NCBI RefSeq assembly: GCF_009649225.1
Contig: NZ_WJPP01000001.1
Span: 372,001-436,000 of the forward strand
Source: Spiribacter salilacus
Lineage (GTDB): Bacteria; Pseudomonadota; Gammaproteobacteria; Nitrococcales; Nitrococcaceae
DNA length: 64,000 nucleotides
Direction: 5' to 3'
The translations under genes and the position numbers were made by a program. The notes under the pieces were generated by a model that saw only the letters and a program-made list of their open reading frames with translations, did not search any database and was not told the origin of the DNA. Every line of letters begins with the position of its first letter. Position 1 is the first letter of the stretch. Shown piece after piece: positions 1 to 64,000 of this stretch.

Positions 1-1374
1 ATGAGTGGCGCTTAGAAGCAAAAAATTCACAGGTCGCGGCGTCGTACCACCTACCGGAACGACCTCACGCTCCTGCAGTACCCTAAGCAAGCGGGTTTGA
101 AGCTCAAGCGGCATATCTCCCACTTCATCCAAAAACAAAATCCCGCCATCCGCTTCAACCAACCGACCGGGCGCACCGTCTCGATTCGCACCGGTAAAAG
201 CCCCGGGGGTATATCCAAAAAGCTCTGCCTCAGCGAGTGTTTCAGGAATTGCAGCGCAATTCACCGTAATCAAGGGTTTGTCAGAGCGCGAACTACGCTT
301 ATGAACCGCGCGTACCAACCATTCTTTACCGGTGCCCGTTTCTCCTTCAATTAAGACGGGGATGTTTTGCTCTACCACTCGCAGGGCGCGCCGTCCCGCC
401 TCGGCAATGCGAAAGTCGCCCACCTGCAATTCAGCGAATGATTCGTCAATTTGCTTTAGCGGCGGCTTAATTTCGGGAACGATAAATGGTGTCAGCGGCT
501 TATCTTTGCCCGCCACAAGTGCGTGAACCAAAAGCCCATAGGTTGTTTTAATCGGCACTAAGTGCCCAAACAAGCTCGCCAACAAATCGCCCGATAGCTC
601 AAAATAATCAGTAATCGGTGTCCCTGCACGTGCTGTTTTAAAGTGCGCGTGCGCAACGGCATTCATTGCCAAAAGATGACCTGAGGCAGAAATTACGGCA
701 ATCCCTTCACCCAGCGTACCGACTAATTCAGGCCGGGCATGGAATCGCAAATAAAAAGCGTCGGGAAACTCAGCCATAAGCATCCGGTTTTCGATCATAC
801 GGGCGCCCATACGCACTAATCCAAGCGCATGTAATTGCCTGGCCGGCTGGTCACCAGAGACATCTAAGAGCCCAACAATCGTCCCCGCAGCGTTCCGAAT
901 CGGCGTTGCAGCACAGGTTAAAAAGGTATTGCAGGCAAGAAAATGCTCCGCCCCATGAACGGAGGCGCATCGCCCTTCTGTCAAGGCGAGCCCAATTGCA
1001 TTGGTACCACGATCCGCCTCACCCCAACAGGCCCCAGGACGCAGGGCAACCGACTGGCTTCGCTCCCGAAACGCAGGGTCTCCTTGACGCTCGAGAATAA
1101 CACCATTCGCGTCCGCTAAAAGTACCGCACTGTTGGTTCCGGCAATTTGACAGTAAAGGTTTTCAAGCTCAGGTAATGCGACCGTAATGAGTTGCTCATT
1201 CGCCTCGCGAAGCAGGCGCAATGCGGTTGCATCAAGCATTGCATCTGACATTGTTACATGGGGCTGCAAACCGGCCTCACGGCTCCGCGACCAAGACGCA
1301 GCAAGACCAGCCGTTGCGCCGGCTACCTCATCCGAGGCATCCAGCAGCGAATGCCTTACCGTTTTATTCTCCAT
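1..1374 (-). CDS. AcoR-type sigma-54-dependent transcriptional activator (C-terminus off the window)
   Basis: Reading the minus strand gives an open frame that runs off the left edge. It has an N-terminal sensory (GAF-like) region with segments such as RQGDPAFRERSQSVALRPG and GLALTEGRCASVHGAEHF, typical of AcoR-family activators, followed by a sigma-54 AAA+ domain. Walker A is EGETGTGKE, the sigma-54 contact loop is GAFTGA, and Walker B is FLDEVGD. The end of the AAA+ domain and the DNA-binding helix-turn-helix lie outside. I chose the ATG at 1374 because AGGAGG sits five bases before it; an upstream in-frame ATG at 1443 would put the 1391-1409 dyad inside the gene. It is divergent from the aldehyde dehydrogenase and is its probable activator. 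Family assignment is strong; the effector is inferred only (acetoin, alcohol or aldehyde). Confidence 0.85.
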   Translation of the reverse strand, partial: MENKTVRHSLLDASDEVAGATAGLAASWSRSREAGLQPHVTMSDAMLDATALRLLREANEQLITVALPELENLYCQIAGTNSAVLLADANGVILERQGDPAFRERSQSVALRPGACWGEADRGTNAIGLALTEGRCASVHGAEHFLACNTFLTCAATPIRNAAGTIVGLLDVSGDQPARQLHALGLVRMGARMIENRMLMAEFPDAFYLRFHARPELVGTLGEGIAVISASGHLLAMNAVAHAHFKTARAGTPITDYFELSGDLLASLFGHLVPIKTTYGLLVHALVAGKDKPLTPFIVPEIKPPLKQIDESFAELQVGDFRIAEAGRRALRVVEQNIPVLIEGETGTGKEWLVRAVHKRSSRSDKPLITVNCAAIPETLAEAELFGYTPGAFTGANRDGAPGRLVEADGGILFLDEVGDMPLELQTRLLRVLQEREVVPVGGTTPRPVNFLLLSATH

Positions 1375-1390
1375 CTCTGCCTCCTCCGAA

Positions 1391-1409
1391 GTGTTGCAAT
1401 CTGCAACAC
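1391..1409. promoter_or_regulatory. Perfect inverted repeat, probable activator-binding site
   Basis: GTGTTGCA and TGCAACAC flank a 3-base spacer, an 8-bp perfect dyad. It lies 17 bases upstream of the AcoR-type gene start and about 135 bases upstream of the predicted start of transcription of the aldehyde dehydrogenase gene. That is a usual distance for an enhancer site of a sigma-54 activator, and it could also mediate autoregulation. Binding by the neighbouring regulator is inferred. Confidence 0.5.
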
Positions 1410-1518
1410 CCCCTGTATCGGCATAGGACAACGCAACAGCCATGTCGCGAAGTCCTTTAACGTCAGCATCTCTCCAAATGCGCCGGCACGCAAGCCTGGC
1501 AGCTGTTTTCAGGAATCT

Positions 1519-1534
1519 TGGCGCAAAACTTGCT
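1519..1534 (+). promoter_or_regulatory. Sigma-54 (-24/-12) promoter of the aldehyde dehydrogenase gene
   Basis: The sequence TGGCGCAAAACTTGCT has GG (1520-1521) and GC (1532-1533) at the exact sigma-54 spacing and agrees with TGGCAC-N5-TTGCW except at one position. Transcription would start near 1545, leaving about 45 bases of leader before the ATG at 1590. The divergent sigma-54 activator supports the call. Confidence 0.65.
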
Positions 1535-1589
1535 GTCTATCAGGTGCTGGAAAAGCATTACAACAAACTTGAGTGAGGAGAAGACTCAA

Positions 1590-3110
1590 ATGATCTATGC
1601 AAACCCCAACAGCAGCGATGCTGTCATTTCCTTTAAAAACCGCTACGAGAATTTTATTGGTGGAGAATGGACACCGCCGGTAGACGGGCAATACTTTGAA
1701 AACCCCACACCCATTACCGGGCAAACCTTTTGCAGCGTGCCGCGCTCTAAGGCAGCAGACATAGAACTTGCCCTTGACGCGGCTCATGCAGCAAAAGATG
1801 CCTGGGGCAAGACCTCGGTGACTGAGCGCTCTATCATTCTTAACCGCATTGCGGATCGAATGGAAGAAAACCTTGAAAAGCTAGCGGTGGCGGAGACATG
1901 GGAAAACGGCAAACCCATTCGCGAAACGATGGTTGCCGATATTCCATTGGCCATTGATCATTTCCGCTACTTTGCTGGCGTCATTCGAGCTCAAGAAGGC
2001 ACCATGGGTGAGCTCGATGGAGACACCGTGGCCTACCACTTTCATGAACCCCTTGGCGTTGTTGGCCAAATCATTCCGTGGAACTTCCCTATCCTCATGG
2101 CCACGTGGAAATTAGCGCCAGCGCTTGCGGCGGGCAACTGCGTTGTCTTAAAACCGGCAGAGCAAACCCCATCCAGCATTTTGGTGCTCATGGAATTAAT
2201 CGCAGATCTGCTCCCAGCCGGGGTCGTCAACATCGTCAATGGATTTGGTGTTGAGGCTGGCAAACCCCTCGCCTCCAATCCACGTATCGCGAAAATTGCC
2301 TTCACGGGTGAAACCACCACGGGGCGACTCATCATGCAGTACGCCTCTGAGAACATTATTCCGGTGACGCTGGAGCTTGGCGGAAAATCACCCAACGTGT
2401 TCTTTGCGAACTGTTTCAATAGCGATGATGAGTTTAAACAGAAATCGCTGGAAGGCTTTGCCATGTTTGCGCTCAACCAGGGTGAAGTTTGCACCTGTCC
2501 CTCTCGGGCACTTGTCGAGAAGAAATTCTATGACGAGTTTATGGAGGCCGCGCTTGAGCGAGTTAGCCGGATTAAAATGGGCAACCCGCTCGATATGGAC
2601 ACCATGGTCGGCGCACAGGCATCTCAGGACCAATACGAAAAGATCCTTGCCTACATTGATATCGGCAAACAGGAGGGCGCCAAAGTGCTGGCAGGTGGCG
2701 AAGCGCATCAGCTAGACGGAGACTTATCGGGCGGTTATTACATCCAGCCCACCGTTTTTGAGGGCCAAAACCGGATGCGGATTTTCCAAGAGGAAATCTT
2801 TGGCCCCGTGGTGTCTGTCACCTCATTTGAGGATGCCGACGATGCGCTTTCCATCGCCAACGATACCCTTTATGGGCTTGGCGCCGGTGTGTGGACACGC
2901 AACATGAATCAGGCTTATCGAATGGGTCGCGGTATTCAAGCAGGTCGTGTTTGGACAAATTGCTACCATTTATACCCCGCGCATGCGGCCTTTGGTGGCT
3001 ATAAACACTCTGGCATTGGGCGCGAAAACCATCTCATGATGCTGTCTCACTATCAGCAGACCAAAAACCTGCTGGTTAGCTACGGAGAGTCGCCTTTAGG
3101 CTTCTTTTAA
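1590..3110 (+). CDS. NAD-dependent aldehyde dehydrogenase, AldB/ExaC/AcoD group
   Basis: This 506-residue protein belongs to the aldehyde dehydrogenase superfamily and most resembles the acetaldehyde/chloroacetaldehyde group (AldB, ExaC, AcoD), which oxidises short aldehydes to acids with NAD(P). Visible motifs are the cofactor region [20 protein letters not shown], the general-base segment LELGGKSPN, and the catalytic cysteine at about residue 301 in [11 protein letters not shown]. Length matches the family. I chose the ATG at 1590 ([10 protein letters not shown]) because GAGGAG lies nine bases upstream; a longer in-frame start at 1518 would overlap the sigma-54 promoter. The DUF779 gene follows after 11 bases. 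With acs nearby, the probable role is acetaldehyde to acetate during alcohol or acetoin use; the substrate is inferred from the subgroup. Confidence 0.9.
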
Positions 3111-3121
3111 GGGGCAAATTT

Positions 3122-3469
3122 ATGTCTGAACTCGACACGGCAAACGAAAAAGTAACGGCCACCGAGGCTGCCGAGGCGCTCATCGAGTCGCTCAAAGCGC
3201 AGCACGGCCCGTTACTGTTTCATCAGTCGGGCGGTTGCTGTGATGGTAGCGCACCTATGTGTTATCCACGCGATGAATTCCGCATTGGTGATCGGGATGT
3301 CTACCTCGGTGACATTGCTGGCACGCCCTTTTATATCGGGGGCGATCAATATGCACTGTGGGCGCATACGCAGCTCATCATTGATGTGGTGCCAGGCCGA
3401 GGCTCTGGGTTTTCTTTAGAAGCCCCAGAGGGCAAACGGTTCATTACCCGCTCTACTGTTTGCACCTAA
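3122..3469 (+). CDS. DUF779 family protein
   Basis: This 115-residue soluble protein carries the DUF779 signature, including the cysteine-rich stretch HQSGGCCDGSAPMC (about residues 36-49) and a C-terminal SLEAPEGKRFITRS. DUF779 genes are regularly found directly downstream of acetaldehyde-type dehydrogenase genes, as here with an 11-base gap, so the two are surely cotranscribed. The function of the family is not established. The paired cysteines suggest metal or cofactor handling for the dehydrogenase, but that is conjecture. The gene ends just ahead of a strong hairpin at 3483-3510. Confidence 0.85.
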   Translation: MSELDTANEKVTATEAAEALIESLKAQHGPLLFHQSGGCCDGSAPMCYPRDEFRIGDRDVYLGDIAGTPFYIGGDQYALWAHTQLIIDVVPGRGSGFSLEAPEGKRFITRSTVCT

Positions 3470-3478
3470 GGTGTCCAC

Positions 3479-4642
3479 TTAAGCATCGGCACGCAAATGC
3501 GTGCCGATGCGATCTACTGCCACCGCCAGTCGATCAAAATCTGTGGTGTAGGCAAAGCGTACATGCTTTTGCGGCGCGGAGATCTCGAAATCAAGTCCAG
3601 GTGTTACTGCAACCCCTTGATTTTCCAATAAACGAGCAGCAAAATCAGCGCTGTTTTCTGTCAGATCCTCCACATTCGCATAAAGATAAAAAGCACCTTC
3701 TGGCTGCACTGGAATGCGGAACCCCAGCTCACGCAGTGCAGGCAATAAAAAATCACGTCGTGCTTTAAATTCGGCCCGACGCGCCTCGAATATCGCTTCA
3801 GACTCGGGCGTAAAACAGGCCAATGCAGCATACTGCGCCGGCGTTGATGCATTAATAAAAAGGTTCTGCATCAGCTTTTCAGCAGCCTGAACTCCGCTTT
3901 CTGGCACAACCATCCAGCCCAACCGCCAGCCCGTCATGCCAAAGTATTTTGAGAAGCTATTCACCACAATCGCATCCGGCGCGGCAATCACTCCCTGCGC
4001 CGGCGCCTTGTCGTAATGTAACCCGTGGTAGATCTCGTCAACGATCAACCCGAGTTGCCTTGACACAGCAAATTGAGCTAATGCTGAAAGCTCTGATTCG
4101 CTTGCCATCGTGCCCGTTGGATTACCTGGCGAGCCAACAACCATTGCGGCGGTTTGCGCGTCACAATGGGCCGCCGCCAACGCGGCCGTTAACTGATAAC
4201 GGCTGCCAGCATCCACCGGCACTGCGCGGGGGATGGCATCCACCAGCTCTACAAAATTTCGATTACAGGGGTAACCTGGATCTGGCAATAAAACGTTTTG
4301 ACCCGGATTCGCTAGCATGGCCAGCGCCACGACGAGCGCGCCGCTTGCCCCCGGGGTAATCAAAATGCGCTGCGGGTCAACACGTGCGCCATAGCGAGCG
4401 GCATAGTGCTGAGCAATCGCCTCCCGAAGCGCAGGCAGCCCGGCCGCTGGCAGATAACCCGTATGCCCTGCCTTTAAAGCCTGACACCCCGCCGCCACCA
4501 CTGGCGCTGCGGTTGGAAAATCCGGCTCACCAATTTCCATGTGCACCACATCCATGCCGCCTGCTTCTAGCTCACGCGCCCGAGCCAGTAGACGCATGAC
4601 ATGAAAAGGTTGGATCCGGTCCATACGATCGCTTAATTTCAT
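3479..4642 (-). CDS. PLP-dependent class I/II aminotransferase
   Basis: A protein of about 387 residues of the fold-type I aminotransferase family. It shows the substrate and cofactor segment MEIGEPDFPT near the N-terminus, SPGNPTGT in the middle, DEIYHGL, and the Schiff-base lysine motif NSFSKYFGMTGWRLGW (about residue 230). The C-terminal arginine region VRFAYTTDF is present. The ATG at 4642 is preferred over the GTG one codon upstream. The exact amino donor cannot be told from the sequence; relatives act on aspartate, alanine or aromatic amino acids. It stands alone on the minus strand, divergent from gluQ across 40 bases and convergent with the DUF779 gene. Confidence 0.85.
   Translation of the reverse strand: MKLSDRMDRIQPFHVMRLLARARELEAGGMDVVHMEIGEPDFPTAAPVVAAGCQALKAGHTGYLPAAGLPALREAIAQHYAARYGARVDPQRILITPGASGALVVALAMLANPGQNVLLPDPGYPCNRNFVELVDAIPRAVPVDAGSRYQLTAALAAAHCDAQTAAMVVGSPGNPTGTMASESELSALAQFAVSRQLGLIVDEIYHGLHYDKAPAQGVIAAPDAIVVNSFSKYFGMTGWRLGWMVVPESGVQAAEKLMQNLFINASTPAQYAALACFTPESEAIFEARRAEFKARRDFLLPALRELGFRIPVQPEGAFYLYANVEDLTENSADFAARLLENQGVAVTPGLDFEISAPQKHVRFAYTTDFDRLAVAVDRIGTHLRADA
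3483..3510. terminator. Strong hairpin between convergent genes
   Basis: A perfect 13-bp inverted repeat (GCATCGGCACGCA with its complement) has only two bases between the arms. It begins 14 bases after the DUF779 stop codon and overlaps the 3' end of the convergent aminotransferase gene, whose last codons form the arms. Neither strand shows a T-tract after it, so it is not a canonical intrinsic terminator. It could block 3' exonucleases or help bidirectional termination. Confidence 0.45.
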
Positions 4643-4682
4643 CACATCAGTGTAGCAGGGCGTGAGGGGTTAAACTGCTGGT

Positions 4683-5582
4683 ATGACAGAGTATGTGGGC
4701 CGATTCGCCCCGAGCCCTACCGGGCCATTACATTTTGGTTCTCTGGTCGCCGCGGTTGCCAGCTACCTCGATGCAAAAGCCGCACAGGGGCGCTGGTATT
4801 TGCGCATTGATGATGTTGATAGCACTCGCGCGCGCGCAGATGCTGTAGCGGCAATTCCACACACGCTGGAGGCCTTTGGACTTCAGTGGGATGGTGCCAT
4901 TCAATACCAATCTCCACGGCGGGATGTTTACGAGGAGGCGCTGCAAGAACTGATTCGCGCCAACCTCGCCTACCCCTGCGCATGCACACGCAAAGAAATC
5001 GCGGCCATTGCTACGCGTGGCAAAAGTGGCATGATTTACCCGGGCACCTGTCGAAACGGCCTACCCGCCGGCCGCGAGGCACGCAGCTGGCGTTTTCGCT
5101 GCACCAACACTCCCGTGGCGTTTTTTGATCGGGCTCATGGTGGCATCAGTATCGATCTCTTAGAAACTCAGGGTGACTTTTTAATCCGCCGAGGCGACGG
5201 ACTGCATGCCTATCACCTCGCCATGGTGCTTGACGATGCCGCTCTGGGTATCACCCATGTAGTTCGGGGCGCAGACCTGCTTTATGCCACCGCCCCACAG
5301 GTTGCTTTACAACAGGCACTTAGGCTACCCACCCCCAAATACTGGCATACGCCAATCGCCCTTAGCCCTGATGGGCGCAAGCTGAGTAAAACTAACGCTG
5401 CCCCCGCATTAGATTCAGACAACCCCACCCCTTATTTGATGCAAGCACTTGAGTTTCTGCAACTTCCCCCTCCTGATGAGCTTGCAGACGCGCCCCCTGA
5501 AGCGATATTGGATTGGGCCAGTCGTCACTGGCACAGACATGTGATACGTTCGGTAACAACCGGGGGAGTGGAGTGCCCATGA
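4683..5582 (+). CDS. gluQ: Glutamyl-Q tRNA(Asp) synthetase
   Basis: This 299-residue protein is a truncated glutamyl-tRNA synthetase paralogue that has the catalytic domain and lacks the anticodon-binding domain. It attaches glutamate to the queuosine base of tRNA(Asp). The class I signatures are RFAPSPTGPLHFGSL (HIGH-like, residues 7-21) and KLSKT (KMSKS-like, about 233). The zinc ligand region has CACTRKE and YPGTC. Its stop codon overlaps the start of the next small gene (ATGA), so it leads an apparent gluQ-cbrX-cbrA-cbrB operon. In Pseudomonas gluQ also lies close to cbrA, so the linkage looks ancestral. Confidence 0.93.
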   Translation: MTEYVGRFAPSPTGPLHFGSLVAAVASYLDAKAAQGRWYLRIDDVDSTRARADAVAAIPHTLEAFGLQWDGAIQYQSPRRDVYEEALQELIRANLAYPCACTRKEIAAIATRGKSGMIYPGTCRNGLPAGREARSWRFRCTNTPVAFFDRAHGGISIDLLETQGDFLIRRGDGLHAYHLAMVLDDAALGITHVVRGADLLYATAPQVALQQALRLPTPKYWHTPIALSPDGRKLSKTNAAPALDSDNPTPYLMQALEFLQLPPPDELADAPPEAILDWASRHWHRHVIRSVTTGGVECP

Positions 5583-5773
5583 ACAAACCTGATCGTGCAC
5601 CGGGCGCAACATCATTGCTTATTTTTGCATTGGGATTGTTGCTATTTAGCTCACCACTCACGCAATGGTGGGCCGAACAAAATTACCCTTGGTTCGCACC
5701 TTTTGGTCTATGGCTTGCCTTAATTATCCTCATTGGCCTGTTTATTGGCCGTGGATCTCGCAATGAGCTTTAG
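5579..5773 (+). CDS. cbrX: CbrX-like small membrane protein
   Basis: A 64-residue protein with two predicted hydrophobic segments (about residues 12-25 and 42-57) separated by a short loop holding WWAEQNYPWFAPFG. It ends in a basic tail, GRGSRNEL. The start overlaps the gluQ stop by four bases and the end overlaps the cbrA start by 11 bases, so translation is probably coupled. The size, topology and position between gluQ and cbrA match the small CbrX frame described ahead of cbrA in Pseudomonas. Function is unsettled; a role in tuning CbrA translation or membrane insertion is an inference from the overlaps. Assignment rests on position more than on a diagnostic motif. Confidence 0.7.
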   Translation: MNKPDRAPGATSLLIFALGLLLFSSPLTQWWAEQNYPWFAPFGLWLALIILIGLFIGRGSRNEL

Positions 5774-8696
5774 CGTTGCGGCACTTTTCATTAGCGCAAC
5801 GGCTTATTTATCCGTTTTATTTCTCATTGCGCATGCCAGTGAGCGCGGCTGGATCCCCGCAAAAATTGTTCGACACCCCAGCGTTTATGTTCTCTCCCTT
5901 GGTGTTTATGCCACCAGCTGGAGCTATTATGGCAGTGTCGGCTTTGCCGAACGCTCTGGGCTTGCCTTCATTACCATTTATTTAGGGGTAACACTGGCAT
6001 TTGCACTAACGCCGATTTTACTCATGCCGCTTTTACGGCTAACCAGACGCCATCAGCTCACCTCAATTGCTGATCTATTTGCGTTTCGATTTAATAGCCA
6101 ATTTGCGGGCGTATTAGTCACCTTAATGATCCTAACCGGCAGCCTGCCCTATCTCGCGCTTCAAATCCGCGCTGTTGCCGAGTCTACGCAAGTACTAAGT
6201 GACCAATCACCCCCACACACAATTGCAATTGTGTTTTGTGTGATGGTGACGGTGTTTGCCATTATTTTTGGTGCAAGGCACGTTACTCCACGAGAAAAGC
6301 ATAGCGGGCTGGTTGCAGCGATTGCGTTTGAATCTCTGGTTAAAATCGGCGCCCTGGTGCTCATTGCCGTAGTGGCTGTCAAACTTGCCTTTGGCGGACT
6401 TGGAGGACTGGATAGTTGGCTGGCAGCCAATCCAGAGAAACTAACCAACTATTACTCGTCAGTATCAGGAGATAGCTGGACAGGGCTGCTCTTTCTTGCT
6501 TTTGCCGCGGCTTTTTTACTGCCACGCCAATTTCACATGCTGTTCACCGAAAATCTGCATAACGCAGGCTTACGAACAGCAAGCTGGGGCTTTCCATTGT
6601 TGCTATTAGTTCTGGCGGCAGGGATTCCGCCGGTACTCTGGGCAGGGCAAGCGTTAGAAATTGGAGGTTCCTCAGATTATTACGTTTTAGGCATTGCCCT
6701 TTTTTCTGAGTCTGCCGTGCTGGCTTTATTGGCCTATTTAGGCGGAATTTCGGCAGCCAGCGCCATGATCATTGTCTCTACGCTCGCTATTTCCTCGATG
6801 TGCCTGAACCATCTGGTTCTGCCAGTTGTGCGCATTACGCCCTACCAAGACCTCTACGCAATGCTGCGCTGGGCACGACGCGCACTGATTGCAGTCATTA
6901 TTGCCGCGGGTTATCTGTTTTATTTGAGTTTAGAGCGTACCGAGGGTCTGGTGTCTTGGGGGCTCATCTCTTTTCTTGCCATGGCGCAGCTGATCCCTGG
7001 CGTAATCGCCACCCTATTTTGGCCTGCGGCCAGCCGTAATGGATTTATTTCTGGCCTGCTTGCTGGCGGCGCAATTTGGGGCGCCGCCGCACTGCTTCCG
7101 GCACTCAGCACCTTTGGTCCCATTCATCTCGTGGGTGTTGATCTAGGTGCAACACAAACACCCACCCATTTTGCTACCCTCGCGTTTTGGTCGGTTACCG
7201 CTAATGCACTGATTTTTGTGGCCGTGTCGCTGTTTAGTCGTGGCTCACTGCGCGAGACTGAGGCTGCAGAGGCTTGTCACGATCTGAATACACGCGTACC
7301 TGAAGGCGGACTGCTCGCCAACTCCCCTAGTCAGTTCATCGATCAACTAGCCCCGGTAACGGGAACATCAGCCGCCAGCGCGGAAATTGAGCGTGCAATG
7401 GCTGATTTAGACTTGAGCTGGGAGGAAACAAGACCAGAGTACTTGCAGCAACTCCGCGAACAAGTGCAACGAAACCTATCCGGCATGATGGGTCCGATGC
7501 TCGCCCGGGACATCGTTGATCAATGCCTCCGGCTCGACACAGACACCCGCACTGCCCTGTCGCAAAACGTGCGACTGATTGAAGAGCGCCTCGAGCGACA
7601 TCGCAAAGGCTTCTATGGCCTTGCCGGCGAGCTCGACGCTCTTCGGCGCTATCATCGCCAGATCTTAGAAGATCTACCCCTCGGCGTGGTCGCGATAACC
7701 CCTAATAACCATATTGCCCGCTGGAACCCGGCTATGGAGCAGCTCACCGGCACCAGCGCCCCAAGAATTCTAGGAAGGCAGGTCAGTGAATTACAAACCC
7801 CGTGGGCTGATTTACTAACTGAGTTTGCCCATGAAGATGCCGCGCATGCCTATAAGCGTCATATCCAATTAGCGACTGGGGATCGTTGGCTTTCGCTGCA
7901 TAAGACCCTCATTTCAGGCGATGAGCGTAGTGACGAAGGCGATCGCCTTTTACTCATCGAGGATGTTACGGACGTTAATCGTCTTGAAGATGAGCTAACA
8001 CATAGTGAGCGACTCGCTTCTATTGGGCGGCTTGCCGCGGGTGTTGCGCACGAAATAGGTAATCCAATCACGGCAATTGCGTGCTTGGCTCAGGAGCTGC
8101 GCGAAGAGTTTGATCAAGCACGAGCCACTCAAATCCTCGAGCAAACAGACCGTATCAACCACATTGTTCAGACCCTCATCGGTTATGCGCATGCAGGCAC
8201 CACGCCAGAGCCGCGTCAGGCGCGGCCTGTTAACCTGCTAAGGGTTATTGAAGAGGCGAAGCGGGTTCTCCAACTCAACCCCAGCGCCCGTGATGTCGAG
8301 TTTGAGATTGCCGTTACACCAGAACTCAACGTGCTCGCAGAGCATCAACGGCTAGTTCAGGTGTTCGTGAATCTTCTGAGCAATGCGGTGGACGCCTGCG
8401 CAGAGGACCCTGCGGAAAAAGGCCGCATCAGCATTACCGCCAAAACCCATCGTGACCGTGTTGAAGTTCGAATTATTGATAACGGACATGGCATACCCCC
8501 TGCCATTGCAGACAAAGTGCTTGAGCCGTTTTTTACCACCAAACCACCAGGGCAAGGCACCGGGCTTGGGCTTGCATTAGCGTACAGTATCGTTCAAGAC
8601 TATGACGGAAGCCTGCAACTTCAGCCCCGACGTGGCAAAGTCGAAGGTACTGAAGTCCTGTTAAGACTGATCAAGGCAACCGAAATTGATGGCTGA
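5763..8696 (+). CDS. cbrA: Sensor histidine kinase with sodium/solute-symporter domain, CbrA-like
   Basis: A 977-residue membrane kinase. The first 500 or so residues form a sodium:solute symporter-like domain with many membrane segments (early landmark [14 protein letters not shown]). It is followed by a linker of the STAC type, a PAS domain (about 640-740, [20 protein letters not shown]), the phosphoacceptor motif [17 protein letters not shown] with histidine near 763, and an ATPase domain with DNGHGIPP and GTGLGLAL. CbrA senses carbon/nitrogen status in Pseudomonas and phosphorylates CbrB; its symporter domain has been linked to histidine. The ATG at 5763 (MSFSVAAL) was chosen over an upstream one because it begins the first membrane segment. 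It overlaps cbrB by eight bases. Confidence 0.92.
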
Positions 8697-10023
8697 AATA
8701 CTCATCATAGAAGATGAAACCGTCATTCGAGAAGCAGTAATGCGGCTATTGCAGCGTGATGGTCATACCGTGCACGGTGCTGAATCCGTAGAAGAGGCTC
8801 AGCAGCTCGGCCCGCTATCAGACTATGATCTAATCCTTGCCGATCATCGCCTGCCGGGGCACAACGGTAATCATATGATTAGTGCCGCCGCCTCTACACC
8901 AGTAATCATCATGACCAGCTATGCCACCGTAAAGTCAGCCGTTGATGCGATGCGCCAAGGCGCGGTGGATTACATCGCCAAGCCATTTGATAACGATGAG
9001 TTACTGTTAACCGTCAAGCGTGCCCTGCGCGAACATACCCTAAAGCGACAAAATGCTGCCCTTCGTGCTCATTTAGACGTCGAATATCCGGTTACCGGCA
9101 TTGTTGGTGAATGCCCGGCCATGATGAACGTGTTTGACCGGATCGCTCGCGTCGCCCCCACTGATACGACCGTGCTGATTTTAGGCGAATCGGGCACGGG
9201 TAAGGAATTGGTAGCTCGAGCCGTTCATGAGCAAAGTGAGCGTGCCGATGGGCCGCTAATTGCCGTCAATTGCGCGGCCATCCCCGACTCCTTATTAGAG
9301 GCCGAATTATTTGGGCACGAAAAAGGGGCATTCACCGGCGCGCATTCAGCGCGTGAAGGCCTCGTCGAAGCAGCGAATGGCGGTACGCTTTTTTTAGATG
9401 AGGTTGCCGAGCTGCCATTACCCGCGCAGGCTCGGCTGTTGCGTGTATTACAAGAGTCAGAGATTCGCCGGGTGGGGGCGTCACATTCTAAGCATATCGA
9501 TATTCGGTTAGTGGCCGCCACACACCGAGACCTTGATCAGCTTGTAGAAGCACAGGCTTTTCGAAACGATCTGTATTTTCGAATCAATGTCATGGAAATC
9601 GCACTACCTCCCCTACGCGAAAGGGGTGAAGATATCGCTGCGCTGGCCAAATTTCTGCTCGAAAAAGCCTGCCGCCGTCTCAATCGGCCTGCGATGCAAT
9701 TCACACCAGAGGCATTATCGCTCATTAATCAGTATTCATGGCCCGGTAACGTGCGTGAGCTAGAGAACCTCATTGAGCGCGCCGTCATCATGCTCGATGG
9801 CGGCGAAGTTACCGCGGAGCAGCTTGCCTTGCCAAGGCGAGAAAATAACGGACAGCAAACAACACCGGATCTATCCCTTGAAGCGTATTTTTGTAAATTT
9901 GTTCGAGAAAATGAAGGCGGCATGACCGAAACGGAGCTCGCAAAGCAGCTAGGCATTAGTCGCAAAGCACTCTGGGAGCGTCGACAACGGTTTGGACTTC
10001 AGCGTCGAGGACAAGCAGGATAG
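8689..10023 (+). CDS. cbrB: NtrC-family sigma-54 response regulator, CbrB-like
   Basis: A 444-residue response regulator. It has a receiver domain with acidic pocket ED (about residues 10-11), phosphoacceptor D52 in [10 protein letters not shown], and the switch lysine in AKPFD. The sigma-54 AAA+ domain follows with Walker [15 protein letters not shown] and Walker B FLDEVAE. A short C-terminal helix-turn-helix ([20 protein letters not shown]) binds DNA. It pairs with the adjacent CbrA and would activate sigma-54 promoters; a matching promoter with dyads lies 2.1 kb downstream at 12037-12130. The ATG at 8689 is preferred over the TTG codon before it. In Pseudomonas this protein drives genes for use of poor carbon sources and the CrcZ small RNA. 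Confidence 0.92.
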
Positions 10024-10074
10024 CAACAGTCGATAACGGAATTCGAGTAATGGAAAATTGGAGGAGAAAAAGGT

Positions 10075-12012
10075 ATGTCAGCAGATAACGTTTATCCGGT
10101 TCCCCAAAATGTAGCTGATCATGCGCTGCTTAATCGCCAGCAGTACGACCAAATGTTTAAGCAGTCTTTAGCAGACCCCAATGCATTTTGGGCGGAACAG
10201 GCAGATCAATTTCTGACTTGGTTTAAAAAATGGGACACCGTCAATAATAGTGATCTGGCTAAAGGTCATATCGCTTGGTTTGAGGGTGGCCAATTAAACG
10301 TTAGCTATAACTGCATCGATCGTCACCTTGAGGCGCATGGCGATCGGACCGCGATCATTTGGGAAGGCGATACTCCCGGCGATACGCGGCACATCAGCTA
10401 TAAAGCGCTGCATGCCGAGGTCTGTCAGCTTGCCAATGCGCTCAAAGCACGTGGCGTTAAAAAAGGCGATCGAGTGGCTATCTACATGCCCATGATTCCT
10501 GAAGCGGCCGTTGCAATGCTCGCCTGCACGCGAATTGGCGCGGTGCATTCCATTGTTTTCGGCGGGTTTTCACCCCAAGCCCTGCGCGATCGCATCGAAG
10601 CTTCTGAATGTCAGGTTGTTATTACCGCTGACGAGGGGCTACGCGGCGGTAAGCCTGTGCCACTAAAAGAAAACGTTGAAAAGGCGATTGACGGTATTGC
10701 TGCCGTGCATACGGTTGTGACAGTAAAGCGCACGGGTAACCCAGTCAGCTGGAGCGAGCCTCGCGATGTGTGGTATCACGAAATTATTGATGCCGCTTCC
10801 ACCGAGTGTGAGCCCGAACCAATGGATGCAGAGGATCCGCTTTTTATCCTCTACACCTCAGGCTCCACCGGTAAACCCAAAGGCGTTTTGCACACCACCG
10901 GTGGCTATCTGCTACAAGCGGCGATGACGCATCGCTATGTCTTCGACTACCACGAGGGTGAGGTTTACTGGTGTACTGCCGATGTGGGCTGGGTCACCGG
11001 GCATAGCTACATTGTGTATGGCCCGTTGTGCAACGGCGCAACCACGTTGATTTTCGAGGGAATCCCCACCTACCCAGATGCCAGCCGCTTTTGGCAGGTT
11101 ATTGATGACCATCAGGTCAATATCTTCTACACCGCACCCACCGCCATCCGCTCTTTAATGGGTCAAGGCGACGAGCTGGTGAAAAAGACCTCTCGTCAAA
11201 GCCTGCGAATTCTTGGCTCGGTAGGCGAGCCGATTAACCCAGAGGCCTGGGAGTGGTACTACCGCGTGGTTGGTGATGAGCGTTGCCGCATCGTTGATAC
11301 GTGGTGGCAAACCGAGACCGGCGCCATCATGATCTCACCACTACCGGGTGCCATTGATTTAAAACCCGGCTCAGCCACTTTGCCCTTCTTCGGCGTGAAT
11401 TTAGAACTCGTTGATAACGACGGAAATGTGCTGGAAGGTGCGGTCGAGGGCAACCTCTGCATTACTCAGGCGTGGCCTAGCATGATGCGTACCATCTATG
11501 GCGATCATGAGCGGTTTATTAACACTTACTTAAGCACCTACGCCGGCAAATACTTTACCGGTGATGGGGCACGGCGCGACGAAGATGGGTACTACTGGAT
11601 TACAGGCCGCGTCGATGACGTGTTGAATGTATCGGGTCATCGTATGGGTACGGCGGAAATCGAAAGCGCGCTGGTCTTACATGACGCCGTTGCCGAAGCC
11701 GCCGTGGTGGGCTATCCGCATGACTTAAAAGGCCAAGGCATCTACTGCTATGTCACGCTAATGGGCGGCATTGAGCCCTCTGATGCTTTACAAAAAGAGC
11801 TGAGCGACCTGGTTAGAAAAGAAATCGGCCCCATTGCCAAACCGGATGTTATCCAGTGGGCGCCCGGGCTGCCTAAAACGCGGTCCGGCAAAATCATGCG
11901 CCGGATTCTGCGCAAGGTTGCCACCAATGAGCTCGATAGCCTTGGCGATACCAGTACCTTGGCTGATCCGAGTGTTGTTGACGATTTGATTAGCAATCGC
12001 GCGGGTCAGTAA
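10075..12012 (+). CDS. acs: Acetyl-CoA synthetase (AMP-forming)
   Basis: A full-length 645-residue acetate:CoA ligase that activates acetate through acetyl-AMP to acetyl-CoA in the cytoplasm. It shows the AMP-binding signature [11 protein letters not shown] (about residues 261-271), [22 protein letters not shown] with the hinge region, and the C-terminal [11 protein letters not shown] with K606, the lysine that acetylation inactivates in this family. A strong ribosome site (GGAGGAG) precedes the ATG. The gap from cbrB is only 51 bases with no evident terminator, so cbrAB-acs may be cotranscribed. It probably works with the aldehyde dehydrogenase upstream and the symporter downstream. Confidence 0.97.
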
Positions 12013-12036
12013 AAATGAGGCCAGATGACCCCGGTA

Positions 12037-12075
12037 GTTACTAAAAGTAACACCGGGGCATTACCTTTAGTAACA
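12037..12075 (+). promoter_or_regulatory. Two tandem dyads, probable enhancer sites (CbrB or another activator)
   Basis: GTTACTAAAAGTAACA (12037-12052) and ATTACCTTTAGTAACA (12060-12075) are two copies of the pattern RTTAC-N5-GTAACA spaced 23 bp apart, about two helical turns. They lie about 97 and 74 bases upstream of the start predicted from the sigma-54 promoter at 12115-12130. The half-site GTAACA resembles what I recall for CbrB sites, although the spacing between half-sites there is wider. The first dyad is also nested in an imperfect CCCCGGT/ACCGGGG hairpin that could act in the 3' end of acs mRNA. Confidence 0.55.
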
Positions 12076-12114
12076 AAAAACGTGCCGATTGTCGGATAAC
12101 ACCCGGAATACGGG

Positions 12115-12130
12115 CGGCACGAATTTTGCA
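12115..12130 (+). promoter_or_regulatory. Sigma-54 (-24/-12) promoter of the symporter operon
   Basis: CGGCACGAATTTTGCA matches the sigma-54 consensus YGGCACG-N4-TTGCW at every defined position, with GG at 12116-12117 and GC at 12128-12129. Transcription would begin near 12141 and give a leader of about 93 bases before the ATG at 12234. Two dyads upstream and a sigma-54 activator gene (cbrB) nearby support it. Confidence 0.75.
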
Positions 12131-12142
12131 GGTTTATGACAA

Positions 12143-12162
12143 GGCAGCTGGAAACAGCCGCC
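12143..12162 (+). other. GNRA-capped hairpin at the 5' end of the symporter leader
   Basis: The segment GGCAGCTGGAAACAGCCGCC folds as GGC/GCC, one A-C mismatch, then GCTG/CAGC closed by a GAAA tetraloop. It would sit two to three bases after the start of the sigma-54 transcript, where it could protect the mRNA 5' end. A second small palindrome, CACCCAGGTG (12182-12191), follows. No known riboswitch is recognised. Confidence 0.35.
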
Positions 12163-12233
12163 CATAAAACGAGGAAGCGGGCACCCAGGTGTACCGACTC
12201 CCAAATATGGAGTAAGCAGGAGGAGCGTCGCTT

Positions 12234-12500
12234 ATGGCTTCATCTAAAGAAGAAGCTGCAATGGCCTACTGGAAAGAAAACGTCAGGCTACTGATCACGT
12301 TGTTGATCATTTGGTTTGTTGTTTCTTTTGGCCTAGGCATCATTTTGGCACCGGTACTCAATAGCATCGAGATTGCGGGTTACCCACTGGGCTTTTGGTT
12401 TGCTCAGCAGGGCGCCATCTACGCATTCATCGTCCTCATTTTCGTCTATGTGTTCAAAATGAACGCGTTAGACCGAAAATATGACGTTCACGAAGAGTAA
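12234..12500 (+). CDS. DUF4212 small subunit of a sodium:solute symporter
   Basis: An 88-residue membrane protein with two membrane spans (about residues 20-45 and 55-78) and the family pattern of an N-terminal YWKENVRLL and the loop PLGFWFAQQGAIYAF. DUF4212 proteins are the small partner of VC_2705-type sodium:solute symporters and are encoded just upstream of the large subunit, as here with a 14-base gap. A strong ribosome site (GGAGGAG) lies upstream of the ATG. The protein is thought to be needed for assembly or function of the large subunit. The operon is transcribed from the sigma-54 promoter at 12115. Confidence 0.9.
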   Translation: MASSKEEAAMAYWKENVRLLITLLIIWFVVSFGLGIILAPVLNSIEIAGYPLGFWFAQQGAIYAFIVLIFVYVFKMNALDRKYDVHEE

Positions 12501-12514
12501 CGGGGGCAGTCATA

Positions 12515-14269
12515 ATGAGTCTTACATTAACTACTTATTTAATCGTTGGCGCGACCTTTGCGCTATATATCGGTATTGCCATCTGGGCTCGAGCCGGCAG
12601 TACTGGTGAGTTCTACGTTGCCGGCAAAGGTGTTAACCCCGTTGCTAATGGTATGGCAACAGCGGCCGACTGGATGTCGGCAGCATCATTTATCTCCATG
12701 GCGGGGCTTATTGCCTTTCTTGGATATGATGCTTCGGTGTATCTCATGGGCTGGACAGGTGGCTATGTGCTGCTTGCATTGCTCCTTGCTCCGTACCTGC
12801 GGAAGTTCGGTAAGTTCACGGTTCCCGAGTTTATCGGCGATCGGTTCTATTCAAAGCCGGCTCGAGTGATTGCGGTTATCTCTTTGTTGGTTGCCTCCAT
12901 CACCTACGTTATTGGTCAGATGCGGGGTATCGGGGTTGCCTTCTCACGGTTCCTCGAAACCAGCTATGAGATTGGCCTGTATTCCGGCATGACCATCGTG
13001 TTCATCTACGCGGTGTTTGGCGGTATGAAGGGCATCACTTACACACAGATCGCGCAGTACTGCATCATGATCTTTGCGTATACGATTCCGGCCATCTTCA
13101 TTTCGTTGACCATTACCGGACAGCCACTGCCACAGTTAGGCTTAGGCTCAACGGTTGCTCAGGGTGGTTACCTGCTCGATACGCTAGACAACATTCTGGT
13201 TGATCTTGGGTTCTCGCAGTACACCGCCATGAAGGGCACAACACTCAACATGTTCTTTTTGACCATGTCGTTGATGATCGGTACCGCGGGCCTGCCCCAC
13301 GTTATCGTGCGCTTCTTTACGGTTCCGCGGGTGCGTGATGCGCGTTTGTCTGCGGGCTGGGCCTTGGTCTTTATCGCTATTCTGTACACCACGGCTCCAG
13401 CTGTGGGTGCAATGTCCTTCTACAACCTAATTAACACCGTACAACCCGGTGAAATTGGCGCAGAAGAAGGCAACTTGGCGTATGACGATGTGCCAGAGTG
13501 GTTCTCTCGTTGGGAAGAAACCGGCTTGCTCGGCTTCGAAGATAAAAACAACGATGGCCGCATCCAGTACTACAACGATGGTAACGAAGCGTTTGCCGCT
13601 ACCGCTGCCGAGTATGGCTGGGAAGGCAATGAGCTGACGGTTGACCGGGATATTATGGTAATGGCCAACCCAGAAATCGCACAGCTGCCGAACTGGGTCA
13701 TTGCACTAACCGTAGCGGGTGGCTTAGCAGCCGCATTGTCTACGGCGGCAGGCCTGTTAATGGCCATATCGTCGGCAATCTCGCATGACCTGATCAAAGG
13801 GGTAATAAACCCAGGTATCAGCGAAAAAGGCGAGCTTCTAGCCGCACGTATAGCCATGGCAGGTGCCATTGTCATTGCCGGTTACTTGGGCTTGAATCCA
13901 CCCGGATTTGCGGCTCAGGTGGTTGCGTTGGCCTTCGGCTTGGCCGCCTCGTCTCTGTTCCCGGTACTGATGCTTGGCATCTTTAACCGGCGCATGAACA
14001 GCGCAGGCGCAATGGCTGGCATGTTGGCAGGCTTGAGCTTCACGCTCATTTACGTGTTCATCTTCAAGGGCTGGTTCTTTATTCCAGGAACCAACATGCT
14101 TGATGATGTGCCAGCCAACTGGCTCTTTGGAATCGGACCGCAATCCATCGGCGCAGTGGGTGCCATTGTTAACGTGATCGCAGCAACGATTGTGTCACGT
14201 ATGACTGCACCACCACCGGTTGAAATCCAAGAGCTTGTAGAAAGCATCCGAGTGCCACGCGCAGGTTAA
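12515..14269 (+). CDS. Sodium:solute symporter, VC_2705 family (acetate-linked)
   Basis: A 584-residue transporter of the SSSF superfamily with at least 12 predicted membrane spans, in the VC_2705 subfamily that pairs with DUF4212. Landmarks are GEFYVAGKGVNPVANGMATAAD near the N-terminus, GLPHVIVRFFTVP in the middle, and AGGLAAALSTAAGLLMAISSAISHD. An extra hydrophilic loop of about 80 residues (roughly 310-395) contains DKNNDGRI (343-350), which looks like an EF-hand calcium loop. The neighbours acs, cbrAB and the DUF294 protein suggest monocarboxylate (acetate, propionate, pyruvate) uptake driven by sodium. The substrate is inferred from context; ActP is a more distant relative. Confidence 0.9.
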   Translation: MSLTLTTYLIVGATFALYIGIAIWARAGSTGEFYVAGKGVNPVANGMATAADWMSAASFISMAGLIAFLGYDASVYLMGWTGGYVLLALLLAPYLRKFGKFTVPEFIGDRFYSKPARVIAVISLLVASITYVIGQMRGIGVAFSRFLETSYEIGLYSGMTIVFIYAVFGGMKGITYTQIAQYCIMIFAYTIPAIFISLTITGQPLPQLGLGSTVAQGGYLLDTLDNILVDLGFSQYTAMKGTTLNMFFLTMSLMIGTAGLPHVIVRFFTVPRVRDARLSAGWALVFIAILYTTAPAVGAMSFYNLINTVQPGEIGAEEGNLAYDDVPEWFSRWEETGLLGFEDKNNDGRIQYYNDGNEAFAATAAEYGWEGNELTVDRDIMVMANPEIAQLPNWVIALTVAGGLAAALSTAAGLLMAISSAISHDLIKGVINPGISEKGELLAARIAMAGAIVIAGYLGLNPPGFAAQVVALAFGLAASSLFPVLMLGIFNRRMNSAGAMAGMLAGLSFTLIYVFIFKGWFFIPGTNMLDDVPANWLFGIGPQSIGAVGAIVNVIAATIVSRMTAPPPVEIQELVESIRVPRAG

Positions 14270-14287
14270 GCGCCAAAGCACTAAACC

Positions 14288-14326
14288 AATCCCCCTGTCA
14301 GCTCAGCTGCGGGGGGATTTTTTTTG
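14288..14326 (+). terminator. Rho-independent terminator of the symporter operon
   Basis: An AATCCCCC arm pairs with GGGGGATT across a short loop and is followed by a run of eight T residues in total. It lies about 20 bases after the symporter stop codon and separates it from the convergent DUF294 gene. Confidence 0.9.
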
Positions 14327-14339
14327 TCTGGACGATTAA

Positions 14340-16241
14340 TTACAGCTGAAAGCGAACTTCGAGTTTTTTCTGTAGGCGTCTGGCTTCACGAAACGCTTCT
14401 TTAAGGATTCGTCGATCCATGGGATTAAGTTGCTCTGGATCTAGGCGATTATGCATGGGCTCTCCAGCCGCTGCCTGGCGCTGATGCTCACGCATACGTA
14501 ATAATTGAATAAAGGCTATCGAGCGCAAAAACGCGCCGGCATCCACCTTGCTCAACACACCCTGCTCGGCCAGCAGACGGATCCGCGCCGGTGTGTTTGA
14601 TTCGGCAATACCTGCTTGTAAAGACAGCACACGGCCCGCATCAACAAACGGCGTCAGGCCACGAACCTTTAAATCGAGCCGATGCACCGAGTCGGCATCC
14701 TTCTCAGTGACAAAATCGCGAAACATGCCCAATGGCGGTTTTATCGCCATACAATTACCTGCCAGCGTATGCAAAAACACCGAGTTTTCTGCGGCAAGGG
14801 TAACTACCCGCTGATGCAATGCCTCGCCCGCCTCCATATCGCCCCACACCGGACGAAAATCGAAATAGATCGTAGAATGCAGAAGATTCTCGGGCGTAGC
14901 GCTGCCAATCATCTTCCGAAAGGTGCCCTCCCATTCTGCAAAGCTCTGACAAAGCTTTGGATTGCTCGCCATCACATTACCCGTGCACAGGGTAAATCCA
15001 CAGCGATCCAGTACTTTATTGATTTCCCATGCCAGCGGTAACAAACGCTCACGCACTTTATCGGTTGGCTCATCGCCTGGGTCAAATAAGATCCCATTAT
15101 CCTGATCGGTAACCCGTGTCTGCTCACTACGCCCTTCACTCCCAAACGCAATCCAGGTGAATGGGGGTGGTGGCGCCTTTTCAGCATCAATACAAAGCTC
15201 GATGGCGCGCGCAACCGTGCGGTCGTTGAGCAGGGTAATGATGCGGGTAATTTGTTCTACATCGGCACCATGCGCCATCATCGCGTCAATGAGTTGGCCT
15301 ACATTAGCCCGCGCAACCACAAGCTCGTCAGCATCTTTTGCTGCAGAAATCGCGCGCGTCAAGTGAACAATATCTATTCTTTGGAGGGCAAAGATATCGC
15401 GTTCCGAAATCACGCCGACTAACTTTTTCTTTTCAACAACAATCATATGGCGAATATGCAAACGCGCCATTTCAACCACGGCTTCAAAGGCGTAGGTATC
15501 ACTGCTAAGACAACGGGGCTCTGGCACCATCACCTCGCCGATCGGCACATCCAGCTCGCCCTTAGCCGCAATCAGTGCCCGCAAATCATGCAGCGTAAAC
15601 ATCCCAATGGGTTTTTTACGGCCATCTATCACAACGATGCTGCCCACTTTTCGGGCATGCATTTGTTCGACCGCCTCGCGCACGGTCAGAGTTGCCTTGC
15701 AGGCCACTGGCTCACCCGTAATGAGGTCGCCAAGCGGCGTATCAAGTGTAGAGTCAGCTCCTAAATTTGCCGCTGCATGCTGCCGAATATTCTGCTGAAC
15801 CTGATCTAACAAACTACTAACACCGCGCATGCAGTAATCGCGAAAAACCGTACTATCAGCTAAGATTTTGGCAAAGGCGCGGCGCGGCAGCCGTAAACAT
15901 TTCACCGGCGTTGCGGCTTTATAAACCGTACGCGTTGGCCGATCTCCCAGCAGCGCAGCCATCGGAAAGTTATCGCCCTCCTCCAGCTCAAACTGCTCTG
16001 CCTCGTCGTTGCCAACCGCCGCCCGTTCAGCCAGTACACGGCCAGAGATAATCAAATGAAAATGCCGCACTCTACCCGCCGAGGGCTCCAGAATGACAGC
16101 GCCCTCAGGAAACGTACTGAGCTCTGCCGCCTCTAGAAAGGCCTCTCTCTGAGCGAGTGTTAACCGGTCAAACGGGGCATGCTCGGCAAAGAAATCACGC
16201 CCCGCCTGCTCAATAGTCTTTGTTTCTTTTTCTGATGACAT
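14340..16241 (-). CDS. cNMP-binding/CBS/DUF294 nucleotidyltransferase-like protein
   Basis: A 633-residue cytoplasmic protein. Its order is a cyclic-nucleotide-binding-like domain (about residues 20-130), two CBS repeats (about 165-290, with MHARKVGSIVVIDG and RHMIVVEKKKLVGVISERD), a DUF294 nucleotidyltransferase-like domain with FGSEGRSEQTRVTDQDN (about 385-405), and the DUF294 C-terminal substrate-binding helical domain. This family is a regular neighbour of acs/actP-type operons and is thought to be a signal-transducing nucleotidyltransferase, related in the catalytic core to GlnD; its substrate is not known. I chose the ATG at 16241 (MSSEKETK) because the upstream extension overlaps the probable divergent promoter. 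It is convergent with the symporter operon and divergent from the receiver gene. Confidence 0.88.
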   Translation of the reverse strand: MSSEKETKTIEQAGRDFFAEHAPFDRLTLAQREAFLEAAELSTFPEGAVILEPSAGRVRHFHLIISGRVLAERAAVGNDEAEQFELEEGDNFPMAALLGDRPTRTVYKAATPVKCLRLPRRAFAKILADSTVFRDYCMRGVSSLLDQVQQNIRQHAAANLGADSTLDTPLGDLITGEPVACKATLTVREAVEQMHARKVGSIVVIDGRKKPIGMFTLHDLRALIAAKGELDVPIGEVMVPEPRCLSSDTYAFEAVVEMARLHIRHMIVVEKKKLVGVISERDIFALQRIDIVHLTRAISAAKDADELVVARANVGQLIDAMMAHGADVEQITRIITLLNDRTVARAIELCIDAEKAPPPPFTWIAFGSEGRSEQTRVTDQDNGILFDPGDEPTDKVRERLLPLAWEINKVLDRCGFTLCTGNVMASNPKLCQSFAEWEGTFRKMIGSATPENLLHSTIYFDFRPVWGDMEAGEALHQRVVTLAAENSVFLHTLAGNCMAIKPPLGMFRDFVTEKDADSVHRLDLKVRGLTPFVDAGRVLSLQAGIAESNTPARIRLLAEQGVLSKVDAGAFLRSIAFIQLLRMREHQRQAAAGEPMHNRLDPEQLNPMDRRILKEAFREARRLQKKLEVRFQL

Positions 16242-16283
16242 ACGCTTTTTGATCAATCTTAAATAACCGATTGACAGATTACC

Positions 16284-16314
16284 TCGACAAACCCCCATCG
16301 GAATACCCTATACT
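16284..16314 (+). promoter_or_regulatory. Possible sigma-70 promoter for the receiver-exonuclease pair
   Basis: A good -10 box TATACT (16309-16314) has TCGACA 19 bases upstream as a weak -35. Transcription would start around 16321, directly before the purine-rich AGGAGGAGG at about 16325-16333. Confidence 0.35.
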
Positions 16315-16344
16315 GGGAGAAAACAGGAGGAGGCCGGTCGCGCA

Positions 16345-16386
16345 ATGCGCCGGATTTGCGATGCAAGGAAATGTATTGATCGTTGA
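16345..16386 (+). CDS. Possible 13-codon leader ORF overlapping the receiver gene
   Basis: The strongest ribosome site in this gap (AGGAGGAGG) best serves an ATG at 16345, which opens a 13-codon frame, MRRICDARKCIDR, ending in TGA at 16386. It overlaps the start of the receiver gene (16361) in another frame. The receiver ATG itself has no Shine-Dalgarno at normal distance. Translational coupling is a plausible reading; chance is also possible for so short a frame. Confidence 0.25.
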   Translation: MRRICDARKCIDR

Positions 16387-16735
16387 TAACGACCTTAATA
16401 TCACCGCGTCGTTAGAATTTTTATTGCGGCATATTGGTTTCAATTGTTTAACTGCCGATAGCTATGCAGCAGCTATCGATGTCGTTACTGGCAAGGCTCT
16501 CGATGCGGCATTAATCGACTCTAATTTGCCCGATCGCAGCGGATACTCATTATGCCAAAAGCTACTCTCCACTCAGGGCTTTGAACACCTGCCCATATTA
16601 ATGCTGACTAGCCAGGTCCTTCAGGCAGAGCAGGAAAAAGCACTCTCCCTTGGAGCGATGGACTTCATCATTAAACCCTTTAATCCATTAATGGTTATGC
16701 AACGCATTCAGGATTTGCTGACGAAGGCCGCCTGA
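16361..16735 (+). CDS. Single-domain response regulator (receiver only)
   Basis: A 124-residue stand-alone receiver. It begins VLIVDNDLNI with the acidic pocket, has the phosphoacceptor aspartate in AALIDSNLPDRSGY (about residue 52), a conserved threonine in LMLTSQ, and the switch lysine in IIKPFNP. There is no output domain. The next gene starts three bases after its stop, so it is cotranscribed with the membrane-PAS-exonuclease protein, which is its likely partner. That partner lacks a phosphoacceptor histidine in the visible motif, so phosphate probably comes from another kinase or a small donor such as acetyl phosphate. The latter would fit the acetate neighbourhood but is speculative. 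Confidence 0.85.
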   Translation: MQGNVLIVDNDLNITASLEFLLRHIGFNCLTADSYAAAIDVVTGKALDAALIDSNLPDRSGYSLCQKLLSTQGFEHLPILMLTSQVLQAEQEKALSLGAMDFIIKPFNPLMVMQRIQDLLTKAA

Positions 16736-16738
16736 TTA

Positions 16739-18781
16739 ATGCGGGCGTTTCGTTTACCGAGATTACGCAAACGCCTTTGGATTGCGGCGGCTGGAGCGGC
16801 AGTTCTTCAAGGCAGTGCTGTCATTGGCTTTGGCCTCGGCGGCCCAGCAACTGTGGCTGTGGCGGTTGCGGTAGCACTCCTCACCCTTTTGCTAGCCTTA
16901 CTGTACGATTTAAAGCTCACACGCCCGCTTGCCGCAACGAGCCGCGGCGCGGAAATCATCGCTAAAACTAACCCCGGGCATCAACTTGAGCTTAGCCAAG
17001 GACATTGGCTCGAACGACTCCCTGAGACGATTGAAAATCTGGGAGCAAACGTTGCCCGAACCCGTCATGAAATGGAAGAGGCTGCCACCAGCTGGAATGT
17101 TCAAATAGAGGCGCGACGCGCAAGGTTAGAAACAATTTTACGGGAGATTCGTGAAGGCGTTTTAGTCTGCGATGATAACGGACGTATCGTCCTTTATAAT
17201 CGTGCCGCTCGACAATTACTAGAAGAAGAGCCCGCGCTTGGTTTGGGCCGCAATATCAATGAAGTCCTTGATGAAGGCCCCCTTCGACACACCCTCAACC
17301 TACTCAGCACAGATGCTGAATTGGTTTGCGCAACGCGCAGTGGAGCGCGTTTAGTTCGTTGTCGCCTCGCCAAACTGCAAACTGACGATCCGGACACCTC
17401 CGGGTTTGTTATGACGCTGCAAGACGTATCGGAGGAGACTCGTGAGGCCTTACGCAGAGAACAGGCACTACGTCGCTCTGTGGAGGCCTTCCGTAATCCT
17501 TTAACAAGCCTTGCTGCGGCAACTCATAGCTTGACCCTTGCGCAGCAAGAGAATATTAAAGATGCCGCCCAGCGCTTTACCGCCATTATTAATGAGGAAA
17601 GCACCCGGCTTGCCGATCATTTCTCTCAACTGTCAAAAGAAACTGGCGCCATGATGACAGACACTTGGCGCCTTGAAGATGTGCATTTAGGCAGCCTAAT
17701 CGATGGCATTCGTGAGCGGCAAAAAACAGGCCTGCCACGCATTCAGGCCAGTGCCGATGTTTGGATATCTGCTGAGCCCTATCTCATTTCTCAAGTCATT
17801 GAAGCGCTTTTAAGACGCTTGCATGAAGAACTTGGCGTAGCCGCACTTGCCCTAATGGGGCGTGAGGAAGGCAGTATGGTCTACATGGACCTGACATGGT
17901 CGGGTGATGTTGCTGCAGCCGAACAACTCGATGAATGGCTCAACGATGGGCTGGAAGATGTGGGTGGCACGGTCACGCTAAGAGAGATACTCGATCGTCA
18001 TGGCACCACAGCCTGGAGTCAACCCGATGTATCGCGTTTTGGCCGCGCTCTACTCCGGCTACCTCTCCCCGGCGCACCAAAGAAGGCAACCCTCGCACCC
18101 GTCATACCCGCACGGCCAGAGTATTACGACTTTGCCATCGAAGAGCAGACCAAGCAGCTTGATCCGCGGGCTGAAGAAACCTTGGAAAATTTGGACTATA
18201 TCGTCTTTGACTGCGAAACAACGGGCCTTGAGCCCAGCCGAGGGGACGAAATTGTCTCTATCGGGGCGGTCCGAATTCATGGCGGGCAAGTCATGCATGG
18301 CGAGACGTTTGAACTACTGGCCAATCCAGGGCGTGATATTCCTGCGCTGGCCACTAGTATTCACGGTATCCGTAACGAAGACATTATTGATGCGCCGCCT
18401 GTAGAGGAGGCTGTCCGCCGCTTTCATGCCTTTGCGGGCAATGCCGTTTTGGTTGGCTTTAATATCGCGTTTGATATGCGGTTTCTAAAGCTTAAACAGC
18501 GAATCAGCGGGGTCGTTTTTGATCATACAACGCTCGATGCGCTGCTATTATCCATACTGCTTCATGACCATACCGGTGAGCATACGATGGAAAGTGTCGC
18601 GCAACGCCTAGGCGTTGGTGTTGGGGGGCGGCATACCGCGCTGGGCGATTCGCTAACCACCGCCGAGATATTTGTGCGCCTGCTTGAGTTACTCCCGGCT
18701 AATGGCATTCAAACGCTAGATAACGCCGTAGCAGCTCAAGAAAAGATGATTGAGTTTAGAAGGCAACAGCGGGCCTTTTAA
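16739..18781 (+). CDS. Membrane-PAS-pseudokinase fused to a DEDDh 3'-5' exonuclease
   Basis: A 680-residue protein with an unusual build. Two membrane spans lie at about residues 14-34 and 38-60, then a helical linker, a PAS domain (about 130-230, ILREIREGVLVCDDNGRIVLYNRAA), and a kinase-like dimerisation segment AFRNPLTSL (about 247) in which the usual histidine of HELRTPL is glutamate. I see no N, G1 or G2 ATP-binding boxes after it. The C-terminal 200 residues are a DnaQ-type exonuclease with all DEDDh residues: D490 and E492 in FDCETTG, an aspartate near 578 in FNIAFDMRF, and H631/D636 in RHTALGD. It probably degrades single-stranded nucleic acid or oligonucleotides under control of a membrane sensor. 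Target and signal are unknown. Confidence 0.85.
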   Translation: MRAFRLPRLRKRLWIAAAGAAVLQGSAVIGFGLGGPATVAVAVAVALLTLLLALLYDLKLTRPLAATSRGAEIIAKTNPGHQLELSQGHWLERLPETIENLGANVARTRHEMEEAATSWNVQIEARRARLETILREIREGVLVCDDNGRIVLYNRAARQLLEEEPALGLGRNINEVLDEGPLRHTLNLLSTDAELVCATRSGARLVRCRLAKLQTDDPDTSGFVMTLQDVSEETREALRREQALRRSVEAFRNPLTSLAAATHSLTLAQQENIKDAAQRFTAIINEESTRLADHFSQLSKETGAMMTDTWRLEDVHLGSLIDGIRERQKTGLPRIQASADVWISAEPYLISQVIEALLRRLHEELGVAALALMGREEGSMVYMDLTWSGDVAAAEQLDEWLNDGLEDVGGTVTLREILDRHGTTAWSQPDVSRFGRALLRLPLPGAPKKATLAPVIPARPEYYDFAIEEQTKQLDPRAEETLENLDYIVFDCETTGLEPSRGDEIVSIGAVRIHGGQVMHGETFELLANPGRDIPALATSIHGIRNEDIIDAPPVEEAVRRFHAFAGNAVLVGFNIAFDMRFLKLKQRISGVVFDHTTLDALLLSILLHDHTGEHTMESVAQRLGVGVGGRHTALGDSLTTAEIFVRLLELLPANGIQTLDNAVAAQEKMIEFRRQQRAF

Positions 18782-18799
18782 CAAGACCCGCTGATTTTT
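18767..18799 (+). terminator. Intrinsic terminator after the exonuclease gene
   Basis: CAGCGGG and CCCGCTG pair across a 13-base loop and are followed by ATTTTT. The left arm overlaps the last codons of the exonuclease gene. It lies between convergent exonuclease and pnp genes and may stop both, although the minus-strand T-tract is weak. Confidence 0.75.
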
Positions 18800-18808
18800 A
18801 TGGAAGAA

Positions 18809-20920
18809 TTACTCTTCGACAGGGGCTTCTTCAAGCGCCTTTATGCTGAGGCGGATGCGTCCCTGCCGATCCACTTCGAGCACTTTAACTTTGACTGACT
18901 GCCCTTCTGAGAGCTCATCGGCCACCGTTTCTACCCGGTTATGCGAGATTTGTGAGATGTGCACAAGCCCATCTCGGCCAGGCAGAATATTCACAAACGC
19001 GCCAAAGTCCATCAGTTTAATGACTTTGCCTTCGTAAACCTGGCCCACTTCAACATCTGCCGTTAACAATTCAATTCGACGACGCGCCTCTTCACCCGCC
19101 GCTTTATCAACTGAACCAATTGTGACGGTGCCGTCATCCTGAATATCGATCGTTGTGCCGGTTTCTTCGGTGAGCGTACGAATTGTGGCACCACCCTTAC
19201 CGATTACGTCACGAATCTTCTCTGGATCAATACGCAGGGTAATCAAACGGGGGGCATAAGCCGACATTTCATCGCGATGCTCGGTGATAACCGCATTCAT
19301 CTTATCGAGGATATGCAATCGTCCTTCACGGGCTTGCGACAGGGCCTGCTCCATGATTTCGCGCGTAATGCCTTGGATTTTGATATCCATCTGCAAGGCG
19401 GTTACCCCATCTTTGGAACCCGCCACTTTGAAATCCATGTCACCGAGATGATCTTCATCACCCAAAATATCGGTTAGCACGGCAAATTGATCGGCATCTT
19501 TGATCAAGCCCATGGCGATGCCCGCCACTGGCGCCTTAATCGGCACACCGGCATCCATCAACGATAAGCTGGTACCGCAAACGGAGGCCATTGAGCTTGA
19601 ACCATTAGACTCGGTAATTTCAGAGACCACTCTCACCACGTAAGGGCAATCTTCAGGTTCAGGCATGACCGCCTGAATACCGCGTTTGGCTAACTTGCCA
19701 TGACCGATTTCACGTCGCTTTGGTGAACCCACAAACCCAGTCTCGCCCACGCAATACGGAGGGAAGTTGTAATGCAGCATAAATGGCTCGCGGCGCTCGC
19801 CCTCGATCGCATCAATGATTTGCGCGTCGCGCCCTGTTCCAAGTGTAGTCACAACAATGGCTTGGGTTTCGCCACGCGTAAAGATGGCCGAGCCATGAGT
19901 ACGCGGTAGGGTACCTACCTCAATATCAATCGGACGCACTGTTCGGATATCACGGCCGTCAATACGGGCTTCACCAGCCAGGATACGTCCGCGTACGATT
20001 TTCTTTTCGAGTGATTTAAAGCTATCGGACACCTCATCAGCTGACCAGCCTTCACGCTCGTCAGGAATAGCGACCAGTTCATTAGCCACTTGCTCACGCA
20101 CCGCCGCAATGGCTTCTTGGCGAGCCTGTTTATCGGCAATAGCGTAGGCTTCGGTTAGCGATACCTGTGCAACCTGCGCAACTTTCTCTGCCAATGTTTC
20201 ATCAGCCGGCGGCGCTGACCACTCCCACCGTGGCTTACCCGCTTCTGCAGCCAATTCATTAATTGCATTAATGGCAGACTGCATTTGTTCATGACCGTAA
20301 AGAACGGCATCAAGCATGGTTTGCTCAGGCAGGCAGTTTGCCTCTGACTCCACCATCAATACGGCATCTTTGGTACCGGCAACCACTAAATCTAAATCTG
20401 AACCCTCAAGCTGGCTGATCGTAGGGTTGAGCAAGAACTGGCCATCTTTGTAGCCAACGCGCGCTGCGCCCACGGGGCCGTCGAAGGGGACACCCGATAC
20501 CGCAAGCGCTGCAGACGTACCGATGATGGCAGGAATATCAGGATCCACATCAGGGTTTAGCGAGATAACCGTAGCGATCACCTGCACTTCATTGGAGAAC
20601 CCTTCGGGAAATAACGGGCGAATTGGCCGGTCAATTAACCGCGACACCAAGGTTTCTTTTTCGCTAGGACGGCCTTCACGTTTAAAAAAGCCCCCAGGAA
20701 TTTTACCAGCCGCGTAAGTACGCTCTTGGTAGTTAACCGTCAGCGGCAAAAAAGACCGCCCCGGTACTTCTTCGCGCTTACCAACGACTGTGACCAGCAC
20801 AACCGTTTCAGACATATTCACTAAGACAGCGCCCGTTGCTTGGCGCGCGATTTTTCCGGTTTCTATCGTTACGGTTTGTTCGCCAAACTGAAACGACTTC
20901 TTGACAGCAGTAGGAGTCAC
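18809..20920 (-). CDS. pnp: Polyribonucleotide nucleotidyltransferase (PNPase)
   Basis: A full-length 703-residue phosphorolytic 3'-5' exoribonuclease and core degradosome enzyme. It has two RNase PH-like domains (about 1-210 and 310-540), a KH domain with [12 protein letters not shown] (about 560-580) and a C-terminal S1 domain (about 620-690, [27 protein letters not shown] begins it). The start is GTG at 20920, with AAGGGTG upstream. It follows rpsO by 35 bases at the end of the rimP-nusA-infB-rbfA-truB-rpsO-pnp cluster. In E. coli pnp is autoregulated through its leader processed by RNase III; I did not find a clear long stem here. Confidence 0.98.
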
Positions 20921-20955
20921 TATATTTTCACCCTTGATCAGTTTTGTTCAGTGTC

Positions 20956-21225
20956 TTACTTACGCAGTTTGAGACGCTCGATAACGCTCTGGTACCGCTC
21001 AAGACTGGTGCGGTGGAGATAGTCAAGCAACTGCCGGCGGTGATTGACCAGTTTAAGCAAGCCGCGGCGAGAATGATGATCTTGCTTATGACTTGAGAAA
21101 TGCTCGGTCAAATGCTGAATACGCGCGGTAAGTAGCGCAATCTGAACTTCCGGTGATCCGGTATCGCCATCGGAGCGACCATAGTTTTGGACAATCTCCT
21201 GCTTTTGGGCGGCATTTAGGGACAT
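20956..21225 (-). CDS. rpsO: 30S ribosomal protein S15
   Basis: An 89-residue primary 16S rRNA-binding protein of the small subunit platform, with the family core [33 protein letters not shown] and the C-terminal [12 protein letters not shown]. Length is exactly that of E. coli S15. AGGAG lies just before the ATG. It sits between truB and pnp as in most proteobacteria. Confidence 0.98.
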
Positions 21226-21269
21226 CGATGACTCCTGATTGATTCTTTTATCTCAACTAAACGAGCATT

Positions 21270-22199
21270 CTAGCCTTGGCGAGGGCGCTGGACAAGCAAT
21301 CTTCTAGGCGCAACGCACAATTCCTCTTGAATTTCTCCCATACCCAGCAACTCTCCCTGTGCATCATGCACTCTAACTAGGGCGCCCACATCATCTGATT
21401 GAGTGGGCACGGTCTGTCCTTGACAGAAATACTCGGCTTTCTCTGTGGCAATCGTCACGGCCGGCCAGCCTGCAAGCCCCGCATCGATTGGCTGAAGCAG
21501 CGCCTCAACTGCACTAACTCCATTACTAGCGGCTAGCCGCTCAAGCGCCTCCAGCTCTATCATTGGTGCCTGTTTAAATGGGCCAAGCGACACCCGCCGG
21601 AGCGTATCTACGTGGGCACCACAGCCTAACCGCTCGCCGATATCGCCCACCAACGTGCGAATGTAAGTGCCTTTTGAGCAACGAACAAATAAAGACAGCC
21701 GATTCCCTGCGTATTTTTCCACACGTAACTCGTGCACGGTAATCGAGCGTGGCGGCCGCTCAACCTCGACCCCTTCACGCGCAATCTCATACAGGCGACG
21801 CCCTTCGTGCTTAAGCGCGGAATACATCGGAGGGATTTGCTCTTGTTTACCCCGAAATTCCGCAAGCACATCCTCAATCTGTGCGTCAGATAGGGCCGGC
21901 ACATTGCGCTCAAGAACAATTTCGCCCTCACGATCACCCGTTGTGGTCGTGGCCCCTAAATGCGCCGTCGTCAGGTAGGTTTTTTCAGCCCCAAGTAGCC
22001 ACTCAGAAATCCGTGTAGCCCGCCCAAAACACAAAACCAAAAGGCCTGTAGCTAAAGGATCTAAACTACCGGTATGCCCACCTTTTCGGGCATTCAGCAA
22101 CCGACTGACGCGGCGCAAAGCGTGATTGGAGCTAATCCCTTCGGGTTTGTCGAGCAGCAGAATCCCATCGATATCTCTGCCATTTCTGCGTCGCGGCAC
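21270..22199 (-). CDS. truB: tRNA pseudouridine(55) synthase
   Basis: A protein of about 309 residues that makes pseudouridine 55 in the T-loop of tRNAs. It has the N-terminal LLLDKPEGISSNHALRRV and the catalytic aspartate in GHTGSLDPLATGLLVLCFG. The KGTYIRTLVGDIGE motif and a C-terminal PUA-like region follow. I chose the GTG at 22199 (giving VPRRRNGRDIDG), eight bases after the rbfA stop. This gives the normal family length, whereas an ATG at 22241 would overlap rbfA by 35 bases and add 14 residues not typical of TruB. Confidence 0.95.
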   Translation of the reverse strand: MPRRRNGRDIDGILLLDKPEGISSNHALRRVSRLLNARKGGHTGSLDPLATGLLVLCFGRATRISEWLLGAEKTYLTTAHLGATTTTGDREGEIVLERNVPALSDAQIEDVLAEFRGKQEQIPPMYSALKHEGRRLYEIAREGVEVERPPRSITVHELRVEKYAGNRLSLFVRCSKGTYIRTLVGDIGERLGCGAHVDTLRRVSLGPFKQAPMIELEALERLAASNGVSAVEALLQPIDAGLAGWPAVTIATEKAEYFCQGQTVPTQSDDVGALVRVHDAQGELLGMGEIQEELCVAPRRLLVQRPRQG

Positions 22200-22206
22200 G
22201 AGACAA

Positions 22207-22572
22207 TCAATCCTCTGGCTTACGCTCAACCACCTCATCAATCAACTGATTAAGGCGGGCGCCACGATCAAAGACAGGATCATGATGGAATTTCAGTGCT
22301 GGCACGGTTCGTAACTGCACTCGTCGCGAAAGACCGCGCCGCAAAAACCCGGCTGCCCCGTTTAACACGCGAGTCATCGCCTGCGAGGCCTCGGCATCCA
22401 TTCCAAGCCCGGTAACGTACACATCAGCATGCGCAAAATCCCGACTCACCCGCACCTCAGAGACGGTTACGGACCCAACACGTGGGTCACGAACCTCATC
22501 TCGAATCAGCTCGGCAAGCTCGCGTTGCACTTGCTCAGCCACTCGATGGCTGCGTGAGAAGTCCTTAGGCAT
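22207..22572 (-). CDS. rbfA: 30S ribosome-binding factor A
   Basis: A 121-residue KH-like factor for maturation of the 16S rRNA 5' end and for cold adaptation. It shows the N-terminal RSHRVAEQVQRELAELI, RDPRVGSVTVSEVRVSRDF and the C-terminal RTVPALKFHHDPVFDRG. It lies 11 bases downstream of infB, as in related genomes. Confidence 0.97.
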   Translation of the reverse strand: MPKDFSRSHRVAEQVQRELAELIRDEVRDPRVGSVTVSEVRVSRDFAHADVYVTGLGMDAEASQAMTRVLNGAAGFLRRGLSRRVQLRTVPALKFHHDPVFDRGARLNQLIDEVVERKPED

Positions 22573-22583
22573 TCCCGTAACCC

Positions 22584-25196
22584 CTATAGGCTACGCTGAA
22601 TGGTGATACGCTCGTAACACTCAATTTGATCGCCTGGCCGCACATCGTTGTAATTTTTCACGCCAATACCACACTCTGTGCCGGAGCGAACTTCTTTCAC
22701 GTCATCTTTAAACCGGCGCAGCGACTCCAGTGCGCCCTCAAAGACCACAACGCTATCGCGTAGCACACGAATCGGATTGTTGCGTTTCACAACACCGTCG
22801 ACCACCAAACAGCCGGCAATCTGCCCAAGCTGTGATGACCTGAAGACATCACGCACCTCGGCAAGGCCAATAATCTGCTCTTGAGTTTCCGGCTCAAGCA
22901 TCCCACTAATGGCGGCTTTGAGCTGATCAATCGCGTCATAAATAATGCTGTAATAATAAAGCTCTACGCCCGTTTCCTGCGCCAAGCGACGCGCCTTTGC
23001 ATCGGCACGTACGTTAAACCCAATCAACAACGCCTCAGAGGCAAGCGCCAGGTTCACATCAGATTCGTTGATGGCGCCCACACCCGTTGAGATTGCCGTA
23101 ATACGGACTTCTTCATTGGAGAGGTTAACCAATGACTGGGTCAGCGCCTCAACAGAGCCCTGCACATCACCCTTGACCACCAGGTTAACGGTTTTAACCT
23201 CTTGGTCTTGCATCTGCGAGAAGATTTCTTCCATATTAGCGGCTTTCTGCGCCTGCAACCGTTTATCACGGCTTTTCTCACGGCGACGATCTGCTAATTC
23301 CCGCGCTTTTTTCTCGTCTTCAACGGCAAGAACTTCATCGCCGGCTTCCGGCAGACCTGATAAACCCAGCACAACCGCAGGGGTTGATGGGCCAGCTTCC
23401 TCAATTCGCTCACCGCGCTCATCCAGTAGCGCCCGTACCCGACCATATTCGCTGCCGGAAATAATATTATCTCCCTGGCGCAGCACCCCGTTACGAATCA
23501 GCACGGTTGCGACCGGGCCGCGTCCACGATCCAAACTAGACTCAACCACCACACCGGTGGCGGGGCAATCCTGAACAGCTGTTAGCTCTAACAACTCAGC
23601 CTGCAGAGCAATAGCGCTAAGTAAGTCTTCAACCCCTTCGCCGGTTAACGCAGAGCAAGGGATAAACTGCGTATCGCCACCCCATTCCTCGGGGATAACT
23701 TCTAGAGCACCGAGTTCAGTTTTAACACGATCGGGATCTGAATCCTCGCGATCGATCTTATTAACGGCAACGACAATGGGCACGCCCGCCGCTCGCGCGT
23801 GTTTAACGGCCTCTTCCGTCTGTGGCATCACCCCGTCATCGGCTGCTACTACAAGCACAACCACATCGGTGACCTGCGCCCCACGCGCGCGCATGGCAGT
23901 AAATGCCTCATGCCCAGGTGTATCGAGGAAGGTCAGATCGCCACGATCACTAGAAACCCGATAGGCACCCACATGCTGAGTAATACCGCCTGCTTCGCCT
24001 GCAGCCACTTTGGCCCGGCGAATGTAGTCCAGTAACGTCGTCTTACCATGGTCAACATGACCCATAATGGTGACTACTGGTGGCCGACTGACCTTCTCAC
24101 CCTCGGGCTCACCAGAGCGGCCGAAAACGGCTTCCTCTAAATCTTCTTCACGCACCACATGCGGACGATGGCCCATCTCTTCGACCAATAAGATCGCGGT
24201 ATCCTGATCAATCGCCTGATTAATCGTGGCCATCACACCTTGTTTCATCATCTCCTTAATCAGGTCGGCCGCCTTCACACTCATGCGCTGGGCTAGTTCG
24301 CCTACCGTAATCGATTCAGGAATCTGTACGTCACGCACAACCGGTGCTGTTGGACGCTCAAACTCTTGCTGCAATGCGGTGCTTGCCGCGCCCGCAGGCC
24401 CACGAGCCGACCGCGCCGTACGGCCATCTGGTTTCTTGCGGCCCTTACCTTTACCACGAGACGCCTTTCGCGCCGCGCGCTCTTCAGACTCACGCTCACG
24501 CTTAGCCTCAGCAGCTAGCCGTTTGCGCTCTTTTTCGTCTTCAATTTCTTTTTTACGGGCGGCCTCTGAGTCGGCTTTTGCCTGCTCTGCCTCGATGTCT
24601 GCAATGCTTGCCTCAGCTTCGGGCTCCGACGCTGGCTCGGCATCTGCAGGTTGTTTATCAGATGACACAACAGCGGCTTCTTTAGCTGCTGCCTCGGCTG
24701 CCGCGGCTTCGGCTTCAGCTGCAGCTGCCTCGGCTGCGGCGGCGGCGGCTGCCTCTTCTGCCGCCGCGGCTGCAGCAGCTAAATCGTCGGCGAGGACTCG
24801 CTCAAGAACATGCACGTCTTGCTCGGCCGCTTCGGCCTCAACAACGCTGCGCTTAACGTAGGTGCGCTTTTTACGCACTTCCACATTAACGGTACGTGCT
24901 GATGCAGGACTGCGAGTTCCTCTGGCCCCGGCGCGTCTCTCACCGCCGCCAGACGGCATTTTCAGTTGACTATGGCTACGGCGTTTGAGGGTGATTTGTG
25001 ATGGCGCTCCATCCTCACCTTCCTCAGATCGCCCATGCGTTTTACGCAGATGCTCTAGCAACGCTTCTTTGTCTGCATCACTCAACACAGCATCGGGATC
25101 GTCGCTGGCAACACCTGCCTCACGAAGCTGCACCACAACCCGCTCAAGCGGAACGTCTGTGCGCTCGGCAAATTCTCTAATCGTGTTCTGCGACAT
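22584..25196 (-). CDS. infB: Translation initiation factor IF-2
   Basis: An 870-residue GTPase that brings fMet-tRNA to the 30S subunit. It has an N-terminal IF2-N subdomain (about residues 1-50), then a long charged and alanine/glutamate-rich linker (about 120-265). A second IF2-N-like segment ([22 protein letters not shown]) follows, then the G domain with GHVDHGKTT (G1), DTPGHEAF (G3) and NKIDRE (G4), and domains II to IV at the C-terminus. I prefer the ATG at 25196, which has GGAGGT eight bases upstream, to the GTG three codons earlier. The linker DNA is repetitive GCN-rich sequence and gives long spurious open frames on the other strand. Confidence 0.98.
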
Positions 25197-25228
25197 TTCT
25201 ACCACCTCCGTCTACGGATATGCCTGGA

Positions 25229-26725
25229 CTACGCCTGGCCGCCTTGTTCTTCGGCAAACCATGGCTCGCGCGCTTTCATAATCAGCGCCCCAGCACGCTC
25301 CGCATCGAGACCTTCAACATCCAACAAATCATCTACAGACTGCTCAGCCAAATCTTCCATGGTTCGAATACCAGCGGCAGCTAATCGCTCAGCCAAGCCC
25401 GGATCTATTCCTTCCATTGCCAGCAAGTCCTCAGCCGGCCCGGTCGCGGCCTGAGCTTCTGCCTCGCGCTCTGCGAGTACGTCTCTGGCGCGTTGACGCA
25501 GCGTATTCACCAAGTCCTCATCAAAGCCTTCAATCTCCAGCAACTCTGCTGTTGGCACATAGGCTACCTCCTCCACACTGGAGAATCCCTCCTCTACCAA
25601 CAGTGCCGCAAGATCATCATCTGCATCAAGCTGCGCAATAAATAGGTTCACCAACTCTGCCGCTTCCGCTTCGCTCTTTGCTTCCGCTTCGTCGGCCGTC
25701 ATAACATTGAGTTCCCAGCCGGTCAGCTCACTGGCTAAACGAACGTTTTGCCCACCCCGACCGATCGCTTGGGAGAGCTGATCTTCGCCAACAGCGATAT
25801 CCATACTGTGCCGATCTTCGTCTACAACGATAGACTCCACTTCCGCCGGCGCCATTGCGTTAATCACAAATTGAGCGGGATTTTCGTCCCACAAAATAAT
25901 GTCGATACGCTCGCCCGAAAGCTCATTAGAAACGGCCTGCACGCGCGAGCCGCGCATTCCAACACAGGCGCCGACCGGATCAATTCGAACATCAAGCGCA
26001 TGCACAGCAATCTTTGCCCGCATACCAGGGTCTCTGGCCGCACCCAGGATTTCTAAAAGATCCTGCCCCACTTCCGGCACCTCAATTTTAAACAGCTCAA
26101 GCAAAAATTCAGGTGCTGCGCGGCTAGCAAAGAGTTGTGGCCCACGCACTTCCTCTCTGACCTCACGCAACCATGCGCGCAAACGATCCCCGGGTCGCAC
26201 GGCTTCCCGCGGAATCATTTCTTCTCGCGGAATAAAGGCCTCGGCATTGCCACCGAGATCCAAAAATACGTTACCTCGCTCAGCGCGCTTTACAATGCCG
26301 GTAATTAATTCGCCAACTCGGTCGCGATAGGCTTCAATCACTTTCGCCCGTTCTGCCTCGCGCACTTTCTGAACGATCACCTGCTTGGCCGCTTGTGCCG
26401 CAATGCGACCGAAATCAACCGAAGGCAGTGGCTCTTCGATTACATCCCCAACGTTCAGGCTAGCATCCTGAGCCTGCGCCGTCGTAACGGGAATTTGCTG
26501 TTCCGGAAATTCGATTTCTTCATCATCAGCGACCACAAGCCACTGCCGGACGGTTTCGTAATCTCCCGTCTTTCGATCAACCGAGACTCGGGCTTTTATT
26601 TCCTCGTCATGGCGCTTTTCCGTTGCTGAGGCCAATGCAGCCTCAATGGCTTCGAAAATAACCTCTTGCTCAACGCCTTTCTCATTAGCGATTGCATCCA
26701 CAACCAGCAGAATTTCTTTGCTCAT
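25229..26725 (-). CDS. nusA: Transcription termination/antitermination factor NusA
   Basis: A 498-residue RNA polymerase-associated factor. In order it has an N-terminal polymerase-binding domain, an S1 domain (about 135-200, [21 protein letters not shown]), two KH domains ([17 protein letters not shown] and [13 protein letters not shown]), and two C-terminal acidic helix-hairpin-helix repeats (about 370-420 and 445-490) typical of gammaproteobacterial NusA. The ATG at 26725 (MSKEILLV) has GGAAGGA upstream; an earlier start at 26752 overlaps rimP control sequence and is not family-like. It lies 33 bases after rimP and 32 before infB. Confidence 0.98.
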
Positions 26726-26758
26726 CGTCCTTCCATTCTCCCGATGGCCCAACTTAAC

Positions 26759-27211
26759 TCAGGGCTCGAGCTCTATAAATGCTCGATCAATGTCTGTAAG
26801 AGAAACAGCAACCTGCTCCCCATCCTCTTCAATCACGACGGTGTCACCTTGCAAACCCACTAACCGGCCCTGAAGTTTGCGGCGGCCGTTTATCAAGCCG
26901 CGCAGCCGAATTCGAGCTTGCTCACCAGCGAAGCGCTCAAAATCTGACCATTCAAATACTGGGCGGTCTAAACCCGGTGAGGAAACCTCTAACGTGTACT
27001 CACCCGGAATGGGGTCTTCTACGTCAAGGACACCGCTGACCTGATGGCTTACCCGCGCGCAGTCGTCTACTTCAACGCCTTCGGGGCTATCGATGTAAAT
27101 TCGCAAAAGCCCCTGACGCCGGGCGGGATGGTACTCCGCTCCAACGAATTCGTATCCTAACCCCTCAACCGTTGGGCGGATAAGATTAATTACGCGATCT
27201 GGCGCTCTCAT
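26759..27211 (-). CDS. rimP: Ribosome maturation factor RimP
   Basis: A 150-residue protein for 30S subunit maturation, with the conserved GLGYEFVGAEYHPARRQGLLRIYID, VSGVLDVEDPIPGEYTLEVSSPGLDRP and a C-terminal SH3-like domain. It is first in the nusA operon. An intrinsic terminator separates it from the tRNA-fMet gene upstream, so part of its expression must come by readthrough or from a promoter I did not identify. Confidence 0.97.
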   Translation of the reverse strand: MRAPDRVINLIRPTVEGLGYEFVGAEYHPARRQGLLRIYIDSPEGVEVDDCARVSHQVSGVLDVEDPIPGEYTLEVSSPGLDRPVFEWSDFERFAGEQARIRLRGLINGRRKLQGRLVGLQGDTVVIEEDGEQVAVSLTDIDRAFIELEP

Positions 27212-27237
27212 TCATCCTGCTTCCGACTTATGCCGGA

Positions 27238-27266
27238 ACAAAAAAAAAAGGCCGTCAAACGGCCTT
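27238..27266 (-). terminator. Intrinsic terminator after tRNA-fMet
   Basis: On the minus strand AAGGCCGT pairs with ACGGCCTT across a 3-base loop and is followed by a run of about ten T residues. It lies between the initiator tRNA gene and rimP and should end most tRNA transcripts while letting some pass into the nusA operon. Confidence 0.9.
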
Positions 27267-27282
27267 CCCAATGATGCCTATT

Positions 27283-27359
<77 letters not shown>

Positions 27360-27372
27360 ACCGACCTCGACA

Positions 27373-27401
27373 AGCATAGGGATGCGCGCCGGTTTTTTCA
27401 A
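27373..27401 (-). promoter_or_regulatory. Sigma-70 promoter of tRNA-fMet
   Basis: On the minus strand TTGAAA (27396-27401) is followed after exactly 17 bases by TATGCT (27373-27378). Transcription would start near 27366, seven bases before the mature tRNA. The region between -10 and the start is GC-rich (TGTCGAGG), as in stringently controlled promoters. The -35 box overlaps the stop codon of the DUF2818 gene. Confidence 0.65.
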
Positions 27402-27733
27402 GGGGCACGTTTGTGATGTCTTTTCTGCAGACGACGTCGCAAGTCGTGGTAATAAATAAAACCAGGCAACGCAAAGACCGCAAAAAGACAAAGGGCGATG
27501 ACCCAAAATTCCCAGCCCTGAGGCTGCAGTTGGCCCTGGCTACGATATTCAAGGCCGGCACCTGCCAGTCCGACCAGGCCAAAGAGCACCAGCCACTCGC
27601 CTAAACGGATCCATTCAGACTTCTTACCCGATGCAGGCCGCCAAATCAGTCCGATTTTTTCAGTTGACCACGGTAAGTTAGCCGCGATCAGTGCGGCCAC
27701 CATTAACAGCACAATCGCAACGGGCTGGCTCAT
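27398..27733 (-). CDS. DUF2818 family membrane protein
   Basis: A 111-residue protein with about three hydrophobic segments (residues 4-19, 45-62 and 73-92) and a very basic C-terminal tail (HDLRRRLQKRHHKRAP). It matches DUF2818, a family commonly encoded just after nuoN in beta- and gammaproteobacteria. Here it follows nuoN by six bases and is the last gene of the nuo operon. Its role is unknown; linkage suggests an accessory to complex I assembly or function. Confidence 0.8.
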   Translation of the reverse strand: MSQPVAIVLLMVAALIAANLPWSTEKIGLIWRPASGKKSEWIRLGEWLVLFGLVGLAGAGLEYRSQGQLQPQGWEFWVIALCLFAVFALPGFIYYHDLRRRLQKRHHKRAP

Positions 27734-27739
27734 TGTTGG

Positions 27740-29179
27740 TTACAACCCAAACGCGGCGCGGCATACCGCAATGAGCGCACCGGGGAAGAGCCCCAGTAGC
27801 AACACGACACCACCGGTGCCCATCATGGCAGCACGAGTGCCCATTGCAGCTTCAATTGGCATTGGATCTTCGAGTCGCTCGAAATAAACACTCTTGAGCA
27901 CCCGCAGATAATAAAAAGCACCAATCACTGCAAAAACAACGGCTAATACAGCAAGCCAAACTAAACCTGCCTCAACCAATGCCTGCAACACCATCCATTT
28001 TGCATAAAAACCAACGGTGCCCGGAATTCCCGTCATTGAAAACATCAATAAAAGCATAACCAGCGCAAAGCCACTATGCCGATCGTTCAAACCGCGCATG
28101 TCATCGATCATGTCGGCTTCAAAGCCCCGCCGTGAGAGCAGGATAATCATGCCAAAGCCGCCCGCGGACATAATCCCATAGCTAATGGCATAAAATAGCG
28201 CGGCCGCATACCCTTCATCGGTGCCTGCAATTAAACCGAGGAACAAAAAGCCAATATGCGAAATGGTTGAGTAGGCGAACATTCGCTTAAGGTTGGTCTG
28301 CATTAACGCAAACAAATTACCCACAGCAAGAGAGCCAACCGCGAGGATAATGGCCATAAGCTGCCATTGCGCATGCAGATCGCCAAGCCCCTCTACCAAT
28401 AGCCGCAAAAACAGCGCCAGCGCGGCAATTTTTGGTGCGCTACCTAAAAAGGCACTCACTGCGGTAGGCGCACCCTGATAAACATCAGGCACCCACATAT
28501 GAAAAGGCACGGCACCAAATTTAAATGCTACGCCAACCAAAACAAACGTCATTCCAAAGGCGAGTAATAGCCCGTTTTGACCACTGGCTGCGGTGGCAGC
28601 AATTTCTGTAATAATCAAACTGCCAGAGGCCCCATAAATCATAGACATGCCATACAGCAACATGCCCGAGGACAGCGCACCGAGCACAAAGTATTTCATG
28701 GCTGCCTCGGAGCCAACCCGACTATCGCGATCAAACGCGACCATCGCATAAAGACTCAAAGACAGAAGCTCAAGCCCCATGTATAAAATGAGCATACTGG
28801 CCGCGGAGGCCATCACAAACATGCCGAGCAAAGCGATCAGTGCAAGCAGAAAAAACTCGCCTTTTAGCAGATCTCGCTGCAACAAATAATCACGACTATA
28901 ACCCACGGTTAATGCGGCTAATGCGGCCATTGAAGCTTTTAATAAACCCGCCAAATTATCAGAGATATACATCCCATTGAAGGTATGTTGAACGCCCTCT
29001 CCCCAATGCGTCGAAAGAGCCAGCCAAATGGCCACCACAAACGTGAATTGGGTTAAAAAGAAAGCAATACGGCTGTCTTTGCTGCGATCGAACAAATCAG
29101 CTACCAGTACCACGCACGCCATCACGCCCAACCAGATTTCTGGGGCAGCTAAGGCAAATTGAGGCATCTCAAAGGTCAT
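27740..29179 (-). CDS. nuoN: NADH-quinone oxidoreductase subunit N
   Basis: A 479-residue antiporter-like membrane subunit of complex I with about 14 spans. The proton-channel core includes FALMQTNLKRMFAYSTISHIGF and GVAFKFGAVPFHMWVPDVYQGAPT, the latter with the conserved lysine. The ATG at 29179 (MTFEMPQF) was chosen because longer starts run into nuoM without membrane character. It is the last of the 14 nuo genes. Confidence 0.97.
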   Translation of the reverse strand: MTFEMPQFALAAPEIWLGVMACVVLVADLFDRSKDSRIAFFLTQFTFVVAIWLALSTHWGEGVQHTFNGMYISDNLAGLLKASMAALAALTVGYSRDYLLQRDLLKGEFFLLALIALLGMFVMASAASMLILYMGLELLSLSLYAMVAFDRDSRVGSEAAMKYFVLGALSSGMLLYGMSMIYGASGSLIITEIAATAASGQNGLLLAFGMTFVLVGVAFKFGAVPFHMWVPDVYQGAPTAVSAFLGSAPKIAALALFLRLLVEGLGDLHAQWQLMAIILAVGSLAVGNLFALMQTNLKRMFAYSTISHIGFLFLGLIAGTDEGYAAALFYAISYGIMSAGGFGMIILLSRRGFEADMIDDMRGLNDRHSGFALVMLLLMFSMTGIPGTVGFYAKWMVLQALVEAGLVWLAVLAVVFAVIGAFYYLRVLKSVYFERLEDPMPIEAAMGTRAAMMGTGGVVLLLGLFPGALIAVCRAAFGL

Positions 29180-29198
29180 ATTTGTCCTCAAACCAGCA

Positions 29199-30710
29199 TT
29201 AAAGGGTTGGCACCATGATTTGGAGCAGCGCAGCAAGCGACGGCTCCATCACAGCAATTAACGGCGCCGGGAAAACACCAAAGAATAGGATGATCACGGC
29301 CAAGCTACCCAACAAGAGTAACTCTCGACGGTTAATGTCTTCCAGCGCCTCGACCTGATCGTTTTTAACCTCGCCATACACCACGCGCTTTATCATCCAC
29401 AGGCTGTAGGCTGCGCCTAGAATCAAAGTTAATGCAGCCACCGCGGCATACCAAAAGCCCGCTTGGAAGCTGGCGAGGATCACCATAAACTCGCCAACAA
29501 AGCCCGAAGTACCCGGCAAACCAGCATTAGCCATCGCAAACAGAACAAAAAGTCCGGCAAAAACCGGCATACGGGTTGCCACCCCGCCAAAATCAGAGAT
29601 CATGCGGGTATGCATCCGGTCGTAAAGCACCCCCACCGATAAGAACATCGCCGCCGATATAAAGCCATGCGAAATCATCTGAACCATCCCGCCTTCTAGC
29701 GCAAGCAGCGCGCCGTTCTCACCGCCACCTGCTGCAATGATCCGAAACACGAGAAAAAACCCGAGGGTAACAAACCCCATATGGGCGATCGATGAGTAGG
29801 CAATCAGCTTTTTCAAATCTTCCTGAACCATAGCGACTAAGCCGATATACACCACCGCGATTAAAGATAAGCCGATTAAGAGCCAATCCAACGCTAAGCT
29901 GGCATCGGGCGTAATAGGCAAGCTAAACCGCAGAAATCCATAGCCGCCAATTTTGAGCGTAATGGCCGCCAAAATAACCGAGCCCCCCGTGGGCGCTTCG
30001 ACGTGCGCATCAGGCAGCCAGGTATGGACTGGGAACATCGGCACTTTCACCGCGAAGGCGGCTAACAGCGCCAAGAAAATCATTACCTGCGTACCCAGCG
30101 GGAGCGCTAAGCCATAAAAATCGGTAATGCCGAAACTACCTGCCTGAATACGCAGGTAAATCAAGGCAATCAGCATCATAACCGAGCCAAGAAAGGTGTA
30201 CAGGAAGAATTTAACGGTGGCATAGATGCGATTTGGGCCACCCCAAATACCGATAATTAAAAACATCGGTATCAACATGGCTTCAAAAAAGACGTAGAAC
30301 AAGATGGCATCAAGCGCGCTAAAGACACCAATCATGATGCCTTCCATAATGAGGAACGCCGCCAGGTACTGAGCCGGCTTATACCGCACCACTTCCCATG
30401 CTGCGATTACCACCAGCAAAGTCGAGAACGCAGTCAGTACCACCAAGGGCATAGAAATGCCATCGACGCCAAGGTGGTAATAAATATCAAATGCAGCAAT
30501 CCAAGCATTCCGCTCAACCCACTGCATGCCCGCCTCACCCGTCTCAAACCCTTGCCAAAGGGCCAGCGAAAGCAAGAACACCACAACCGCTATGCCCAGT
30601 GAAAACCAGCGTGCCCGTTCTGCGTTTTGAGCGCCCGTTAACAGCACAGCCACTCCACCGAGCACCGGCAACCAAACTAATAGGCTAAGTAATGGCAACC
30701 CTTCAAACAT
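29199..30710 (-). CDS. nuoM: NADH-quinone oxidoreductase subunit M
   Basis: A 503-residue antiporter-like proton-pumping subunit of complex I. Conserved segments are FYVFFEAMLIPMFLIIGIWGG, AFAVKVPMFPVHTWLPDAHVEAPTGGSVILA and DLKKLIAYSSIAHMGF, with the essential glutamate and lysines of this family. The start at 30710 (MFEGLPLL) begins the first span; it lies two bases past the nuoL stop. Confidence 0.97.
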   Translation of the reverse strand: MFEGLPLLSLLVWLPVLGGVAVLLTGAQNAERARWFSLGIAVVVFLLSLALWQGFETGEAGMQWVERNAWIAAFDIYYHLGVDGISMPLVVLTAFSTLLVVIAAWEVVRYKPAQYLAAFLIMEGIMIGVFSALDAILFYVFFEAMLIPMFLIIGIWGGPNRIYATVKFFLYTFLGSVMMLIALIYLRIQAGSFGITDFYGLALPLGTQVMIFLALLAAFAVKVPMFPVHTWLPDAHVEAPTGGSVILAAITLKIGGYGFLRFSLPITPDASLALDWLLIGLSLIAVVYIGLVAMVQEDLKKLIAYSSIAHMGFVTLGFFLVFRIIAAGGGENGALLALEGGMVQMISHGFISAAMFLSVGVLYDRMHTRMISDFGGVATRMPVFAGLFVLFAMANAGLPGTSGFVGEFMVILASFQAGFWYAAVAALTLILGAAYSLWMIKRVVYGEVKNDQVEALEDINRRELLLLGSLAVIILFFGVFPAPLIAVMEPSLAALLQIMVPTL

Positions 30711-30712
30711 GT

Positions 30713-32689
30713 TTAAAACCAACCCTGCCAATTAGCCACAAAAACGCTCAACAACAGCAATAACCCCAAAATCATGGCAAACGCATAATGATATAAATAT
30801 CCGGATTGGGCGCCTCGCAGTAGCCCCGCCAAACGGCCAATCGTTCTAGCCGTGCCGTTAACAATGAGCCCATCAATGAGGCCTTGATCTCCAACGCGCC
30901 AAAGCGCCCGACCGAGTAGCCGACCTCCGCCCGCAAACCCTTGATTGTAGAGCACATCAAAACCGTATTTATTCTCTAACACCTCAATAACGGGCTTAAG
31001 CCGTGCATTGACCATCGGCAATAGCGATGGGCGGAAATTAAAGAAGAACCAGGCGACGATCGCTCCAGCAACCGCCAGCCAAAATGCGGGGTTAACGGCT
31101 GCGTGCAGGGCAAACGCAAACGAGCCGTGGAACTTCTCACTAAGCAGCGCCAGCACATCATTGGCCGGCGCAACAAAAATCGCCTCGCCAAAGAACCCGC
31201 CAAACAGCATAGGCGCAATCGTAAAGTAGCCAATAACAACTGAAGGTATTGCCAGTAGAATTAATGGCCACTGCATTACCGGCAGTACGTAGCGAGGCAG
31301 ATGACTCATATGCTCACGGGCATGCGGATCAATACGCTCTTCGCCCCAGAACACTAGAAAATAAAGCCTAAAGCTATACAAAGAGGTAATAAAAACGCCT
31401 AGCAAGACGGCAACATACGCAAATCCGGCACCCGCCCGATCAGAAAGATGCACCGCTTCAATAATCGCATCCTTGGAGTAATACCCCGAAAACAACGGCG
31501 TACCCACTAGCGCCAACGTACCAAGCAACATCGTGATGTGGGTAATCGGCAAGTAACGCCGTAAATTACCCATACGCCGCATGTCCTGCTCGTGATGCAA
31601 GGCTACGATAATGGCGCCGGCGCCCAAGAAAAGTAGCGCTTTAAAAAAGGCATGGGTCATTAAGTGAAATACGCCTGCCGCGTAAGCCGATGCGCCAAGA
31701 GCAACAAACATATACCCCAGCTGAGACAACGTGGAGTATGCGATTACCCGCTTGATATCATGCTGAACCAATCCAACGAGCCCCATAAATAAGGCGGTAA
31801 TCGCCCCAAGGACCAGCACGACGGTTAGTGCGGTTTCAGAGAACTCGAATAAGGGCGACATCCTTGCCACCAAATAGATACCCGCCGTCACCATCGTGGC
31901 CGCATGAATTAATGCCGAGATAGGGGTAGGGCCTTCCATTGAGTCTGGCAACCACACATGCAGCGGCACCTGCGCAGATTTACCCATCGCGCCAATGAAC
32001 AACAACAGACAAGCCACCGTTACCACTAGGGCTTCGGTGCCAAAGATGGACATGGTTAACTCGGGCGCGGCACGGGCAGCACCAAACACCTCAACATAAT
32101 CCAGACTGTTGTAGTAGAACAACACCGCGGCAATACCCAGCAAAAAGCCGAAATCACCCACGCGATTGACCAAAAACGCCTTAAGATTGGCAAAGATGGC
32201 AGACTCTTTTTTGTACCAAAAACCAATTAGCAGATAAGACACCAGCCCCACGGCTTCCCAGCCAAAGAATAGCTGCAGGAAGTTATTGGCCATGACCAGC
32301 ATTAACATGGCAAACGTGAACAGGTTGATATAACTAAAGAAGCGTTGATAACCCGGATCATCATGCATATACCCCACGGTATAAACATGCACTGCCAAAG
32401 AGACCGTGGTGACGACCACCATCATGACGGCAGTTAGCCGATCAACCAAAAAACCCACCTCTAAGCGCAGATCTCCCACCATCGCCCAGGTGTAAATCGT
32501 TTCGTTAAATGAGGTCGCGGTGCCCGATACATGCTGATAAAGCACCCATAGGGACAATCCAGCAGACACCGCCACAGCTAGAATGGTCAGCCGGTGTGCA
32601 TTTGCCCGTCCAATTGCGCCACCCGCCAGACCCGCTACCGCGGCACCAAACAGCGGAGCTAATACGATGAGTAGATAGATCAATTTCAT
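30713..32689 (-). CDS. nuoL: NADH-quinone oxidoreductase subunit L
   Basis: A 658-residue complex I subunit with an antiporter-like core and the long C-terminal lateral helix extension characteristic of NuoL. It shows FFGWEAVGLVSYLLIGFWY, GKSAQVPLHVWLPDSMEGPTPISALIHAATMVTAG with the family lysine and histidines, and DIKRVIAYSTLSQLGYM. It lies three bases after nuoK. Confidence 0.98.
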   Translation of the reverse strand: MKLIYLLIVLAPLFGAAVAGLAGGAIGRANAHRLTILAVAVSAGLSLWVLYQHVSGTATSFNETIYTWAMVGDLRLEVGFLVDRLTAVMMVVVTTVSLAVHVYTVGYMHDDPGYQRFFSYINLFTFAMLMLVMANNFLQLFFGWEAVGLVSYLLIGFWYKKESAIFANLKAFLVNRVGDFGFLLGIAAVLFYYNSLDYVEVFGAARAAPELTMSIFGTEALVVTVACLLLFIGAMGKSAQVPLHVWLPDSMEGPTPISALIHAATMVTAGIYLVARMSPLFEFSETALTVVLVLGAITALFMGLVGLVQHDIKRVIAYSTLSQLGYMFVALGASAYAAGVFHLMTHAFFKALLFLGAGAIIVALHHEQDMRRMGNLRRYLPITHITMLLGTLALVGTPLFSGYYSKDAIIEAVHLSDRAGAGFAYVAVLLGVFITSLYSFRLYFLVFWGEERIDPHAREHMSHLPRYVLPVMQWPLILLAIPSVVIGYFTIAPMLFGGFFGEAIFVAPANDVLALLSEKFHGSFAFALHAAVNPAFWLAVAGAIVAWFFFNFRPSLLPMVNARLKPVIEVLENKYGFDVLYNQGFAGGGRLLGRALWRVGDQGLIDGLIVNGTARTIGRLAGLLRGAQSGYLYHYAFAMILGLLLLLSVFVANWQGWF

Positions 32690-32692
32690 CGC

Positions 32693-32998
32693 CTAACCCC
32701 GCATCGTATCTAGATCGCCCACATTAATCGTGCCCCGATTACGGAACAGGACCACCAATATCGCCAATCCGATGGCCGATTCTGCGGCAGCTACGGTAAG
32801 GATAAAGAAGACAAACACTTGACCATGAATGTCGCCTAGAAAATGCGAAAAGGCGATAAAATTAAAGTTAACCGCAAGCAGTATGAGCTCGATCGACATC
32901 AATAAAACAATGGCATTTTTCCTATTCAGAAAAATCCCTGCCATGCCGATCGAAAACAGCAGTGCACTGAGTACCAGGTAATCTGAGAGCTCAATCAT
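32693..32998 (-). CDS. nuoK: NADH-quinone oxidoreductase subunit K
   Basis: A 101-residue complex I subunit with three spans. It has the conserved membrane glutamates in [10 protein letters not shown] and [12 protein letters not shown] that lie on the central proton path. Start and length are standard. It follows nuoJ by 18 bases. Confidence 0.97.
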
Positions 32999-33016
32999 GA
33001 ATGCCCCGGGTTGTCC

Positions 33017-33628
33017 TTATTGCTCGTTTTTTTGTTCACTGGCCATACGAACCATACGCAGCCGCTCGGCTTTGGTGGTTCGGACCTGCTTATTAATATC
33101 CTGATGCCGCGTTCCCCCTCGCCGACGCAGCGTTAACATAATCGCAGCGATAATGGCGAGTAACAGCACCATCGCTGCCAGCTCAAAGGGGTAGACATAA
33201 ACGGTATAGAGCACGTTACCCAGCATGCGAATGTTATTTGTTTCACTCAGTGCCGGGTTAGTGGCCTCTGCAAATCCTGATAGATCGACGCCGGCCGCAC
33301 CAATTACCAACAACATCTGCAGCACCATGATGACAGCGACAAGCGCGCCCAATGGTAGGTAGCGCGAAAAACCCTCACGCATAACCGCGATATTGATATC
33401 CAGCATCATGACCACAAACAGGAATAAAACCATGACCGCGCCCACATAGACCAAGATCAGCGCAATACCTAAAAACTCGGCTTCTGCCATTAGCCACAAC
33501 GCGGCACTGGTAAAGAAAACAAGAACAAGCGACAGCGCTGAGTGAACCGGATTACGCGCTGTGATGACGAGCAGTGCCGCGGCAAGCAAAATGCCGGCAA
33601 AGACGTAAAAAATCACTTTCTCTATCAC
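33017..33628 (-). CDS. nuoJ: NADH-quinone oxidoreductase subunit J
   Basis: A 203-residue complex I membrane subunit with five spans. The landmark regions are ARNPVHSALSLVLVF and GIALILVYVGAVMVLFLFVVMM, the latter containing the pi-bulge segment of TM3. A hydrophilic basic tail follows the last span. It lies between nuoI and nuoK. Confidence 0.97.
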   Translation of the reverse strand: MIEKVIFYVFAGILLAAALLVITARNPVHSALSLVLVFFTSAALWLMAEAEFLGIALILVYVGAVMVLFLFVVMMLDINIAVMREGFSRYLPLGALVAVIMVLQMLLVIGAAGVDLSGFAEATNPALSETNNIRMLGNVLYTVYVYPFELAAMVLLLAIIAAIMLTLRRRGGTRHQDINKQVRTTKAERLRMVRMASEQKNEQ

Positions 33629-33653
33629 TGACTACCTCGTCACGTGCTCGTTA

Positions 33654-34142
33654 TTATCTATACGGCGCATCAGCCATCCGATCTTCGGCTAGCTGTGCCT
33701 CATACTTTTCGCCCATCGCTAATAGCTCTGGCTTACGAATGATCTGCTCGCCCCGCTGCTCAAAGTGATACTCATGGATCCGTGTCTCAACAATCGAGTC
33801 AACGGGGCACGATTCTTCACAAAAGCCACAGTAAATGCATTTAAACAGATCAATATCGTAGCGCGTGGTTCGGCGCGTGCCGTCATCACGCTGTTCTGAC
33901 TCAATGGTAATTGCCAGTGCAGGGCAAACCGCTTCACACAGCTTACAGGCAATACAACGCTCTTCGCCGTTAGGGTAACGACGCAATGCGTGCAAACCGC
34001 GAAACCGCGGAGACTGCGGGGCCTTTTCCTCGGGATACTCCAAGGTGTATTTCGCCTCAAACAAATGCTTGCCAGTCAGCTTCATGCCTTTTAACAGCTC
34101 GGTGAGCAAAAATGTGTCAAAAAACGATTTTACGGCTTGCAT
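33654..34142 (-). CDS. nuoI: NADH-quinone oxidoreductase subunit I
   Basis: A 162-residue peripheral-arm subunit that carries the two 4Fe-4S clusters N6a and N6b. The ligands are in [12 protein letters not shown] (about residues 59-70) and [12 protein letters not shown] (about 98-109). The ATG at 34142 (MQAVKSFF) gives the standard length; the upstream extension into nuoH is not family-like. Confidence 0.97.
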
Positions 34143-34161
34143 ACCTAGCCCCTTAGACTCT

Positions 34162-35181
34162 TTAGAACCACGGCCCAAACTCGGTTAACACCATGCCGGA
34201 GACAACGATTAGCCACACGACAGTAACCGGAATAAGCACTTTCCAACCCAACCGCATAATTTGATCGTAGCGATAACGCGGGAAAGTGGCCCTAAACCAA
34301 ATGTATAAAAATAAAAACAGGCAAATTTTCAGGCAGAACCAAATAATTCCTGGCACCCAATCAAACATTGGACCCAGCACTGGAAGACCATGGAACGGCG
34401 AATACCATCCACCCAAGAACATCACGGCCGCCAGACCAGAGATTAAAATCATATTGGCGTATTCGGCCAAAAAGAAAATAGCAAACGCCATTCCCGAATA
34501 TTCCACATGGAAGCCCGCCACGATTTCCGATTCACCCTCTGCCACATCAAACGGCAAACGGTTGGTTTCGGCTACGCCAGAAATCCAATAAACCACAAAT
34601 AATGGCAACAATGGCAGCCAGAACCAATTCCATATTGGTCCTGCTTGAGCATGCACAATCTCGCTCATATTCAGACTGCCAGCGGCCATCAACACACCCA
34701 CCAGCGCAAACCCCATCGCAATCTCATAAGAGACAACTTGGGCTCCAGCTCGCATTGCCCCTAGCAACGCATATTTCGAGTTAGATGCCCAACCGGCTAG
34801 GATGATGCCGTAAACGCCCATCGAGGTCATTGCCAAGACGTACAGCAATCCGGCGTTGATATCGGCAATAACGATACCCTCGCCAAGCGGCAGAACGGCC
34901 CAGGCGGCCAAAGCCGGCATGATGGCCAGCATTGGCGCTAACACAAACAAAAACCGGTTGGCATTTGACGGCAACACCACTTCTTTCATCAAAAGCTTGA
35001 GCGCATCAGCAATGGGCTGCAGCAATCCATGCCATCCCACGCGGTTTGGCCCACGACGCAGCTGCATGGCGCTAATCACCTTGCGCTCGGCATAGGTCAT
35101 GTAGGCCACGGCCACAAATAGCGGAACCACTAAGGCCACAATCTTAGCCACAATCCATGCCAGCTCAATCAGTTCGCTCAT
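34162..35181 (-). CDS. nuoH: NADH-quinone oxidoreductase subunit H
   Basis: A 339-residue complex I subunit with eight spans that forms much of the quinone chamber. Conserved regions are [42 protein letters not shown] with the acidic residues of the E-channel, and [18 protein letters not shown]. It overlaps the nuoG stop by four bases. Confidence 0.98.
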
Positions 35182-37592
35182 GCACTTGTTCCTGCTGCCA
35201 CTAGCGTTGCCGGTCCATTCATCGGCCCCAGACCCGCCGTGTTCTCAAGCCCGCCAGGCAGCCAAAAGCTTCCTACTGGCACCCTGTTATCAAAACGAAC
35301 GATAAAGGTTTGGCTTGCTGCCGACTGCGTCACGCTAACTTTATCGCCCTCGCTTAAGCCCTTAACCACCTCATCGGCCGGATTAAGCACCACCTCGGCA
35401 GGCTGCGCCTGATCTGTGGCTTGCAAGCTCGGCGCATGACGAGACAACGCATCGACGCCGTATAGGCCGAGGATTCCCACACGCTGCATGTCTGCAGATG
35501 CATCAAGCGGCGTTAATGCATTTTCAATCGATGGCCGCGCCACCGCTGCCTCACCTGCCTGAGCCTTTACCTCAGCATGAATTTGGTCTGGCGCTTCATA
35601 GTCAAACCCGGGAGTCTCGAGGATATTGCCGAGTACTCGTAGCACTCGCCAACCCGGCCTCGCTTCTCCCAAAGGCTGGCCGACTCCACCAAATATCTGC
35701 CAGTGGCCATTGGCATTCACAAACGTACCGGCCGTTTCACCAAATGCCGCCAATGGCAAAAGAATACTGGCTTGTTGTCTTAAAGCCGGCGTATCCCAGC
35801 TGCTAAAGGCAATCACATGCTCAGCCGCGGCAAACGCCTGCTCGGCTAATTGCGGGTCCTGTAAATCATGGTCTGGCTCTAACCCATGCAGCACATAAGC
35901 TTTACGGGGGTCAGATAACATGGCCTTCGCATCAAGCCCGTTAGCCGCACTGCCATCGGCCCTGCGATCTGGCAGCGCCCCGGCAAGCCATGCCCCTGCT
36001 GAGTTAGCGCCCGGTGTGAGCGCGCCATAGCCAGCACCGCTAAGCTCTGCAATCAATGCCCCTAAATAGCGTAACTCCGCGCCCGCAGGATGCCCCTCGG
36101 CAAGCGCTCCAAGCAAAATCGTTTTCTTGCCTTCACCAGCCACTATGACAGCAAGCTTCTCGATGGTCTCGCTAGATACGGTGGTTGGTGCTTTCCAAGC
36201 CGCCAATGCAGCCGGTTCTGTAGTGCCTTTTTCACGCGCCACCACTCGAGCCACGGCCGCGAGCACAGCCGGCAGTTCCCCAACATGCGCAATGGCTTGT
36301 TGTGCCAAATCGAAATTCCAGTCAAAGCCACAGGGGTTGATGGCTAGAACCTTACCGCCGGCTAACGCAGCTTTACGCAACCGATGATTGAGCAGTGGCT
36401 GCTCATGACGCGGATACGCGCCAATGAGTAACACCACATCTTGGCTGTCTAGTTTAGAAAATGCCGTCTCTAAGCCAGGAAAGCCCTCTGTCGATGTACC
36501 GTCGCGAAAATCTGCGCGCTGCAGGCGCGTATCGATATTGTCACTACCCAATGCGCGCATGAGTAAGCTATGCAGCGCCATTTCCTCTGTTGTTGCCGAC
36601 GGTGAAATTAAGCAACCGACTGCATCGGCACCATGCGCATCGACCGTGTCACGCAGGGCATTGGCCACCGCTTCAAGCGCTGTCTGCCAATCCACCTCAT
36701 GCCACTGGTTGCCCTCACGCAGAAGCGGTGCAAGCAACCGATCTTCACTAACCACGCCTTCATAAGAAAATCGGTCACGATCGCTGATCCAGCATTCATT
36801 AATTGCTTCGTTATCGCGCGGCACCACACGCTTAATACGGCCGCGGAGCTGATGAAGCTCAATGTTAGACCCCAAGCAATCATGTGGCGCTATACCCGCA
36901 TGACTGGTCATCTCCCACGCTCTTGCGGTAAACCGATAGGGTCTAGACGTTAGCGCTCCGACAGGGCATAGATCGATGATGTTGCCTGATAACTCAGAGT
37001 GCACACCGTCTCCGACTAAAGTTCCAATCTCGGTATGCTCGCCGCGGTGCATGGCCCCTAATTCAGAGGTGCCCGCAATTTCATCCAAAAACCGCACACA
37101 TCGGGTGCAATGAATACACCGCGTCATCTCTGTGGCAATCAGGGGACCCAGGTTTTCATCTTTAACAACGCGCTTGCGCTCAACAAATCGCGAGACACTG
37201 CGCCCATAACCCAACGCAAGATCCTGCAGCTCACACTCTCCACCCTGATCGCAAATGGGGCAGTCAAGCGGATGGTTAATCAGCAGAAACTCCATAACAC
37301 CCTGCTGAGCTTTAAGCGCGCGCTCTGAGGCCGTCCGCACCACCATGCCTTCCGCCACGGTGGTAATGCAGGCCGGCAAAGGTTTGGGTACTGGGCGCCC
37401 GCCCATTTCCACATCCACCAGACACATCCGGCAGTTAGCCGGTGCTGAGAGTTTGCTGTGATAGCAAAATCGCGGAATGTCGATACCTAATTCGTCGGCA
37501 ACCGCGATAATTGACGCGCCCTTCGGCACCTCAACAGTCTGCCCGTCAATCTCTATAGAAACCTTTTCCGTATTTTCTACGACTGCGCTCAT
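35178..37592 (-). CDS. nuoG: NADH-quinone oxidoreductase subunit G
   Basis: An 804-residue peripheral subunit. The N-terminal ferredoxin-like domain holds a 2Fe-2S site (CYHSKL, CRMCLVD, ACITTV). It is followed by a His-Cys 4Fe-4S site ([18 protein letters not shown]) and a second 4Fe-4S site ([10 protein letters not shown] plus a distal cysteine in [10 protein letters not shown]). A molybdopterin-oxidoreductase-like domain without cofactor makes up the rest. It overlaps both nuoF and nuoH by four bases. Confidence 0.97.
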
Positions 37593-38866
37593 GCTGCTGC
37601 CTCAACCAAAGACCGCTTGTGTTCGATGTAGTACTCAAACTCATGTCGCCAATGTCTGAGAACTCCCTGTACCGGCCATGCAGCTGCTTCACCAAACGCG
37701 CAAATCGTATGCCCAGCAATTTGGCCTGCCGCTGATTCTAATAACTCAATATCTTCTGGGCGGCCGCCACCTTCGTAAATACGTTTAATGACTCGATACA
37801 TCCAGCCTGTGCCTTCACGGCATGGCGTACATTGGCCGCAGGACTCGGCATAGTAAAATCGACTGATGCGCAGGATGGCTTCGACCATATCTGTGGTTTC
37901 ATCCATCACCACCACAGCACCTGAGCCTAGCGCACTACCCGCCTTTGCGATGGAGTCATAGTCCATATCCACCTCAAGCATAGTCGCACCTGGCAACATC
38001 GGCATCGACGAGCCACCGGGAATAACCGCTTTAAGCTCTCGGCCTTTCCAAACCCCGCCAGCCATGGCCAGTAAGTCGGCAAAAGGCGTACCAAGCGGGA
38101 TCTCGAAGTTACCCGGCTTTTCAACATGGCCAGATACTGAAAACGCTTTGCAGCCACCGTTATTGGGTTTACCCATTTCCAAAAACCACTGGGCCCCGTT
38201 GCGAATAATTGCAGGCACCGACGCTAGCGTTTCTGTGTTATTGATTGTGGTTGGCCGACCATATAAACCGGCTTGCGCAGGAAATGGCGGCTTGTTGCGG
38301 GGCATGCCTTTCTTGCCTTCCAAAGACTCCATCAGGGCTGACTCTTCACCACAGATATACGCGCCAGCGCCTATATAGTTGTGTACTTCATAATCAAAGC
38401 CTGAGCCGAGGATATTTTTCCCTAAATAACCTAACTCTCGCGCTTCTTTAACCGCCTGCTCCATGCGCTCGAACGGCTCTTTAATAAATTCACCACGCAT
38501 ATAGTTGTATCCAACCGTGGCATCCATGGCATAACCGGCAATAATCATGCCTTCTACCACCGCATGGGGATTAAACCGCAAGATATCACGGTCCTTGCAG
38601 GTGCCAGGCTCAGATTCATCAGAGTTACACAGCAGATACTTCGGCCCCGGAGCACTCCTTGGCATAAAGCTCCACTTCATCCCTGCTGGAAAACCCGCGC
38701 CACCGCGACCGCGCAAATTAGAGGTTTTCACCTCTTCAATCACTTGATCAGGCGTCATTCCCTCACGCAGCACTTTTTCAAGCGCTTGATAGCCACCAAT
38801 GGCGCGGTAATTCTCCAGCGTCCAAGGCTCATCAAAATGCCGTGTTGTATAACATGCGCCAGTCAT
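37589..38866 (-). CDS. nuoF: NADH-quinone oxidoreductase subunit F
   Basis: A 425-residue flavoprotein subunit that binds NADH and FMN. It shows [17 protein letters not shown] (about residues 53-69), [27 protein letters not shown] and the 4Fe-4S N3 motif [15 protein letters not shown]. It lies three bases after nuoE and overlaps nuoG by four bases. Confidence 0.98.
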
Positions 38867-38869
38867 TAA

Positions 38870-39382
38870 TTACTCCAGCTCGTCGAGGATTTGATCGATT
38901 TTCTCAGGGGTTAACTCGGTGTAGTACACCTCATCTACCAACATCATCGGTGCACCGGCACAAGCCGCCAGGCACTCCTCCTCCCTTTTTAAAGTGATTC
39001 GACCATCGCTGGTCGTTTCACCAAGCCGAATACCCAGTTTTTTTTCTGCATACGCCACAATCTCATTCGACCCACGCAGCATGCACGAGATATTGGTACA
39101 GATATTGACCTTATGCCGACCCACTGGCTCAACATCAAACATGCCGTAAAACGTGGCCACTTCATAAACGCGTGTGGGCGCAAGCTCCAAGTATTCCGCC
39201 ACGGCATCCATACGGGCCCGAGGCAACCACCCACCACTATTGTGCTGAACAATATGCAGCGCAGGAATTACGGCTGAGCGTTTTCCTTCTGGGGAATCCG
39301 GAAAACGCGTAAGCCACGCATCGATTTCTGCGCGCTCTTGCTCGGTAAGACCTGCCTCAATGGGTTCTGCTGTACCGCTCAC
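38870..39382 (-). CDS. nuoE: NADH-quinone oxidoreductase subunit E
   Basis: A 170-residue thioredoxin-fold subunit with the 2Fe-2S cluster N1a. The cysteine ligands are in CTNISC and CLAACAGAP. The N-terminal helical region contains [22 protein letters not shown]. It overlaps the nuoD stop by four bases. Confidence 0.97.
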
Positions 39383-40632
39383 CGGTCAACCTCCCCAAAA
39401 ACAATGTCCAACGTTCCCATGATTGTGACCACATCCGCCAACATATGCCCCTTTGCTAATTCATCCATCGCTGCCATATGCGCAAACCCAGGCGCCCTTA
39501 GCTTAAGTCGATACGGTTTATTTGCGCCGTCAGAAACGATATACGCGCCAAACTCGCCTTTGGGTGCTTCAATGGAGGCATAAACCTCACCCTCCGGCGG
39601 GCAATAACCCTCTGTAAAAAGCTTAAAGTGATGGATTAACGACTCCATATCGTCTTTCATCTCTTCTCGAGACGGCGGTGCCACTTTGTGATCTTGAATC
39701 ATCACAGGGCCTTCATGACGACGAAGCCACTCCACGCACTGTCGAATAATTTTGACCGACTGGCGAAGCTCTTCCATCCGGATTAAGTACCGATCGTAGC
39801 AATCGCCATTCGTACCGACAGGAATATCAAAGTCCATACGGTCGTAAACTTCATAAGGGCGCTTACGACGCAGATCCCACTCAACCCCAGAACCGCGGAG
39901 CATTGGACCGGTAAAGCCAAGCTGCAACGCACGCTCGGGTGAAACCACTGCCACATCAACCAAGCGCTGCTTCCAAATCCGATTATCGGTCAGCAGAGTT
40001 TCTATCTCATCTACGGTGACTAAGAAACGGCTACAAAATCCCTCAATAAAATCGAGCATGTTGCCTTCGCGATCTTCATTCATCTGCTTCAGGTTTTTTT
40101 CTGACCGAAACTCAGAAGACCGATACTTTGGCATGGTGTCAGGCAAGTCTCGATAGACTCCACCAGGCCGGTAATACGTGGCGTGCATGCGCGCACCACT
40201 GACAGCCTCGTAACAGTCCATCAGCTCCTCACGCTCTTTAAACGCATACAAAAAGACCGTCATCGCGCCCACATCAAGACCGTGCGCGCCAATCCAAAGC
40301 AAATGATTCAGGATTCGAGTGATTTCATCGAACATCACCCGAATGTATTGCGCCCGCTCAGGCGGCGTAATGCCGAGCAATTTCTCAATAGCCAGTACAT
40401 AAGCATGCTCGTTACACATCATCGACACATAGTCGAGCCGATCCATATAACCGATGCTTTGATTGTACGGCTTGGTCTCGGCAAGCTTTTCGGTGGCACG
40501 ATGCAGTAGGCCAATATGAGGATCGGCACGCCGCACAACCTCGCCTTCCATCTCAAGCACTAGCCGCAACACGCCATGTGCAGCCGGGTGCTGAGGCCCA
40601 AAGTTGACGGTGTAGCTATTAATTTCAGCCAT
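39379..40632 (-). CDS. nuoD: NADH-quinone oxidoreductase subunit D
   Basis: A 417-residue subunit related to [NiFe]-hydrogenase large subunits that forms the quinone pocket. It has [21 protein letters not shown] with the quinone histidine, [24 protein letters not shown], and the C-terminal DIVFGEVDR. The ATG at 40632 (MAEINSYTV) overlaps the nuoC end by eight bases. nuoC and nuoD are separate here, unlike the fused form in E. coli. Confidence 0.98.
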
Positions 40633-41359
40633 TCTTCGGCTCCTCCGCAGCGGCAGGATCCGCATACCGATTGTCATCTCGAATTACCCGTGGAACGAGC
40701 ACTCTCGGTTCAATAGAGACCGGCTCGTAAATGACTCGGCCCTTGGTTTCGTCGTAACGCACTTCCACATTGCCAATCAGCGGAAAATCTTTGCGAAATG
40801 GATGACCAACAAAACCATAGTCTGTAAGAATGCGGCGCAAGTCTGGATGCCCTGTAAACAAAATGCCGTAGAGGTCAAAGGCTTCTCTTTCCTGCCAATT
40901 GGCCGAGGCCCAAATCGGCATCACCGAGTCGAGCATTGGCATATCATCATCGGCGGCAAAGCAACGCACCCGTAACCGCAAGTTGTTGGTTACCGACAGC
41001 AGGTGATAAACCGCGGCAAACCGGCGTGCCGTATTCGATGTGATCTCCTGCACGCCATAGATGCCAGTCAAACCGAGACGACCGGTTGAAAAACCATCTA
41101 CGCCCCGACTAAACCCCGTATTACTGGCTTCATCCGTTGTCCATTCATCTTGTCCATACGCGGCATAATCAACGCCAGCAATATCCAGCAGTTGCTCAAA
41201 CTGAAGGCCTTCCGCATCACGCAGTTGCTGCATAGCGGCATAGAGATTTTCGGGAGCGACTTCGATTTCTGCCTCGTCGTAGGCGCAGACGCTGCCGGCA
41301 ACTAATTCACCCAGCACCGCATTAACCCGTTCCAGGAGTCGCTCTGGGGAAATGGCCAT
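40625..41359 (-). CDS. nuoC: NADH-quinone oxidoreductase subunit C
   Basis: A 244-residue peripheral subunit with the 30-kDa-subunit signature [27 protein letters not shown]. Between the [16 protein letters not shown] and [12 protein letters not shown] segments there is a roughly 40-residue insertion containing [17 protein letters not shown] believe similar insertions occur in other gammaproteobacteria, but I cannot check that here. Spacing to nuoB is nine bases. Confidence 0.97.
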
Positions 41360-41368
41360 ACCTACTCC

Positions 41369-41845
41369 TTAGCGTGCGATGGTGTTAGTGCGACGAATTT
41401 TGTTCTGCAGCTGAACAATGCCATAAAGCAGGGCTTCTGCTGTTGGGGGGCAGCCCGGCACGTAGATATCAACCGGAACAATTCGATCGCAGCCACGAGT
41501 GACTGAATAGGAGTAATGATAATAACCGCCGCCGTTGGCACAGGACCCCATCGAGATAACCCACTTCGGATCCGGCATTTGGTCGTAAACACGGCGCAAC
41601 GCAGGCGCCATCTTATTAACCAGAGTGCCCGCCACGATCATGACATCAGACTGACGAGGCGAAGGCCGAAAGATCAACCCCAGTCGATCCATATCGTACC
41701 GGGCCGCTCCCGCATGCATCATCTCTACCGCGCAACAGGCTAATCCAAAGGTCATCGGCCAAAGTGACCCCGTGCGCGCCCAATTAATAAGCTTGTCTGC
41801 AGAGGTGGTAACAAAACCTTTTTCGAGAACGCCCTCTATTCCCAT
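41369..41845 (-). CDS. nuoB: NADH-quinone oxidoreductase subunit B
   Basis: A 158-residue subunit that carries the terminal 4Fe-4S cluster N2. The tandem cysteines are in [12 protein letters not shown], with the others in [12 protein letters not shown] and [15 protein letters not shown]. The ATG at 41845 (MGIEGVLE) overlaps the nuoA end by ten bases. Confidence 0.98.
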
Positions 41846-42192
41846 TCCAGCGCTCCTTTTTTCCACTCGTAAAGAAAACCGATTAGCAGGATGCCGATAA
41901 ATACCGCCATTGCACCAAACCCAAACAATCCAATTTCATCCAGAACAATCGCCCATGGAAAAAGAAAGGCAATTTCTAAATCAAAAATGATGAACAAAAT
42001 GGCAACAAGGTAATACCGGACATCAAACTGCATCCGAGAGTCTTCAAACGCCTCAAACCCACACTCATAAGGGGAGAGTTTGTCTTGATCGGGCCGGCGG
42101 GGCGCCAGCACAAAGCCTGCCAACAACGGAACAACGCCAATGCCCATGGCAAGGACGATAAACACCAGCACTGGCAGATAACTTTCAATCAT
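41836..42192 (-). CDS. nuoA: NADH-quinone oxidoreductase subunit A
   Basis: A 118-residue complex I subunit with three spans and the conserved loop [43 protein letters not shown] split across the first and second spans. The ATG at 42192 (MIESYLPV) fits all family members. It lies only seven bases (TTATTTT) after the CCA end of tRNA-Leu, so the gene has no Shine-Dalgarno sequence of its own. After tRNA processing its mRNA would be nearly leaderless. Confidence 0.96.
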
Positions 42193-42199
42193 AAAATAA

Positions 42200-42284
42200 T
42201 GGTGCGGATGGCCGGACTCGAACCGGCACGGCTTTCGCCACTGCCCCCTCAAGACAGCGTGTCTACCAGTTCCACCACATCCGC
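42200..42284 (-). tRNA. tRNA-Leu (anticodon GAG), 85 nt with encoded CCA
   Basis: The cloverleaf has the acceptor GCGGATG pairing with CATCCGC, a D-loop with GGTAGAC, and the anticodon GAG in TCTTGAGGGG. The long variable arm (TGGCGAAAGCCGT) is typical of class II tRNAs, and the T-arm is GCCGGTTCGAGTCCGGC, followed by CCA. It reads CUC and CUU codons. It lies between secG and nuoA, an arrangement common in proteobacteria. Confidence 0.96.
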
Positions 42285-42318
42285 GTAACGGTAGCCAAAT
42301 TTATTCGCTAAGCGTACC

Positions 42319-42347
42319 AGTATAGGGCAGTCGCCACAATCAAAAAC
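42319..42347 (-). promoter_or_regulatory. Possible promoter of tRNA-Leu/nuo
   Basis: A good -10 box TATACT on the minus strand (42319-42324) lies 35 bases before the tRNA-Leu 5' end. The -35 region 17 bases further up is only GTTTTT. If real, it drives both the tRNA and the nuo genes, because no other space for a nuo promoter exists after the tRNA. Confidence 0.35.
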
Positions 42348-42385
42348 CGCCGCCAAACACGCCTATAACGGGTTTTTCTTAAGCC

Positions 42386-42754
42386 CTACTCCGCCGGCGC
42401 TGGTGCAGCTTCCTCGCCGCTAACCCGTTCGCCCGCAGCGTCTTCAGGCACCGGTGGCATCGTATCCTCTTCGATTAAGGAGTCGGGTTCCACACGATCA
42501 ATCACACTATCGCCTGAGTCACTAAATGTGCCGGCCATAATCGCCAGCGTAAGACTGGTAATAAAAAACAAAATACCCAGTATTCCGGTTAAACGACCCA
42601 AGAATGACGCAGAGCCACGCGCACCAAAAACCGTACTCGAAGCCCCACTGCCAAACGCAGCCCCTGCATCGGCGCCTTTACCATGCTGCATGAGCACAAT
42701 GCCGATTAACGCAACGGCAAGAATGAGATGAATTGCTAGAACAATCGTGTACAT
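42386..42754 (-). CDS. secG: Preprotein translocase subunit SecG
   Basis: A 122-residue SecYEG accessory subunit with two spans (about 3-22 and 52-72) flanking the conserved loop GIVLMQHGKGADAGAAFGSGASSTVFG. The C-terminal 45 residues are acidic and rich in proline and alanine. It lies 24 bases after tpiA. Confidence 0.96.
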   Translation of the reverse strand: MYTIVLAIHLILAVALIGIVLMQHGKGADAGAAFGSGASSTVFGARGSASFLGRLTGILGILFFITSLTLAIMAGTFSDSGDSVIDRVEPDSLIEEDTMPPVPEDAAGERVSGEEAAPAPAE

Positions 42755-42778
42755 GTGATTCCCAGGTTCAAAATACTG

Positions 42779-43513
42779 CTATTGCCGCGCTGCAGCGCAA
42801 ATCGCCGCAAATGCATCGGCCTTAAGTGAGGCACCGCCAATCAATCCGCCATCAACGTCTGGCATCTCAAGTAGCGCCTCCGCGTTATCTGCATTCATGC
42901 TGCCTCCGTAGAGGATACGCAAATCTGCTGAAACCCGCTTGCGAATAAAGGCATGAACGGCCTGTGCTTGCTCAGCAGAGGCCGTACGCCCGGTACCAAT
43001 GGCCCATACCGGCTCATAGGCAATAACGCCATCGCCAAATCCAGCCTCACCCAGCACGGCTGCCACGGCATCAACTTGCGCCGCAATCACGGCTTCGGTC
43101 TGCCCCGCCTCACGCGCTTCTAGCGTTTCTCCAACGCACAGAATCGGCTTGAGGCCGGCACTAAGGGCATGTTGATAACGTTGCGCTATTAGCTCATCGG
43201 TTTCGGCGTAAAACTGCCGCCTCTCTGAATGGCCCACAATCACGTATCGCGCGCCCAAATCAGAAAGCATTTCCGTGGCAATCTCGCCCGTGCGCGCACC
43301 AAGCGGCACTTCTGCACAATTTTGCGCACCTAAATCGACGTTCGATCCGGCGATTGCCTTGGCGACGCGCTCTAAATGACAGGCTGGGGGACACACCACA
43401 ACATCTACCCCACTAACCCCAGATACAGCATTAACAACCTGTTCTGCCAACGCGCCAGCCGCATCAGCAAGACCATTCATCTTCCAATTCCCAGCGATAA
43501 GCGGAGTTCGCAT
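42779..43513 (-). CDS. tpiA: Triosephosphate isomerase
   Basis: A 244-residue TIM-barrel enzyme that interconverts dihydroxyacetone phosphate and glyceraldehyde 3-phosphate. It has the active-site lysine in AGNWKMNG, histidine in VGHSERR, glutamate in YEPVWAIGTGRTA and the phosphate-binding loop LYGGSMNADNA. The ATG at 43513 is used rather than the TTG before it. A 55-base gap to glmM holds no gene. Confidence 0.98.
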   Translation of the reverse strand: MRTPLIAGNWKMNGLADAAGALAEQVVNAVSGVSGVDVVVCPPACHLERVAKAIAGSNVDLGAQNCAEVPLGARTGEIATEMLSDLGARYVIVGHSERRQFYAETDELIAQRYQHALSAGLKPILCVGETLEAREAGQTEAVIAAQVDAVAAVLGEAGFGDGVIAYEPVWAIGTGRTASAEQAQAVHAFIRKRVSADLRILYGGSMNADNAEALLEMPDVDGGLIGGASLKADAFAAICAAARQ

Positions 43514-43568
43514 CAAAATTTATCCGTCGCAGAAAAAGGAGGAAGGGTACTGTGCAGCGTCAGTTTTA

Positions 43569-44918
43569 TCAATGCGCGACCTCGGTAACGGCAATAATTT
43601 CGCTGGCAAGTCGCTCGGCCGCATCGCGTACCCGACCTGCATCTTCCCCTTCAACCATCACGCGCAAAACCGGCTCGGTGCCCGAAGGACGCAGCAGTAT
43701 GCGCCCCGTTTTTCCCAACTCAGCCTCGACCGCTGATACGGTATCGCCCACTCTTTGATTTTTTAGCGCATCAACGCCCGCGGTAACCGGTACGTTGATC
43801 ATACATTGCGGCAGCTTTTCCATACCCCGTGCCAGCAAGCTCAGCGGCAGCTGTTGATCAAGCGCGTACCCAAGCACTTGAAGTGCTGACACCACACCAT
43901 CCCCTGTTGTGGTTCGATCTAAACAAACTAGGTGCCCAGAAGACTCTCCACCAATTGTGCCACCGGTTGCCACAAGCCGCTCAAGTACATACCGATCGCC
44001 AACTTTAGCGCGTTCGAACGGCACACCCAGCTGCTCAAGGGCTAACTCAAGACCCAGGTTACTCATTTGCGTGCCAACCACCGGCCCAGCAAGCAACCCC
44101 GCAGCGTGCCTGCCACGCGCGATAATCCAAAGCAACTGATCTCCATCAAGCGCGGTGCCGGTCTCATCAACCATAATAACGCGATCCCCATCCCCATCTA
44201 AGGCGATACCAAGATCGGCGCCATGATCTAACACCGCTTGCTGTAGCGGCTCGATATGGGTGGAGCCACAGTCGACGTTAATATTAAGCCCGTCCGGATG
44301 CACGCCCCGCCGAATCACTCGAGCGCCAAGCTCCTCAAATACCGCAGGCGCAACCTGATAACCTGCCCCATTGGCGCAATCGACTACAATCGTAAGCCCA
44401 GCCAACCCCTTGGCGCGCTGCAGCGTATGCTTACAAAATTCAATATATCGACCGGGCGCATCCACTAATCGGGAGGCTTTACCCAGGGCGGCTGACGGTA
44501 CCGTGGTCAAGGGGCGCTCAAGCTGCGCCTCTATCGCAAGCTCTGTGGCATCATCCAGCTTAAAACCATCCGCTGAGAAAAACTTAATCCCGTTATCCTC
44601 ATGCCCATTATGTGAAGCACTAATCACAATGCCGGCATTAGCGCGAAGCGTACGCGTCAAATAAGCAATAGCCGGGGTGGGCATGGGCCCTAGCAATTGA
44701 ATATTAATGCCCGCTGCAATCAGCCCCGCTTCTAACGCCGACTCAAACATGTAGTTTGAAAGACGTGTGTCTTTGCCAATCAGCACCTGCTCGCCAACGC
44801 CCCGACCTGCCAAGACCTGCCCCGCCGCCCAGCCAAGCTTAAGCACAAAATCAGCTGTGATGGGCGGCTCTCCAACCCGCCCCCGAATTCCGTCGGTCCC
44901 AAAATACCGCTTGGCCAT
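43569..44918 (-). CDS. glmM: Phosphoglucosamine mutase
   Basis: A protein of about 449 residues that converts glucosamine 6-phosphate to glucosamine 1-phosphate for UDP-GlcNAc, peptidoglycan and LPS. It shows the phosphoserine loop [16 protein letters not shown] (about residue 101), the metal loop [20 protein letters not shown] and the C-terminal phosphate-binding [12 protein letters not shown]. The ATG at 44918 overlaps the folP stop by one base. Confidence 0.98.
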
Positions 44919-45742
44919 CAATGACTCCTTATGAATTGGACAAGCCGAACCGCATCTACGGTTTCTGCTACATCATGAGCTCGAATAATACTCGCACCGT
45001 TCCAAGTTGCCAGCGTTGCCGCTGCCACACTACCGGCCAAACGGTCTTCTATAGGACGACCTAAAACCCTCCCAACCAAAGACTTACGAGATAATCCTGC
45101 TAAAATCGGTAACCCTAGCGTGGCCAGTTCGGCCAGATTGGCGAGCAACTGGGCATTATGCTCATCCGTTTTACCAAACCCAAAGCCTGGATCAATAATC
45201 AGTCTTGTCCGATCGATTCCAACTGCTTCGGCCGCGGCCACCCGCTCTGCCAAAAAACCGCGAACCTCTGCAACGACATCGTCGTAGTGCGGATTATTCT
45301 GCATCGTTGCCGGCGTGCCTTGCATGTGCATTAGACAAATCGACACATCGAGCGCCGCTGCCGTTTCCAGTGCGCCAGGCTCAGTAAGCGCCCGCACGTC
45401 ATTAATCAACCGGACACCCGCATCGCATGCAGCGCGCATGACAGCCGGCTTGCTGGTATCCACAGAAATGGGAATAGAAACCGCGGAGTGCACCGCTTCA
45501 ATTACCGGTAAGACCCGATCAAGCTCTTCAGCTAAAGCCACTGGCTTTGCGCCAGGGCGGGTCGATTCACCGCCAACATCAATAATAGCAGCGCCGGCAG
45601 CCTCCATCGCGCAGGCATGATCGATAGCTGCTTGAGCGTGTACGAAAACACCCCCGTCTGAAAACGAGTCGGGGGTCACATTGAGGACCCCCATCACACA
45701 AGGTACGGAACTAGTGCTCACTCGCTGGACGGCCGCCAACAT
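44918..45742 (-). CDS. folP: Dihydropteroate synthase
   Basis: A protein of about 274 residues that joins p-aminobenzoate to the pterin in folate synthesis. It has [31 protein letters not shown] and the C-terminal [14 protein letters not shown] chose the ATG at 45742 (MLAAVQRV), with AAGG six bases upstream, which gives the usual length and overlaps ftsH by 32 bases; a GTG at 45721 is an alternative that overlaps ftsH by 11 bases. It is the sulfonamide target and lies in the ftsH-folP-glmM run found in E. coli. Confidence 0.95.
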
Positions 45743-47636
45743 CACCATCCTTACCATCTTCGGCCTTCGCGGTGTCACCGGCCCCACCGGCGCCTGTGTC
45801 GGCCGTTGGCGCAGCCGGTGGCTCTTTTGGTGGACGCGGCGGTTGACCATTCATCACGTCATCAATTTGATCGCGATCAATGGTTTCGTACTTCATTAGC
45901 GCATCAGCCATGGCATGCAGGATATCAACGTTTTCTTCGAGCACCGCTTTTGCCTCGGCATAATTTTCCTCAACAATGCGGCGTACCTCTTCATCGATGG
46001 CATGCGCCGTTTCGTCAGAGATTGTCTTATGCTGCGTGACCTGATGGCCTAAAAAGACCTCGCCCTCATCTTCACCATAGGCTAATGGGCCCATGCGATC
46101 TGAAAGCCCCCATTTGGTGACCATGTTTCTGGCAATTTCAGTGACCCTTTGGATATCACTCTGGGCGCCGGTCGTGACACTTTCTGGGCCAAAGATCATT
46201 TCCTCAGCAATTCGTCCACCAAACAAGCCGCAAATAGAGCTATTCAAACGCCGCTTGGTGTAGCTATAGCGGTCTTCCTCAGGCAAGAACATAGTCACGC
46301 CCAGTGCTCGGCCCCGAGGAATAATAGTGACCTTATGCACTGGATCGTGCTCTGGCACTTTTAGACCCACTATCGCATGGCCTGCCTCATGGTAGGCAGT
46401 GAGGCGTTTTTCTGCCTCACTCATCACCATTGATTTGCGCTCGGCGCCCATCATGATTTTATCTTTTGCGTCTTCAAAATCCTGCTGATCAACCACTCGC
46501 TTATTGCGACGGGCCGCAAATAACGCAGCCTCATTCACCAGGTTAGCCAGATCTGCACCCGAAAAACCGGGCGTTCCTCGAGCAATCGTGCGGGCATCAA
46601 CATCGTCAGATAGCGGCGTTTTATTCATGTGTACGCGCAGAATCTGCTCACGACCACGCACATCCGGTAATGGCACAACCACCTGCCGGTCAAAACGGCC
46701 CGGACGCAGTAACGCAGGATCGAGAACGTCTGGGCGGTTTGTGGCTGCAATCACAATTACGCCTTCGCTGCCCTCAAAACCGTCCATTTCAACAAGCATT
46801 TGGTTAAGCGTTTGCTCACGCTCATCATGCCCGCCGCCTAAACCGGCGCCACGCTGACGCCCCACCGCATCAAGCTCATCAATAAAGATAATGCAAGGCG
46901 CCTGCTTTTTTGCCTGAGCAAACATATCGCGCACACGCGAGGCGCCCACGCCCACAAACATCTCAACAAAGTCGGAGCCAGAGATACTGAAGAAAGGCAC
47001 ACGGGCCTCTCCAGCTATCGCCTTAGCTAGCAGCGTTTTACCCGTTCCGGGTGGGCCAACCATCAGCACACCCCGCGGGATGGTGCCACCCAAGCGTTGA
47101 AACTTGGATGGATCTCTAAGAAACTCCACCAGCTCTACAACGTCTTGCTTGGCTTCTTCTACGCCAGCAACATCTTTAAAGGTGACCTTAATTTGCTCTT
47201 CCGACATCATCTTGGCGCGACTTTTACCAAACGACATCGCGCCGCGGCCGCCGCCACCGCCCTGCATTTGCCGCATGAAGTAAATCCACACACCAATTAA
47301 GAGCAAGAATGGGAACCACGAGATCAGAATCTGCAGCAGCATGCTGCGACCCTCTGGCTCCTCACCGCGAATCGCTACGCCGCCATTCATGAGCTGGCCG
47401 ATCAGTGCGTTATTGTCAGTCTCTGGGCTGTATGTACTAAAGTTTGACCCATCCGATCGGGTGCCCCGAATAACCGGCCCACTAATCGTGACTGAATCTA
47501 CCCTGCCCGTATCAACCTCACCCAAAAACTGTGAGTACGGGATCTCTTGAGCAGTTGTTCCCTGATCTTGGAAATTACTGAAGACCGACATCAGCACTAC
47601 CGCGATGACGACCCACAGGATCAGATTCTTGGCCAT
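45711..47636 (-). CDS. ftsH: ATP-dependent zinc metalloprotease FtsH
   Basis: A protein of about 641 residues anchored in the inner membrane by two N-terminal spans with a periplasmic loop. An AAA domain follows (Walker A GPPGTGKT about 194-201, Walker [12 protein letters not shown], and the second region of homology), then a metalloprotease domain with HEAGH. The tail is glycine, alanine and acidic rich. It degrades membrane proteins and regulators such as LpxC and sigma-32 in E. coli. The ATG used (MAKNLILW) follows an in-frame TTG three codons earlier. Confidence 0.98.
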
Positions 47637-47684
47637 GTCATTCAAGACGCCTTACTCCCATCATTTACAATTCCGCCCACATTA

Positions 47685-48305
47685 CTACGCAACAAAGCTG
47701 CGGGCTAGCAAGTACACCTCACGACTCCGATCGCGTGAGGCCTCTGGTTTTCTACTCTGCACCTTGCCAAAACGCTGCCGAACCTGCGTCAGCAGCTCAT
47801 CAAATCCTTGTCCTTGGAACACTTTGACCAACAATGTACCACCGGGGTTCAGCCGCGTATCGCAAAAATCTAGCGCCAACTCAGCTAACATCATCGCGCG
47901 CGGCTGATCAACCGCCTTTATTCCAGATAAATTAGGCGCCATATCCGATAGGACAACATCCGCTGCCTGCCCCTCAAGCAAATTATCCAGCGCAGCAAGC
48001 CCTTCGTCTGAGGCAAAATCCGCGTTTACAAACGCCACCCCAGCTGGCACAGGCATCGGCAAAAGATCAATGCCCACTACACGGCCTGTTGGCAGAACCT
48101 TCTGCGCTGCATACTCGCTCCAACCACCCGGAGCTGCGCCCAAGTCAACAACGGTTTGCCCCGGCTTAAAAATCTCATCTCGATCATTAATTTCCTGCAG
48201 TTTAAACACTGCGCGCGAACGCAACCCGCGCCGCTGAGCCTCTTTAACGTACGGATCGTTAAAGTGCTCACTCAACCATCGGCGACTACTGCGTTTACGT
48301 GGCAT
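47685..48305 (-). CDS. rlmE: 23S rRNA (uridine-2'-O)-methyltransferase RlmE (FtsJ)
   Basis: A 206-residue SAM-dependent enzyme that methylates U2552 of 23S rRNA. It shows the SAM-binding region VVDLGAAPGGWSEYAAQ, the DMAPNLSG motif and the lysine in GGTLLVKVFQG that with D and K/E residues forms the catalytic set. The ATG at 48305 ([10 protein letters not shown]) overlaps the preceding small gene by one base. Confidence 0.96.
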   Translation of the reverse strand: MPRKRSSRRWLSEHFNDPYVKEAQRRGLRSRAVFKLQEINDRDEIFKPGQTVVDLGAAPGGWSEYAAQKVLPTGRVVGIDLLPMPVPAGVAFVNADFASDEGLAALDNLLEGQAADVVLSDMAPNLSGIKAVDQPRAMMLAELALDFCDTRLNPGGTLLVKVFQGQGFDELLTQVRQRFGKVQSRKPEASRDRSREVYLLARSFVA

Positions 48306-48568
48306 TAGTCGTCTTGGGCAGACACTTGACGAGTGCGCACCGCTAACCAACCGCCAGCGCCCACCCCTAGGCCCGCCAACAAGAGCAGTTCTAAGAGATG
48401 ACTTAAATCGAGCCGCCAGATAACCAATAAGACACCGATGGCCAACCCAATAATAACTGCTAGCTCAAGTTTGACCGCATCAAATGGATTGTCGTGAGCG
48501 TTACTCGTAACGGACTTCGACAATTTCGTAGCCACGCTGCCCGCCGGGGGTTTGGACCTCAACGACAT
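48305..48568 (-). CDS. Small membrane protein of unknown function
   Basis: A frame of up to 87 residues with a polar N-terminal third and two hydrophobic segments (about 37-50 and 57-75), ending [15 protein letters not shown] do not recognise it. The ATG at 48568 has AGGAGG six bases before it, but that lies inside greA and overlaps it by 68 bases; a GTG at 48535 is another choice. The stop overlaps the rlmE start (TAATG), so translation is coupled. In E. coli this position between greA and rlmE holds yhbY, which is absent here. Confidence 0.6.
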
Positions 48569-48977
48569 CGCCTTCCTCCTTGCCGATCAGCGCACGCGCA
48601 ATAGGCGACTGCACCGATATGAGACCCGCCTTAATATCGGCCTCATCTTCGCCAACGATCTGATAGGTTTTTTCATTCCCATCTTCTTCATCAGCTAACA
48701 AAACCGTAACGCCAAACACCACTTTGCCGCTAGCTGGCAAGCTCTTCACATCAATAACTTGGCCATTGGATAATTTGCTTTCTATCTCTGCAATGCGGCC
48801 TTCAATAAAACCCTGCTGCTCGCGCGCGGCGTGATACTCCGCATTCTCTTTTAAATCGCCATGCGCACGCGCCTCGGCAATGGCCTTAATCACGGCCGGT
48901 CGATCTTCTGATTTCAGCCGCTGCAGCTCATCACGCAACAACTCAGCGCCACGCACCGTCAATGGAATTCTGTTCAT
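48501..48977 (-). CDS. greA: Transcription elongation factor GreA
   Basis: A 158-residue factor that enters the RNA polymerase secondary channel and promotes cleavage of backtracked RNA. It has the N-terminal coiled coil (about 10-75) with the acidic tip [13 protein letters not shown] and the C-terminal FKBP-like domain ending [12 protein letters not shown]. The ATG at 48977 overlaps the carB stop by four bases, so it belongs to the carAB operon, as reported for Pseudomonas. Confidence 0.97.
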
Positions 48978-51900
48978 ACTCGCGCCTCCCGATAAAGGTC
49001 CTGCAAGGAGCAAACGCTAACTCCATCTAAATAATCGAGCGCCTGACAGGTGGCCCGCGCGCCGGCCATGGTTGTGGTGTAGCAAATTTTATTGTGCAAC
49101 GCCTCGCGGCGTATCGAAAAGGAATCTGCAATGGCCAGACGCCCTTCGGTGGTATTGATGATCAAGTCGATTTCTCCATTTTTAATGGCATCAACGATAT
49201 GTGGCCTCCCTTCCGCCACTTTATTAACAAGCGCGCAATCAATGCCGGCAGCCTGTAACATCGCGCCCGTGCCTGCGGTTGCCACAAGGCTAAACCCGCG
49301 TCGCTCTAAATCACGAGCCACCGCAATAGCGGCGTTCTTATCGGCATCACGCACACTGATAAACACCCGACCCGCACGCGGCAAATCGACACTGGCAGCA
49401 AGCTGCGCCTTGGCGTAAGCCTCGCCAAAGGTTGCGCCGACACCCATCACCTCGCCGGTCGATTTCATCTCTGGCCCTAAAATCGGATCTACACCAGGGA
49501 ATTTGATAAACGGGAATACCGCCTCTTTAACCGCGTAGCTTGCCGGTATCACCTCGCGCACAAACCCTTGAGACTCTAAATCGTTACCCACCATGCAGCG
49601 CGCAGCAATTTTAGCCAACGGCACACCCGTTGCTTTTGAGACAAACGGCACGGTGCGCGATGCCCGTGGATTGACCTCTAACACAAAGATTGATTCGCCC
49701 TGAATGGCAAACTGAGCGTTCATCAAACCAACCACACCCATTCTCAGCGCCATCTCGCGCATTTGCGCGCGAATCTGATCACTGATGTGCGGTGCTAGGC
49801 TGTATGGCGGCAGCGAGCAGGCGGAATCTCCAGAGTGCACGCCTGCCTGTTCAATATGCTCCATGATGCCGCCGATGAGCACTTGATTTCCATCGCAGAC
49901 AGCGTCGACATCAACCTCGATTGCATCATCCAAAAATCGATCAAGCAGAACTGGCGAAGCATTCGATACCTTCACGGCCTCGTTCATATATTGCGCAAGC
50001 TCAGATTCCTCGTAAACGATTTCCATCGCTCTGCCACCGAGCACATACGAAGGGCGCACCACTAATGGATAGCCGATCTCTGCTGCCAGCGCAAAAGCCT
50101 GCTCGGCGCTGGTCGCGGTACGATTAGGGGGTTGAGCGAGACCCGCCGCCTCAATAACACCCTGAAAGCGCTCCCGATCTTCCGCCAAATCAATCGAATC
50201 GGGCGAAGTACCAATAATGGGCGCACCGCACGCCTCAAGATCACGCGCAAGTTTCAGGGGCGTTTGGCCACCATATTGAATAACGATGCCCTCGGGCTGC
50301 TCAGTAGCAACAATCTCAAGCACATCCTCAAGCGTTAACGGCTCGAAATAGAGTCGATCAGAGGTGTCGTAGTCGGTCGAGACGGTTTCTGGATTGCAGT
50401 TGACCATAATGGTCTCAAAGCCATCCTCCCTGAGTGCCAGCGCGGCATGCACGCAGCAGTAATCAAACTCAATTCCCTGACCAATCCGGTTGGGCCCACC
50501 ACCGAGAATCATCACCTTGCGCTGATTGGTGGGAGCCGACTCACACTCTTCTTCGTAAGTGGAATACATATACGCGGTTGCCGTTGCAAACTCAGCCGCA
50601 CAAGAGTCAACCCGCTTATAAACCGGACGCACGTCAAGCTTATGACGCAATGCTCTAATCTGGTGTTCGGTGTGATCAGTCAGCCGAGCAATACGGGCAT
50701 CAGAAAAGCCGCGCCGCTTGAGTTGACGCATGGCCGCTTCATCCATCGATGAGACGCCCGATTTGGAAAGCGCTTCCTCGCGGTTAATCAGATCTTCGAT
50801 TTGAGCTAAAAACCAAGGATCGATCCAGGTATGACCAAAAACGGCATCTAAATCGAGGCCTGCACGGAACCCATCTGCCACCCAAAGCAGGCGCTCAGGC
50901 CCCGGCTGCCGAAGCTCTTGGACTAACCGATCCACAGACTTGGCATCGGCTGGGTCTAAACGCGGATCAAGCCCCTCAAGGCCATTTTCTAGACCACGCA
51001 GCGCTTTTTGCAACGACTCTTGGAAGGTGCGGCCAATGGCCATCACCTCTCCCACCGATTTCATTTGGGTGGTTAGAACGGGCTTTGCCAGGCTGAATTT
51101 CTCAAAAGTAAACCGGGGTATTTTGGTAACGACATAATCAATACTTGGCTCAAACGATGCAGGCGTCAGACCACCCGTAATCTCATTACGCAACTCATCT
51201 AGCGTAAAGCCAATAGCCAACTTTGCCGCCACTTTGGCAATGGGGAATCCAGTGGCCTTTGAGGCCAGCGCAGAAGAGCGAGAAACACGCGGATTCATTT
51301 CAATAACAATCAGACGCCCATTTTCTGGGTTAATCGCAAATTGCACGTTAGACCCGCCAGTCTCTACGCCAATTTCTCGCAATACCGCCAGCGAGGCGTT
51401 ACGCATGATCTGATATTCTTTATCTGTCAGCGTTTGCGCTGGCGCCACGGTAATTGAGTCGCCGGTGTGAACCCCCATCGGATCAAGGTTTTCTATCGCG
51501 CAAATGATGATGGCGTTATCGGCTTTATCTCGCACCACCTCCATCTCAAACTCTTTCCAGCCGAGCACGGATTCTTCAATTAAAAGCTCATTGGTTGGAG
51601 AGAGGTCTAAACCCCGCTCACAAATTTCGGCAAATTCTTCTTGGTTGTACGCAATACCACCACCACTGCCACCAAGCGTGAATGACGGTCGAATAATGGT
51701 AGGGAAGCCGATTTCAGCCTGCGCAGCCTTTGCCTCATCCATCGTGTGAGCAATGCGCGCTCGTGGGGTGTCTAAACCGATGCGGGTCATCGCCTGCCGA
51801 AATGCCTCACGATCCTCAGCCATATCGATGGCTTCTTTGGTCGCACCGATCATTTCTACGCCATGTTCAGCCAGAACACCATGCCGCTCCAGATCAAGCG

Positions 51901-52195
51901 CGCAGTTCAGCGCGGTCTGACCGCCCATGGTCGGTAACACCGCATCTGGCTTTTCATGAGCAATAATCTGCGCCACAACTTGCCAGGTAATTGGCTCAAC
52001 ATAGACCGCATCTGCGGTATCAGGGTCTGTCATGATGGTGGCGGGGTTCGAGTTGACCAATACCACCCGATACCCTTCCTCACGCAGAGCTTTACAGGCT
52101 TGAGCCCCGGAGTAATCAAACTCACAGGCCTGACCGATCACAATCGGCCCTGCTCCAATAATGAGTACCGTCTTTATATCTGTACGCTTAGGCAT
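48974..52195 (-). CDS. carB: Carbamoyl-phosphate synthase large subunit
   Basis: A full-length 1073-residue ligase that makes carbamoyl phosphate for pyrimidines and arginine. Two homologous ATP-grasp halves are present (first with [18 protein letters not shown], second with [17 protein letters not shown]), joined by an oligomerisation domain. A C-terminal allosteric domain begins near [11 protein letters not shown]. It lies six bases after carA. Confidence 0.98.
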
Positions 52196-52201
52196 GCTTT
52201 A

Positions 52202-53344
52202 CTAACCCTTGTGGGCGGCCATCAATTGAATAAAGTGAGAAAAAAGCGGTGCAACATCATGCGGCCCCGGGCTAGCCTCTGGATGGCCCTGAAAGCTAAA
52301 TGCAGGCCGATCAGTTAACTCAATCCCCTGCAGTGATCCGTCAAATAAGGATTGATTCATGACGCGCACATTTGCAGGCAGCGTAGCGGCATCTACCGCA
52401 AAGCCGTGATTCTGGCTAGAAATCATCACACGACCGGAATCGAGATCCAGCACGGGATGATTAGCGCCATGATGCCCAAACTTCATCTTTAAGGTGCTCG
52501 CACCCGCTGCCAGGCCGAGCAACTGATGGCCCAAACAGATTCCAAATACGGGCAGCCCTTTTGCAAGAAATTGCTTGGTTGCCGCGATGGCGTAATCAAG
52601 CGGCTCAGGGTCTCCCGGGCCGTTCGAAAGGAACACACCATCTGGCTTGAGGGCAAATACTGCCTCGGCAGATGTCGATGCGGGCACTACCGTCACTCGA
52701 CAACCCCGATCCACTAACATCCGTAAGATATTTCGCTTAACACCAAAATCGTAGGCAACAACATGCCAAGGCAGTTCAGCGTCTGTTTTGGAAGCCGGTT
52801 CTTTTTCTGCATGATCCAGCGCCCACGTGCCAAGCCGCCATTCATATTGCGTTTCAGTGGTAACCGACTGCACTAAGTCGCGGCCCGTTAGATCCGGATG
52901 ATCCGATGCCTTTTCGACAGCATCGGCGGTACTCATGGAGCCATCCCCTACGATGCAGCCCCGCAGCGCCCCTTTCTCTCGAAGCAGACGTGTCAACCGC
53001 CGCGTATCGATATCGGCAATTCCAACAACGCCATGCTGCGCTAGATACTCAGACAACGACCCGGTAGCACGCCAGTTGCTGACCCGTAGCGGTAAATCTC
53101 TAATGACCAAGCCAGATAACTGTGGCCCTTCAGCTTCTTCATCGAGCTGGGTGACGCCCGTATTCCCAATATGCGGGTAAGTTAACGTCACAATTTGGCC
53201 AAAATACGAGGGGTCTGTGCAAATTTCCTGATAGCCCGTCATTGCCGTGTTAAAGCAGACTTCGCCCAGTGTGGACCCGCTCGCGCCCAAAGCCGTGCCG
53301 TGAAATACTGATCCGTCTTCAAGAGCGAGAAAAGCGCTAGTCAT
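52202..53344 (-). CDS. carA: Carbamoyl-phosphate synthase small (glutaminase) subunit
   Basis: A 380-residue subunit with an N-terminal CPSase-specific domain ([23 protein letters not shown]) and a C-terminal class I glutamine amidotransferase. The nucleophile cysteine is in [10 protein letters not shown] (about residue 268), with the catalytic histidine and glutamate in [11 protein letters not shown]. It supplies ammonia to CarB. It is preceded by a leader ORF and a terminator-like hairpin. Confidence 0.98.
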
Positions 53345-53362
53345 TACGCCATAACCCCTTAC

Positions 53363-53419
53363 TTACTCACAAAAACGGGAGGGGTCCCGGGGAGCCCTCC
53401 CGTCATACATATAACCCAT
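53363..53419 (-). CDS. Putative carA leader peptide (18 codons)
   Basis: On the minus strand an ATG at 53419 opens MGYMYDGRAPRDPSRFCE followed by TAA, ending 18 bases before the carA ATG. The frame runs straight through the hairpin at 53370-53403, so a ribosome on it would prevent the hairpin from forming. This is the layout of pyrBI-type attenuation, where translation coupled to slow RNA polymerase lifts termination. The ribosome site is weak (GAGG 11 bases upstream). A chance frame of this length is possible. Confidence 0.45.
   Translation of the reverse strand: MGYMYDGRAPRDPSRFCE
53370..53403 (-). terminator. Terminator-like hairpin in the carA leader (possible attenuator)
   Basis: On the minus strand ACGGGAGGG pairs with CCCTCCCGT over an 11-base GC-rich loop, and the 3' arm runs into TTTTTG. 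It ends 26 bases before the carA start codon. No gene lies upstream on this strand within the window except beyond the divergent ABC operon, so it is more likely to regulate carA than to end another gene. Confidence 0.65.
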
Positions 53420-53509
53420 CTGAGTTTACGCCTCGGCTGCTTCCGTGTCGAGCCACTTGCACTATTGCGGGCTAAACCGATAACGTAGCGGTTTTTCGGT
53501 TCCAAAATC

Positions 53510-54442
53510 ATGAATGCGCTTTCTCTGCGCCAATTAAATAAGACCTACGATGGTGGGGTTGTTGCACTTAAAGACGTCGACTTAGAGGTGACGCCGGGCG
53601 ATTTCTACGGCCTGTTGGGCCCTAATGGGGCTGGCAAAACAACCATCATCGGCATCGTCACCTCACTGGTCCGCCCAACCTCGGGTCAGGTGAGTGTGTT
53701 TGGTCATGACATCATCACTTCTCCTTGGGAGGCCAAGTCAAACCTTGGCTTAGTCCCACAAGAATTCAACTTCAATCAGTTTGAGACCGTTAGTCAAATT
53801 GTGCTCAACCAAGCCGGTTTCTACGGCGTAGATCGTGCAACTGCTGAACGCCGCGCCGAGCAATACCTGCGAGAGCTTGACCTGTGGGACAAGCGCAACG
53901 TGAACTCCCGTACTTTGTCTGGAGGCATGAAGCGACGGCTAATGATCGCACGTGCGCTTATTCACGAACCGCGCCTGTTAATTCTTGATGAGCCTACCGC
54001 GGGGGTAGATATCGAGCTAAGACGTTCGATGTGGACTTTTTTGCGCGACTTAAACGAGCGTGGCACCACCATTATCCTCACCACTCATTATTTGGAAGAG
54101 GCTGAAACGCTTTGCCGTAACATTGGTATTATTGATGGTGGAGAGATCATCGAAAATACCGATACGCGCTCTTTGCTGGCCAAGCTCAAAAGTCAAAGTT
54201 TTTTACTTGACATCAGTACACCACTATCTGAAATGCCAACACTCGATAACTTTACGGTAACGCCAGTTGATGAGCGCACCATCGAGGTAGAAGTGCGGGG
54301 CAACCAAACGCTCACTGACTTATTTGACCAACTCAATAAAAGCGGCGTTTCGGTAACGAGCATGAAAAACAAATCAAATCGTCTCGAAGAGCTATTTATT
54401 CGTACGCTTGGTCGATCCAAGCCAACGCAGGAGGTTAGCTGA
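53510..54442 (+). CDS. ABC transporter ATP-binding protein, YadG-like
   Basis: A 310-residue ABC ATPase of the ABC-2 exporter type. It has Walker A GPNGAGKTT (about residues 38-46), a signature LSGGMKRRLMIARAL, Walker B LLILDEPTAG and the switch histidine in TTHYLEE. A C-terminal extension of about 80 residues follows. Its stop is two bases from the permease start. No clear Shine-Dalgarno precedes the ATG. The substrate is unknown; the E. coli YadG-YadH pair is the nearest known match. Confidence 0.92.
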   Translation: MNALSLRQLNKTYDGGVVALKDVDLEVTPGDFYGLLGPNGAGKTTIIGIVTSLVRPTSGQVSVFGHDIITSPWEAKSNLGLVPQEFNFNQFETVSQIVLNQAGFYGVDRATAERRAEQYLRELDLWDKRNVNSRTLSGGMKRRLMIARALIHEPRLLILDEPTAGVDIELRRSMWTFLRDLNERGTTIILTTHYLEEAETLCRNIGIIDGGEIIENTDTRSLLAKLKSQSFLLDISTPLSEMPTLDNFTVTPVDERTIEVEVRGNQTLTDLFDQLNKSGVSVTSMKNKSNRLEELFIRTLGRSKPTQEVS

Positions 54443-54443
54443 T

Positions 54444-55235
54444 ATGGCAGGGTTCTATCCCGCCTACCCTCGTCAAACGCTGATCGCGTTACGAACCCTT
54501 GTGTGGAAAGAAACGCATAGATACTTGCGGATTTGGCTTCAAACGCTGGTTCCACCAGCCATTACCATGACACTGTATTTTGTCATTTTTGGCAGCCTGA
54601 TCGGCTCACGCGTTGGCCCCATGGACGGTTTTAGTTTTATGGAGTTCATTGCGCCAGGCATCATCATGATGTCCGTTATTACTAACGCTTACACGAACGT
54701 GGTGTCGTCTTTTTTTGGCGCCAAATTCCAACGCCATATCGAAGAGTTATTAGTATCTCCAACACCCAACTATGTCATCTTGGCCGGGTATGTTGCTGGT
54801 GGTGTTGGGCGCGGACTTTTTACCGGGCTGATCGTTACCATCATCGCCACGTTCTTTGCGGACTTACAAATCCACAGTATCCCGATTACTATTTCGGTTG
54901 TTTTCTTAACAGCCGTTCTCTTTTCCCTCGGCGGATTTATTAATGGCGTGTTTGCGCGGAAGTTTGACGACATTGCGATTGTGCCCACGTTTATACTGAC
55001 CCCATTGACCTATTTAGGCGGCGTATTTTATTCGCTATCAATGCTTCCTGATTTTTGGGCGCGGTTGTCGATGGCAAATCCGATTTTATATATGGTTAAC
55101 GCCTTCCGGTATGGCATTTTGGGGCAATCTGACATCCCGCTTGCCACCGCCTACCTATTAATTCTAGGGTTTATTACCGCAGGCACCTTCTTTAGCTTGT
55201 GGCTTTTACGTCACGGCACGGGGCTAAGAAGCTAA
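54444..55235 (+). CDS. ABC-2 type transporter permease, YadH-like
   Basis: A 263-residue membrane protein with about six spans and the ABC-2 pattern, including PAITMTLYFVIFGSLIG, ELLVSPTPNYVILAGY and TPLTYLGGVFYSLSMLP. The ATG at 54444 (MAGFYPAYP) has AGGAGG about ten bases upstream; an earlier start would overlap the ATPase gene. It forms an exporter with the ATPase encoded just before it. The substrate is unknown. Confidence 0.92.
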   Translation: MAGFYPAYPRQTLIALRTLVWKETHRYLRIWLQTLVPPAITMTLYFVIFGSLIGSRVGPMDGFSFMEFIAPGIIMMSVITNAYTNVVSSFFGAKFQRHIEELLVSPTPNYVILAGYVAGGVGRGLFTGLIVTIIATFFADLQIHSIPITISVVFLTAVLFSLGGFINGVFARKFDDIAIVPTFILTPLTYLGGVFYSLSMLPDFWARLSMANPILYMVNAFRYGILGQSDIPLATAYLLILGFITAGTFFSLWLLRHGTGLRS

Positions 55236-55239
55236 GCGC

Positions 55240-56610
55240 ATGGTCCACAAAAAACGGATTAATCTTGAGCAGTCACCGCTGCTAACTGACCTCTACGAGC
55301 TGACCATGCTACAAACCTACTATGAGCATGGCATGACCGATGAGGCCGTGTTTGAGCTTTTTATGCGGCAAACACCAAACCGGCATTTCTTTGTAGCAGC
55401 AGGCATGCAAACTGCTGTTGATTGGCTTGAGCACCTGCAATTCAAGCCGCAAGAGCTGGATTGGATGACACAAACCGGGCTTTTTTCAAAGGCTTTTATC
55501 GATCAGATGGCCACGTTCCGCTTTACGGGCGATATGAACGCCATTGCCGAAGGTGAAGTCGTTTTTCCAGAGGAGCCCCTGATTCAAGTCATCGCGCCAC
55601 TACCTGAGGCTCAATTTATCGAATCACGTTTAATGAACATTATTCATTATCAGACGTTGATTGCCAGCAAAGCCGCACGCTGCCAAATCGCCGCGCAAGG
55701 AACGCCTATTGTTGATTTTGGCATGCGTAGAGCGCACGGTGGTGAAGCTGGGCTATGGGCTGCCCGCTCCTGCTATCTGGCAGGATTCACCTCAACGGCC
55801 ACCTGTTTGAGCAGTGCCCGATACAACATACCCCCCGCCGGCACCATGGCGCATGCATTTATTTTGGCGCATGACAGCGAACTACAAGCCTTTGAGCGAT
55901 TTGCCCGAAGCCATCCCGATAACGTGGTCTTACTCATTGACACCTATAACGTGGCCCGAGGTGCCCAACGTGTTGTAGAGCTAGCGTCTCGGTTAGCGGC
56001 AGATGGCATTCGTATACATGGCGTTAGAATCGACAGCGGTGATCTGATTGCCAACGCTAAAAAGGCACGTCAAATACTCGATGCCGGTGGCCTGAGCGAC
56101 ACGCGAATTATCGTGAGTGGTGGGCTTGACGAGCACCGCATTGCAGAGCTGATTTTAGACGGTGCCCCCATTGATGGGATCGGTGTTGGCTCAAATGTCG
56201 ACACATCGGCCGACGCACCGTTCCTCGACTCCGCTTACAAACTCCATTACTTCAATGGCACGCCTCGCGGAAAGCATGCGGAAGGTAAAACCGACTTGCC
56301 AGGCCAGAAACAGATTTTTAGGCGCAAAGACGCAAACGGCTATTTAAAGGAAGATCTCATCGCATTGAGTGATGAGCATCATGAGGGAGAAGCGCTGATC
56401 ATCCCGATCATGCGAAACGGCCAGGTTTTACCAGAGCAAACGGCATCACTCGACTTAGAATCGGCCCGAGCCCGCTGCGCAAAGTCCATTCAAGCGTTAC
56501 CTAAATCACTGCAGGCTCTTGAGGCAGAATCGGCGAATTACCCGGTCAAACTATCAAAGGGCCTGCAAGCGATGCAGGCCACACTGAAAGAACAGGCAAC
56601 CGCCGATTAA
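55240..56610 (+). CDS. pncB: Nicotinate phosphoribosyltransferase
   Basis: A 456-residue enzyme that makes nicotinate mononucleotide from nicotinate and PRPP in NAD salvage. Family signatures are LLTDLYELTMLQTYYEHGM at the N-terminus, VDFGMRRAHGGEAG with the substrate-binding region, and RIDSGDLIANAKKARQILD. It lies four bases after the ABC permease and so is probably cotranscribed with it, with no obvious functional link. Confidence 0.93.
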   Translation: MVHKKRINLEQSPLLTDLYELTMLQTYYEHGMTDEAVFELFMRQTPNRHFFVAAGMQTAVDWLEHLQFKPQELDWMTQTGLFSKAFIDQMATFRFTGDMNAIAEGEVVFPEEPLIQVIAPLPEAQFIESRLMNIIHYQTLIASKAARCQIAAQGTPIVDFGMRRAHGGEAGLWAARSCYLAGFTSTATCLSSARYNIPPAGTMAHAFILAHDSELQAFERFARSHPDNVVLLIDTYNVARGAQRVVELASRLAADGIRIHGVRIDSGDLIANAKKARQILDAGGLSDTRIIVSGGLDEHRIAELILDGAPIDGIGVGSNVDTSADAPFLDSAYKLHYFNGTPRGKHAEGKTDLPGQKQIFRRKDANGYLKEDLIALSDEHHEGEALIIPIMRNGQVLPEQTASLDLESARARCAKSIQALPKSLQALEAESANYPVKLSKGLQAMQATLKEQATAD

Positions 56611-56622
56611 AGACTAAACTGA

Positions 56623-56934
56623 TTAAGCAATACGTAGGTCTTCGATCGAGCGACCCGCCGATTCCCAAGCTTTTACCCACGCTGGCTTACGCCCACGACC
56701 AGACCAAGTCTGGCTGGCATCGTTAGGATTCTGAAATTGCGCCGCTGCCTTTTTGCGTGCACGCACTGGGGCACCGCCAACAAGATCAGCTAGATTAAAG
56801 CCATAAGACTCAGCAACCTTTTTGAGTTCCTGCTGCGCCCGCTTCGCATTTTCTTTTTTACGATTTACAATTTCTTTATCAATATCTTTTTTAATTTGAT
56901 CAAGCTGCTCAATGGTGTAATTAGAAAGATCCAT
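56623..56934 (-). CDS. H-NS family nucleoid-associated protein
   Basis: A 103-residue protein with an N-terminal coiled-coil oligomerisation region rich in lysine and glutamate (about 5-45). The C-terminal H-NS DNA-binding motif is QNPNDASQTWSGRGRKPAWV (about 67-86), containing the GRGRKP AT-hook-like loop. It would silence or bridge AT-rich DNA. It is convergent with pncB and divergent from the AT-richer unknown gene at 57045, a possible target. It is closer to HvrA/BpH3-type than to E. coli H-NS in length. Confidence 0.92.
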   Translation of the reverse strand: MDLSNYTIEQLDQIKKDIDKEIVNRKKENAKRAQQELKKVAESYGFNLADLVGGAPVRARKKAAAQFQNPNDASQTWSGRGRKPAWVKAWESAGRSIEDLRIA

Positions 56935-56951
56935 ATCATCCTCAGTAAATT

Positions 56952-56994
56952 TTGACTAGGTAGCCTGGAAAGAAACGATGTATAATCTAGTCAA
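56952..56994. promoter_or_regulatory. Inverted repeat in the H-NS/unknown divergent gap
   Basis: TTGACTAG (56952-56959) and CTAGTCAA (56987-56994) form a perfect 8-bp dyad 27 bases apart. A TATAAT box lies between them at 56981-56986. It could be an operator for both divergent genes. TTGACT resembles a -35 box on each strand, but the spacing to a -10 is poor in both directions. Confidence 0.35.
56981..56986 (+). promoter_or_regulatory. -10 box of the unknown gene
   Basis: A consensus TATAAT preceded by TG. Transcription would start near 56993, about 50 bases before the ATG at 57045. The possible -35 TTGACT is 23 bases away, too far for normal use, so this may be an activator-dependent or extended -10 promoter. 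Confidence 0.4.
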
Positions 56995-57044
56995 TATCGC
57001 CGTAAAAAACAACTCTTTTAGCCGTTTTTAAAAGGGGCTTGTCG

Positions 57045-58250
57045 ATGAATGTCGCCCTATCAGCCACGCCTGCTGCGCTTGCTGTAGAAATTGATCCCAG
57101 CATTGCTTTACAGAACCTTCCACCTGAGCCATTAAATAGAGAAAGCGCAGAAATACTTGCCAACGTCATTGCCGATGACTTACGCCGCATCTTAGGCGAT
57201 GAAGTGATGCAGGCCGGGATAGTTGTGCCCGCAGCTCTATATGGTATCACTGAACTGATTCGGCCTGGGCTACCGATGGTTGAACTGATGCTCGATCTCT
57301 ACCGTGGCAGTCTGCGAGGCGGCTTATTTGAGCCTCAACTTTTAGCGCTAGGATCCGCAGCAGGGCGATTTGCGCCACCTGCATTAGCACCGCAAAGAGC
57401 CCCAGGCACCGGTCCCTTGTTGCTTATTCCGTTTTCATTAGTTGCACCTGGGCCCAAAATTGATGCTATTCGTCAATCGATCGAAAGTGATTTATTAGAA
57501 AAAGGCAAACCTGCTTTATTAACAGATCGAACTATTCGTCAGCTATTTGGTATTGAACCCCTTAATCTGACCTATGCAAGTTTTAACGATCTCTCAGCAA
57601 TGCTTAAAGTTCAACTTGATTATGTGGGGTTTGGCGCATTGTGGTCTTTATTGGAAGCTTCGCTTTATCGACCCGATGAAATCACGATTCAAAAGACAGA
57701 CCTGCGCAATCTTTTCATTGCTCATGCAGGCCAAGTATTTTCTCCTTTTTTAACGCTTGATCAATGGGCTGATTCAGTTGAAAGCTACGAGCAATGGTTA
57801 AAAATGCAACGCCAAACGATGGCAATGCTCAAAGCTCATGGCGTTGAATTTATTGAATGCACCGCGCCAGATGGAATTTTTGCAGAAAATGTCGAGGTAG
57901 CCCTATCCGTTGCGCAAGCCCATGCAATGGCTAACGATCAATCTTTTTTTGAAGAAAGATCAGCAACGGACAACACAACAGGGCCTATAGACCAACCAAA
58001 CGCCAGCCACATCCTTTTGACCGAGCAATGGAGTGATGATTTAGGGCCCATTGCCTACACAATAACGCTGCAAACCGAAAATGGTGAGGTCTTAGCGCAA
58101 CTCAATGACTACCCTCTGCGCCCTGATGGGGCTCAAGACATTCTTCAGACCTGGGAGAAATATGCCGCCGCGCATGACGCGGAGTTGAACGTAATGAAAC
58201 CCAAACGGATTTTGACGGCCGGCAATCCACCAAAACTTACGGGTAGATAA
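57045..58250 (+). CDS. Conserved-looking protein of unknown function, 401 residues
   Basis: I do not recognise this protein. It is soluble in appearance, with no signal peptide. An N-terminal helical part (about 1-100) is followed by a proline- and glycine-rich linker (APPALAPQRAPGTGP, about 107-121), a larger helical region (about 135-280) and a C-terminal part with strand-like sequence (PIAYTITLQTENGEVLAQL, about 345-365). The ATG at 57045 has AAGGGG eight bases upstream. The DNA is visibly more AT-rich than its neighbours, which together with the adjacent H-NS gene hints at acquired DNA. Its last codons overlap the convergent pdxH by 14 bases. Confidence 0.8.
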   Translation: MNVALSATPAALAVEIDPSIALQNLPPEPLNRESAEILANVIADDLRRILGDEVMQAGIVVPAALYGITELIRPGLPMVELMLDLYRGSLRGGLFEPQLLALGSAAGRFAPPALAPQRAPGTGPLLLIPFSLVAPGPKIDAIRQSIESDLLEKGKPALLTDRTIRQLFGIEPLNLTYASFNDLSAMLKVQLDYVGFGALWSLLEASLYRPDEITIQKTDLRNLFIAHAGQVFSPFLTLDQWADSVESYEQWLKMQRQTMAMLKAHGVEFIECTAPDGIFAENVEVALSVAQAHAMANDQSFFEERSATDNTTGPIDQPNASHILLTEQWSDDLGPIAYTITLQTENGEVLAQLNDYPLRPDGAQDILQTWEKYAAAHDAELNVMKPKRILTAGNPPKLTGR

Positions 58251-58827
58251 CCGCCCATTGCCACTCACCGGATTCATCAAGGAAATACCGATCACGATCA
58301 TGTAGGCGGCCTTCTCGCCCCTGCCAGAACTCAATCATCCGCGGGGTCAGACAATAGCCAGTCCAATGCGGCGGTCTTTCAACCTCACGATCTTTGTATA
58401 ACGTCTCATAATGTTCAAGACGGGCATCAAATGCTTCCCTACTCGGCAAGACTTGCGATTGCAACGAAGCCCAGGCACCAAGCTGACTCAGGCGCGGCCG
58501 GCTAGCAAAGTAAGCATCCGCTTCTTGATCACTCACCGTGGCAACATCGCCCTCAATCAGGATTTGGCGTGCCAAAGGCGCCCAATGAAACACCAATGCA
58601 GCCTGTGGATTGACCGTCAGCTGCTGGCCTTTACGACTCGTTGTATTGGTATAAAAAACGAACCCACGGGAATCGAACCCTTTCAGTAATACGGTGCGTG
58701 CCGCCGGGCTGCCATCTTCACGTGCGGTGGCAAGCGTCATCGCATTGGCTTCTAGCACTTGCTCATGCTTATCAGCCACCTCAAACCATTCTTGAAAACG
58801 TGATAATGCCTCAACCAAATCAGTCAT
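58237..58827 (-). CDS. pdxH: Pyridoxamine/pyridoxine 5'-phosphate oxidase
   Basis: A 196-residue FMN enzyme that makes pyridoxal 5'-phosphate. It has the family segments MTLATAREDGSPAARTVLLKGFD, FVFYTNTTSRKGQQL, ALVFHWAPLARQ and a C-terminal signature around MIEFWQGREGRLHDR. It is slightly shorter than E. coli PdxH at the N-terminus. Its start overlaps the nfeD stop by eight bases. Confidence 0.96.
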   Translation of the reverse strand: MTDLVEALSRFQEWFEVADKHEQVLEANAMTLATAREDGSPAARTVLLKGFDSRGFVFYTNTTSRKGQQLTVNPQAALVFHWAPLARQILIEGDVATVSDQEADAYFASRPRLSQLGAWASLQSQVLPSREAFDARLEHYETLYKDREVERPPHWTGYCLTPRMIEFWQGREGRLHDRDRYFLDESGEWQWAVIYP

Positions 58828-60103
58828 CTAATTTCTCAACTTGTAGAATTAAATCGTGCCAATTGCGAATAATAACGCGATCACCCACAGCAAGCGGCTC
58901 CGTGCACTCTGCCAACCAGTTCTCCCCTTCAACCCGCACTCGCAGCTTTGGTGTTACGGCGATCACCTCGCCTTCGGTATTCAACATGTGATCGGTACCG
59001 CCCACTGAACGCCGCCGAAACGCACGCAACGCCAGCATTGCCGTGCCCATAAACACCACTAAACTCGACGCCGTCACACCAGCCACTAGCCACATCGACA
59101 GTTCAAAACCCGGGCCGGCCGTATCAAATAACATTAAAGAGCCTAGGGCAAATGCAATCACACCACCTACGCCCATTGCTCCGAAGGACGGCACTAGGGC
59201 CTCACCAATCATTAACAGCACACCTAACGCTAGCAGCCCTAGGCCGGCTAAATTAATCGGTAGCGCCTGCAGCGCATAAAGCGCCAGAAGCAAAGAGATG
59301 GCACCAATGGTGCCGGGCACCAATGACCCGGGATTAGCCAGTTCGAAGATTAACCCGTAGATCCCCACCAGCATCAAAATATACGCAACGTTGGGGTTAG
59401 TAACGGCAGCAAGCAACCGCTGCCGCCAATCCGGCAGCCGGTCGGTGATACGTGCTTCTGATAAGTTCAACGTCTGCTCACCACTGTCTAATTCAACAGA
59501 AACACCGTCAAAACGACTTAGCAGTTCAGTGGTATCAGCAACGACGGCATCAATGACATTTTCATTCAGCGCCGCATCCGCCGATAGGCTGACTGATTCT
59601 CTCACCGCACGCTCCGCCCACTCTGCATTGCGTCCACGCAACTCTGCTAAAGAGCGAATATACGCCACCGCATCATTAATCATTTTGCGCTCGGAAGCGC
59701 TTAACTCCGACTCAGACTCTTCGGCGGCGCCGATCTGCACTGGCGTCGCGGCACCCAGGTTAGTGCCTGGTGCCATCGCTGCAAGGTGAGAGCCATATAG
59801 AATATAGGTGCCCGCACTGGCGGCACGGGCGCCGGAGGGCCCTACATAGCCAAGAATAGGAACCTGAGATGCCAGAATGGCCTGAATGATGTCTCGCATC
59901 GCCGAATCAAGGCCGCCCGGCGTGTCCATCTGCAGGATAACCGCCGATGCGCCGTCCACTGCGGCCGTTTCAATGCCATCAACCACATACTCCGCTGTCG
60001 CTGGACCAATCGCACCGTTAATAACAAGCCGGTGCACGTCGTCCGCCGACGCTGATGCGGAGAAAAAGACAAAAAGAAAGGCCGCCCACAAGCTATATCT
60101 CAT
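58820..60103 (-). CDS. NfeD-family membrane serine protease
   Basis: A 427-residue protein. A signal peptide ends near ASASA, then comes a ClpP-class periplasmic protease domain (VILQMDTPGGLDSAMRDII, GPSGARAASAGTYILYGSH with the catalytic serine). Next are about five membrane spans (residues 260-365) and a C-terminal NfeD OB-fold domain (EGEVIAVTPKLRVRVEGENW). Such proteins usually pair with a stomatin-like protein, which they cleave; no stomatin gene is next to it here. The ATG at 60103 starts the signal peptide. Confidence 0.9.
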   Translation of the reverse strand: MRYSLWAAFLFVFFSASASADDVHRLVINGAIGPATAEYVVDGIETAAVDGASAVILQMDTPGGLDSAMRDIIQAILASQVPILGYVGPSGARAASAGTYILYGSHLAAMAPGTNLGAATPVQIGAAEESESELSASERKMINDAVAYIRSLAELRGRNAEWAERAVRESVSLSADAALNENVIDAVVADTTELLSRFDGVSVELDSGEQTLNLSEARITDRLPDWRQRLLAAVTNPNVAYILMLVGIYGLIFELANPGSLVPGTIGAISLLLALYALQALPINLAGLGLLALGVLLMIGEALVPSFGAMGVGGVIAFALGSLMLFDTAGPGFELSMWLVAGVTASSLVVFMGTAMLALRAFRRRSVGGTDHMLNTEGEVIAVTPKLRVRVEGENWLAECTEPLAVGDRVIIRNWHDLILQVEKLDD

Positions 60104-60141
60104 AGATACTAAGATCGCCTTAGCCGTAGACGGTTCCCTCC

Positions 60142-60810
<669 letters not shown>

Positions 60811-61971
60811 TTAGTTTTCTATTTCTAGCGCTTGCAACCGTCCATCAAGATCCAGCACGTACGCTATATTATTGTTCACAACAGGCCTTGCGGTAATCCG
60901 GGCAGAGCCAATTGACCGCCGCGCCAATATCCGACCTGAGTCAGTATCCACCCAGTAAACATTGCCATCGGAACCACCAAACAGCAAAAATTCACCATGT
61001 CTGACAGGCGCTGAGAGCTCGAGTCCTGCAAGCGCATCAAGGCGCCATACCGTTGCGCCATTGCTCCGATCTAAGCCCCAGAGCTGCCCCTCATCATCAG
61101 TGACATACACCTTGTCTTGGTCAACGCTAATACCACCGAGTACTGAAATCGGCCGTGCCCAAACAATCTCACCATTGCTGAGCCGCATTCCAACCAAGCG
61201 CCCCTGATAACTCCCCGCATACAACGCACTACCCGACACCACTGGGTCGGCATCGATATCAACCATGCGATCTAGGTCTGTTCGACCCTCGGGGGCGCTG
61301 ACGGTGGCCTCCCATGCCGGTGAGCCCTCAGTTAAATCGAGCGCACTGATTCGGCCATTCTCAAAGCCTGCAACCACCCCGTTGCGCACAAAAACAGGCG
61401 CTGAGTGCCCTCTTACACTAAGCGCCGGCACGCTTCTACGATAAAGCCATTGACGCTCTCCGCTCTGCGCATCAAGAACAAAAACTGCGCCATCTCCCGT
61501 ACGGGTTGCCACGGCCCCTTGCTCAATCTGCGGTGGGGCAAGAATTTCGCTGCCAACCACCGCATCCCACTGCAGATCACCGGTTTGCGCACTCACCGCA
61601 ATGAGGCGGCCATCCCGCGTTCCTACAACAACAAGTCCTTCACCAACGCCAACAGCGCCAGAAATTACGCCATCGACGGTGAACGTCCACTCGTTCCGGC
61701 CCGTTTCCAAATTCAACGCCGCTATCTCACCGCTGGCGGAAGCCGCAAAAATCCGCGACCCATCCGTTGCCAATTCAAGTCGATCATTGGCTTGATCAAC
61801 CCCACCAATGCGTGTGCGCCACAGCGAACTAACGCCGGGTCGATCATCGGGGAGCTCTACAGCGGGGGCTGAAACCGCCTCAATTGGATCGATACGCGGC
61901 GTGCCCCCACAAGCGGCAAGCGTTAGAACCATTAGCGTGATTGCAATCAGGGAAATAGCAGGATGTCTCAT
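60811..61971 (-). CDS. bamB: Outer membrane assembly lipoprotein BamB
   Basis: A 386-residue lipoprotein of the BAM complex that helps insert beta-barrel proteins in the outer membrane. A signal peptide with lipobox LAAC gives a lipidated cysteine at 21. The rest is an eight-bladed PQQ-type propeller with repeats such as GEIAALNLETGRNEWTF and GRLIAVSAQTGDLQWD. It overlaps the yfgM stop by four bases, as in E. coli-type hisS-yfgM-bamB clusters. Confidence 0.96.
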   Translation of the reverse strand: MRHPAISLIAITLMVLTLAACGGTPRIDPIEAVSAPAVELPDDRPGVSSLWRTRIGGVDQANDRLELATDGSRIFAASASGEIAALNLETGRNEWTFTVDGVISGAVGVGEGLVVVGTRDGRLIAVSAQTGDLQWDAVVGSEILAPPQIEQGAVATRTGDGAVFVLDAQSGERQWLYRRSVPALSVRGHSAPVFVRNGVVAGFENGRISALDLTEGSPAWEATVSAPEGRTDLDRMVDIDADPVVSGSALYAGSYQGRLVGMRLSNGEIVWARPISVLGGISVDQDKVYVTDDEGQLWGLDRSNGATVWRLDALAGLELSAPVRHGEFLLFGGSDGNVYWVDTDSGRILARRSIGSARITARPVVNNNIAYVLDLDGRLQALEIEN

Positions 61972-62597
61972 GATGTTGGCCGCTCCCCAAGATCACCAAG
62001 CTTTAGCTCAACCAATGCACGTCGCTGACCTTGCGCTAACTCTCTGGCTTCTTGATAGGCATTAATTGCTGCCTCCCGCTCACCCAGCGCTCGATTTAAA
62101 TCGCCTTTGAGTTCAAGATAACGCCCCGCTAGCAAGCCCTCCGGTAGTGGATCAAGCAAAGCGAGCGCCTCGGCATCTTCACCGGCCGCCATCAGCGCCT
62201 CAGCTCGGCGTAAACGAACCAAGTCAGAGAAAACACCATCAGCTGCCTGTGCACTGACTTGGCTCAAGGTATCGGCAGCGGCTTGCGCTTCATCTGCACG
62301 CATTTGATGGGCCGCAATGGCAAGCCCTGAGAATGCTAGATACGGACTGCGGGCGTGCTGATCTTGTAAGCTCGAGAACTGCTCCAGAGCAGCGTTAGCA
62401 TCCTGATCGCGTAAATTGGCCAAGACGGCGGCGTACTCACTGGCCGCCGCTGCTTGCTGCCTGGACTCCCAAGCACCCCACTGCTGCCAACCAATGACAA
62501 TGGCAATAGCGGCACCTGCGCCAATTAAGACCGCTCGGCCATTTCTTCGCCACCAATCGCGAATCTCTTCGAGTTGTTCCTCGTCCTCATACGCCAT
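61968..62597 (-). CDS. yfgM: YfgM family translocon-associated TPR protein
   Basis: A 209-residue inner membrane protein. It has a short cytoplasmic N-terminus ([18 protein letters not shown]), one span (about 23-38, ending WQQWGAW) and a periplasmic tetratricopeptide-like domain. In E. coli it is a partner of SecYEG and PpiD. The ATG at 62597 (MAYEDEEQ) overlaps the hisS end by 11 bases. Confidence 0.92.
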
Positions 62598-63897
62598 CGC
62601 GCAGTCTCCGTTCGTCTGTTGGTTGAGCAAAGCGCTCGCTCAAATCCTGTATCAAATCCTGCTGCGTAATCGTAACCTGTCCTTGCTCAGCTCGCAGCGA
62701 TTTTACGGTAACAGATTCATTGGCTACTTCAGCTTCACCCAGAATCAAAGCAAGTTGTGCACCGCTTCGATCCGCTCGCCTAAGCTGAGCTTTCATTGAG
62801 CCGCCACCGGTAACAAGCTGCAATCTTAGCCACGGCAAAGCTGACCGAATCGACTCTGCAAGCCCAGTCGCTTGCACCGCATAATCGGGGGTGCCGATTA
62901 CTAGGGTACAGTGGGGTGTTTCTGTAGCCGGCGCATGACCCGCGTCAGTCACCAGCGCCACTAGGCGCTCTACCCCTGCTGCAAAGCCAATAGCTGGTGT
63001 GGGTTTACCCCCAATCATCTCTACCAATGCGTCGTATCGCCCCCCCGCAAGGACCGTTCCTTGCGCGCCCAGGTTGTCGCTAATCCACTCAAAAACGGTG
63101 CCGCCATAGTAATCGAGCCCACGTACCAACCGGGGGTTAATGACAAACTCAACACCGGCCGCCTGCAGGTGCGCTTGCAAACCTGCAAAATGCGCTCCAT
63201 CGGCTTCATCCAGATAGTCGTGTAAGTCTGGCGCATCTTTAATAATTGCCTGCACAGCGGGATTTTTGCTATCCAAGATTCTTAAGGGATTGGTGTATAA
63301 GCGCCGCTGTGCTTCAGCATCAAGCGTATCGTGATGTTGCTCCAAATACTGAATGAGCGCTGCTCGATAGCGCCCTCGCGACTCGCTATTACCTAGGTTG
63401 TTGATCTCTAAACGGAGATTTTGAATGCCCAAGCCGTTAATCAGAATTCGACGTGTCAGTGCAATCAGTTCGGCATCAAGGTCAGGCCCCGGCAGGCCAA
63501 ACGCCTCCGCACCGATTTGGTGAAACTGCCGATAGCGTCCTTTTTGCGGGCGCTCATGTCGAAACATAGGGCCGGCATACCACAAACGCGGTTGCGCATT
63601 ATGCAAAAGCCCCTGCTGCAGCGCCGCTCGTAAACAACCCGCTGTCCCTTCAGGCCGTAGCGTCAAGCTGTCGCCATTGCGATCGTCGAAGGTATACATC
63701 TCCTTTTCGACGATATCGGTGACCTCACCAATTGCTCGCTTAAACAGGGCGGTTTTTTCAACGACTGGAAGACGAATCTCTTGATATCCATAGCGGATAA
63801 GTTCCTGCCGGAAAACCGATTCAACCCAGTGCCAACAAGGCGTTTCATCGGGAAGAATATCACTAAAGCCACGAATGCTCTGAATGGCGTCGCTCAC
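62587..63897 (-). CDS. hisS: Histidyl-tRNA synthetase
   Basis: A 436-residue class II synthetase. It has the N-terminal [14 protein letters not shown], motif 2 [16 protein letters not shown], and the histidine-specific [13 protein letters not shown]. Motif 3 in the region [12 protein letters not shown] and a C-terminal anticodon-binding domain (about 330-425) follow. The start codon is GTG at 63897 with AAGAGG upstream. It heads the hisS-yfgM-bamB-adk-nfeD-pdxH run. Confidence 0.97.
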
Positions 63898-63924
63898 GCG
63901 AACCTCTTACGGTTTACTAGGAGT

Positions 63925-64000
63925 TTAGGGCCGATCCAGTGTGAACCGGGCGACATTTCCACGTGAATACTGCTCAAGATCAACCGGCGTACCATCAAGC
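63925..64000 (-). CDS. rodZ: RodZ C-terminal end (partial)
   Basis: The last 24 residues of a minus-strand frame are visible, LDGTPVDLEQYSRGNVARFT plus LDRP, ending in TAA at 63925. The pattern of a substitution at PVDLEPYTR..NVARF is typical of the C-terminal DUF4115 domain of RodZ, the cell-shape protein that links MreB to the membrane. In E. coli ispG lies between rodZ and hisS; here the gap to hisS is only 27 bases, so ispG is elsewhere. Confidence 0.65.
   Translation of the reverse strand, partial: LDGTPVDLEQYSRGNVARFTLDRP

Follow-up and report, generated by a model that had tools for sequence, protein, structure and literature searches.

Does the two-component system encoded upstream of acs in Spiribacter salilacus switch on the symporter genes that follow acs? 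In the 64,000-nucleotide stretch analysed here (the window), the order around the acs-DUF4212 gap is exaC, DUF779, an aminotransferase gene (reverse strand), gluQ, cbrA, cbrB, acs, DUF4212, a VC_2705-type symporter gene and a DUF294/CBS gene (reverse strand), with gluQ and the aminotransferase named by eye (Table 1). The first-pass annotation had proposed that cbrAB directly controls this locus through a sigma-54 promoter and two dyads in the gap. This hypothesis is well supported by the comparison of related genomes, and the finding appears to be larger than was claimed, namely a CbrAB acetate-assimilation regulon with canonical palindromic operators. It is very likely that the site is a genuine switch with which CbrA/CbrB turns on an acetate-type transporter. 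In the parts consulted of the literature on CbrAB and acs, CbrB and Spiribacter, and crcZ outside Pseudomonas, no publication deals with this locus.

Table 1. Features of the locus and its surroundings, in window positions
Feature	Position	Strand	Evidence or remark
AcoR-like sigma-54-type activator (by eye)	1 to ~1450 (estimated)	-	Crosses left edge
cbrA, SLC5-STAC-PAS-histidine kinase without C-terminal REC	5733..8696	+	Pfam HisKA, HATPase_c, PAS
cbrB, NtrC-type REC-AAA+-HTH, proposed activator	8689..10023	+	Pfam Response_reg, Sigma54_activat
acs, acetate--CoA ligase	10075..12012	+	TIGR02188 equivalog, 1045.6 bits against cut-off 725
Hairpin enclosing dyad A, directly after acs stop	12029..12058	+	Folding
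Distal dyad A GTTACTAAAAGTAAC, GTTAC-N5-GTAAC, proposed CbrB operator	12037-12051	+	A comes next
Proximal dyad B ATTACCTTTAGTAAC, ATTAC-N5-GTAAC, proposed CbrB operator	12060-12074	+	A comes next
Sigma-54 -24/-12 element CGGCACGAATTTTGCA	12115-12130	+	First base deviates from TGGCACGNNNNTTGCA, the only mismatch; GG-N10-GC spacing kept
DUF4212 small symporter subunit	12234..12497	+	PF13937, TIGR03647; closely preceded by a GGAGGA ribosome site (by eye)
VC_2705-family sodium/solute symporter, proposed target	12515..14269	+	TIGR03648, 836 bits against cut-off 321
Single protein with PAS and RNase T exonuclease domains	16739-18781		

The identity of the two regulators was read from domains and reading frames, which give the CbrAB layout: an SLC5-STAC-PAS-kinase without a C-terminal REC together with an NtrC-type regulator. 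Among the best 25 NCBIfam families for each protein there is no CbrA or CbrB model. The cbrA gene follows gluQ, which is also the gene order of Pseudomonas, and by eye its true start is probably the ATG at 5760. Pfam finds no REC in CbrA and matches neither SLC5 nor STAC; residues 10-599 align to the solved histidine kinase 10ed_A (E 9.6e-162), with 199 of 416 residues identical in the compared part. The entry code 10ed appears once in a CbrA structure preprint (PMC13022988). The preprint names 11 residues in the ligand pocket or nearby, of which five are identical in the window's CbrA (Y51, W55, Y75, K196 and F406), with S53T and A56S conservative and C74I, F248A, S251A and H257R different; with five identities out of 11, histidine is uncertain as the signal of this CbrA.

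CbrB is 58% identical to the Stutzerimonas xanthomarina (G059) ortholog over residues 1-441. The HTH motif TETELA..LGISRK.LWERRQR is common to both, and a count by eye gives four differences in 24 positions between the HTH of the window (TETELA...RRQRFG) and that of Stutzerimonas. No crcZ stands beside cbrB, its place being taken by acs, and Rfam found no CrcZ in the 64-kb window. The window genome (2.24 Mb, in a group of small genomes) encodes rpoN (Sigma54_DBD, E 1.2e-69). The AcoR-like gene at the left edge adjoins exaC and DUF779; neither of the latter two has a match in G002 within the 8.8-kb upstream stretch read.

The gap between the acs stop (ending at 12012) and the DUF4212 ATG (12234) contains both TTAC-N5-GTAA dyads exactly where they had been reported, offset by 23 bp (22-24 bp in family relatives). 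They had been placed on one face of the helix, which is only approximate because 23 bp is 2.2 helical turns. The sigma-54 site had been said to fit the consensus completely; its spacing does, but its first base does not. Taking the predicted start near 12141, 12 bases past the -12 GC, the dyad centres lie at about -97 and -74. The -24/-12 site begins 55 bases past the start of the proximal dyad in the window and about 65-130 bases past it in relatives. According to the parts consulted of the literature, IHF assists CbrB in P. putida; the IHF consensus (≤1 mismatch) is absent from the window gap and occurs once in G017, twice in G027 and once in G004.

Taken from the window alone, these sites constitute modest evidence, and it is their conservation that makes the case. 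Sigma-54 matches with up to two mismatches are at chance level across the window (11 found, 10.55 expected), the element in the gap being the only one with a single mismatch. Dyads with up to one mismatch number three against 0.86 expected, a count reached in 6 of 100 shuffles. Within the gap, none of 1000 dinucleotide shuffles reached the observed dyad and none of 1000 the sigma-54 match. We also scanned 54 genomes of the order for the dyad followed by N50-80 and an exact GCAC-N5-TTGC. The combined pattern occurs in six of them, once each and always upstream of DUF4212, so that no second target was found by this pattern across the 54 genomes; a reversed-pattern control gave 0 in all of them. 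The dyad alone (≤1 mismatch) is found at 43 places in the window's own genome and its reversed-pattern control at 119, and thus the dyad alone predicts no regulon.

The alignment of orthologous gaps that had been suggested as a check shows that, within the window's family, both the dyads and the -24/-12 element have been conserved and that they track cbrB. A dyad (≤1 mismatch) and a sigma-54 candidate precede the symporter in all 10 family genomes with a full-length cbrB and a readable gap (G000, the window genome, with G005, G006, G007, G009, G010, G011, G015, G016 and G017). Neither is found in any of the five family genomes without cbrB (G001, G002, G012, G013 and G018), where no dyad comes closer than 4 mismatches and the closest sigma-54 sites have 5-8. 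By arithmetic, this division is one in 3003, a figure that ignores the kinship of these related genomes. A second element at 22-24 bp (at least a GTTAC half-site or a degenerate dyad) is found in nine of the 10 cbrB-bearing genomes, G016 being the exception. The sigma-54 site is weak in G005 (p 0.066) and in G016, where a well-placed site has 3 mismatches. All family genomes compared keep rpoN, including those without cbrB, and so does G024, a genome of another family with no cbrB match, no sigma-54 site and a best dyad with 2 mismatches (p 0.038). For G018 and G024, absence of cbrB means no match at E 1e-100. In G003 and G008 cbrB is present and DUF4212 has no match; the DUF4212 loci of G025, G026, G036, G038 and G051 and the second copy of G033 were left out. 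Gene order is kept across the family stretches read, except in G016, where the symporter and acs are on different contigs.

In four of the genomes without cbrB (G001, G002, G012 and G013), acs comes directly after gluQ. On a tree of Acs and symporter from 17 genomes, these four group together (support 98) as the sister group of two genomes in which none of these elements has been lost (support 94), and G018 stands apart; several other inner nodes are weak (30-69). From the separate position of G018 we conclude that full loss occurred twice independently, the state without cbrB having arisen at least twice in the family. The family is thus a natural experiment in which the trans-factor and the cis-site vanish together. 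Direct control by cbrAB is thereby supported by those of its predictions that can be tested in sequence, conservation in the family and tracking of cbrB.

We consider it likely, with good confidence, that the site is a sigma-54 promoter of the DUF4212-symporter pair, activated directly by CbrB as the partner of the upstream CbrA. NtrC enhancers have the same layout as the window, a -24/-12 promoter preceded by a tandem pair of 17-bp palindromes whose 6-bp arms flank an N5 spacer, but their half-site sequence is different. From knowledge of this activator family, active CbrB would bind both palindromes, (T)GTTAC-N5-GTAAC(A), each 17 bp long and set 22-24 bp apart in tandem, and oligomerise, and its AAA+ domain would open the RpoN-polymerase complex at the -24/-12 site.

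It was considered whether some other sigma-54-type activator occupies the dyads, cbrB being a mere neighbour. There are four other clear Sigma54_activat matches in the window genome (NtrC-like, AcoR-like and two response regulators, names by eye), and an enhancer protein may be encoded anywhere. However, the NtrC-like protein has an ortholog in all five dyad-less family genomes, and orthologs of the remaining three are each found in three or more of these genomes, as read in the loci of 30 matches and with no claim on single absences. The half-site is moreover the published CbrB half-site, the HTH is nearly that of the Pseudomonas relative, and in 17 of 19 gaps cbrB is immediately followed by the same dyads. 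On this presence and absence among the family genomes the other activators were rejected as dyad binders, and we regard the explanation as unlikely. The first-pass annotation had left the choice between a diverged site and another activator; given those orthologs in dyad-less genomes and the HTH, CbrB is the best candidate.

The palindromes could also be a terminator or 3' hairpin of acs and no operator, as dyad A lies inside the hairpin right after the acs stop. By eye, no T-tract follows this hairpin. In most relatives (G006 is an exception) the dyads are preceded by a distinct GC-rich hairpin, and genomes without dyads also retain one; dyads stand before DUF4212 in G030 without acs in the 19 kb read and in G027 with acs in the opposite direction. 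The explanation was dropped because of the dyads of G030 and G027 and the hairpins of dyad-less genomes, and we consider it very unlikely. The window hairpin is probably the 3' end of acs, separate from the operator. A GC-rich hairpin after acs was seen in most family genomes folded, including the dyad-less G001, G002, G012 and G013.

Control by CbrB seems to extend to acs itself. In the wider order, acs comes after cbrB in 28 of the 30 cbrB loci read, the exceptions being L052, with a DUF294 match in its place, and L060, which ends too soon. A dyad with up to one mismatch is present in 17 of 19 cbrB-acs gaps longer than 200 bases (0.1 expected), a sigma-54 site with up to three mismatches in 15 (1.73 expected) and the two together in 14 (0.01 expected); the gaps without a dyad are those of G029 and G031. 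This count excludes genus g1 (gap about 50-60 bases), L052, L060 and ten cbrB genomes without a locus. Thus, based on the dyads and sigma-54 sites in these long gaps, acs is apparently an ancestral CbrB target. In the window's genus the cbrB-acs gap is about 50-60 bases, with a single perfect dyad in G009 and G011. In the window's own 51-base gap no dyad or sigma-54 match was seen, these being the promoter features scanned. The short gap of the window agrees with the earlier suggestion that acs is read from the cbrAB transcript; across the wider order, however, acs is preceded by a CbrB-type promoter of its own.

The symporter loci are less uniform outside the family. There, 12 of the 14 cbrB-bearing genomes read have no dyad (≤1 mismatch) upstream of DUF4212, and in 11 of these 12 the DUF4212 pair comes after a DUF294 gene, not acs; the twelve loci (L023-L034) were left out of the shuffle test of gaps. 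The two with dyads before DUF4212 are G027 and G030, and G027 has no well-placed sigma-54 site. The likely ancestral layout in the order is cbrA-cbrB-[dyads + sigma-54]-acs. The symporter of the window's family stands after acs behind a second such promoter, and in the window's genus the gap before acs has shrunk, leaving the promoter before the symporter. From the ancestral layout and the second promoter it would follow that CbrAB controls assimilation of acetate or a similar short acid. In our best reading, CbrB would activate acs, the symporter or both directly via NtrC-like palindromes.

One family genome, G004 (a single MAG, 86% complete), carries a cbrB frame (L199:10070-10597, reverse strand) in which an intact REC is joined in frame to an intact HTH and the AAA+ domain is missing, beside an apparently full-length cbrA. 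Its gap keeps one perfect dyad, and its best sigma-54 match has 4 mismatches, no better than shuffles (p 0.415). Such a pattern would be expected of an HTH that recognises the dyad and an AAA+ domain that acts at the -24/-12 site, and G004 would thus separate the DNA-binding part from the sigma-54-activating part. Differences from the window at the three codon positions are 33/30/77 in REC and 12/11/28 in HTH, mostly third positions as under selection, and much of this history may predate the deletion. A search of the G004 gap for a sigma-70 replacement gave weak matches only, the best with 7 of 12. The G004 protein is possibly a sigma-54 activator turned plain response regulator.

The CbrAB system of Pseudomonas shares with the window the orthologous SLC5-STAC-PAS kinase and NtrC-type regulator, the near-identical HTH, a sigma-54 promoter, GTTAC/GTAAC half-sites, reverse half-sites about 22 bp apart and a target beside cbrB. 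It differs in that the target beside cbrB is the crcZ RNA, whereas the window has N5 palindromes and acs and the symporter as proposed targets. In Stutzerimonas the gene after cbrB is CrcZ by Rfam (294.6 bits), and downstream of cbrB there are GTTAC, GTAAC and GTAAC at 27, 47 and 69 bases and a -24/-12 site at 149, with the same 22-bp step between the reverse half-sites. In the parts of the sources consulted, the CbrB target consensus is TGTTAC-N12-14-GTAACA-N15-19-GTAACA, non-palindromic (PMC8871633), and P. putida CbrB binds as a monomer to non-palindromic subsites (PMC6296734). The likeness of the GTAACA half-site to that of CbrB is borne out by this consensus. The N5 spacing, said to differ from known sites, departs from it in part: GTAACA-N17-GTAACA falls within the published R1-N15-19-R2, but F1-R1 is N5 and not N12-14.

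These palindromes suggest that monomeric, non-palindromic binding is not family-wide, or that the second half-sites decayed in P. putida; a nearly identical HTH with ordinary palindromes bears on the oddity of that binding. A 2022 review, in the part consulted, calls CbrAB unique to Pseudomonadaceae, and the present locus extends the system beyond that limit, with other targets. A broader reading makes CbrAB a dedicated acetate switch acting via NtrC-like palindromes at acs and the symporter, the global role in Pseudomonas, centred on crcZ and on non-palindromic sites, a derived rewiring of the same HTH, and G004 a case midway through a sigma-factor switch, with the operator kept and the sigma-54 promoter decayed; our judgement of it is evenly balanced. 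Read by eye, the DNA downstream of cbrB in L230-L233 (Halomonas, Marinobacter, Oleibacter, Vreelandella) contains a sigma-54 site, GTTAC/GTAAC half-sites and AANAANAA-rich stretches; crcZ-like RNAs are likely there, and Rfam CrcZ at the gathering score gave no match in L230, L231 and L233.

The locus would also place CbrAB in acetate use outside Pseudomonas. The identity of Acs is certain by family (TIGR02188). The usual acetate kinase is CrbS. With a CrbS-like kinase from G030 as query, identified by eye and partly read, none of the 12 genus genomes searched gave a match at E 1e-60; G017, G026 and G032 do have the kinase. Because of the Acs assignment and the lack of a CrbS match in the genus, an acetate-like substrate of the symporter, based on its neighbourhood and family name, is likely. 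Two other systems join an SLC5-STAC kinase to such targets. CrbS/R (MxtR/ErdR) controls acetyl-CoA synthetase and an acetate symporter in Pseudomonas and Vibrio; in the sources consulted in part, CrbS has a C-terminal REC and CrbR is LuxR-type and uses the ACTU motif, whereas the partner in the window is NtrC-type with sigma-54. According to similarly partial sources, RpuS/R of Sinorhizobium activates the adjoining monocarboxylate symporter gene mctP, but it does so for pyruvate, with an imperfect direct repeat and in another class. It is most improbable that CrbR or another LuxR-type regulator uses the dyads together with an ordinary sigma-70 promoter. CrbR governs acs and actP in Pseudomonas via an inverted repeat, the ACTU motif, but in the sources as consulted the ACTU examples centre on GAC-N4-GTC or similar and lie beside putative RpoD promoters; compared by eye, the TTAC-N5-GTAA dyads do not fit them, and the sigma-54 element is conserved. 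CrbR was rejected on this mismatch of motifs and on the lack of a CrbS match in the 12 genus genomes.

Two further observations concern other genes. Among 274 genomes of the class searched for AAA-less CbrB relatives, 11 had a match and only G125, a small genome of another family, had a short frame. It encodes a 171-aa REC-HTH protein (L238:1480-1995, forward strand), 38% identical to the AAA-less CbrB, and adjoins a gene for a 466-aa histidine kinase in which no SLC5 was seen by eye. In most family stretches read, the window gene for a protein with both PAS and RNase T exonuclease domains is conserved as a neighbour of the symporter locus.
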